DNA of 36,939 nucleotides from Gemmatimonadota bacterium (GTDB lineage Bacteria; Gemmatimonadota; Gemmatimonadetes; Gemmatimonadales; Gemmatimonadaceae), in NCBI GenBank assembly GCA_021299375.1, contig JAJTGR010000023.1, positions 1 through 36,939 of the forward strand, given 5' to 3'. A program made the position numbers and the translations under genes. The notes below the pieces were generated by a model, which was given only the letters and a program-made list of their open reading frames with translations, was not told the DNA's origin and ran no database searches. This document shows, in pieces, positions 1 to 36,939 of the stretch (its first letter is position 1; each line of letters opens with the position of its first letter).

Positions 1-715
1 CCAGGTCGCGCAGCGCATCGGCCACCAGCTGCGGGTCCTGCGCCGGGTTGGCAGCGAGCGCCTGCTCGAACCCCGTGAGAAACGCCGTGCCGGCATCGGC
101 GAGCGGCTGCAGCGCCGCCACCCGCGCGTGGTCGCTGGGGGTCATCAGGTTGGGAATGAACGTGGTGGGAAAGCCACCGGGTTCGATGATGGCCACGTCC
201 ACCCCGAAGCCCGACAGCTCGAGCGAGTAGTTCTCGGCGAGCCCCTCGAGCGCCCACTTGCTGGCATTGTAGGGCCCGTAGAAGGGCACCGCGATACGTC
301 CCAGCAGGCTGGAGACGAACACGACGAGCCCGCTGCCCCGGGCCCGGAGGTGCGGGGTGACCGCCCGCGTCACGCGATGCGCGCCGAAGACGTTGATGTC
401 GAACAGGCGCTGCAGGTCGGTGGCCGTGAACGCCTCCTGCACGCCAAGCACGCCGACGCCGGCGTTGTTCACGACGACGTCGGGGGTGCCCAGGGCAGCG
501 ATGACCTGGGCGATGGTGTGCTCGACGCTGGCGTCGCTGGTGACATCCATGTCGTACACGTGCACACCCAGTGCGGACAGCTCGGCGGCGACGGCCGCGT
601 TGCGCCCAGTGATGTCGCGGAGGGTGCCCGCGACGATGTGCCCGCCCTGGCGCAGGGTGCGTGCCATGCGGGCGCCGAACCCGCCGCCGGCGCCGGTAAT
701 GAGAACGGTGGCCAT
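1..715 (-). CDS. Short-chain dehydrogenase/reductase (SDR), 3' end beyond the window
   Basis: NAD(P)-dependent oxidoreductase of the classical SDR fold, cytoplasmic; the substrate cannot be read from sequence. It is read from an ATG at 715 for 238 codons and is cut by the window edge. Visible motifs are the cofactor-binding TGAGGGFG (residues 7-14), NNAG (83-86), the catalytic serine region VSSLLG (134-139) and the YNASK active site (Y149, K153). The later IEPGGFPT stretch fits the nicotinamide-side loop. It is divergent from the HxlR regulator at 872. SDR genes are frequent targets of adjacent HxlR-type regulators, so this one is probably the controlled gene. The family and active site are secure; the specific reaction is unknown. 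Confidence 0.93.
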   Translation of the reverse strand, partial: MATVLITGAGGGFGARMARTLRQGGHIVAGTLRDITGRNAAVAAELSALGVHVYDMDVTSDASVEHTIAQVIAALGTPDVVVNNAGVGVLGVQEAFTATDLQRLFDINVFGAHRVTRAVTPHLRARGSGLVVFVSSLLGRIAVPFYGPYNASKWALEGLAENYSLELSGFGVDVAIIEPGGFPTTFIPNLMTPSDHARVAALQPLADAGTAFLTGFEQALAANPAQDPQLVADALRDL

Positions 716-780
716 TGCTGGTATGCCTCTCGAAACGGTGGTGAAGTCCCGCTGATGTGCTCGGACCGGTGTGGTCCGCG

Positions 781-809
781 TTGACAGGTGTCCCGGGAAG
801 CACAATCAT
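781..809 (+). promoter_or_regulatory. Candidate sigma70 promoter for the HxlR gene
   Basis: A perfect TTGACA at 781-786 is followed after 17 bp by AATCAT (804-809), which matches the -10 consensus at 4 of 6 positions. Transcription would begin near 816, inside the palindrome at 813-822, leaving a leader of about 55 nt before the HxlR start. Seen by eye only; the -10 box is weak. Confidence 0.45.
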
Positions 810-812
810 GAG

Positions 813-822
813 CGGTATACCG
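813..822. promoter_or_regulatory. Operator-like palindrome CGGTATACCG
   Basis: A perfect 10-bp palindrome sits in the divergent SDR/HxlR intergenic region, at the expected start site of the candidate HxlR promoter. Winged-helix HxlR dimers bind short inverted repeats, often with GTATAC-like cores. This is therefore a plausible autoregulatory operator that could also control the SDR gene. Binding is inferred. Confidence 0.4.
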
Positions 823-871
823 TGTTTTGAAAGAAGGCACCCAAAAGTGCTGTACCCACCAAGAGGTAACC

Positions 872-1279
872 ATGAGCAAGCCCGCCGCCGTGTGTCCCGG
901 AGCAGCCCCCTGCAGTGTGGAGACAGAGACCGTGCGCGACATCCTCGGCTCGATTGCCGACAAGTGGACGCTGCTGGTGCTCGATGAACTTGACGAGCGC
1001 ACGCTGCGCTTCACGGCGCTGCAGCGCGCACTGGGTGGCATCAGCCAGAAGATGCTCACGCAGACGTTGCGGGAGATGGAGCGCAACGGTTTCGTGGAGC
1101 GCACGGTGTACCCCACGGTGCCGCCGCGGGTGGAGTACACGCTCACGCCGATGGGGCGCGACCTCGGCGAGGCCATCTGCGGTGTGTGGGGCTGGACGTC
1201 GGACAACTACGCGCGCGTGGTCGATGCGCGCCGTGTGTTCGACACGAAAGCGGCGGCGCCCGAGGCAGTCGCCCGTTGA
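872..1279 (+). CDS. HxlR-family winged-helix transcriptional regulator
   Basis: A 135-residue DNA-binding regulator with the typical HxlR core: ADKWTLLVLDEL, then LRFTALQRALGGISQKMLTQTLREME (recognition helix), then a wing around YPTVPPRVEYTLT. Two cysteines near the N-terminus (residues 8 and 14, CPGAAPC) lie where many HxlR proteins keep a conserved and sometimes redox-active cysteine. The start at 872 is preferred over an in-frame ATG at 827 because AAGAGG lies just upstream and the family begins a few residues before the cysteine. It is divergent from the SDR gene, and the shared spacer carries a promoter and palindrome. The inducing signal is unknown; electrophile or redox sensing is only a guess from the cysteines. 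Confidence 0.93.
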   Translation: MSKPAAVCPGAAPCSVETETVRDILGSIADKWTLLVLDELDERTLRFTALQRALGGISQKMLTQTLREMERNGFVERTVYPTVPPRVEYTLTPMGRDLGEAICGVWGWTSDNYARVVDARRVFDTKAAAPEAVAR

Positions 1280-1752
1280 CCGGGGTGTCGGCTGCCGGCC
1301 GGTGGTGGTGTTGCCGGGGACGAAGGTGGAGTTCGCGTGGTGTGTCACGCGGCGACCGGTGACGCATGGCTTCGTGTCGATGGCCTTGATGCCGCGGTCG
1401 GTCGTGAGGCCGCTCGGTACGGCGGGGCGCCACCAGCGGTCGTGGCCCACCGTCGGTAACGAACGGTGAGTAGCACAAGAGCGGCCGTGGCAGGTGGTAT
1501 GTTGACCGCTACGATGGATCTCGGGCTCGCCCCCGAAGATCGACGCACCCTCGAGCAGATGCTGCGGCAGACGACGCTGAGCCGGGCGACTGCGAAGCGC
1601 GTCGGGAGGCCCCACCGGATCACCCCGGGTGCTTCACCGGCGAAACGCGCGTGGGGGGCCGGCTGCGCAGGGCGATCCGGCCGTGCTCCCGTTGTGGATC
1701 GCGACGCCGACGGCGGCGCCCGCCTCACGGCGCCTGCAGCGCGGCGCCCGCA
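1280..1752. other. Non-coding or degraded interval, no intact gene seen
   Basis: This 473-bp stretch lies between the HxlR gene and the convergent hydrolase. Open frames exist on both strands, but none reads as a known family over more than about 30 residues. The only suggestive piece is the possible transposase scrap at 1514-1606. No RNA gene or strong terminator was recognised. Confidence 0.5.
1514..1606 (+). pseudogene. Possible IS630-type transposase N-terminal remnant
   Basis: The + strand reads LAPEDRRTLEQMLRQTTLSR and then ATAKR, resembling the start of IS630-family transposases, where a 'L(S/A)xxERxTLExxxRxxTxxxxLAxRAR' helix-turn-helix begins the protein. The similarity stops within about 30 residues and no catalytic DDE segment or terminal inverted repeats were found. 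If real, it is a relic. The match is short and from memory. Confidence 0.25.
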
Positions 1753-2691
1753 TCACTCCGCCTGCGGCATCGTCGACGCCGTGACCGGCGTTGTTCTCAG
1801 CCCGTGCATCTGCAGCCAGTCCATTGTGCGTGGCCACAACGCGCGACCCACGTGTTCGCGAAAGTAGCCCATGTGGCCGACCTCGCGCACGCCCAGTTCG
1901 GCAGGGGTGACGGTCACCGCCTCCACCGTGGCGCCGGTGTAGCCCTTGAAGAACGCATCCCGCGATGCCGGCAGCGCCCACCAGTCATCGGTCGCATTGA
2001 CGGCGGCAATGGGAATGCCCACGCCGGCGAAGCCCGCGACGAGGTCGCGCGAGACCGGGTCGGGGTCATCGAAGAAGTAGTGCGGAAACCGGCACCACTG
2101 CTTCCACCGCCGGTACACGCTGACCGGAATGTCCTCCCCGATCCCGAACGCCTTCATGGGCTGGTAGCCCAGCAGTCGGGTGGCCACCGGTCCGATCACG
2201 TTCCACAGGAGCCACACTTTGCGCTGTTCCCGACTCGGCATGTAGCCGTGCCAGCCGGCGCCACCGGCGGCGACCCATGCCGCCCGCAGCCGGTACGGGT
2301 CGGGCAGCAAGCCGATCGCATGCCCGGCGAGGCTGTGCCCCACCAGGTACGACGGCCCACGGTCTGACGCATACGCGACAGCGGCCGCCAGATCCTGCCG
2401 GGACCAGTCCACGTAATCGGGCATGAACCCGCGCAGGCCACCGGGCGGGCGCGAGCCGCCGATACCCCGGTAGTCGGTGGTGATGACGTTGACGCCCCGC
2501 GCCTGCGCGTAGCGGGCAAAGCGCCGGTAGAAGCGGCGCGGCACGGCCGTCGCCGAGCCGACCACGATCCAGTCGCTGCCGTGCGTCGGGAAGATGGTCG
2601 CGGCGAGCCGGTAGCCGTCGTCGGCCGTGAGGGTGATGTCCTGTTCGTGCGTGGGGATCACGGGAATGGACGGAGCGCCGTGGAACGTCAC
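1753..2691 (-). CDS. COG4757-type alpha/beta hydrolase
   Basis: A predicted serine hydrolase of 312 residues. The nucleophile elbow is GHSLAGH (S120), followed by GLLP as in the COG4757 family. The block with GEDIPVSVYRRWKQWCRFP and HYFFDD is also characteristic, with a late acid at NATDDWW and the histidine in VGHMGYFRE. Substrate unknown; no signal peptide, so cytoplasmic. The start is taken as GTG at 2691, whose GTGA overlaps the stop of the upstream membrane-protein gene, which suggests translational coupling. Open frame continues upstream to 2997 but lies inside that gene and is low-complexity Arg/Ala, so it is rejected. Family assignment is strong; the GTG start is an inference. Confidence 0.88.
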   Translation of the reverse strand: MTFHGAPSIPVIPTHEQDITLTADDGYRLAATIFPTHGSDWIVVGSATAVPRRFYRRFARYAQARGVNVITTDYRGIGGSRPPGGLRGFMPDYVDWSRQDLAAAVAYASDRGPSYLVGHSLAGHAIGLLPDPYRLRAAWVAAGGAGWHGYMPSREQRKVWLLWNVIGPVATRLLGYQPMKAFGIGEDIPVSVYRRWKQWCRFPHYFFDDPDPVSRDLVAGFAGVGIPIAAVNATDDWWALPASRDAFFKGYTGATVEAVTVTPAELGVREVGHMGYFREHVGRALWPRTMDWLQMHGLRTTPVTASTMPQAE

Positions 2692-3320
2692 GCGAGGCGC
2701 TGCGCGAGCGCGTCGGCAAGGGCTACAAGCTTCGCCTGGGCAGCCTGCTGTGACCGACGCCACCAGAGATGCGCCGCGGCGAGGCACGGCCCGATCGCCA
2801 CGGCGGCTGCGGCGATGCTGAAGGTCGGCGTCGCGGTGGTCGAGGCGAGGAAGCCCGTCGCCACGGCCGCAGCGACGGCTCCGAAATACAGCACGACCTG
2901 CCGGCCGCTCGCGTGCGCATCGATACGCACGACGGTATGCGCCGACTCGGGCATGATGGAGACCACGGCAGCGCTGAAGCCGGAGTCGTAGCGCCATTCG
3001 ACGCCGTCGCCGACGGCTACGGTGGTGCCCAACTCACCGAACTCTTCCCGCGCGATTCCAATGGCCGCCGTCATCTCGGCCATCGTGGCGCGATGGCCGA
3101 CCTGGCGCACCAGTGGCGCCGCTGCCGGCAACGCAGGCGTCGCCGCCCCAATGGGCATGGCGGCCGCCGCGCGGGTCACCAGCTCCGGGTCGATGTCGAT
3201 CTCCCCGGCGATCCGCTGCATGTCGGCGAGGGAGTACGTGTCGCCCCGCTGCGCGGAGAGTGTGGCTGCCTCGCCGAGAATCGTCTGCAGCGCTTCTTCC
3301 GAGTACCTGCGCTCGCCCAT
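2688..3320 (-). CDS. Small membrane protein with SHOCT-like N-terminal helix-turn-helix
   Basis: A 210-residue protein of unknown function. The first 50 residues (RYSEEALQTILGEAATL, then YSLADMQRIAGEIDIDPELV) resemble short helical modules at the start of many membrane-anchored proteins in Gemmatimonadota and related groups. A central soluble region is followed by two hydrophobic helices near the C-terminus (VVLYFGAVAAAVATGFLA and FSIAAAAVAIGPCLAAAHLWW) and a basic, Gln/Ala-rich tail. The start at 3320 places the conserved helix directly at the N-terminus; an upstream in-frame ATG at 3374 would add 18 unlike residues. It overlaps the downstream hydrolase start by 4 nt, so the two are probably co-translated. 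No enzymatic motif is visible. Confidence 0.75.
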   Translation of the reverse strand: MGERRYSEEALQTILGEAATLSAQRGDTYSLADMQRIAGEIDIDPELVTRAAAAMPIGAATPALPAAAPLVRQVGHRATMAEMTAAIGIAREEFGELGTTVAVGDGVEWRYDSGFSAAVVSIMPESAHTVVRIDAHASGRQVVLYFGAVAAAVATGFLASTTATPTFSIAAAAVAIGPCLAAAHLWWRRSQQAAQAKLVALADALAQRLA

Positions 3321-3484
3321 GGTCCCTGCCGGTGCCGGTTCAGACGTCCTGCAAAGGGCATCGTGTCTGCCCACGCGAAACCTACGGCGTTCCGGGTCGG
3401 TCGGTTGCGATGGCGGCCGTGGCGGTAGCTTACCGGCAGCACTGCGCTCCCTGCTCTTCCCCAGGACCTGTCCCGGATCTGTCC

Positions 3485-4861
3485 ATGTTTCGTCTCCGTC
3501 ATGCCACCGCCGTCACGGCCGCGATCGCCATGCTCACGGCCCCGGATGCGCTCACCGCGCAGCGCCCCGACCGCGCCCGGCTCGTGGCCACGATCGACTC
3601 GATCGTCAACGCGCCCATCACGGCCGCCCAGGTGGCGGGCATCTCCGTCGCGGTGGTCAAGGGTGCCGACACGATCGTCATGAAGGGCTACGGCTGGGCC
3701 GACCTCGATCTCGACACGCCCACCCCGCCCTACGCGATCTACGAGATCGGTTCCATCACCAAGCAGTTCACCACCGCTGCGCTCATGCAGCTGGTGGAGC
3801 AGGGCACGGTGAACCTCGATGCCGATCTGCTGACGTATCTGCCCACGTATCCCTCGCGCGGACAGCACATTCCGGTGCGGCGCCTGCTCGATCACACGTC
3901 CGGCATCCGCTCGTACACGGAGATTCCGGCGGCGCTGAAGCTCTTCCCGCTCACCGTGTCGCACGACTCGGTCATGGCGCTCGTCGGCAATGCGGGCTTC
4001 GACTTCAGCACCGGCGAAGCGCTGATCTACAACAATTCGGCGTACTTTCTCGCGGGCATGATCATCGAGAAGGTCACCGGCCAGAAGTACGCCGACTACG
4101 TCAAGACCAATCTGTTCGACCGCGTGGGCATGCCGCGGTCGGCGTACTGCACGGAGGACGTGGTCACCAAGGGCAAGGTGCACGGCTACACGTTCGGTGG
4201 GATGCTCCGCAAGGCCGAACAGCAGAATCACTCGTGGCCGTTCTCGGCGGGCTCGCTCTGCTCCACCACCGGCGACCTGCTGGCGTGGTTGCGGGCCTTG
4301 CACACGTCGGACCAGGTGGTGACGCGCGCGTCCTACCGGGAGATGATCACCCCGGGCACGCTCACTGACGGCTATCGTGTGCGCTATGCCAAGGGCCTCA
4401 CCAACCTCATCGACGAGGGACGTCAGGTGATCAGCCATGGCGGCGGCATCAGCGGCTACACCTCCGAGTCGCGCTTCTACCCGGCGGACAGCCTGTACAT
4501 CGTGGTACTCACCAACACGGCAGGTCCGGTGTCGCCGAGCGCCATTGCGCAATCGATCGCGAAGGCGGTGCTGGGTCCGGGTACGCCGCTGGCCGCCGTG
4601 TCGGCACCGAGCGACCTCACCCCGTACGCTGGTCGCTTCCGTGGCCCCGGACGTGGCAATCCCACCGACGTGCGCTTCGCCGTGGAGGACGGGCGGCTGA
4701 CGGTGGCCGGCTCCCCCGGGCGCCCGCTGCAGTATCTGGGGAACGACACGTTCGGCGTGGGGACCACCCGCTACCTGTTCCTGCGCGATGCGTCGCGGGC
4801 CGTGCACGCGGTGCGGGTGGACAATGTGAGCGTCGTGTCCGTGGCGAAGCGGGTGCGCTGA
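3485..4861 (+). CDS. Secreted serine hydrolase, class C beta-lactamase/esterase-like
   Basis: A 458-residue exported enzyme of the beta-lactamase superfamily (penicillin-binding/esterase type, Pfam Beta-lactamase). The three active-site motifs are present: S90-I-T-K93 (SxxK nucleophile), Y182-N-N184 (YxN) and H318-G-G320 in place of KTG. An N-terminal signal peptide ends near LTAQ (about residue 26), giving a periplasmic or surface location. The last about 100 residues form a beta-rich C-terminal domain like those in related peptidases. Members include D-aminopeptidases, esterases and true beta-lactamases; the HGG motif is commoner in esterase/peptidase members, so resistance should not be assumed. 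It is divergent from the membrane-protein/hydrolase pair. Confidence 0.92.
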   Translation: MFRLRHATAVTAAIAMLTAPDALTAQRPDRARLVATIDSIVNAPITAAQVAGISVAVVKGADTIVMKGYGWADLDLDTPTPPYAIYEIGSITKQFTTAALMQLVEQGTVNLDADLLTYLPTYPSRGQHIPVRRLLDHTSGIRSYTEIPAALKLFPLTVSHDSVMALVGNAGFDFSTGEALIYNNSAYFLAGMIIEKVTGQKYADYVKTNLFDRVGMPRSAYCTEDVVTKGKVHGYTFGGMLRKAEQQNHSWPFSAGSLCSTTGDLLAWLRALHTSDQVVTRASYREMITPGTLTDGYRVRYAKGLTNLIDEGRQVISHGGGISGYTSESRFYPADSLYIVVLTNTAGPVSPSAIAQSIAKAVLGPGTPLAAVSAPSDLTPYAGRFRGPGRGNPTDVRFAVEDGRLTVAGSPGRPLQYLGNDTFGVGTTRYLFLRDASRAVHAVRVDNVSVVSVAKRVR

Positions 4862-4901
4862 GTGTGCGGCGCCGGGAGCGCGGCGACAGGCCGGCCCCCG
4901 T

Positions 4902-5450
4902 TCAGTCGGCGATGTCGGCGACCCCGTCGGGCAGGAACAGCGGCTTCGCCAGCCCGCCCGTGTCGTCGTAGAAGCGCACGGCCTGCGGCGTGCACTGCTT
5001 GGCCAGCAGGATGACCTGCCCGGTGTGGCCCGAGAAGTGTTCGACCACATGGTACAGGGCGGCGAACACCGTGGTGTCGCGCCCCTGAATGCGGCGCGCG
5101 ACGCCGAGGTCGGCGGGGGAGAGCGCGGCGAGCACGGTGTCGGCGTCGCGCACGGCCGCGTGCAGCATCGCGAGCAGCGCTTCCGTTTCGAGGCCGCCGG
5201 TGGCCGCAAACTCGGCGTCGCGCTCCCGCACATCCGGCGCCCCGCCGATTCCGCTCACCACCCACTGTCGCACGTTGCCGGCGAGATGCAGCACCAGGTT
5301 GCCGGCGCTGTTCGCGGAGGCGTTCGGTCGCCACCACAGCTGCGCCGCGGGAATGGCGCGCACCGCCGCCGAGATCTTGGCCGGATACTCGGTGGCCAGG
5401 TAGTAGCGCGAACGCTCGATGAACCGGGTGGCGAGGTCGACGTCTGTCAT
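4902..5450 (-). CDS. DinB-like (DUF1572-type) protein
   Basis: A 182-residue four-helix-bundle protein of the DinB/YfiT superfamily. The metal-binding histidine pattern is clear: H55 in NLVLHLAGN, then H134, H138 and H142 in HVVEHFSGHTGQ. The WW-R-P segment before NSAGNLVLHLAGN is typical of DUF1572 members. Superfamily members include thiol-dependent S-transferases, but most lack a known reaction, so none is assigned. It lies 81 bp downstream of the BNR-repeat gene on the same strand and converges on the serine hydrolase gene. Confidence 0.88.
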   Translation of the reverse strand: MTDVDLATRFIERSRYYLATEYPAKISAAVRAIPAAQLWWRPNASANSAGNLVLHLAGNVRQWVVSGIGGAPDVRERDAEFAATGGLETEALLAMLHAAVRDADTVLAALSPADLGVARRIQGRDTTVFAALYHVVEHFSGHTGQVILLAKQCTPQAVRFYDDTGGLAKPLFLPDGVADIAD

Positions 5451-5531
5451 GGGTGGGCGTGAGGAGGGGAGGGCACCGTCCCGCGCCAGCGGCGCGGGAC
5501 GGTCAGGGGCGGCAACGAACGCGTGCCCCGC

Positions 5532-8500
5532 CTACATCGCATTCGGCCTTCTTGCCGGTGGCGCCAGCGCGGGCAGTCCGAGCGACTGCAGCAGCGGATT
5601 GATGCGCGCCACGGTCGCCTCCACCTGGCGCTCGACCATCTCGATCACCGTCTGCGCATCGCGGCGCACATCGCCGGCGTATTCGAGTTGACTGGGGATG
5701 GCGGGGTTGAGCCCGCTGTCGATCGAGCCGAGCAGCCCCATGGCCCGCTCGAGCGGGCGCGGCCCCTCGGAGTAGAACGGTACCTTGTCGAGCGCCGGCC
5801 GCGTGACCTGCAGCCGCACGGCGTCGAGCTTGCCGATCTCCTCACTCGCGGCGGTCACCAGCGCGCGCGCGGCGTCGCCGCGCATCTCGGCGCCCGACTT
5901 GCTCCGCTCATCCACCTGGCCGCGGAACGCCACCAGATTGCGTTCCGTGTCGATGAGGTTGGCGATCACGCTGCTGAGCCGCTGTGCCTGCTCGAACTGG
6001 GTCTGCAGCGTCGCCATGGAGATACCCGACGACGGATCGATGCGCACGGTGAGCGGCTGCTCCTGCACCTGGCCGTTCACCGTGAGGCGTACGGCGTAGG
6101 CGCCTGGCAGCGCCTGCGGTCCGACCGGCCGCGAACGCCAGTCGCCCGGCGCCGAGGAGTCGGCCGGCATGTCGCTCAGCACCCTCGGCGGCTCGTAGCG
6201 GAGGTCCCACGCCACCCGGTTGAAGCCGGCCGCCGCCGAGGGTTTCTTGATTTTGCGGATCACGGCGCCGTTGTGGAGGATCTCGACGGTCACCAGCGAG
6301 TCGGCCGCTGGCTTGTCCTTGAGCCAGTAGGTGATGCTCGCGCCGTACTCGGCGTTGGTGCCCTTGAAGGCCAGGCTGCCCCAGCTCCATTCACCGCCGC
6401 CGGTGTTGAATCGCGTGGCGGCGCGCGGCGGAAACAGGTGGGCGGCCTTGGCCGCAATCTGCGGCGTCATCTGCTGGATGGGCGCCGCGTCGTCGAAGAT
6501 CCAGATCGCGCGCCCGTGCGTGGCCACGATCAGGTCGTTGTCGCGCGGATGTACGCGCACCTCGTGCACGGCCACGTTGGGCAGGTTGCCAAGGTGCAGC
6601 TTCGTCCAATCGCCCTTGCCGCCGGCCCAGTTCGCGAACAGGCCGAGCTCCGTGCCGACATACACGAGGTTCGTGTTCTTCGGGTCTTCACGCACCACTT
6701 GCACATACGCGGTGGCCGGGAGGTTGCCGGTGATGTTCGTCCACGTGCGGCCGTAGTCGGTCGTCTTGAACACGTAGGGCTTGAAGTCGTCCATCATGCG
6801 CCGCTCGATGCCCACGTACGCCGTGCCGGCGTCGGTATGCGACGGCTCCACCGCCGAGATGACGGCGTTGGGGCCGACGCCGGGAATGTTCGCGGCGACG
6901 TTCACCCAGCGCTTCCCGTCATCCTGTGTGACCTGCACGTTGCCGTCGTCGGTGCCGGCCCAGATGACGCCCTTCTTCACCGGCGATTCCTCCAGCGAGT
7001 ACACCGTGCCGTAGTACTCGGCCACCGTGTTCTCCTTGAGAATCGGGCCGCCGGCATCGCCCTGGCGTGACGTGTCGTTCTTCGACAAGTCGGGGGAGAT
7101 GACCGTCCAGGTGGTGCCCCAGTCGGTGGAGCGGAAGACGATGTTGCCCGCGAAGTACACCACCTTGCCGTCGTGCGGCGACTTCACGATGGGCGCGTTC
7201 CAATTGAAGCGGACCTTGTTGGAGTCGGCCGGATACCCGTCCATGCGCTTGGGCTGCGGGCTCGCTTCGCGCTGCTCGAAGGTGCGCAGGTTGGTGGCCA
7301 CGATGCCGCCGGCCTGCAGGTCGGAGAGGAAGCGGTCGGGGTCGTCCGGGTGCGACACGGCGTAGTAGCCATCGCCACCCTGGATGAAGCGCCACGCATC
7401 GGCAAGGATCGCGCTGCCGCGCGAACGGCTCGGGCCCACCCACGTGCCGTTGTCCTGCAGCCCGCCCGACACCGAGTAGAACGGCTCGCGCATGTCGTAG
7501 CTGACCTGATAGAACTGACCCACCGGCAGGTTCGGGAACCACTGCCAGGCGCCGCCGCGGTCGTAGGTGACGTTGATGCCGCCATCGTCACCCATGAACA
7601 TGCGCCGCGGGTTCTGCGGATCGATCCACATGGTCTGGTGATCGCCGTGGAAGTTGCCCGACATCGGCGTGAACGTCGCGCCGCCGTCGATGGACAGGCT
7701 GAACGACATGCCGAGCGTGTAGACGCGGTTCTCGTTGACCGGATCGACGCGCAGGTCGGCGTAATAGAAGCCGCGCCCGAGCGTGTGCGCATTGTCGCTG
7801 GTCTTGACCCAGCTCTCGCCGAAGTCCGTGGACTTGAACACGTAGCCGGCGCGCGTCTCGGCCACGGCGTACACGATGTTGGGCGACGACGGCGCCACCT
7901 TGATGCCGATGCGCCCGATCAGCGTCGGTAGTCCCTTGGTGGCCTTGCTCCAGGTCTTGCCGCCGTCCACGGAGCGGTAGATGCCGCCTTTCTCGTCGCC
8001 CGAGGTGAACGTCCACTGTTTGCGGTCGAAGTGCCACATGCCGGCGTAGAGCAGGTTGGGGTTCTTCGGGTCGATGTCGAGGTCGGACGCGCCGTGCACG
8101 GTGTCGAGGTAGAGCACCTTCGTCCACGTCTCGCCGGCGTCCTCGCTCATGAACACGCCGCGTTCCTCGTTGGGGCCGAACGCGTGGCCGACGGCGGCCA
8201 CGTACACCTTGCGTGGGTCGAGCGGGTTGATGACGATGCGCGCAATGTGCCGCGTGTCCGCCAGCCCCAGCCAGCGCCACGTGCGGCCGCCGTCGGTGGA
8301 CTTGTAGACGCCATTGCCGAACGACACGGAGTTGCGGACGTTCGCTTCGCCGGTACCCACGTAGATGACGTCGGGGTTGGTGGGGTCGACGGCCATGTCA
8401 CCGATGGACTGCACCGGCTGCTTGTCGAAGAGCGGTTTCCAGGTCACGCCGCCATTGGTGGTCTTCCAGACACCTCCCGAGGCCGCCGAGACGTACACCG

Positions 8501-8723
8501 TGCTCGGGTCGCCGGGGATCCCTTCCACGTCACTGATGCGCCCCGACATGTTGGCCGGCCCGATGTTGCGATAGGCGAGACCGGCGAAGGTCGAGTCGGT
8601 GATCGCGGCCGGCGGGGCCGGTGTGGCGGTGCGGGCCGCGCCCTGCGCGGTCGCGTTCACGAGAGGCAGCAGCGTCAGCAGCGCAAGGCCGCTCGGCACG
8701 ATGGACCACGGGGTACGGGGCAT
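5532..8723 (-). CDS. Secreted BNR/sortilin-type beta-propeller protein
   Basis: A 1063-residue exported protein belonging to the sortilin (VPS10)/'glycosyl hydrolase' BNR-repeat group that is abundant in Gemmatimonadota and Bacteroidota. After a signal peptide ending near ATAQG, the protein begins with FAGLAYRNIGPANMSGRISD, a family hallmark. Many Asp-box repeats follow, for example KSTDGGRTWRW, SEDAGETWTK, SVDGGKTWSK, STDFGESWVK, STDWGTTWTV and TTDYGRTWTN, consistent with one or two beta-propellers. A C-terminal beta-domain contains YWLKDKPAADS and FNRVAWDLRYEPP. The function is not established; peptide or protein binding, or a non-canonical hydrolase, are the usual proposals. The start at 8723 is the ATG directly before the signal peptide. 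The frame stays open far upstream into an alpha/beta hydrolase remnant. Confidence 0.9.
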   Translation of the reverse strand: MPRTPWSIVPSGLALLTLLPLVNATAQGAARTATPAPPAAITDSTFAGLAYRNIGPANMSGRISDVEGIPGDPSTVYVSAASGGVWKTTNGGVTWKPLFDKQPVQSIGDMAVDPTNPDVIYVGTGEANVRNSVSFGNGVYKSTDGGRTWRWLGLADTRHIARIVINPLDPRKVYVAAVGHAFGPNEERGVFMSEDAGETWTKVLYLDTVHGASDLDIDPKNPNLLYAGMWHFDRKQWTFTSGDEKGGIYRSVDGGKTWSKATKGLPTLIGRIGIKVAPSSPNIVYAVAETRAGYVFKSTDFGESWVKTSDNAHTLGRGFYYADLRVDPVNENRVYTLGMSFSLSIDGGATFTPMSGNFHGDHQTMWIDPQNPRRMFMGDDGGINVTYDRGGAWQWFPNLPVGQFYQVSYDMREPFYSVSGGLQDNGTWVGPSRSRGSAILADAWRFIQGGDGYYAVSHPDDPDRFLSDLQAGGIVATNLRTFEQREASPQPKRMDGYPADSNKVRFNWNAPIVKSPHDGKVVYFAGNIVFRSTDWGTTWTVISPDLSKNDTSRQGDAGGPILKENTVAEYYGTVYSLEESPVKKGVIWAGTDDGNVQVTQDDGKRWVNVAANIPGVGPNAVISAVEPSHTDAGTAYVGIERRMMDDFKPYVFKTTDYGRTWTNITGNLPATAYVQVVREDPKNTNLVYVGTELGLFANWAGGKGDWTKLHLGNLPNVAVHEVRVHPRDNDLIVATHGRAIWIFDDAAPIQQMTPQIAAKAAHLFPPRAATRFNTGGGEWSWGSLAFKGTNAEYGASITYWLKDKPAADSLVTVEILHNGAVIRKIKKPSAAAGFNRVAWDLRYEPPRVLSDMPADSSAPGDWRSRPVGPQALPGAYAVRLTVNGQVQEQPLTVRIDPSSGISMATLQTQFEQAQRLSSVIANLIDTERNLVAFRGQVDERSKSGAEMRGDAARALVTAASEEIGKLDAVRLQVTRPALDKVPFYSEGPRPLERAMGLLGSIDSGLNPAIPSQLEYAGDVRRDAQTVIEMVERQVEATVARINPLLQSLGLPALAPPARRPNAM

Positions 8724-8768
8724 GGCTGTGACAGGGGAGAGGGGACGGAGAGTCGGTTGGCGCCGGCG

Positions 8769-9287
8769 CCACCGCGGCATGGTGCGCATGACCACGTCGG
8801 TGGCGTCGAGCTGCACGAAGTGCCCGGCGTTCGCTGCGGTCACGTTGGTGAGATCGGTGTTCACGAACTCCCAGGTGCCGCTCGGGGCGCCGGCAAGCGG
8901 AGAGCGGTCATTCAGTCCGCGGATCATCAGCACCGGCGCCCCGAGCTTCACGAGCGGCGTGGGGTCGACCGTGTGGGGTTCGCCGGGGGTGTTGGCCTTG
9001 TTGTCGTTCAGCATCCCCTCGACGCACGACGGCCGCACGGGCTCGACGAAGCGGGCGCGCGCCATGGCCATCAACCAGATGCACCGCGCCCGAGAGCCGT
9101 GGAGCATCACGAAGAGCGGCGTGTGCGCATCCCCCAGCGTCGTGTCGTGGATCGTCACGTCGCTGGAGTTCGCGAAGCCGTGGGTCACGCGGGAGGTGAT
9201 GTTGGTGACGGCGGCGAGTGACTGAAACCTTGCCGGGGCCGTGAGGGCAAGCCAGCCAGCGATGAGCAGTCGGTGCAATGCGATCAA
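8769..9287 (-). pseudogene. Internally deleted alpha/beta hydrolase pseudogene
   Basis: Reads as the two ends of a secreted epoxide-hydrolase-like alpha/beta hydrolase. The N-terminal part has a signal-like stretch (LIALHRLLIAGWLALTAPA), a strand region and the oxyanion segment FVMLHGS. The C-terminal part has APVLMIRGLND (acid region), TWEFVNTDLTNVTAANAGHF (catalytic His region) and a final helix ending MRTMPRW. The middle, which should carry the GxSxG nucleophile elbow and cap domain (roughly 150 residues), is missing, and the two parts join in frame after HGS. No ATG is found at the front; TTG at 9287 is the only reasonable start. No stop separates it from the BNR gene. Most likely inactive. 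Confidence 0.72.
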
Positions 9288-9682
9288 TTGGCATGCCGAC
9301 CAAGAGGCGCGCAAGTGACGGGACGGCGGACGCTGGTGACGGGGCGACGACTGGCGAGGGGAACGCACCACGAGTGCACGGGCTACGTGTCGCCTCGCGG
9401 GTGCCTTCCCCTCTTCGAAGGCCTTGCGCCAATGCCGACGGCTGCCGTAGCGAACCGGCTCCTCACCAATCCGCGAAGCGGTGTCGATGGGGAGGCGCGC
9501 CGTGGCGGCGCAATCGTCCGATAACGGATCCCGGATCATGACCAAGGAGGAGCCGCGGCGCCATGCGACTGGGGCGTGGGCGCCGCGACGTCCACCGTGG
9601 TCGGTGTCCGATGGCTGGGGTGCTGGGAATTCGCGGTCTCGGAGCGACACGGCACACCGCCCCGCCACCGACCCCACGCTGC
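9288..9682. other. No recognisable gene
   Basis: A 395-bp stretch between the hydrolase remnant and the orphan gene at 9683. Frames are open on both strands, but the translations are Arg/Pro/Ala-rich and match no family I know. A purine-rich AAGGAGGAG at 9544-9552 stands 10 nt before an ATG at 9563, but that frame gives only 46 low-complexity residues. Probably decayed sequence. Confidence 0.4.
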
Positions 9683-10723
9683 TCAGAAACGCTCGAGCGT
9701 CTCCGGTAGTCGCCCGCCGTGTCGGCGTTGGCGAAAGATCGCCTCGCCGAACCGGAAGGCGATGACTTCGAGTTCGCGGTGGTCGTACCGTGCCGAGGCC
9801 GCCGACAGCAGGCGGGGGGGATGTCCGCCGTGGTAGTCCTTCTCGAGCCGCGCCTGCACCTGCACCCAGCCGTGTCGCTCCCCAAGCGTCTGTGCCGCCG
9901 CGATACCTTGTCGGGCAACGGTGGCATGGGCGCCGATGTAGTGGTCGTGCGGGTGTCCATAGGCTTCGCGCACGAACGCCGCCGCCCATTGATTGGCCTG
10001 CCCCCGATCTTCGCCGAGGCGGCGCAGGTAGTCGGTGTACGCCATCGTGGCGTCGCGCAGACCGTAGGAAATGGGAATCGCCCACCCGATCGGACCGGCC
10101 CAGGTAGCGAAGAAGTTCGAGCTGGCCAGCGACGTGGCCGACGGCGCGATGCCGGGGATCGCGCGCATCAGCACCCGCGTCAGCCCCGGACCCGCGCGCA
10201 GCGCCAGCTGCTGCATGGCCAGAGCACTGGGGCCGATCAGCATCGCCCCCTCCACCGAGCCGGTCGCTTCGGTCGATCGGCTCTCCAGCGCCGCACGTTG
10301 AAAATGGACACGTACGCCGAAGAAGCAGAAGTCGGAGTCGGCCTGCACGTCGACCGTGAGGTTGGCCTCGTCGGTGCCGAACTGTACGCGTGGGTTGAAG
10401 CCGCGGATGAGCGCCGAGACGAAACCGCACGGCGACGGATTCGCGATCAGCCGATCCAATCGCGAGGCCTGAAGTTCCGTGCTGGCGCCAATGGTGATGT
10501 TGTCCGCGATGTGCCGTTCGGCGCCGAGCGTGAGCGTCCGCTCGGTATCCACGGTGGGGTGGCCGGTGGTGCGATCATGGCTAGGCGACGCGGTGCCGCC
10601 GTCGGCAACGGTGACCGGCCCCCGGGCGGCGACGCTTGCCTCGGCCGATATGCCGAACTTGAAGCGTACGAGTCCGATCTCGAACGGACCGATCGGGACC
10701 TCGATTCCATAGACGGCGGACAT
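9683..10723 (-). CDS. Orphan hypothetical protein, 346 residues
   Basis: I do not recognise this protein. The ATG at 10723 has a good GAGG ribosome-binding site 6 nt upstream, which favours it over an in-frame ATG at 10840. The first 145 residues look beta-rich (IEVPIGPFEIGLVRFKFGI, LTLGAERHIADNITIGAS, VQFGTDEANLTVDVQADS, FCFFGVRVHFQRA). Residues 160-225 are small and hydrophobic (LIGPSALAMQQLALRAG, FFATWAGPIGWAIPISYG) and could insert in or line a membrane. The rest is helical and charged, with an H-rich patch GHPHDHYIGAH near 257. There is no signal peptide and no catalytic motif. It sits alone between two pseudogenes, so recent arrival or decay of its neighbours is possible. A two-part secreted or structural protein cannot be excluded. 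Confidence 0.6.
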   Translation of the reverse strand: MSAVYGIEVPIGPFEIGLVRFKFGISAEASVAARGPVTVADGGTASPSHDRTTGHPTVDTERTLTLGAERHIADNITIGASTELQASRLDRLIANPSPCGFVSALIRGFNPRVQFGTDEANLTVDVQADSDFCFFGVRVHFQRAALESRSTEATGSVEGAMLIGPSALAMQQLALRAGPGLTRVLMRAIPGIAPSATSLASSNFFATWAGPIGWAIPISYGLRDATMAYTDYLRRLGEDRGQANQWAAAFVREAYGHPHDHYIGAHATVARQGIAAAQTLGERHGWVQVQARLEKDYHGGHPPRLLSAASARYDHRELEVIAFRFGEAIFRQRRHGGRLPETLERF

Positions 10724-10918
10724 CACGCACCTCGCACGGTTTCGTGACGGACGGCATGGGGCGGCACCTGGGGATGCTGCAGCGCCCGTACCGCGATGAA
10801 TGGGTTGAACATGCAAGACGGGGGCGCTCGGCGCGATCACCCTGTCAGTCGCAGACCGCCCCCTCAGGCGAACGGATGCCGAACGTCGAGCCGACGTGCA
10901 CGTGGGTGTCGACGGCGA

Positions 10919-11493
10919 TCATCGCTGGCCGCCGCAGATCTCCTCGCGCAGTTCGGGCCACGACATGCGCTCGAGTGGGTTGGGCCCCCTCGACCACCTC
11001 GCCCCCAGCAGCTGTGCGTCGCGCGCTGCCTTCTGCCCCGGTCGGCGGGCCCGCCGGGCGACCAGCGACCCGGAGTCGCGCGTCAGCAAGCGCTCGATCA
11101 CCTGCTCCGGCTCGTCGCCATCCGCGAAGCAGGCCAGTCGTGCCATGCGCGCGTGCAGCGCATCCGGCGCTGCGGGCCGCGCAGCATGCGCACCGAACGG
11201 ATCACCAGCTCGCGCGCCTCGAGGTCGAGCGCCTCACCCCGCGCGTGCTGATGCTTGGGGACCCGTGACCGGACTGGCTGGATCGCGCGCAGCAGGTTCC
11301 GCCGCCGCAGCGTGGTGATCGCGCTGCGCACGGTGTCCTCGTCCAGCGGCATGACCGGGTCGCAATTCGTGCGCTGGTCATACGCCGCCACCGGGGCGCT
11401 GCGTGTGAGCGGGTCGGTATCCGACCTGCTGGCCAACTTCTCCATGAGCGAGCCGAGGACGCGGATGGAAACGTGGGTCCGCGGTGGGTGCAT
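10919..11493 (-). pseudogene. yceH: Frameshifted yceH (DUF480) pseudogene
   Basis: The two halves of a YceH/DUF480 winged-helix protein are in different frames. The first frame, from the ATG at 11493, gives IRVLGSLMEKLASRSDTDPL, then NCDPVMPLDEDTVRSAITTL, SRVPKHQH and MLRGPQ. After about 11161-11169 the homology moves to another frame reading DALHARMARLACFADGDEPE, then QVIERLLTRDSGSLVARRAR, ending at the stop at 10919. One missing base (or two extra) near 11165 explains the switch. Normally conserved residues are also changed (the usual LNAL and CNQKSNRDP appear as RSAP and YDQRTNCDP), which points to real decay rather than a sequencing error. It lies 9 bp after the SRPBCC gene, so it was probably in one operon. 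Confidence 0.8.
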
Positions 11494-11502
11494 GCGGGAA
11501 AC

Positions 11503-12000
11503 CTACGGCGCTGCGCGCATTGCCATCACGTGTGCCACGAGCTGATCCATGGCAATCTCCGTACCCTGCTGCCACCCCGATGCCATGTTCTGCTCGAAGT
11601 CCGCTACGCTGCGATGCAGTGCCGTGAACCGGTAGCGTGTGCCGGCGCCCTCGGCGTCCAACGTCACCACGGCGGTGATGGGGATGTCATCGAACACCGC
11701 CGGCCGGTAGCCAGGGAAGAGCATGGATGTCCACACCAGACGCTCCGTGGGGACGGCCTCGAGGAAGCAGCCGACATTGGGGAACGGCTGCCCGTCGCCC
11801 ACGGCGATGTCGATGCTGAAGATGCCCCCCGGCCGCACGTCCAGCTCGGCGCGCACCACGCGTCCCCACGCCTGAGGCATGTACCACACCGCGACGTGTT
11901 CGGGGCGCGTGAGCGCCTCCCACACCAGGGGCGCGGGCGCATCGATGAGGCGCTCGATGACGACGTCGCGTGCGGGATCGAAGGCGATGTGCTGGTTCAT
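11503..12000 (-). CDS. SRPBCC (AHSA1-like) domain protein
   Basis: A 165-residue START/Bet v1-like protein of the AHSA1 branch. It shows the standard opening (DVVIERLIDAPAPLVWEALTRPEHVAVWY), the glycine-containing strand DVRPGGIFSIDI, a middle strand pair (GCFLEAVPTERLVWTSML), and the closing helix HRSVADFEQNMASGWQQGTE followed by MDQLVAHV. Such proteins bind hydrophobic ligands in a deep pocket; many are found beside ArsR regulators, but none is visible here. It lies between the antiporter gene (58 bp upstream) and the yceH pseudogene (9 bp downstream) on one strand. The ligand is unknown. Confidence 0.92.
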   Translation of the reverse strand: MNQHIAFDPARDVVIERLIDAPAPLVWEALTRPEHVAVWYMPQAWGRVVRAELDVRPGGIFSIDIAVGDGQPFPNVGCFLEAVPTERLVWTSMLFPGYRPAVFDDIPITAVVTLDAEGAGTRYRFTALHRSVADFEQNMASGWQQGTEIAMDQLVAHVMAMRAAP

Positions 12001-12058
12001 GACGTCAACTCGTAGGTGTTCAACATCGGGCGAGAAACCTCCGCGGCCGCTGCCGCAG

Positions 12059-13285
12059 TCAGGCCAGCACCTGCTTTGCCACCCGCTCCATGGTCAGCCC
12101 CTGCACGAGGATGGAGAAGCAGACTACCACGTAGGTGACGGCAAGGAGCGTGGTGCGCGCCGGGCCGGCCGGCAAGGCCAGCGCGAGCGCGATGGAAATG
12201 CCGCCGCGCACGCCGGCCCAGGTGAGCAGTCGCAACGATCCGCGCGGCAACGCAAAGCGCGTGCGCAGCGGGCCGAGTGGCACGGCGATCGACGCGAAGC
12301 GCGCTAGGAGCGTGAGCGGAATCATGGCCACGCCGAGCCACAGCGCGGTGGACTGGAAGTCGAGCACCAGGATCTCGACGCCGATGAGGACGAAGAGCGC
12401 CGCGTTGAGGAACTCGTCGATGAGCTCCCAGAACTCGTCGAGGCGCTGCTGCGTGACCGCGGAGAGCGCCACCGCACGGCCGCTCTGCCCGATGATGAGC
12501 CCCAGCACGACCATCCCGAGCACGCCGGAAACGTGCAGGTGACGAGAGAGGGAAAAGCCGGCCGACACGAGGGCCAGCGTGACGAGGATCTCCACCTGGT
12601 AGTTGTCGACGGCACGCAGTAGGCGTACCGCAACCCAGCCGAGCACCAGGCCGAACACGATGCCGCCCCCCACCTCGATGGCGAGCAGCGACGCGATCGC
12701 GCTCGGCTCCGGCGCACTGCCGCTGGCGAGCACGCCGAGCAACGCGAGGAAGAGCACCACCGCCACGCCGTCGTTGAAGAGCGACTCGCCCGTGATGGTC
12801 ACCTGGAGCTGCGGAGGCACCCCGGCCTTCTTGAGCAGGGCACCCACGGCGATCGGGTCGGTGGGTGCCACGAGGACACCGAACGCAAGGGCCCACAGCA
12901 GGGGAATGGTGAAGCCGAAGAGCGGCGCGATGGCCCACAGCCCGAGCCCGATACCGATGGCTGCGAGCACGGTGCCCACCGTGGCCAGCAGCAGCACGGG
13001 CCAGCGCTGTTCCCGCAGCACGGCCCAGTCCACATGCAGGGCCCCGGCAAAGAGCAGGGGGCCGAGCATGCCCTCGAGCAGCGTCTCGCGGAAGTCGATC
13101 TCCTGCAGTACGCGAATGACTGGCGAGAGGTCTACAAGCCCTGCTGCGGCAGCGGCCTTGGTTCCCAGCGCGCTCAGCAGCGCAGTCAGCAACAGGCCAA
13201 TGGCCGACGGCAGCCGAACCCACCGGATGTTGATGTAGGCGAAGGTCGCAGTGAGGGCGAGGACAGCGGCAAGCAGGTCGATCAT
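12059..13285 (-). CDS. CPA1-family Na+(K+)/H+ antiporter (NhaP-like)
   Basis: An inner-membrane cation/proton antiporter of 408 residues with about 12 hydrophobic segments. The signature motifs are VLVAPTDPIAVGALLKKAG (the DP of the ion-binding discontinuous helix) and TGESLFNDGVAVVLF (the ND pair), with the C-terminal RGGISIALALALP helix typical of NhaP/CPA1 proteins. There is no long cytoplasmic TrkA-C tail. Start choice: ATG at 13285 begins directly at the first membrane helix (MIDLLAAVLALTATF); an ATG at 13300 would add five residues, and neither has a strong ribosome-binding site. Probable role is pH and Na+ homeostasis. It is divergent from the phosphodiesterase-like lipoprotein gene. 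Confidence 0.9.
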   Translation of the reverse strand: MIDLLAAVLALTATFAYINIRWVRLPSAIGLLLTALLSALGTKAAAAAGLVDLSPVIRVLQEIDFRETLLEGMLGPLLFAGALHVDWAVLREQRWPVLLLATVGTVLAAIGIGLGLWAIAPLFGFTIPLLWALAFGVLVAPTDPIAVGALLKKAGVPPQLQVTITGESLFNDGVAVVLFLALLGVLASGSAPEPSAIASLLAIEVGGGIVFGLVLGWVAVRLLRAVDNYQVEILVTLALVSAGFSLSRHLHVSGVLGMVVLGLIIGQSGRAVALSAVTQQRLDEFWELIDEFLNAALFVLIGVEILVLDFQSTALWLGVAMIPLTLLARFASIAVPLGPLRTRFALPRGSLRLLTWAGVRGGISIALALALPAGPARTTLLAVTYVVVCFSILVQGLTMERVAKQVLA

Positions 13286-13416
13286 TGCACCCGGGGGCAT
13301 GGGCAGGCGAACCAGTGTGGGCCGTGCGGGCTGGCGGGGAGTCACCAGGGCGTCACGAAATTGTTCCGCCGGCTTCGGCGCGTCGCGGACAGCCCGCTCA
13401 CTGTGCAACTTGACGC

Positions 13417-14415
13417 ATGCCCCGTCGTGAATCCATGCCCCGCCGGCTCCTGATGGCCACAGCGCTCGCGTTGCTGGCTGGCTGCCTCCCGCCCGCCGCC
13501 CGTTCCGCCGAGGCGCCGCACAAAGCCGTGTTCATCCTGCTTGACGGCATCCCGGCGGACGTGATCGAGCAGGTGCCCACGCCGGCCATGGATGCGATCG
13601 CCGCCTCCGGCGGATATGCGCGCGCCCATGTGGGCGGTGAACTCGGCGGGCCGACCGAGACGCCGACGATCTCGGCCCCGGGTTACATGAGCCTCCTCAC
13701 GAGCACGTGGGCGGACAAGCACCACGTACGCGGCAACAGCAACCAGTCACCGAACTACACCTACTGGAACCTCTTTCGCATCGTCGAGACGATCGACTCG
13801 TCCCGCGTGACCGCGCTGTTTTCCACCTGGCTCGACAACCGCACGGTGCTGATCGGTGTGGGGCGCCCGGGCGCTGGCGATTTCCGTCTGGATCACGCCG
13901 CCGACGGCTTCGAGCTCGACACGGTCGCGTTCCCGCACGACAGGGCGTCCCGCTACATCAAGGCCATCGACGAACGCGTGACTTCGGAGGCGGCCAGCTA
14001 TATCGCCGAGCGCGGCCCCGACCTCACATGGGTCTACCTGCAGCACACCGACGACATGGGGCACGCCCACGGCGACAGCGCACCCTTCCACGAGGCCGTG
14101 CGCGAGGCCGACGCGCGCGTGGGCCGCATCTGGGCCGCCGTGCAGCGGCGGCAGGCGTTGGGTGAAGATTGGATGGTCGTGGTGACGACCGACCACGGGC
14201 GGGACGCGCGCACCGGCATGGGGCACGGCGGGTCGAGTCCGCGCGAACGGACGACGTGGATCGTGACCAATCGTGCCGAGCTGACGCCGCGTTTCACCAG
14301 CGGGCAGGCGACCATCGTGGACATTGCGCCATCGATCCTGCACCATTTGCGGATTGCCGCTCCGCCAGCGGTGGCTCGGGAGATGGAGGGGGTGTCGTTC
14401 CTCCGTGGCCCCTGA
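13417..14415 (+). CDS. Alkaline phosphatase/phosphodiesterase-superfamily lipoprotein
   Basis: A 332-residue exported metalloenzyme of the type I phosphodiesterase/nucleotide pyrophosphatase group. A lipoprotein signal is seen (LALLAGC, lipid-attachment Cys23). The metal site pattern is present: D43 in FILLDGIP, the nucleophile region APGYMSLLTSTWADKHH, DDMGHAHGDS, TTDHGRD and GMGHGG. The family cleaves phosphodiester or phosphomonoester bonds with two zinc ions; the natural substrate cannot be told. Two ATGs, at 13417 and 13435, are possible; the second gives a shorter n-region and would also be a normal lipoprotein start. It is divergent from the antiporter gene. Confidence 0.88.
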   Translation: MPRRESMPRRLLMATALALLAGCLPPAARSAEAPHKAVFILLDGIPADVIEQVPTPAMDAIAASGGYARAHVGGELGGPTETPTISAPGYMSLLTSTWADKHHVRGNSNQSPNYTYWNLFRIVETIDSSRVTALFSTWLDNRTVLIGVGRPGAGDFRLDHAADGFELDTVAFPHDRASRYIKAIDERVTSEAASYIAERGPDLTWVYLQHTDDMGHAHGDSAPFHEAVREADARVGRIWAAVQRRQALGEDWMVVVTTDHGRDARTGMGHGGSSPRERTTWIVTNRAELTPRFTSGQATIVDIAPSILHHLRIAAPPAVAREMEGVSFLRGP

Positions 14416-14460
14416 ATGCCCAGCACGGCGCATGGCAGAACACGGGCCGGCCTGTCGGGG

Positions 14461-14466
14461 TAGAAT
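14461..14466 (+). promoter_or_regulatory. Candidate -10 box TAGAAT upstream of the DUF4342 gene
   Basis: TAGAAT matches the sigma70 -10 consensus at 5 of 6 positions and stands out in GC-rich sequence, 56 bp before the start at 14523. The -35 region (around 14437-14443) is poor. It would give the DUF4342 gene a promoter separate from the upstream phosphodiesterase gene. Confidence 0.3.
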
Positions 14467-14522
14467 GGTGAAGGTGATCCGGTTCGAACGGCTTTCGCCG
14501 AGAGTCCTCCTTCGAGGCCCCC

Positions 14523-14774
14523 ATGAACGAAATCAAGGTTGCCGGTGACAAACTCAAGGCCACGCTCAAGCAGTTGCTCCGCGAGGGCAACGTGCGGCGG
14601 GTCATCATCCGGAACTCCAGCGGACGCACGTTGCTGGACATGCCGCTCACCGCGGGCGTGGCCGGCGCGGTGCTGATGCCGTTCTGGGTGGCGGTGGCCG
14701 GCATCGTCGCGCTCGCCAAGGAGTTCACCATCGTGGTGGAGCGCGATCCGGAGACGGCGGTGGTGAAGCAGTAG
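14523..14774 (+). CDS. DUF4342 domain protein
   Basis: An 83-residue protein covering one DUF4342 domain. It begins with a charged helix (EIKVAGDKLKATLKQLLREG), then NVRRVIIRNSSGRTLLDMPL, a hydrophobic glycine/alanine segment (TAGVAGAVLMPFWVAVAGIVALA) and ends FTIVVERD. The family is small and of unknown function, often seen as a stand-alone protein or fused to a UBA-like N-terminal helix. The hydrophobic stretch may be buried rather than membrane-spanning. The start ATG follows a TTCGAGG stretch. It appears to be a single-gene unit with its own candidate -10 box. Confidence 0.88.
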   Translation: MNEIKVAGDKLKATLKQLLREGNVRRVIIRNSSGRTLLDMPLTAGVAGAVLMPFWVAVAGIVALAKEFTIVVERDPETAVVKQ

Positions 14775-14982
14775 GGCGCCACCATGCGGCGGCAGGCTGG
14801 TCACGCGGAATCCTCGTCCCGACGAGGCCGCCCGATGTCGCCGTCGACAGCACCACGAGAGGCTCGGCGGTGGCCCCCACGACGGCGTTGACCGCCACCG
14901 ACCGATCGAACATCACGAGGCGCCCTCCGCGGGTCACCGCGCCCATCCGCGCATCGTCGTCAATATCGAGAGTGGTGCGCCT
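14775..14982. other. Intergenic interval with a possible gene remnant on the minus strand
   Basis: About 200 bp between DUF4342 and the duplicated palindrome. The minus strand reads in one frame TLDIDDDAR, MGAVTRGGRLVMFDRS and VAVNAVVGATAEPLVVL before turning into low-complexity sequence. This looks protein-like but matches no family I can name. It may be a fragment or chance. Confidence 0.2.
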
Positions 14983-15008
14983 GCATCTGATGCGAGGGCA
15001 TCAGATGC
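14983..15008. repeat. Duplicated 11-bp palindrome forming a perfect hairpin
   Basis: GCATCTGATGC (14983-14993), a 4-nt GAGG spacer, then GCATCAGATGC (14998-15008). The two arms are exact reverse complements (11-bp stem), and each arm is itself a palindrome around its central base. It lies 6 bp past the sulfatase stop. No T-run follows on either strand, so it is either a hairpin terminator lacking a U-tract or a tandem protein-binding site. Confidence 0.6.
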
Positions 15009-15014
15009 GGCCGG

Positions 15015-16463
15015 TCAACGCGCCGCCGGGCGCTTCGGATGCAGTGCGCGGCGATCCTCTGCCCGCCGAATGGAGTCGAGCCGCGCCACCACCAGGGGTT
15101 CGTCCTCGGCCCGGTCCACCTGCTCACCGGGGTCCCGCTCGAGGTCGAACAGCCGCAGCGTGTCCAGCATCCAGACGGCCTTCCAGCGGCCGCTCAGCAC
15201 CGCCGACTGCCGCCGATCGGGGGAGTACCACACCTGCACGTCGCGCGGCGTGTAGGTGCCGCGCCCTGCCAGCAGCGGCAGGAACGACCGTCCGGTGATG
15301 CCCGCGGGCGCGCGCGGCCCGGCCGCCTCGACCAGCGTGGCGTGCAGGTCGGTGAAGTCCACCCGTGCGTCCGTGGTGCGGCCGGCGCGCACCACGCCGG
15401 GCCAGTGCACGATGCCCGGCACGCGCAGGCCGCCGTCGTACAGGTCGCCCTTGAAGCCGCGGTAGCCCTGCGTGCCGTTGAACCAGCGCCCGATGATGTC
15501 GCTGGTGCCGTCGTGCGGCCCGCGCAGGAAGGTCGCGCCGTTGTCGGAGAGGAACACGAGCATGGTCCGCGACGCCACCCCCAGCGAATCGAGCAGTCCG
15601 CGCAGGGCGCCGAGGTCTTCGTCGAGCCGGTGGATCTGCGCCGCGTAACTGCGCTTCGGCAGCGACCACGGGCGGTCGGCGTAGGGGCCGAGCGTGGGCA
15701 CCTCGTAACCGCCGTCGGGCGCTGTGCGGCTGGTCTCGTTGTGGATGTGCGGGAGGTTGGTGGCCCAAAACAGGAAGAAGGGCGTTCGTGCCGCTGCCTG
15801 CTCCCGCACGAAACGCAAGGCGCGGGTGCGCAGGAGGTCCGGGGCATAGTCGAGACGGACGGTGGCAGTGCCGCTGCCCATCCCGCGCGGCGCCGGCACC
15901 ACGTTGCGCGTGCGAAGGGAGTCGGTGCCGTCGAGCAGGTACTCCGGGTAGAAGTTGTGCGCGTGCACCTGGTCGCGATATCCGAAGAACACGTCGAAGC
16001 CCTGGGCCTGCGGCCACGACTCCGGTTCGCTGTCCCACGACAGGCCCCACTTCCCCACGAGCGCCGTCGCGTAGCCCGCCTCGCGCAGGCGCTCGGCCAG
16101 CGTCACGTCGGCATCGCGGAGGTAATCGTTGTCGTTGTCGTCCAGCCGGCAGCGACCGTTGTGAAAGCCGGTCATGAACGAACAGCGCGCCGGCCCGCAC
16201 ACGGCGGCGCTGGAGCGGAACTCGGTGAAGCGCAGCCCCTCGGCCGCCAGACGGTCGATCTGCGGGGTGGCCACCTCGCGCTGCCCCCAGGCCCCCACTT
16301 CACCGATGCCGAGGTCGTCGGCGAGCAGCACGACGATGTTGGGGGGCGGTGTCGGTGCGGTGCGTGCCGGTGACGCCGAACCAGAGGGTACGGCCGGCGC
16401 GCAGGCGACAGCCCACGCCGCGACCGACGCGGTCATGACAGATCGGAGCAGGGAACGCGGCAT
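15015..16463 (-). CDS. Exported arylsulfatase-type sulfatase
   Basis: A 482-residue type I sulfatase that would hydrolyse sulfate esters in the periplasm or at the surface. The active-site signature is C89-G-P-A-R93 within CGPARCSFMTG; the cysteine is converted to formylglycine in this family. Metal ligands include D49-D50 (VVLLADDLG) and the late DNGATF motif; KWGLSWDSEP and the C-terminal DLERDPGEQVDRA are also family features. The N-terminus is a signal peptide (MPRSLLRSVMTASVAAWAVAC), possibly a lipoprotein at Cys21, although the -3 position is Ala. An upstream in-frame ATG at 16559 is rejected because it overlaps the preceding gene. The OB-fold lipoprotein gene ends 55 bp upstream on the same strand. 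No maturation enzyme gene is in the window. Confidence 0.92.
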   Translation of the reverse strand: MPRSLLRSVMTASVAAWAVACAPAVPSGSASPARTAPTPPPNIVVLLADDLGIGEVGAWGQREVATPQIDRLAAEGLRFTEFRSSAAVCGPARCSFMTGFHNGRCRLDDNDNDYLRDADVTLAERLREAGYATALVGKWGLSWDSEPESWPQAQGFDVFFGYRDQVHAHNFYPEYLLDGTDSLRTRNVVPAPRGMGSGTATVRLDYAPDLLRTRALRFVREQAAARTPFFLFWATNLPHIHNETSRTAPDGGYEVPTLGPYADRPWSLPKRSYAAQIHRLDEDLGALRGLLDSLGVASRTMLVFLSDNGATFLRGPHDGTSDIIGRWFNGTQGYRGFKGDLYDGGLRVPGIVHWPGVVRAGRTTDARVDFTDLHATLVEAAGPRAPAGITGRSFLPLLAGRGTYTPRDVQVWYSPDRRQSAVLSGRWKAVWMLDTLRLFDLERDPGEQVDRAEDEPLVVARLDSIRRAEDRRALHPKRPAAR

Positions 16464-16518
16464 GGCAGGCGGGTGGGAGTGATCAGGAGAAGCTACGTGT
16501 CCCGCCCGCCGGTGTCGC

Positions 16519-17355
16519 CTACCGCCGCCCCACCTTCGCCTCCTCCACCAGCAGCGCATACACGTACCCCGCGCCCACGTCCCGGTTGGTGCGCACGATG
16601 CCAGTTACCGTCACCGTGTCACCGATGGCGGCCTCCGCGCGCGACGTGACCGCCAGATCGTGCGTGCCCGTGGAGGCCGAGCCACTCCCATCCTGCAGGT
16701 GCAGCCAGTTCCTCCCCATCACACCGGCGTTGACCTTCACGACCACGCCGCGTACCGACACGGACTTTCCGACGAGCTGCGCCTTCCGGGCCCACAGCTC
16801 GCCGATGGTGTGCGCGTCGGCCCCACTCGCGCGCGCGATGCGGCCCACACGCGCATCCTCGGCCGGTGGCGTCCCGGCAGTGGCTGGCGCCGATGGGGCC
16901 GCCGACAGGACCGGGTGCCCGGGCGGCATGGCGGCAGCCGCCTCGGTCTGGGCACCGGCCCCCGCACCCGCATCGGCACCCGCCACCGGCTCCAGCGACC
17001 CGAAATAGATCGTCGCGAAGGTGCGATGGAGGCTCGGCGACGCGAACCGCTCCATGCGCATCACGTTGTGCACGGTGACCTCGTTCCCGTTCGTGACCGG
17101 GGCCGCGGCCACCGCGGCCCACAGCTTGCCGGCCGGCGTCTCGAGCCGCAGATAGATGTACGGCCCCACCGGGATCTGCTCGCGCACGGTGCCCGTGATG
17201 CTGCTGCCCGGGGCGAAGGCCGAGCCGGCTGCGGAGCCGGCTGCCGCCGCGGGAACGGCCGCGGCGGGCGTGCCCGAGGCCTTTGGGGTGCCCTTGCTCT
17301 CGGCGCACCCCACGATGAACAGCACGACCAGACCCACGGCGACGGTGCCACGCAT
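16519..17355 (-). CDS. OB-fold lipoprotein
   Basis: A 278-residue lipoprotein: signal MRGTVAVGLVVLFIVGC gives Cys17 in a good IVGC lipobox. Two OB-like segments follow. The first (ITGTVREQIPVGPYIYLRL, then TPAGKLWAAV and NEVTVHNVM) resembles NrfJ-like domains. The second (GVVVKVNAGVMGRNWLHLQD, then DTVTVTGIV) is the pattern seen in small secreted OB-fold proteins. The segments are joined by an Ala/Pro-rich linker. The role is unknown; binding of a small ligand or another protein is likely. The start at 17355 is chosen because it begins directly at the signal peptide; an ATG at 17439 would add 28 residues. It is divergent from the phosphotransferase gene and upstream of the sulfatase. Confidence 0.82.
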   Translation of the reverse strand: MRGTVAVGLVVLFIVGCAESKGTPKASGTPAAAVPAAAAGSAAGSAFAPGSSITGTVREQIPVGPYIYLRLETPAGKLWAAVAAAPVTNGNEVTVHNVMRMERFASPSLHRTFATIYFGSLEPVAGADAGAGAGAQTEAAAAMPPGHPVLSAAPSAPATAGTPPAEDARVGRIARASGADAHTIGELWARKAQLVGKSVSVRGVVVKVNAGVMGRNWLHLQDGSGSASTGTHDLAVTSRAEAAIGDTVTVTGIVRTNRDVGAGYVYALLVEEAKVGRR

Positions 17356-17568
17356 GATGAACTCGACCCGGTGATGAAGACGCGACGGTACGGGAGTGGC
17401 GGAACCGGGCATGGCCCGGCCGCCACTCATGCGTGACAACGTCTGCTGCCGACCAAGAGGTCCCCTGACGCGACGTCAACGCACATTGGCCCGTGGGTCC
17501 GCATGCAGGAGCGCCGGATCGGTGAGGCGCTGGCGCTCGATGACCATTTCGCCGTGGGGGGACACCGC

Positions 17569-18354
17569 ATGACCATCTATCAGGCGCTCGTCGATCTCCA
17601 CCTCGCCGGCTACGCCCCCGTCGCTACCAACCAAGGCGAATCGGGCGGCGTGCTGACCCGTTTCGTCGCCCCACACCGCCCGTCGCTGTTCCTCAAGCAG
17701 GGCACCGGCGCGGTGGCCGACGACATCGCCGCCGAGCATCTTCGCCTGCGCTGGCTGCAGCGGCACGTGCCGTGTCCCGCGGTCGTGGCGTTCGCCTGCG
17801 AGGGGGACGCTGCGGCGCTGCTCACCACGGCGGTGCCGGGCGTCACAGCGTACGAGGCCATCACCGCTGATCCGTCGCGCGCGCCGGCTGTGGCCGAAGT
17901 CCTCACGGCGACGCTCCGCGCCCTGCACACGCTGCCGGTGGCCACGTGCCCGTTCGACGCGAGCCTGCCGGTGCGCCTGTCTGCAGCGCGCGCGCGTGTG
18001 CGCGCCGGGCTGGTGGACGAAGACGACTTCGGCGATCTGCACACGGGATGGTCAGCAACGCAAGTGCTGGAAGCGCTCGAGCGCGATCTCGCCGGTGGGC
18101 TGCCGCTGGCGCGGGTCGTGACGCACGGCGACTTCTCGCTGGGCAACGTGCTCGTGCACGAGGGGCGCGTGAGCGGCGTCATCGACGTGGGGCGGCTCGG
18201 TGTGGCCGATCCCTATCAGGACCTCGCCATCCTCCACGACAACCTCGCCGAATTCGGCGAGGCGGCGCAGGTGGCGTTGTGGCGGGGGTATGGCATCGCG
18301 CAGCCGGACGAGGCGCGGCGGGTGGCGCACCTGCGGCTCGATGAGCTGTTCTGA
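17569..18354 (+). CDS. APH(3')-II-like aminoglycoside 3'-phosphotransferase
   Basis: A 261-residue kinase closely following the APH(3') family in order, spacing and length (APH(3')-IIa is 264 residues). Visible are the ATP lysine K43 (LFLKQG) and E57, LHTLPVATCPFD, the RARVRAGLVDEDDFGDLHTG stretch, the Brenner motif VTHGDFSLGN (D188, N193), IDVGRLGVADPYQDLA (D206) and the C-terminal LDELF. The family phosphorylates the 3'-OH of kanamycin/neomycin-type aminoglycosides with ATP. The start at 17569 follows a GGGGGGA tract 7 nt upstream and matches family length; an upstream ATG at 17503 would add 22 residues. There are no mobile-element signs nearby and base composition matches the neighbours, so it looks chromosomal. 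Activity on drugs is inferred. Confidence 0.9.
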   Translation: MTIYQALVDLHLAGYAPVATNQGESGGVLTRFVAPHRPSLFLKQGTGAVADDIAAEHLRLRWLQRHVPCPAVVAFACEGDAAALLTTAVPGVTAYEAITADPSRAPAVAEVLTATLRALHTLPVATCPFDASLPVRLSAARARVRAGLVDEDDFGDLHTGWSATQVLEALERDLAGGLPLARVVTHGDFSLGNVLVHEGRVSGVIDVGRLGVADPYQDLAILHDNLAEFGEAAQVALWRGYGIAQPDEARRVAHLRLDELF

Positions 18355-18376
18355 TGCGCTGGGTGGAGCAGCTCCG

Positions 18377-18862
18377 TCAGCTCGCCTGCTGGTCGCGCTC
18401 CTCGGCAAGGAGTTCCAGCTCGGCAATCGCTTCCAGATCCTTCGGTCGGCCGGCCGCGCGTTTGACCGCAATCAGGCGTTCAAGGGACAGCACCCGCAGC
18501 GGCACGCCGAACACCGTCCCCTCGAGTGAATGCGGGAGCAGGGCGGCGTAATCTCCGCCCCCGGTGATCTCGCCGAGCAGGTCGATGGGGCCGAGCGACG
18601 TCTGCAGGGTGAAGTTGAGCCCGGCGCGCAGCGCCCGGACGCCCCATTCGAAGGGGAGGCCCGGCGGGGCACCACGCAAGTACGGCGCGAAGGGAGTGAG
18701 CGCCTCCGCCAGGCGTCGCAGATTGTCGTCATCCCGGTCGTAGACGAAATCGATATCGTCGGTGAGGCGGGCTGCGCCGTGCAGGCGACCCGCGACACCG
18801 CCCACCAGGATCACACGCGCCCCGGCCTCGTGAAACACCCGCAGGACGCGTGCGAAGTCCAT
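18377..18862 (-). CDS. MNT/DUF6036-like nucleotidyltransferase
   Basis: A 161-residue minimal nucleotidyltransferase. The fold signature is seen at the front: VILVGGVAGRLHGAARLTDD followed by IDFVYD, giving GG (21-22) and the metal-binding D36-x-D38. The protein continues with a hydrophobic core strand (LNFTLQTSLGPIDLLGEI) and a C-terminal RLIAVKRAAGRPKDLEAIAEL helix typical of AbiEii/DUF6036-like proteins. It is read from an ATG at 18862 that overlaps the stop of the 63-residue gene by one base (TGATG), so the two are translationally coupled. Related domains occur in toxin-antitoxin and abortive-infection systems and in housekeeping proteins; no toxin role is shown here. It converges on the APH gene. 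Confidence 0.85.
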   Translation of the reverse strand: MDFARVLRVFHEAGARVILVGGVAGRLHGAARLTDDIDFVYDRDDDNLRRLAEALTPFAPYLRGAPPGLPFEWGVRALRAGLNFTLQTSLGPIDLLGEITGGGDYAALLPHSLEGTVFGVPLRVLSLERLIAVKRAAGRPKDLEAIAELELLAEERDQQAS

Positions 18863-19053
18863 CAGGCCCGTCCGCGCAGGCGCTGGCCGGCGGCGCCGAG
18901 TTCCGCCGCGAGCTCTTGTAGCTGCTGCAGCGCCAGCAGCCGTTCCTCCCACGTCAGCCGCAGGTTCTCCCGCAGCAACGTACGGTCCACGTCGCGCTTG
19001 TAGGCCTCGATGACCGGATCGGGGGGCAGTGGGCGAGCGGCCGGGTCACTCAT
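18862..19053 (-). CDS. Small coiled-coil partner of the nucleotidyltransferase
   Basis: A 63-residue charged protein. It is mostly helical: DPVIEAYKRDVDRTLLREN, then LRLTWEERLLALQQLQELAA, with a basic tail RLRGRA. Proteins with this 'KRDVDRTLLRENL+LT.EER' pattern are often found directly before a DUF6036-like nucleotidyltransferase, as here. Coupling through a TGATG overlap suggests equal dosage and a complex. The start ATG at 19051-19053 has no obvious Shine-Dalgarno. Function unknown; an antitoxin-like or DNA-binding partner is a hypothesis only. Confidence 0.78.
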   Translation of the reverse strand: MSDPAARPLPPDPVIEAYKRDVDRTLLRENLRLTWEERLLALQQLQELAAELGAAGQRLRGRA

Positions 19054-19091
19054 GCCATGAAGTTAGCACGCCCGTCAGACGAGGGAACACG

Positions 19092-20111
19092 TCACCGCCC
19101 CGGCCACAGCCGCCGTAACAATCCGTGCTCGACGTTCGGCCGCGCATACGTGCGCGAGAGGTACAGCGCGTGGGCCCAGGCGTTTTCGGCGTAGGCGCTC
19201 CACGACCCGTGCCGCGCCATCATGGCCCGGTCGTACTGCACGAAGCAGTACGCCTTCCACGCCGCGGCTTCGGGCGTGAGGTTGTCGGCGCGCCGCACAT
19301 TCGAATAGCCGGCGTACAGCGTGACGGCGGCATGCAGCCGCCGCGCGGCGTCGAGAGCCACGCGCCCGGTCTCACGGTGGTCGGCGTGATCGATGACGTT
19401 GGTCATCGGATCGGGGTCGTGGGTGTGCACGTGCACCGCCACGCCCAGTCGCTGCTGCGTGCGAATGATGCCGGCCACGGTCTCGGCGAGGTCGCCGACA
19501 CTGGCGTAGCTGGCGCTGCCGTCGAGCGCGGAGAGCGGTCCGCGCCCCGTGGCGGCCAGGCGGAGCAGCGACTGGTAGCCGTGCACCGCATAGCCGGCCC
19601 CGTCGGGGCGCCCGTCGGGTAGGCGCAGGAACACCGTGGCGGCGTCCCCGGTGCGGCATGTGCGTACGGCGCGCGCGGGGGGCATCGGCGATTGCTGATG
19701 CCCATGCAGCGCAGCCATCGGCACCCGGGAGACCACGCAGTCGGCGACCCGTGCCGACGCCCCGGCAAGCGCCAAGGCCGCCAGCGTCGAGGCGAGCGCC
19801 CCCTGCTCTCGGGTCTGCCAGAACTCCGTCCCGCGCGCCGCATCTCCAGCGCTCGTGACGATCACCAGCACCGGGTGGCGGCGACGCAACGCCTCGACGA
19901 GCACATCGCCCATGAACAGCTGCCAGTCGTCCGCGTGTGCCACCACGAAGGCCTCGAGGGCGTAGGACGCGGATTGGGCATCAGCCACCGCGGCTGGCGC
20001 GCTGCCGCTCATCGCGAGCATGAGCGCGACGACATGTGCCCACCGCCGGGGACCCGCGGAATGGAACCGCATACCCGCAAGATCCGGCCATCCGCTCCGC
20101 CTCGCCATCAT
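19092..20111 (-). CDS. Exported PIG-L family deacetylase
   Basis: A 339-residue protein of the GlcNAc-PI de-N-acetylase (PIG-L/LmbE) family, zinc-dependent amidases acting on N-acetylated sugars or sugar conjugates. The zinc site is seen as A58-H59-A-D61-D62 (usually AHPDD, here with Ala for Pro) and the later NVIDHADHRET. A signal peptide (RRWAHVVALMLAMSGSAPAAVADAQ) indicates export. ATG at 20111 lies 8 bp after the MATE gene stop; an ATG at 20072 would give a shorter and more usual signal peptide. It is the last gene of a RidA-MATE-PIG-L operon. The large insertion between residues about 120 and 210 is longer than in minimal family members, and the substrate is unknown. Confidence 0.85.
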   Translation of the reverse strand: MMARRSGWPDLAGMRFHSAGPRRWAHVVALMLAMSGSAPAAVADAQSASYALEAFVVAHADDWQLFMGDVLVEALRRRHPVLVIVTSAGDAARGTEFWQTREQGALASTLAALALAGASARVADCVVSRVPMAALHGHQQSPMPPARAVRTCRTGDAATVFLRLPDGRPDGAGYAVHGYQSLLRLAATGRGPLSALDGSASYASVGDLAETVAGIIRTQQRLGVAVHVHTHDPDPMTNVIDHADHRETGRVALDAARRLHAAVTLYAGYSNVRRADNLTPEAAAWKAYCFVQYDRAMMARHGSWSAYAENAWAHALYLSRTYARPNVEHGLLRRLWPGR

Positions 20112-20119
20112 GGAGCGCC

Positions 20120-21514
20120 CTACACCGCCGTCCGCTTCCAGGCACCGCGCCGAAAGAACACCGCACTGACCATCGCCAGCGCGGTGTAGGCGATCGGCAC
20201 GGCGCCGAACACGCCACGGTAGGTGAGGGCGGTATGCTGCGACAGCCACCACGCCAACGGCAGCTGCACCACCCAGAACGCGAACACGTTCATCCAGGTG
20301 GGCGTCCGGGTATCGCCGGCACCGTTGAACGACTGCTCCAGCACCATGCCCAACGCGTACAGCGGGAAGCCCAGTGACATGGTACGCAGCCCGTTGATAC
20401 CCACCGCTCGGACCGTCGCCACCTCGCTGAACCACCCCACGATGGTGGGGGCGAACAGCCAGAACGCCACGCCCGTCAACCCAAGGACCACCATGTTGAG
20501 GCGCGCCGCCACCCACACCGCGCGTTCGGCGCGATCGGGGTTCCGGGCACCCAGCGCCTGGCCGACCATGGTGGAGGCCGCAGCCCCCACGCCGTACGCC
20601 GGCATGAGCGCAAACAGCAGCACGCGAATGGCGATGGTGTAGCCCGCCACCACCGTCGACCCGAAGGTCGACATGAGGCGCACCAGGGCGATCCAGCTCA
20701 TCGATCCGAGGGCGACCTGTACGGTGCCCCATCCCGATAGCGTGGCGATGTGCAGCATGGTGGTGGGTTCGACCCGCAGGTGCGGTCGGTGCACGTGCAG
20801 GTTCCCCTCGCCGGTGCTGAGGTGCCAGAGCGCCCACAGGAAGCCGATGGCGCGTCCGATGGCCGTGGCCCATGCTGCCCCCTCGATGCCGAGCGCGGGG
20901 ACGGGGCCCAGGCCGAAGATCAGCAGCGGGTCGAGCACGATGTTGATGGCGTTGCCGAGCATGAGCACGCGCATCGCCACCGCGGCATCGCCGGCGCCGC
21001 GAAACGCCGCATTGATGAGGAAAAGCAGGAAGATCCCGCCATTGCAGGCCAGGGAAATGCGCGCGAACCCCGTGCCCACCGCCAGCACCTCGGCATCGGC
21101 ACCCATCAGCGAGAGCAGCTCGCCGGCGAAGACCGCGCCGATCACCCCGAGCACGCTGGAGAGCAGGAGCCCGAGCAGGAGCCCCTGCACGGTGGCGCGG
21201 GCCGCCCTGTCCGGGTCCTTCTCGCCGATGCGGCGGGCCACGGTGGCGGTGACGCCGATGCTGAGCCCCATGGCCACGGTGTAGATGACCACCATGAGCG
21301 ACTCGGTGAGCCCGATGGTGGCTACCGCCGCCGGCCCGAGACGCCCCACGAAGAAGGCATCGACGACGGCGAAGATGCTCTCCATGGACATCTCGAGCAC
21401 CATGGGCACGGCGAGCAGGAAGATCGCCCGGCCGATCGGCCCCTGGGTGTAATCGTGTTCAGCGCCGCGAAGGGCGTCGCGGATGTCGCGCCAGAGTGTA
21501 GCCGACTGGGGCAC
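20120..21514 (-). CDS. MATE-family efflux transporter
   Basis: A 464-residue inner-membrane protein with about 12 helices in two homologous halves, the size and layout of NorM/DinF-type MATE transporters, which export cationic drugs or metabolites using Na+ or H+ gradients. Characteristic stretches are FLLAVPMVLEMSMESIFAVV, DAFFVGRLGPAAVATIGLTE, FRGAGDAAVAMRVLMLGNAI, NIVLDPLLIFG and, in the second half, MVGQALGARNPDRAER and FNGAGDTRTPTWMN. The start is GTG at 21514, 15 bp after the ridA-like gene, and the PIG-L gene follows after 8 bp, so the three are very likely one transcript. Substrate unknown. Confidence 0.92.
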   Translation of the reverse strand: MPQSATLWRDIRDALRGAEHDYTQGPIGRAIFLLAVPMVLEMSMESIFAVVDAFFVGRLGPAAVATIGLTESLMVVIYTVAMGLSIGVTATVARRIGEKDPDRAARATVQGLLLGLLLSSVLGVIGAVFAGELLSLMGADAEVLAVGTGFARISLACNGGIFLLFLINAAFRGAGDAAVAMRVLMLGNAINIVLDPLLIFGLGPVPALGIEGAAWATAIGRAIGFLWALWHLSTGEGNLHVHRPHLRVEPTTMLHIATLSGWGTVQVALGSMSWIALVRLMSTFGSTVVAGYTIAIRVLLFALMPAYGVGAAASTMVGQALGARNPDRAERAVWVAARLNMVVLGLTGVAFWLFAPTIVGWFSEVATVRAVGINGLRTMSLGFPLYALGMVLEQSFNGAGDTRTPTWMNVFAFWVVQLPLAWWLSQHTALTYRGVFGAVPIAYTALAMVSAVFFRRGAWKRTAV

Positions 21515-21529
21515 GGGCCGTGGGTCCGG

Positions 21530-21916
21530 TCAGCCCGGACGCTTCGCGACGAGCTCGATCTCCACCGCCGCGCCGAGCGGCAGACCGGCCACCGCGACCG
21601 TGGTGCGGGCTGGGAACGGCGCCGAGAAGCGCGTCGCGTACGCCCGGTTCATGGCCGCGAAGTTGGCCATGTCGGTGAGATAGACGTTGCACTTGATCAC
21701 GTCGTCCATGGTGAGACCGGCCGACTCCACCACCGCCTGCAGGTTGTCGAAGCAGCGGTGCGTCTGGGCCTCGACGTCCCTCTCGATCAAGGTGCCGACC
21801 GCCGGGTCGATGGGGGTTTGCCCCGAGCAGTACAGCAGGTCGCCGGCCCAGATGGCCTGCGAATAGGGGCCGATGGCCTTGGGGGCCGTGTCGGAATGGG
21901 TGGCGGAGCGGGGCAT
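21530..21916 (-). CDS. ridA: RidA family enamine/imine deaminase
   Basis: A 128-residue member of the RidA (YjgF/YER057c/UK114) family. It hydrolyses reactive enamine/imine intermediates such as 2-aminoacrylate made by PLP enzymes. Family features: AIGPYSQAIWAGDLLYCSGQ, DVIKCNVYLTDMANFAAMN, the active-site arginine R104 in PARTTVAV and E119 in GAAVEIELVA. It is cytoplasmic and normally trimeric. It is the first gene of a RidA-MATE-PIG-L operon, divergent from the HDOD gene. The symbol is given for family; orthology to the housekeeping RidA, rather than a specialised paralogue, is likely but not proven. Confidence 0.92.
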   Translation of the reverse strand: MPRSATHSDTAPKAIGPYSQAIWAGDLLYCSGQTPIDPAVGTLIERDVEAQTHRCFDNLQAVVESAGLTMDDVIKCNVYLTDMANFAAMNRAYATRFSAPFPARTTVAVAGLPLGAAVEIELVAKRPG

Positions 21917-22006
21917 GGCGGGGAGCGAGGGGGTGGCGGGATGACAGGCCTGCTGCCGGGACGAACGCAAGATACCTGCCCGCCCTGCCGATACTCCATC
22001 CACGTG

Positions 22007-23515
22007 ATGTCCGTCTCCGACCCTCGATCCGGAGCTGCCGCCGCGGCCGATCCCCCGCCTGTCCAGGCGCGCCTGGCGCGCATCCTCGAGGGGGCGGACT
22101 TCCCGGCGTTGTCGAAGCAGATCATCGACACGCTGTCGGCGCTCGATGACGACGCCAACTCGCTGCAGCGCCTGGCCAACGTGGTGCTGCGCGAGTACAG
22201 CCTGACCTTGGGCGTGGTGAAGACGGCCAACAGCGTGACCTACCGTCGTGGGGCGCGCCCCATCCAGAGTGCCACGCACGCCATGATGATGCTGGGCGCG
22301 CGCACGGTGCGACAGCTGGCGAGCGGCCTGCTGCTCTTCGAGAACTACGCGCGCAAGTCGCCGGAGCTGAAGGAGCTGATGCTGCTTTCGCTGCTCACCG
22401 CGAACCACGCGCGCGCGGCCGCCACCCGGATGCAGCTGCCGGACCCCGAGGAGGCCCATCTCTGCGGCATGTTCCGCAATCTCGGCGAGGTGCTCATTGC
22501 CGGTCACTTCCCCGACGACTACGCGCGCATCCGCGCGCAGATGCGCGACGGCGGCACGAGCGAGATGGCGGCCACCCGGGCGGTGCTGGGCTTCGGCTAT
22601 GCCGATCTGGGGGTGGACGTCTCGCGGCACTGGGGGCTGCCGGACACGGTCGTGCAAGGGATGCGCGCGCGCGCGACGGCCTCGGCGTCGCAGCATGCGG
22701 CCGTCACCGCGTTCAGCCACGATCTCACGCAGGCGCTCTACCGCGACGAGCGCAGCGTGCACGACGTGACGCTCGCGGTGGAGACGGTCATCGAGCAGCA
22801 CGCCGCGCGCATCAAGCTCACGCGGGAGCAGATCGGTGGCGTGGTGACCGACGCGCTCGAGGAGACGCGCGACCTGTTCGTGAACCCGCAGATCGCGACG
22901 GATCGCCTCCGTTTCCGCCAGCTGGCCGCCGCGGCGCGCGCGGCCCTGGGCAGCAGCGTGACGGCGCGGGAGGAGGCGGCCACTGATTCGCCCGCGGAGG
23001 GGCACGCGCTGGCCCTGCGGCCGCGGTTGCGGCACGAACTCGAGGAGATGGTGGACCCGGCGTCGGGGGCGGCGATCGGCGCGGTGCTGCTGCAGGCGCT
23101 CGAGGCGATCGTGCGTGGTGGACCGTTCACGCGCGTCCTGGCCTGCTTCTACACGGCCGATCGCCTGAGTCTGGTGGCCCGCACCGGGCTGGGCGAGGGC
23201 GCCGAGGCGCTCATGGCGCGATTCGCGTTTCCGGCGTCGGTGCGCGGCGGCGCCGTGGTGGCGCTGACGCAGCAGCGGCAGCCCGTCTACCTGCCGGCCG
23301 ATCGCGGCTTCACGATCGCCGAGCAACGCTGGGCAGAGGCGTTCGGGATTGCCCAGTTCGGCGTGTTCCCGCTGATCGCGCTGGGCAAGGTGGTGGGGTG
23401 TCTCTACTGCGACCGCGCAGCCGGTGCCGAGATGCCTGACCTTGCCACCCTGCGCTACGTGAAGTCGATTGCCGATTGCGTGGTGGATGCGATCGGGCGT
23501 CGCCGCCAAGGCTGA
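22007..23515 (+). CDS. HDOD-GAF signalling protein
   Basis: A 502-residue cytoplasmic protein. Residues about 25-235 form an HDOD domain (FPALSKQIIDTLSALDDDAN, LREYSLTLGVVKTANS, TYRRGARPIQSATHAMMMLG, HLCGMFRNLGEVLIAGHFPD). HDOD is an HD-phosphohydrolase relative that lacks most metal ligands and acts as a signalling scaffold. A helical linker follows, and the C-terminal 150 residues read as a GAF sensor (MVDPASGAAIGAVLLQALEA, FYTADRLSLVARTGLG, GVFPLIALGKVVGCLYCDRA). No GGDEF, EAL or kinase domain is attached, so output would be through protein contacts. It is preceded by GTG-ATG at 22004-22009; the ATG is used. It is divergent from ridA. The ligand is unknown. Confidence 0.88.
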   Translation: MSVSDPRSGAAAAADPPPVQARLARILEGADFPALSKQIIDTLSALDDDANSLQRLANVVLREYSLTLGVVKTANSVTYRRGARPIQSATHAMMMLGARTVRQLASGLLLFENYARKSPELKELMLLSLLTANHARAAATRMQLPDPEEAHLCGMFRNLGEVLIAGHFPDDYARIRAQMRDGGTSEMAATRAVLGFGYADLGVDVSRHWGLPDTVVQGMRARATASASQHAAVTAFSHDLTQALYRDERSVHDVTLAVETVIEQHAARIKLTREQIGGVVTDALEETRDLFVNPQIATDRLRFRQLAAAARAALGSSVTAREEAATDSPAEGHALALRPRLRHELEEMVDPASGAAIGAVLLQALEAIVRGGPFTRVLACFYTADRLSLVARTGLGEGAEALMARFAFPASVRGGAVVALTQQRQPVYLPADRGFTIAEQRWAEAFGIAQFGVFPLIALGKVVGCLYCDRAAGAEMPDLATLRYVKSIADCVVDAIGRRRQG

Positions 23516-23571
23516 GCAGCGCCACATCCGGCCGCATGGGCGACCGGGAAGCCGCCATGTTCCGCACGTGT

Positions 23572-24153
23572 TCAGCGCCGGAACGCGCGCGCCGCCAGCA
23601 CGCCGCCGAGAAACCCCCCAAGGTGGGACTGCCAGCTGATGCCGACCTGACCCGGGGCGATGCCGAGCACGAGCCCGCCCCAGAGCCCCGCCGTGATGAG
23701 GCTGAGCAGCATGCTCCCCACGCTGCGCGTGTAGACGCCGGCCAGCAGCAGGAAGCCGAGGTACCCGAACACCACACCGCTGGCCCCGATGTGCACCGAG
23801 CCCGGGGCGCCCAGCAGCCACGCCATGAGACCGGCCCCGAGCGCGGAGCAGAGCGTGACGGGGAGGAAGTGACGCGCATCGCGCAGCATCACCATCCACC
23901 CGAGGGCCGCGAAGGGGATGGTGTTGGCGATGAGGTGATTGAGGCTGCCGTGCAGGAACGGGGCAAAGACGATGCCGCGCAGCCCGATGATGGAGCGCGG
24001 CACGATGCCGAACTGATTGAGCGCACCGCCAAGCATGAGGTTGACGACGAAGGTGGCCCAGAACGCCCCGAGCGTGGTGCCCAGGGTCGTGACCTGAGTG
24101 CGCAGCGACTTCGTGACCTGCCGGACGGTCCGGACGACGGGTGAGCGAGCCAT
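23572..24153 (-). CDS. Rhomboid family intramembrane serine protease
   Basis: A 193-residue, six-helix rhomboid protease that cuts substrates within the membrane. The serine-histidine dyad is present: S125 in HIGASGVVFGYLG and H177 in QSHLGGFLGG, along with FLHGSLNHLIANTIPF, whose H-x-x-x-N helps form the oxyanion site. The start at 24153 gives a short basic N-tail (MARSPVVRTVRQVTKSLR); an in-frame ATG at 24267 would overlap the divergent MFS gene. Only 64 bp separate it from that MFS start. Natural substrates are unknown. Catalysis is predicted to be intact. Confidence 0.92.
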   Translation of the reverse strand: MARSPVVRTVRQVTKSLRTQVTTLGTTLGAFWATFVVNLMLGGALNQFGIVPRSIIGLRGIVFAPFLHGSLNHLIANTIPFAALGWMVMLRDARHFLPVTLCSALGAGLMAWLLGAPGSVHIGASGVVFGYLGFLLLAGVYTRSVGSMLLSLITAGLWGGLVLGIAPGQVGISWQSHLGGFLGGVLAARAFRR

Positions 24154-24205
24154 GCCGGAAAGCTGATCGGGTGCTCCACGTGGCGCGACTGCGGCGCCCG
24201 GGCCG

Positions 24206-24211
24206 TATCTT
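24206..24211 (+). promoter_or_regulatory. Candidate -10 box for a leaderless MFS transcript
   Basis: TATCTT stands out in GC-rich sequence and ends 6 bp before the ATG at 24218. With usual spacing, transcription would start on the A of the start codon, giving a leaderless mRNA; no Shine-Dalgarno is visible before this start. The -35 region (about 24183-24188) is poor. Confidence 0.3.
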
Positions 24212-24217
24212 CGGCCC

Positions 24218-25576
24218 ATGCCCTTCTCCCCCCCCGTGCCGGACGACGACGCCACGTTCCGCCGCATCGCCTGGCGCCTGCTGCCGCTGCTGTTCCTGTG
24301 CTACGTGGTGGCGTTCCTCGACCGCGTCAACGTGGGATTCGCCAAGCTGCAGATGACCGCCGAGCTGCAGTGGTCGGACACGGTGTACGGCTTCGGTGCG
24401 GGCATCTTCTTCCTCGGCTACTTCCTGTTCGAGGTACCCAGCAACCTGCTGCTGCAGCGGGTAGGGGCGCGACGGTGGATTGCGCGCATCATGGTGACGT
24501 GGGCGATCGTGTCGGGGGCGTTCGCGGTGGTGGACCGGCTGCCGTGGGGCCCGATGCCGGCCTGGTTCGGCGTGGCGCCGTCGGTGTTCGGCTTCTACAC
24601 GCTGCGCCTGCTGCTCGGCGTGGCGGAGGCGGGATTCTTTCCCGGCATCGTGCTGTACCTCACCTACTGGTTTCCCACGGCGCGCCGGGCGCGGGCCTTT
24701 GCGCGCTTCATGACCGCGGTGGCGATCGCGAACGTGGTGGGCGCGCCGCTGTCGGGGTGGATCATGGACACGTTCAACGGGGTGGGCGCCTGGGCCGGAT
24801 GGCGCTGGCTGTTCGTGCTCGAGAGCGTCCCCTCCATGCTCATGGGTTTCGCAGTGCTGCTGCTGCTCCCCGACTCGCCGGCATCGGCAACCTGGCTGCG
24901 TGACGACGAACGGGCGCGGGTGGCCGCGCGGTTGGCGGAGGACCGGGCGGCGGCGGTGGCCGGCGATCGGTCGCCGACGAGCGTCCGCGAGGCGCTCTCG
25001 AGCGGGCGCGTGTGGGCGCTGGCGTTCGTGTACTTCACCAGTGCGCTGGCGCTGTATGGCGTGAACTTCTGGATGCCCACGATCATCCAGGAGCTGGGCG
25101 TCGCGAAGACGGCATACCTGCGCATCGGCCTGCTCACCATGATTCCGTGGGGGGTGGCGGTGGTGGCGATGACGCTCTGGGGCGCACACTCCGACCGCAC
25201 GGGCGAACGGCGCTGGCACGTGGCCGGCGCGCTGGCGGTCACGGCCAGCGGCCTGGCGCTGCTGGCGGTGGTCGGCACGGCGGTCGTGCCGTCGATGCTG
25301 GCGCTCACCCTGGTGTCGGCCGGCGTGCTGTCGGCCATGTGTACGTTCTGGTCGATCCCGACCGCCTTCCTGCGCGGGTCGGCCGCCGCCGCCGGCATTG
25401 CCTGGATCAACAGCATCGGCAACCTCGGGGGACATTTCGGCCCGGACCTGATCGGCCGAGTGCGCGACGCCACCGGCGGCTCGGCGGGGGCGTTCCTGAC
25501 CCTCGCCGCGCTCGTGGCGTCGGGGTCGGTGGTGGTGCTGCTGGTGGCGCGGACGGGGCAGGTGGCCGGACGGTGA
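24218..25576 (+). CDS. MFS transporter, anion:cation symporter (ACS) family
   Basis: A 452-residue 12-helix inner-membrane transporter. The opening RIAWRLLPLLFLCYVVAFLD followed by RVNVGFAKLQM is the signature of the ACS family (GudP/ExuT/phthalate-type), which imports organic anions such as sugar acids, tartrate or allantoate-like compounds with H+ or Na+. Family features also include FEVPSNLLLQRVGARRWIAR, GVAEAGFFPGIVLYLTYWFP and the second-half start FVYFTSALALYGVNFWMPTI. It converges on the FAD oxidoreductase gene, with a large hairpin between. Context suggests uptake of a substrate or product linked to the amino-acid enzymes downstream, but the substrate cannot be told from sequence. Confidence 0.92.
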   Translation: MPFSPPVPDDDATFRRIAWRLLPLLFLCYVVAFLDRVNVGFAKLQMTAELQWSDTVYGFGAGIFFLGYFLFEVPSNLLLQRVGARRWIARIMVTWAIVSGAFAVVDRLPWGPMPAWFGVAPSVFGFYTLRLLLGVAEAGFFPGIVLYLTYWFPTARRARAFARFMTAVAIANVVGAPLSGWIMDTFNGVGAWAGWRWLFVLESVPSMLMGFAVLLLLPDSPASATWLRDDERARVAARLAEDRAAAVAGDRSPTSVREALSSGRVWALAFVYFTSALALYGVNFWMPTIIQELGVAKTAYLRIGLLTMIPWGVAVVAMTLWGAHSDRTGERRWHVAGALAVTASGLALLAVVGTAVVPSMLALTLVSAGVLSAMCTFWSIPTAFLRGSAAAAGIAWINSIGNLGGHFGPDLIGRVRDATGGSAGAFLTLAALVASGSVVVLLVARTGQVAGR

Positions 25577-25581
25577 TCCCA

Positions 25582-25642
25582 ACGTGGGAATCCCGATCAT
25601 GCTCGGAATTCCGACATCCGAGCCCCATCGGGACTCCCACGT
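25582..25642. repeat. 61-nt imperfect inverted repeat between convergent genes
   Basis: Arms 25582-25597 and 25627-25642 pair over 16 positions with one mismatch (ACGTGGGAATCCCGAT versus the reverse complement of ATCGGGACTCCCACGT). After a 3-by-3 internal loop, 25601-25607 (GCTCGGA) pairs with 25617-25623 (TCCGAGC) around a 9-nt loop. It starts 5 bp after the MFS stop and ends 15 bp before the FAD gene stop. It could be a bidirectional terminator or a REP-like element. No T-run follows on either side. Confidence 0.65.
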
Positions 25643-25657
25643 CGGGCTCCCCGCTGA

Positions 25658-26896
25658 TCAAATCACATTCTGTTCTCTGAGTGGCCGCCCTTCGGCGATG
25701 CGATCGACGCGCAGTGGCGACAGGTCGAGCGTGAGGTACTGCCCGGTCACGATCAGCTCCGCGAGCCCGCGCCCCACCGCCGGCGCCTGTTGCAGCCCGT
25801 GCCCGGAGAAGCCGCAGGCCGTGTAGGCATTGCCGTACGGTGCGAGCCGCCCCACGAGGCCGTTGTGGTCGAAGTCGTTCATCTCGTAGTAGCCCGCCCA
25901 GCTCGACGTGACCTTGAGGCGATCGAACGCCGGCACACGCGCTGCGAGCGCTGGCCAGATGACGTCGTCGAAGAGGCCGTGGTCCACCTGATCCAGCGGC
26001 ATCTCGTCCGCGTCGTCGCCGCGCGGTGGGGCCCCGCAGAGAAACTGGCCGCGCTGCAGCTCGGGGCGAAACCACATGCCCGACGGGTCGATGAGCAGCG
26101 GCGCATCGCGCAGGTCGACGTCGGCCTCGAAGGCAAACACATCGCGCTTGCGTGCATGCACGGGAAGGGTGACACCCAACGGGGCCGAGACGGCAGCCGA
26201 CCAGGCACCGGCGGCAATGACCACGGCATCACAGGGAAAGACGCGGCCACTGCGCGCCGTCACCTCGGTGACGCGGACAGCGCTGCCCTGCCCATCGACC
26301 GTGAAGCCGGTCGCCTCTTCCTCCACGAAGTGCACGCCGCTGGCCACGGCCGCCCGGCGGAACGCCTGCATGGCGGCGTAGCCGTCGAACCATCCCTCGC
26401 CGCTGGTCGCGGTGGAGAGTCCGAGGGAGCCGAGTGTGAGCCCGTCCGTGGACAGCCAGGGGAAGCGCTGGGCGAGCGCTGTCGGGTCGAGCAGGGCCGT
26501 GTGTACCGCGTATTCCGCCTGCAGGGCGTGCTGTGCCCGTAGCACCTGCGCCCCGGCGTCGCTGGCGGCAAGGTAGAGGTAGCCCGGCTCCACGAGGCCG
26601 ATGCTCGGGGCGTCATCGCCCACGGCCAGTTCGGTACTGATGCGGCGATAGAACGCGAGGCTGTCCTGCGACAGCCGGATGTTGATGGCGGTCGAGAATT
26701 GCTGGCGGATGGCACACGCCGACAGCGCGCTCGACGCGCGGGCATACGAGGCATCGCGCTCGAGCACGGTGACGCGGACGCCGTGCGCTCGGGCGAGAAA
26801 CCAGGCGGTGGCGGCGCCCATGACCCCCCCGCCGACGATGGCCACGTGCATCGGGCGATGCCACTCGCCTGTGTCCCCGGTTTGCTGACTGCGCAT
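25658..26896 (-). CDS. FAD-dependent amino-acid oxidase-like (DAO family) oxidoreductase
   Basis: A 412-residue flavoenzyme of the DAO family (D-amino acid/sarcosine/glycine oxidase and dehydrogenase, FOXRED1-like). The FAD-binding Rossmann motif is HVAIVGGGVMGAATAWFLAR (GxGxxG at residues 22-27), with the ribose-binding acid in VTVLERD. Further family features are the FAD-contact region DAVVIAAGAWS and the C-terminal ACGFSGHGLQQAPAVGRGLA. The start could be ATG at 26896 or at 26851, the latter directly before the Rossmann strand; neither has a strong ribosome-binding site. It oxidises an amine to an imine that hydrolyses to a keto acid; the substrate is unknown. It is divergent, with only 38 bp, from the ornithine cyclodeaminase gene, which suggests shared regulation. 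Confidence 0.88.
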   Translation of the reverse strand: MRSQQTGDTGEWHRPMHVAIVGGGVMGAATAWFLARAHGVRVTVLERDASYARASSALSACAIRQQFSTAINIRLSQDSLAFYRRISTELAVGDDAPSIGLVEPGYLYLAASDAGAQVLRAQHALQAEYAVHTALLDPTALAQRFPWLSTDGLTLGSLGLSTATSGEGWFDGYAAMQAFRRAAVASGVHFVEEEATGFTVDGQGSAVRVTEVTARSGRVFPCDAVVIAAGAWSAAVSAPLGVTLPVHARKRDVFAFEADVDLRDAPLLIDPSGMWFRPELQRGQFLCGAPPRGDDADEMPLDQVDHGLFDDVIWPALAARVPAFDRLKVTSSWAGYYEMNDFDHNGLVGRLAPYGNAYTACGFSGHGLQQAPAVGRGLAELIVTGQYLTLDLSPLRVDRIAEGRPLREQNVI

Positions 26897-26915
26897 GGTG
26901 CACCATCCGGCGGGC

Positions 26916-26925
26916 GGAGGAGGAG
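26916..26925 (+). promoter_or_regulatory. Strong Shine-Dalgarno that sets the cyclodeaminase start
   Basis: GGAGGAGGAG lies 9 nt before the ATG at 26935 and supports that start over the in-frame GTG at 26974, which has no comparable site. A TAGAAT at 26931-26936 overlaps this start and could instead be a -10 box for a shorter transcript beginning near 26943. Confidence 0.6.
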
Positions 26926-26934
26926 CGTGATAGA

Positions 26935-27921
26935 ATGGGAGAGCGGGTCGACCTGAACGAAGCGGACGGTAACGTGGTGACACAACTCCCGGCAGATCAG
27001 GTCCATGCGGCTCTGGACTGGCTGCCCCTCATGGCGGCGCTCGAGGCGGCGTTTCTCGCGCCGCCCACCGCCCCCGTGCGGCATATGGACGCGCTGTCGC
27101 CGACCGACGCGCTGCTGTGCATGCCCGCCTGGAACGCCACCGCGCTCGGCATCAAGCTCGTCACGGTCATTCCCTCGGCGCCGCTGCACGGCGGCCGCAC
27201 GGTGGACGCCACCTACCTGCTGCTCGACCGCGCCACGGGGGCGCCGCGCGCGCTGCTCGACGGCGAGGCGTTGACGGTGCGGCGCACGGCGGCCACCTCG
27301 GCGCTGGCGGCGCGCGCGTTGGCCCGTGCCGATGCGACCACGCTGCTCATGGTGGGCACCGGGCGCCTCGCGCCGTGGATGGTGCGGGCCCATGTGGCCG
27401 CGCGGCCGACGTTGCAGCGTGTACTGGTGTGGGGGCGCGACGGCGACGCGGCGGGGCGTCTGGCCGAGCTGCTGCAACGCGAGGGAATCCCGGCCGCCGC
27501 CGCGATGCGGCTGCCCGACGCCGTGGCCGAGGCGGACATCGTGTGCTGTGCCACCACGGCCTCAGCACCCGTCGTGCACGGCGGCTGGCTGCGTCCCGGC
27601 ACCCATCTCGATCTCGTCGGCGCCTTCACGCCGCAGATGCGGGAAGTGGACGCGGCGGCCGTTGTGCGCGCCCGCGTGGTGGTGGACGTGCTGGCGAGTG
27701 CGCTGGCCGAGGCCGGCGACCTGCTCCAGCCGTTGGCCGCCGGTGCGATCGACCGCGCCCACGTGCTCGGCGATCTCGGCTTGCTCCTGCGTGGCGCCTG
27801 CCTCGGCCGCACCAACGCCCAGGACATCACGCTGTTCAAGTCCGTTGGCCATGCCCTCGAGGATCTGGCGGCGGCGCAGCTGGCGCTCCATCGTCTCGAG
27901 GTCCGGCTCTCCACCCCCTGA
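26935..27921 (+). CDS. Ornithine cyclodeaminase/mu-crystallin family protein
   Basis: A 328-residue NAD(P)-binding protein of the OCD/mu-crystallin family. Members deaminate ornithine to proline or reduce cyclic and linear ketimines (for example delta1-pyrroline/piperideine-2-carboxylate). Family features: ALGIKLVTVIPSAP (K74), LLDRATGAPRALLDGEALTV, RRTAATSALAARALA, MVGTGRLAPWMVRAH (Rossmann turn, with Arg instead of the usual Gln) and CATTASAPVVHGGWLRPGTH followed by LDLVGAFTP. The first 15 residues are extra relative to many members; GTG at 26974 is an alternative start. It forms a tight operon with the deacylase (5 bp gap). With the divergent FAD enzyme, it suggests imine or amino-acid metabolism. 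Confidence 0.88.
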   Translation: MGERVDLNEADGNVVTQLPADQVHAALDWLPLMAALEAAFLAPPTAPVRHMDALSPTDALLCMPAWNATALGIKLVTVIPSAPLHGGRTVDATYLLLDRATGAPRALLDGEALTVRRTAATSALAARALARADATTLLMVGTGRLAPWMVRAHVAARPTLQRVLVWGRDGDAAGRLAELLQREGIPAAAAMRLPDAVAEADIVCCATTASAPVVHGGWLRPGTHLDLVGAFTPQMREVDAAAVVRARVVVDVLASALAEAGDLLQPLAAGAIDRAHVLGDLGLLLRGACLGRTNAQDITLFKSVGHALEDLAAAQLALHRLEVRLSTP

Positions 27922-27926
27922 CCGTC

Positions 27927-29513
27927 ATGTCGCGCATCCCGTTGTCGCGGGCGCTCGCCCCGCTGCTGGTCCATCTGTCGCTGCTGGCCGGCAGGGCCGA
28001 CGCGCAGCGTGCCGATACCCTCGACGTGCTCCTCACCGGCGGGACGGTCTACGCCGGTACCGGCACCGATCCTCGCACGGCGGCCGTGGGCATTCGCGGC
28101 GACCGGATCGTGTTCGTGGGCGATGTGCCGCGCGGCACGGTGGCCCGGCAGCGCATCGACGCGCGCGGACTCATCGTGGCCCCGGGCTTCATCGACCCGC
28201 ACACGCACGCCTACGAGGGGCTGCCGAGGCTCGACGCGATGCAGCGCCGGAACGCCGCATCGCTGATGCAGGGCGTCACCACGGTGGTGCTGGGTGCCGA
28301 CGGGCGCGGTCCGGTGCGCGTGCGGGACGTCCTCGATTCGGCACAGGCGCTTGGCCTTGGTACCAACACCTATGCGATGGCCGGCTTCGGCACCGCGCGC
28401 AGCCTCGTGATGGGCGCGTCGTCGGCGCCGGCCTCGTCGGCCCAGGTGGATTCCATGCGCCGCCTGATCACGCGGGCCATGGAGGAAGGCGCGTATGGCG
28501 TGGGGTCGGGGCTGTTCTATGCGCCGCAGTCGTATGCCTCCACCGACGAGGTGATCGCCGTGGTGTCGGCCGCGAAACCCTTCGGCGGCGTGTACGACAC
28601 GCACCAGCGCGATGAGAGCTCGTACACCATCGGGCTGTTGGCCTCGGTGCGAGAAAGCATCCGCATTGGCTGCGAGTCGGGGCTGACCGCCAACATCGGG
28701 CACATCAAGGCGCTCGGCGTGGATGTATGGGGCACGGCAGACCGTGTGCTCGCCATCATGCGCGAGGCGCGTGCCCGTGGGTGCACGGTGACGGCGGACC
28801 AGTACCCGTGGACCGCGAGCGGGACCAGTCTCGCCGCCGCGCTGCTGCCGCGGTGGGCTGAAGCCGGCGGGCGTGACTCCCTGCGCCTGCGGGCCACCGA
28901 TCCGACGCTCCGCGCACGGCTGCTGGCCGACATGCGCGAGAACCTGCGCCGCCGCGGCGGGGACACGACGCTGCTGCTGATCAATGGCAGTGCGAAGGCC
29001 GCGCCCTACATTGGCCGGACGCTCGCGCAGGTGGCGCAGGCCGCCGGCGCACCGGCTGTGGAGACGGCGCTCGACCTCGTAGTGCGCGGCCTCGACATGG
29101 GCGTGGCCTCGTTCAACATGACGGAGCGTGACATCGAGACGTTCATGCGTGACCCGTTCGTGATGACCAGCTCCGACGGGTCGTCCGGGCATCCGCGGCT
29201 GTACGGCACCTACCCGCGCAAGATCCGGCGCTATGTGCTCGACAAGCCCGTCATCAGCATGGCACGCATGATCGAGAGTTCATCGTCGCAGGTGGCGCGC
29301 ACGTATGGGCTGGTTGATCGCGGCGTACTGCGCGCCGGGGCCTTTGCCGATGTGATTGCGTTCGACCCGCAGACCATCCGTGACGAAGCGACGTACACCG
29401 AGCCCACGAAGCTCGCCACCGGCATGCGCTGGGTGTTCGTGAATGGCGTGGCGGCCGTGCAGGAGGGGGGGCTCACGGGGGCGATGGCGGGGCGGGCGTT
29501 GCGGAGGCGCTGA
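27927..29513 (+). CDS. Exported N-acyl-D-amino-acid deacylase (D-aminoacylase-like amidohydrolase)
   Basis: A 528-residue amidohydrolase of the D-aminoacylase/dihydroorotase-like group, which removes acyl groups from N-acyl-D-amino acids. Zinc-site motifs are present: H92-T-H94 in GFIDPHTHAYEG, H226 in YDTHQRDES, H259 in NIGHIKALG, and the catalytic aspartate D417 in MTSSDGSSGHP. The C-terminal VDRGVLRAGAFADVIAFDPQ is the usual closing strand. A signal peptide (ALAPLLVHLSLLAGRADAQ) indicates export, unlike the classical cytosolic D-aminoacylases. It begins 5 bp after the cyclodeaminase stop and is followed by susC. The stop lies in an 11-bp tandem duplication (29505-29526). The exact acyl and amino-acid preference is unknown. 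Confidence 0.88.
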   Translation: MSRIPLSRALAPLLVHLSLLAGRADAQRADTLDVLLTGGTVYAGTGTDPRTAAVGIRGDRIVFVGDVPRGTVARQRIDARGLIVAPGFIDPHTHAYEGLPRLDAMQRRNAASLMQGVTTVVLGADGRGPVRVRDVLDSAQALGLGTNTYAMAGFGTARSLVMGASSAPASSAQVDSMRRLITRAMEEGAYGVGSGLFYAPQSYASTDEVIAVVSAAKPFGGVYDTHQRDESSYTIGLLASVRESIRIGCESGLTANIGHIKALGVDVWGTADRVLAIMREARARGCTVTADQYPWTASGTSLAAALLPRWAEAGGRDSLRLRATDPTLRARLLADMRENLRRRGGDTTLLLINGSAKAAPYIGRTLAQVAQAAGAPAVETALDLVVRGLDMGVASFNMTERDIETFMRDPFVMTSSDGSSGHPRLYGTYPRKIRRYVLDKPVISMARMIESSSSQVARTYGLVDRGVLRAGAFADVIAFDPQTIRDEATYTEPTKLATGMRWVFVNGVAAVQEGGLTGAMAGRALRRR

Positions 29514-29546
29514 GCAGGCGCTGAGCAGGCTCCTCCGTCGTGCCGA

Positions 29547-29585
29547 CCCCGCGTCGGGAAGCGCGGGGAGTGGGGAGCGCTTCCC
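29547..29585 (+). promoter_or_regulatory. Two overlapping, mutually exclusive hairpins before susC
   Basis: Hairpin A: CCCCGCG (29547-29553) pairs with CGCGGGG (29562-29568). Hairpin B: GGGAAGCGC (29556-29564) pairs with GCGCTTCCC (29577-29585). They share 29562-29564, so only one can form. No T-run follows, so neither is a clear intrinsic terminator. They may end the deacylase transcript or act in a leader RNA; this is inference. Confidence 0.35.
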
Positions 29586-29657
29586 CGTAGCAGGAGGCCA
29601 CGGATTGGTGCCGCGTGTCCCTACGGGAGTGGCGGTCACGTCGTCTCGCTGTATTGT

Positions 29658-29669
29658 TGGGGATCCCCA
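29658..29669. promoter_or_regulatory. Operator-like palindrome TGGGGATCCCCA before susC
   Basis: A perfect 12-bp palindrome directly after an AT-rich TATTGT (29652-29657, a 4-of-6 -10 match) and 17 bp before the susC ATG at 29687. The place suits a repressor site overlapping the transcription start. No regulator gene is adjacent, so the binding protein is unknown. Confidence 0.35.
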
Positions 29670-29686
29670 CCCCTCCCGGAGGACTG

Positions 29687-32600
29687 ATGGTTCCACGATT
29701 GGCCGCGGCACTCACGTTCGCGGCGCTGCTGGTAGGCGTTCCCCACGCCGCACCGGTGCTGGCACAGGGAGGCACTGTCGGTCGGTTGACCGGTGTCGTG
29801 TCGGACACGGCCACGGGCCAGCCCCTGCAGAGCGTCCAGCTGTTTCTTGCGCGCGGCACGACCCGTCTCGAGGCGCGCACGGCGGCCGACGGCCGCTACC
29901 TCTTTCCGAACGTCCCGGCGGGCACCTACGGGCTCGAGGTCATTCGTCTGGGCTATCGCCGCGTGGTGCGCTCGAACCTCGTCGTTGGCGCGGGGGCGAC
30001 GCTCACCTACGATCTCCGGATGGAGGCCGCGGCGCTCAACCTGCAGGCGGTCGTCACCACCGGCGTTGTCGATCCGACCAGCGGGACGCGGGTGCCCTTC
30101 TCCGTCGGGCGCGTGACGGCCGAAGATGCGCCGGTGCCCGCGACCAACGCCCTCGAGACCATTCAGGGCAAGATCGCCGGCGTGAGCGTGGTGCCCACGG
30201 GCCAGGCGGGCAGTGGCACCAACATCCAGCTGCGGACGCCGACGTCCATCAGCAAGTCGAACTCGCCACTCGTGGTGGTTGATGGCGTCATCCAGACGCA
30301 GTCGTTCGACGCCGCCAGCGCCGACCTGCAGTCGATGGACATCGAGAGCGTCGAGGTGGTGAAGGGTGCCGCGGCTGCCTCGCTGTACGGCTCGCGCGCG
30401 TCGGCGGGTGTCATCCAGATTCGCACGCGCCGCGGCAACAACGTGGCGGAGGGCGCCACCCGGTTCACCGTGCGCTCGGAGTACGGCTCCAACTCGCTGC
30501 CGCGCACGGTGGACTGGTCCAACCAGCACTTCTTCCTTGCCGACGAGACCGGCGCCTACGTGAACGCGACCGGCCAGCGGGTGCCGCGCGAACAGCGGGT
30601 GCCGCGCCCGGCGTACGAACGGTTCCAGGACCGCCCCTACGCGCCCGGGACCTACTACAACCAGGTCGACGAGTTCTTCGACCCGGGCAACTTCGCGCGC
30701 AACTCACTCAACATCGCGCAGAATGGCGGCAAGACCAACTGGTTCTTCTCGTACGTCAACTCGCGCGAGGACGGCGTCGTCCTGAACAGCGGGCGCTACG
30801 ACCAGAACGACTTCCGCCTCAACCTCGACCACCGGCCGCGCAGCGACCTGCAGTTCGGCGTGAGTTCGTACTACAGCCGGTCGAAGCGCCAGAACCTCTA
30901 CGGCGACACGTTCTTCGACCTCATCAATCAGGCGCCGGACGTGAACCTGCGCCAGCCCGATCCGGACGGCACGCCGTACATCTTCCAGCCCGACTTCGAG
31001 GGGCGTGAGGAGAACCCGCTGTACGTGCTGTCCACCGAGCGGAACAACCGCAACCGCGCCCGCCTGCAGGGGAGTCTCGAGGCGCGCTACACGCCGCGCT
31101 CGTGGCTCACGGTGGACGGCAACCTGAGCTACGACCGGTCTGACCGGAACAACGACTTCTTCCTCGACCAGGGCGTGAAGACCGAGGGCTACGGCAATGG
31201 GGGGCCGGGTGAGATCTCGCGCTTCAACGGCACCACCAACGCGCTCAACGCCTCGCTGTCGGCCAACCTGCTCAAGAAGGTCGGTGACTTCACGCTGCGC
31301 AGCACGCTGCGTGGCCTCATGGAGAGCGAGACCAACAACACGACCAGCGCCAGCGGCCAGATCTTCGCCACCCCCGGCGTGAACAGCCTGAACAACGCCA
31401 CGCAGCGCTTCATCTCGTCGATCAGCGAGACGATCAGGACCAACTCCTTCTTCCTGAGCGGCGCCGCCGACTACCAGGGCAAGCTCATCGTCGACGGCCT
31501 CGCCCGTCGCGACGGCAGTTCGCTCTTCGGCCCTGAAGAGCAGGAGAACTGGTTCTACCGCGTCAGCGGGGCCTACCGCCTCTCCGAGGAAGGCTGGTTC
31601 CCGCTCAAGTCGGTGTTCAGCGAGTTCAAGGTGCGTGCCTCGCAAGGCACCGCCGGTGGACGCCCCGACTTCAACGACCAGTACGAGACGTTCAACTTCG
31701 TGGAAGGCGGCGGCCTGGTGAAGCAGAACCTCGGCAACCGCTTCCTCAAGCCCGAGTTCTCGAAGGAAACCGAGATCGGCATCGATGCCATCATCAAGAA
31801 CCGGTACTCGCTCCAGCTGTCACGCGCGAAGCAGACGACCACCGACCAGCTCATCCTGATCCCGCTGGCGGGGTACTTCGGCTACGCCAACCAGTGGCAG
31901 AACGCCGGCACGGTCACGGGCAACTCGTGGGAAGGCACGTTCGAGGCACAGCTCATCCGCAAGCCCAACTTCACGTGGCGCGCCGGCGTGGTGGCCGACC
32001 GCAATCGCAACCGGATCACCGAGTTCAACCGGTCGTGCTTCACCACCAATACCATCGCCTTCCGGTGCGCCGGTGAGACGCTGGGCAACATGTACGGCTT
32101 CGCCTTCATGCGCGATCCGAGCCAGCTGCCGGCCAGCGTCGGTGCGCGGGCCAACGAGTTCCAGGTGAACGACGAGGGGCTCCTGGTGTGGGTGGGTGCC
32201 GGCAATCAGTACACCGACGGCGAGACCAAGCGCCTCTGGGGCACCAGCGCCACCATCGGCAACGGCGTGTATCGCTGGGGGCAGCCCATCACGGCGGTGG
32301 ACTCGTTGGGCAACGCGGCCGTGGTGCGCATTGGCGACGGCAACCCCAGGTTCCGCTACGGCATCTCCAACACCATCGGCTGGCGCAGCGTGCAGCTGTT
32401 CATGCTGTGGGATGCGCAGGTGGGTGGCGACGTGTACAACCAGACGCGCCAGCGCATGTACCAGTACGGCCGTCACACCGATGTCGACCAGGCCGGCAAG
32501 CCGCAGGAGCTCAAGAAGACCACCGACTATTACGTGGCCCTCTACGCGGCCAACAGTCCGACCGACTGGTTCGTCGAGGACGCCAGCTTCGTCAAACTGC

Positions 32601-32821
32601 GTGAGCTGTCGCTCAAGTACCGTCTGCCGCGCAGCTTCAACGCCGCCCTGGCGCGCCTCGGCGCCAACCAGGCGTCGCTGTCGCTCATCGGCCGCAACCT
32701 GCTCACCTTCACGAGCTACAAGGGCTACGACCCCGAGGTGGGCACCGTGCTCAATCGGTTTGACAGCTTCGACTACCCGCGCTACCGCACGGTGACGGGC
32801 AGTGTCGAGATCATCTTCTGA
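29687..32821 (+). CDS. SusC/RagA family TonB-dependent outer-membrane transporter
   Basis: A 1044-residue outer-membrane receptor that imports ligands with TonB energy together with the SusD-like lipoprotein that follows 18 bp later. After a signal peptide ending at VLAQ there is a carboxypeptidase-regulatory-like beta domain (GRLTGVVSDTATGQPLQSVQ, then TAADGRYLFPNVPAGTYGLE). The plug follows (TIQGKIAGVSVVPTGQAGSG, VVVDGVIQ), with the SusC signature VVKGAAAASLYGSRASAGVI and then IQIRTRRG. The 22-strand barrel occupies the rest and ends YRTVTGSVEIIF with a terminal Phe. The start ATG has GGAGG 5 nt upstream. SusCD pairs import glycans or peptides; the neighbouring deacylase suggests a peptide or amino-acid-derived ligand, but this is not shown by sequence. 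Confidence 0.95.
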   Translation: MVPRLAAALTFAALLVGVPHAAPVLAQGGTVGRLTGVVSDTATGQPLQSVQLFLARGTTRLEARTAADGRYLFPNVPAGTYGLEVIRLGYRRVVRSNLVVGAGATLTYDLRMEAAALNLQAVVTTGVVDPTSGTRVPFSVGRVTAEDAPVPATNALETIQGKIAGVSVVPTGQAGSGTNIQLRTPTSISKSNSPLVVVDGVIQTQSFDAASADLQSMDIESVEVVKGAAAASLYGSRASAGVIQIRTRRGNNVAEGATRFTVRSEYGSNSLPRTVDWSNQHFFLADETGAYVNATGQRVPREQRVPRPAYERFQDRPYAPGTYYNQVDEFFDPGNFARNSLNIAQNGGKTNWFFSYVNSREDGVVLNSGRYDQNDFRLNLDHRPRSDLQFGVSSYYSRSKRQNLYGDTFFDLINQAPDVNLRQPDPDGTPYIFQPDFEGREENPLYVLSTERNNRNRARLQGSLEARYTPRSWLTVDGNLSYDRSDRNNDFFLDQGVKTEGYGNGGPGEISRFNGTTNALNASLSANLLKKVGDFTLRSTLRGLMESETNNTTSASGQIFATPGVNSLNNATQRFISSISETIRTNSFFLSGAADYQGKLIVDGLARRDGSSLFGPEEQENWFYRVSGAYRLSEEGWFPLKSVFSEFKVRASQGTAGGRPDFNDQYETFNFVEGGGLVKQNLGNRFLKPEFSKETEIGIDAIIKNRYSLQLSRAKQTTTDQLILIPLAGYFGYANQWQNAGTVTGNSWEGTFEAQLIRKPNFTWRAGVVADRNRNRITEFNRSCFTTNTIAFRCAGETLGNMYGFAFMRDPSQLPASVGARANEFQVNDEGLLVWVGAGNQYTDGETKRLWGTSATIGNGVYRWGQPITAVDSLGNAAVVRIGDGNPRFRYGISNTIGWRSVQLFMLWDAQVGGDVYNQTRQRMYQYGRHTDVDQAGKPQELKKTTDYYVALYAANSPTDWFVEDASFVKLRELSLKYRLPRSFNAALARLGANQASLSLIGRNLLTFTSYKGYDPEVGTVLNRFDSFDYPRYRTVTGSVEIIF

Positions 32822-32839
32822 CCGGCGAGCCACGATCCC

Positions 32840-34444
32840 ATGACCAACCACATCATCAAGAAGTATGCGCTGCCGGTGGGGCTCGCCCTGGTGGCGGCCT
32901 CCTGCCAGGACCTGGACGTCGTCAATCCCAACCGGCCCGACGCGGCGCGTGCCACCGCGCAGCCGCTCACGACCGAGACGTTCGTGGCCACGTCGTTTCG
33001 CACCTGGTGGCCGGTGGCCGGACACGACGACTATCCCTCGTGGGCCTTCAGCACCATGGCCCGCGAAATCACGTCCGGCTTCGCCGACTTCGGCCAGCTC
33101 GAGCTGTCGGCCGAGCCGCGTCAGGGGTGGAACAACAGTCAGGTGAACGTCCGACGGTTCGTGAATGAGACGCCGTGGTACCAGCTCTACCGCACCATTT
33201 CGTCGGTGAACGACGTGGTGGCGGCGGTGAATCGTGGGCTGGTGATCGAAACGCCCGTCCGCACCGCCCGTGCCAAGGCCATGGGCAAGCTGATGCAGGG
33301 GCTCTCGTACGGCCATCTCGCGTTCTACTTCGACAAGGGCCCGATCATCGACGAGTCCACGCGCCTCGATACGGTGCGGACGCCGGTGTTCTCGGATTAC
33401 AAGGAGCTCGGCGCCTACGCCATCCGCCAACTCGACTCCGCCATCGCCCTCGCCGGTGCGAACCCGTCGATGACGTTCCCGGTGGACGCGTGGCTCTTCC
33501 AGAGCATGACCCGCGACCAGTTCGTGCGCTTTGCCAACTCGTATGCCGCGCGCATCCTGGTCTACAACGCCCGCTCGCGCGCCGAGCGGGCAGCGGTCAA
33601 CTGGCAGGACGTCATTCGCCGTGTCGATGCCGGTATCACGCAGGACTACGCGCCGACCGCGCAGCCCGACATCCTCTGGGATGACTGGAAGCGTCTGGTG
33701 GCCCGGCTGCGCACCGCCGGCCGGCCGTCCGACTTCGGGCGCCCGAGCTACTGGCTGATCGGCCCGGCCGACTCCACCAACGGCTGGGTGAACTGGGTCG
33801 CCACGCCCAACGACAATCGCCAGCCGTTCCAGATGCGTACACGCGACCGCCGTATCCAGGGCACCACCGGCCCTGCCTCAGTCGGCAAGTACGTGGGGTA
33901 CAACCTGAACAACATCTTCGCCGCCGACCGCGGTACCTACCGCTGGTCGCACTACTTCTATCGGCGGAACGGCGTGGACCTCACGTGGCAGACGGGCCCG
34001 CAGACGGCCATGACGGTGGCGGAGATGGACCTGCTCAAGGCCGAAGCGCTCATTCGCCTGGGGCGTGCGGCCGAAGCGGTGCCGCTGATCAACAAGTCAC
34101 GGGTGGCCAATGGCGAGCTGCCGCCGGTCACGCTCGACGGTCCGCCCAATGAGCCGGGGTGCGTGCCGCGAAAGGAGAACGGCGCTTGTGGCAGCCTGTG
34201 GGATGCCCTGCGGTACGAGAAGGGCATCGAAGGCCTCGGCACCAACGGCGTGATCGCGTTCCTCGATGCCCGTGGCTGGCAGACCCTGCCGGAGAACACG
34301 CCCATTCACTTCCCGATCCCGGGGCGTGAACTGGCCACCCTCCAGCTGCCGCTGTACACCTTTGGCGGACCGGGCGGGCAGGGCAGTGCGCCGGCGCGTG
34401 ATCCGGAGCGGTGCCCGGTGACGGGGCTGGCGCGGTGCCCGTGA
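32840..34444 (+). CDS. SusD/RagB family outer-membrane lipoprotein
   Basis: A 534-residue surface lipoprotein that caps the SusC barrel and binds the ligand. The signal KKYALPVGLALVAASC gives lipid-attachment Cys22, followed by QDLDVVNPN, the usual SusD start. TPR-like helices are visible (WYQLYRTISSVNDVVAAVNR, LMQGLSYGHLAFYFDKGPII, AMTVAEMDLLKAEALIRLGR followed by AAEAVPLINKSR). The C-terminus includes LRYEKGIEGLGTNGVIAFLD and THFPIP-like IHFPIPGREL. It is co-transcribed with susC and closed by an intrinsic terminator at 34483. Several cysteines near the end (CVPRKENGACG and PERCPVTGLARCP) are unusual and could form disulfides. Confidence 0.94.
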   Translation: MTNHIIKKYALPVGLALVAASCQDLDVVNPNRPDAARATAQPLTTETFVATSFRTWWPVAGHDDYPSWAFSTMAREITSGFADFGQLELSAEPRQGWNNSQVNVRRFVNETPWYQLYRTISSVNDVVAAVNRGLVIETPVRTARAKAMGKLMQGLSYGHLAFYFDKGPIIDESTRLDTVRTPVFSDYKELGAYAIRQLDSAIALAGANPSMTFPVDAWLFQSMTRDQFVRFANSYAARILVYNARSRAERAAVNWQDVIRRVDAGITQDYAPTAQPDILWDDWKRLVARLRTAGRPSDFGRPSYWLIGPADSTNGWVNWVATPNDNRQPFQMRTRDRRIQGTTGPASVGKYVGYNLNNIFAADRGTYRWSHYFYRRNGVDLTWQTGPQTAMTVAEMDLLKAEALIRLGRAAEAVPLINKSRVANGELPPVTLDGPPNEPGCVPRKENGACGSLWDALRYEKGIEGLGTNGVIAFLDARGWQTLPENTPIHFPIPGRELATLQLPLYTFGGPGGQGSAPARDPERCPVTGLARCP

Positions 34445-34482
34445 CGCGGCGCTGAACTGGCCGCACAGAGAGTCAAGACAAG

Positions 34483-34528
34483 GGGAGGACAACCGGTTGC
34501 CGGCCTGTCCTCCCTTTCTCCTTTTCTC
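34483..34528 (+). terminator. Intrinsic terminator of the susCD operon
   Basis: GGGAGGACA (34483-34491) pairs perfectly with TGTCCTCCC (34506-34514). A second CCGG/CCGG stem lies inside, and a pyrimidine tract TTTCTCCTTTTCTC (34515-34528) follows. This is the only hairpin in the window with a proper T-rich tail. It starts 38 bp after the susD stop. Confidence 0.85.
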
Positions 34529-34543
34529 GGTGTTCTCTGCGCG

Positions 34544-34566
34544 GGCGGTTCAACAGTCCAACCGCC
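34544..34566 (-). terminator. Possible terminator hairpin after transketolase
   Basis: GGCGGTT (34544-34550) pairs with AACCGCC (34560-34566) around a 9-nt loop, starting 15 bp past the transketolase stop on the minus strand. No U-rich tail follows in that direction. It may stop transcription with help from Rho or the opposing susCD terminator. Confidence 0.4.
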
Positions 34567-34581
34567 ACCCCGAAGCCCGCG

Positions 34582-36618
34582 TCAGCGCACCAGCGCCGTC
34601 GCCGCCGCCGCGACCCGGTCCGCCGTGATGCCGTACTTCTCGTACAACGTCTGGTACGGCGCGCTGGCCCCGAACGTCTCGATGCCCACGACGGTGCCGT
34701 GATCGCCGACCCAGCGGTACCAGCTCACCGGATGCGCGGCCTCGACGGCCACGCGCGGTACGCCGGTCGGCAGGATGTGGTGGCGATACTCCACCGGCTG
34801 CGCGGCGAACAGCTCGAGGCTCGGGCAGCTCACCACCCGGGCGTGGATGCCGTGCCCCGACAGCTGCTCGCGGGCGGCGAGGGCGATTTCCACCTCCGAC
34901 CCGCTCGCCATGAGCACCACATTGGGCACGTGGCCCGCGGCGTCGGCCACGATGTACGCACCCTGCTTCACCCCAGCGCGCGCGCGCGCCGGCTCGCCGT
35001 GGTACGACAGCTTCTGGCGCGTGAGCACAATGGCGCTGGGGCCCGAGCGGTGATGCAGCGCCACGCGCCATGCTTCGCTCACCTCGTCGGCGTCAGCAGG
35101 ACGCAGCACGAGCAGGTTGGGGATGCAGCGGAGCGCCGCGAGGTGTTCCACGGGTTGATGCGTGGGACCATCCTCGCCCAAGCCGATGGAATCGTGCGTG
35201 AACACGTAGATAGCCTGCACTCCCATGAGGGCGGCAAGGCGGATGGCGGGGCGCATGTAATCGCTGAACACGAGAAACGTGCCGCCGTACGGAATGACGC
35301 CACCGTGCAGCCCCATGCCGTTCATGATCGCGCCCATGGCATGTTCACGAATGCCGAAATGGAAGTTGCGGCCGGCGGGCGTGGTCGCCGAGAAGACTTC
35401 GGCGCCCTTCACGACCGTGAGGTTGGAGCCGGAGAGGTCGGCACTGCCGCCGATGAGCTCCGGCACCACGGGCGCGATGCTGTTGATGACCACGCCGCTG
35501 GCTGCGCGGCTCGCCACGGTGCCGCTCTTGGCATCGAACGTGGGGAACGCGCTGTCGAGCGATGCCGGCAGTTCGCCGCGCATGCGCCGTTCGAACTCGG
35601 CGGCCAGCTCCGGGTGCGCCCACTGGTAGGCCTGCCAGCGCGTCTGCCAGTCGCCGTGCGCCTGCGCACGCTGCGCCGTGTGCTCACGCCAGTGCGCCAG
35701 CGCCTCGGAGGGGACATGGAACGGCTCGGTGCCCGGCCAGTTGTAGGCGGCCTTGGTGAGCGCGATCTCGGCGGCGCCCAGCGGTTCGCCATGCGCCTTG
35801 GCGGTGTCCTGCCGGTTGGGCGAGCCGAAGCCGATGTGCGTCTTCGTGATGATGAGCGTGGGGCGCTGCGTGTCGGCCTTGGCCTCGGCGATGGCGGCAT
35901 CGACGGCCGCAAGGTCGTTCACGTCGTACACGTGCAGCACCTGCCAGCCGTAGGCCTCGAAGCGCTTGGCGGCATCGTCGCTGCAGGTGAGGGCCGTGCT
36001 GCCGTCGATCGTGATGCCGTTGTCGTCGAAAAAGCCGATCAGCTTGCCCAGCTTCATGTGACCCGCGTAGCTCGCCGCCTCGTGCGAGAGGCCTTCCATG
36101 AGACACCCGTCGCCGGCGATGAAGTACGTGAAGTGATCGACGATCGTGTGGCCCGGGCGATTGAATGTGGCCGCGAGATGTGCCTCGGCGACCGCGAAGC
36201 CGACGGCGTTTGCCACGCCCTGCCCAAGCGGGCCGGTGGTGGTCTCGACACCCTGCGTGTGGTGCACCTCGGGGTGCCCCGGCGTCAGGCTCTCCCACTG
36301 CCGGAAGTTCTTGATCTCCTCCAGCGGCAGGTCGTAGCCCGCGAGGTACAGCGAGCCATAGAGCAGCATCGAGGCGTGCCCCACCGACAGCACAAACCGG
36401 TCGCGGTCGGCCCAATGGGGTGCGACGGGGTCATGGCGCAGGTGCTTCGTGTACAGCGCGTACGCGAGCGGCGCGAGCGCCATGGGGGTGCCGGGGTGTC
36501 CCGACTCCGCGGCCTGCACCGCGTCCATGGCCAGGGTGCGAACGGTGTCGATGGCGAGACGCACGGTCTCGGGCGACGAAGCGGACGGCGAACCAGCAAG
36601 GGGTGACGCAGCGGACAC
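34582..36618 (-). CDS. tkt: Transketolase
   Basis: A 678-residue thiamine-diphosphate enzyme that moves two-carbon units between ketose and aldose phosphates in the pentose phosphate and Calvin-type pathways; cytoplasmic dimer. Features in order: SGHPGTPMALAPLAYALY (H41), VGHASMLLYGSLYL, GPLGQGVANAVGFAVAEAHL, the ThDP motif GDGCLMEGLSHEA (from residue 169), FDDNGITIDG, GGSADLSGSN, FHFGIREHAMGAIMNGM (catalytic Glu), FTHDSIGLGEDGPTHQPVEH and the C-terminal SVEAAHPVSWYRWVG-like VAVEAAHPVSWYRW with GIETFGASAP. Length is standard. The start is GTG at 36618 with GGAG 6 nt upstream. It is monocistronic here, convergent with susCD. Confidence 0.97.
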   Translation of the reverse strand: MSAASPLAGSPSASSPETVRLAIDTVRTLAMDAVQAAESGHPGTPMALAPLAYALYTKHLRHDPVAPHWADRDRFVLSVGHASMLLYGSLYLAGYDLPLEEIKNFRQWESLTPGHPEVHHTQGVETTTGPLGQGVANAVGFAVAEAHLAATFNRPGHTIVDHFTYFIAGDGCLMEGLSHEAASYAGHMKLGKLIGFFDDNGITIDGSTALTCSDDAAKRFEAYGWQVLHVYDVNDLAAVDAAIAEAKADTQRPTLIITKTHIGFGSPNRQDTAKAHGEPLGAAEIALTKAAYNWPGTEPFHVPSEALAHWREHTAQRAQAHGDWQTRWQAYQWAHPELAAEFERRMRGELPASLDSAFPTFDAKSGTVASRAASGVVINSIAPVVPELIGGSADLSGSNLTVVKGAEVFSATTPAGRNFHFGIREHAMGAIMNGMGLHGGVIPYGGTFLVFSDYMRPAIRLAALMGVQAIYVFTHDSIGLGEDGPTHQPVEHLAALRCIPNLLVLRPADADEVSEAWRVALHHRSGPSAIVLTRQKLSYHGEPARARAGVKQGAYIVADAAGHVPNVVLMASGSEVEIALAAREQLSGHGIHARVVSCPSLELFAAQPVEYRHHILPTGVPRVAVEAAHPVSWYRWVGDHGTVVGIETFGASAPYQTLYEKYGITADRVAAAATALVR

Positions 36619-36681
36619 GAAGCGCTCCGGGGACTCGGTCGAGGGGCCGCGCGCGCCAGTCGACGGCGCGCCGCAGGCCCG

Positions 36682-36687
36682 AATCTA
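36682..36687 (-). promoter_or_regulatory. Candidate -10 box for transketolase
   Basis: On the minus strand TAGATT matches the -10 consensus at 4 of 6 positions and is the most AT-rich site upstream of tkt, about 63 bp before the GTG start. The -35 region is not convincing. The 14-bp tandem repeats begin about 30 bp further upstream. Confidence 0.25.
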
Positions 36688-36717
36688 GCCAATCCGTCCC
36701 ATTTCCGGCGCTCGTTA

Positions 36718-36801
36718 GCTCGCGCTCGTCAGCTCGCGCCCCCTGGCTCGCGCCCCCTGGCTCGCGCCCCCTAGCTCGCGCCCCCTAGCTCGCGCCCCCT
36801 A
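36718..36801. repeat. 14-bp tandem repeat, six units
   Basis: Five near-identical units GCTCGCGCCCCCT(G/A) at 36732-36801: two end in G, then three in A. A diverged unit (GCTCGCGCTCGTCA) precedes them at 36718-36731. The ordered G to A change suggests stepwise duplication. It lies upstream of the tkt promoter region and is a candidate variable-number repeat. Confidence 0.85.
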
Positions 36802-36939
36802 GCCTGCATTTCTCACCAGCTCGGCCAATTCAGACCGAGTGACGCGTGGTGAGCGTGGTGGCGGTGGGGTGTTGATCGCGGGGCGTGTTCGGCGAGTGAT
36901 TTGGCTTGCCGAGCGGGGCGATCGGCGGGTGACGGCCCC
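36799..36939 (-). CDS. Possible C-terminal end of an unknown gene, cut by the window edge
   Basis: On the minus strand the frame is open from the window edge to a TAG at 36799-36801. It reads INTPPPPRSPRVTRSELAEL, then VRNAG. The last 15 residues look protein-like, but the rest is Arg/Pro-rich and no family is recognised. The stop falls inside the last unit of the 14-bp repeat. It could equally be non-coding. Confidence 0.22.
   Translation of the reverse strand, partial: GAVTRRSPRSASQITRRTRPAINTPPPPRSPRVTRSELAELVRNAG

Follow-up and report, generated by a model that had tools for sequence, protein, structure and literature searches.

The gene examined here raises the question of which branch of the aminoglycoside 3'-phosphotransferases its product belongs to, and whether drugs or some other compound would be its substrate. 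The window, which comprises an entire 36.9-kb draft contig, contains an intact, uninterrupted 261-residue frame at 17569–18354 (+), identified by family profiles, solved structures, a phylogenetic tree and a structural model as an aph(3')-I-like gene. All catalytic APH motifs are present, namely HGDFSLGN, IDVGRLGVADPYQD and LDELF. An alternative upstream ATG at 17503 would yield a protein of 283 residues, 22 residues longer. The start at 17569 was preferred because the family profile matches begin only at residues 8–11 of the 261-residue protein and because GGGGGG lies just upstream of the 17569 ATG. The gene is solitary; the upstream gene (16519–17439) is divergent and a nucleotidyltransferase-like gene (18377–18952, −) is convergent, 22 bases away. 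A scan that says little in this phylum found no standard sigma-70-type promoter for the aph gene. The convergent gene encodes an AbiEii/DUF6036-like protein with relatives in 23 of the 30 genomes of the genus, many of which have several copies, some with in-frame stops.

No transposase, integrase, relaxase or replication/plasmid gene was seen among the Pfam matches and open frames of the contig, several of the frames being without a match, which agrees with the absence of a transposon, integron or plasmid context noted originally. The setting of the aph gene is apparently chromosomal and non-mobile; a 36.9-kb draft contig alone is also compatible with a large replicon. The Pfam matches across the window point to metabolism, transport and regulation, and include HxlR, a beta-lactamase fold (PF00144), a Na/H exchanger, sulfatase, MATE, HDOD, rhomboid, MFS, amidohydrolase, TonB receptor and transketolase. 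No foreign composition was seen for the aph gene, the GC content of 0.715 (neighbours, 0.66–0.73) and GC3 of 0.87 fitting the host, and flanking repeats that could mark an insertion occur at chance level only. Orthologues of the neighbouring sulfatase, 77–84% identical, are found in three genomes (G028, G003 and G025), beyond which only DUF4342 aligns (in locus L085). The region is not collinear, and therefore no insertion boundary could be read by the empty-site test. Three other frames of the window were noted. The 582-residue beta-lactamase-fold protein (3113–4861, +; PF00144, 7e-54) could be an esterase or peptidase instead of a resistance enzyme. A MATE-family exporter (20120–21514, −; PF01554, 2.9e-60) lies ~2 kb from the aph gene. 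A 1632-residue frame (5532–10430, −) with sortilin/VPS10-type and BNR repeat matches may be partly non-coding.

The 261-residue protein matches the Pfam APH family at 1.4e-33, the NCBIfam APH(3') equivalog NF033068 at 8.3e-71 and APH(3')-Ia in the PDB at 2e-60, so that a chance match is excluded. The NF033068 score of 238.5 bits exceeds the curated cut-off of 205 bits, and on these sequence scores membership in the APH(3') family is supported. The best subfamily model is APH(3')-I (NF033059) with 279.5 bits, below its curated cut-off of 400 bits; the protein is therefore a relative on the I branch, outside the named APH(3')-I enzymes. The APH(3')-II model (NF032898; cut-off 360 bits, likewise missed) yields 188.6 bits, and the amino acid identity is 43% to APH(3')-I vs 37–39% to APH(3')-II. 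The close match to APH(3')-II enzymes that had been proposed was thus not borne out. The nearest solved structures are those of APH(3')-Ia with ATP or kanamycin, followed by APH(3')-IIa (1.3e-39) and then IIb. An AlphaFold model built from a 37-row alignment (pLDDT of 93.1) superposes on the APH(3')-Ia crystal structure 4ej7 with a RMSD of 1.0 Å over 255 columns and a TM score of 0.95, against 2.3 Å for APH(3')-IIa. Placement among the homoserine or fructosamine kinases was also considered; the family scores give it no support, and the tree described below was built without such an outgroup.

The residue positions inspected were chosen from what we take to be the important positions of APH(3')-IIa and IIIa. 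The alignment shows that the catalytic and most substrate-contact residues are retained: K43, E56, D153, D188, N193, D206, R209, E228, D258, E259 and F261. K43 (17695–17697, +), the ATP-binding lysine equivalent to K44 of APH(3')-IIIa, is conserved in all 48 clade members and is accompanied by the ATP-binding Glu, E56. The Brenner motif HxDxxxxN spans residues 186–193 (18124–18147, +) and contains the catalytic Asp188 and Asn193, and the Mg-binding/activation motif IDVGRLGVADPYQD at residues 205–218 (18181–18222, +) contains the Mg-binding Asp206 and Arg209. The C-terminal LDELF (residues 257–261; 18337–18351, +) places Asp258, Glu259 and Phe261 at the positions of Asp261, Glu262 and Phe264. 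The last two are drug-contacting residues, critical in APH(3')-IIIa (PMC3691515). The aminoglycoside-binding loop corresponds to residues 152–156 (D-D-F-G-D; 18022–18036, +), and the acidic residues of this loop, Glu157 and Glu160 in APH(3')-IIIa, bind drug (PMC3691515). D152 occupies the Glu157 position and G155 the Glu160 position, with D153 and D156 close by. A glycine at the G155 position is common to 4 of 48 clade members; G192 and D224 are further departures from the clade consensus. The corresponding residues of APH(3')-Ia are D167, D202 and N234. Because G155, G192 and D224 deviate from the clade, the affinity or the drug range may differ. That the protein represents a deep, little-sampled APH(3')-I branch in which these three residues give a different drug range, with the Gemmatimonadaceae as a separate APH(3') reservoir, is unlikely.

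In our assessment, the gene very probably encodes an aminoglycoside kinase of the APH(3')-I branch, carried as a stand-alone, apparently chromosomal accessory gene that would protect against the aminoglycosides of neighbours. Judged from its family, activity of the protein on drugs is likely. If expressed, the enzyme would catalyze the Mg2+-dependent transfer of the gamma-phosphate of NTP to the 3'-hydroxyl of neamine-containing aminoglycosides, presumably kanamycin, neomycin, paromomycin and ribostamycin, and the phosphorylated drugs would no longer bind the ribosome. The points that weigh against this assignment are an identity of only 43% to a tested enzyme, a long branch in the tree and the G155, G192 and D224 deviations.

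An alignment-based search with one genome per species identified 447 stretches that encode relatives. Among the best 80 of these are genes on the chromosomes of Sphingomonas, Massilia, Duganella and Janthinobacterium as well as known APH(3')-Ia copies, some on short contigs that could stem from cloning vectors or contamination. No neighbour gene was found to recur next to the aph relatives across genera, the two widest clusters being aph itself and its antisense frame; six loci, mostly of Sphingomonas, have flanks in common among themselves. Phage carriage was sought as well: matches occur in 12 phage records, all below 60% identity, the strongest being to a laboratory cassette and to strA-type genes. 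An APH(3')-I-like gene that belongs to the same branch and shares 48% identity with that of the window occurs at 5935–6750 of the Moraxella osloensis plasmid pNP7-1, where it adjoins an IS3-family transposase. It groups with Massilia timonae (support 99/89), and its mobilisation from an Oxalobacteraceae source is possible.

Within the genus, an APH(3')-I-like gene occurs in four of 30 genomes, and the carriers exhibit at least three different gene neighbourhoods. Two of the loci (L002 and L004) are alike and adjoin a gene that by its sequence resembles exodeoxyribonuclease III, while the neighbours of a third (L003) and of the window gene differ from that locus and from each other. The aph gene is accessory in the genus because so few genomes carry it, and in differing neighbourhoods; it would have been acquired or differentially retained there. 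Any match at all is found in 16 of the 179 Gemmatimonadaceae genomes. Gemmatimonas groenlandica is reportedly susceptible to neomycin (PMC7844134); should genome G029 represent that species, it is without the aph gene. Another genome of the family has a broken APH(3')-like fragment (L175; G146:C81:264-644) with three in-frame stops, suggesting that the gene is decaying within the family.

These data also bear on a kinase with the APH(3') fold that acts on another aminosugar or a cell metabolite and has little or no drug activity; an enzyme for another aminosugar was a possibility raised in the original prediction. The environmental, non-mobile setting is compatible with such an enzyme, as are G155 at an acidic loop position and the other deviations from the clade consensus. 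However, most aminoglycoside-contacting residues are retained, a dedicated pathway predicts a recurrent neighbour family and none recurs across genera, and the patchy distribution speaks against a core metabolic role. We consider this function quite improbable.

The position of the APH(3')-I-branch kinase among known enzymes was examined in a 58-row maximum-likelihood tree that included APH(3')-Ia, IIa, IIb, IIIa, VIb, XV and APH(3'')-Ib. The window protein lies inside a clade of 49 rows together with APH(3')-Ia (support 100/100), and the other six reference enzymes all fall outside. A Citrobacter gillenii protein (L148) is placed within the same clade. The branch of the window protein is long, 1.05 vs a median of 0.28, and its position within the clade is only loosely fixed: one tree joins it with three genus members in a single branch with support of only 69/30, and a constraint uniting it with the other Gemmatimonadaceae members is not rejected (p-AU 0.35).

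That branch and the host-like composition are what might be expected of a gene native to the genus and passed on vertically, near the source of clinical APH(3')-I, and a native ancestor-like gene had indeed been proposed. Yet 26 of the 30 genomes of the genus, not all of which are complete, have no match, the window neighbourhood is unlike those of the other three carriers, and many Proteobacterial genes resemble APH(3')-Ia more closely (62–76% identity) than the window gene does (43%). The patchy presence in at least three neighbourhoods means that the gene is not established as a conserved native one, and we regard such an origin as improbable. Membership in the APH(3')-II subclass is hardly credible: IIa and IIb are recognisable relatives and short stretches such as GRLGVADxYQD are common to the window protein and IIa, but the subfamily scores and the predicted structure both favor APH(3')-I, and forcing the protein into a group with IIa and IIb lowers the log-likelihood by 66.9 (p-AU 0.000128), which refutes this grouping under the model used. 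The original assignment therefore holds for the APH(3') family and fails for the subclass.

The best PDB match, APH(3')-Ia (AphA1), resembles the window protein in fold, catalytic motifs, clade and length class; it is 43% identical and differs in being located on mobile elements. APH(3')-IIa and IIb are APH(3') enzymes with identical catalytic residues that belong to a separate clade. APH(3')-Ie of C. gillenii is likewise chromosomal and of the APH(3')-I branch, but it shares about 75% of its residues with APH(3')-Ia and comes from another phylum (PMC11320999). Measurements show that it acts on ribostamycin, kanamycin, neomycin and paromomycin, so that a chromosomal gene of this branch can encode a genuine drug kinase (PMC11320999). 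The predicted enzymes of Sphingomonas, Massilia, Duganella and Janthinobacterium (among loci L090–L169) share about 46–56% identity with the window protein and are chromosomal genes of the same clade, without gene linkage conserved across genera; their hosts, in contrast, are Pseudomonadota, and many are more similar to APH(3')-Ia than the window gene is. With a model covering APH(3') and APH(3''), Lund et al. predicted 1,146 new families, from environmental and pathogenic bacteria, and found gene and host trees clearly mismatched (PMC10400643). That large screen also tested 28 of its predicted aminoglycoside-modifying enzymes in E. coli, where 24 conferred resistance (PMC10400643). Since so many families had already been predicted, the overall picture is unchanged: the window gene is an ordinary further, distant member of a resistance family already widespread in environmental bacteria. 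With its subclass corrected, it extends the environmental reservoir already known for APH(3')-I-like enzymes by a carrier from the Gemmatimonadaceae, and in soil or water the enzyme would shield this host from the aminoglycosides of neighbouring organisms.
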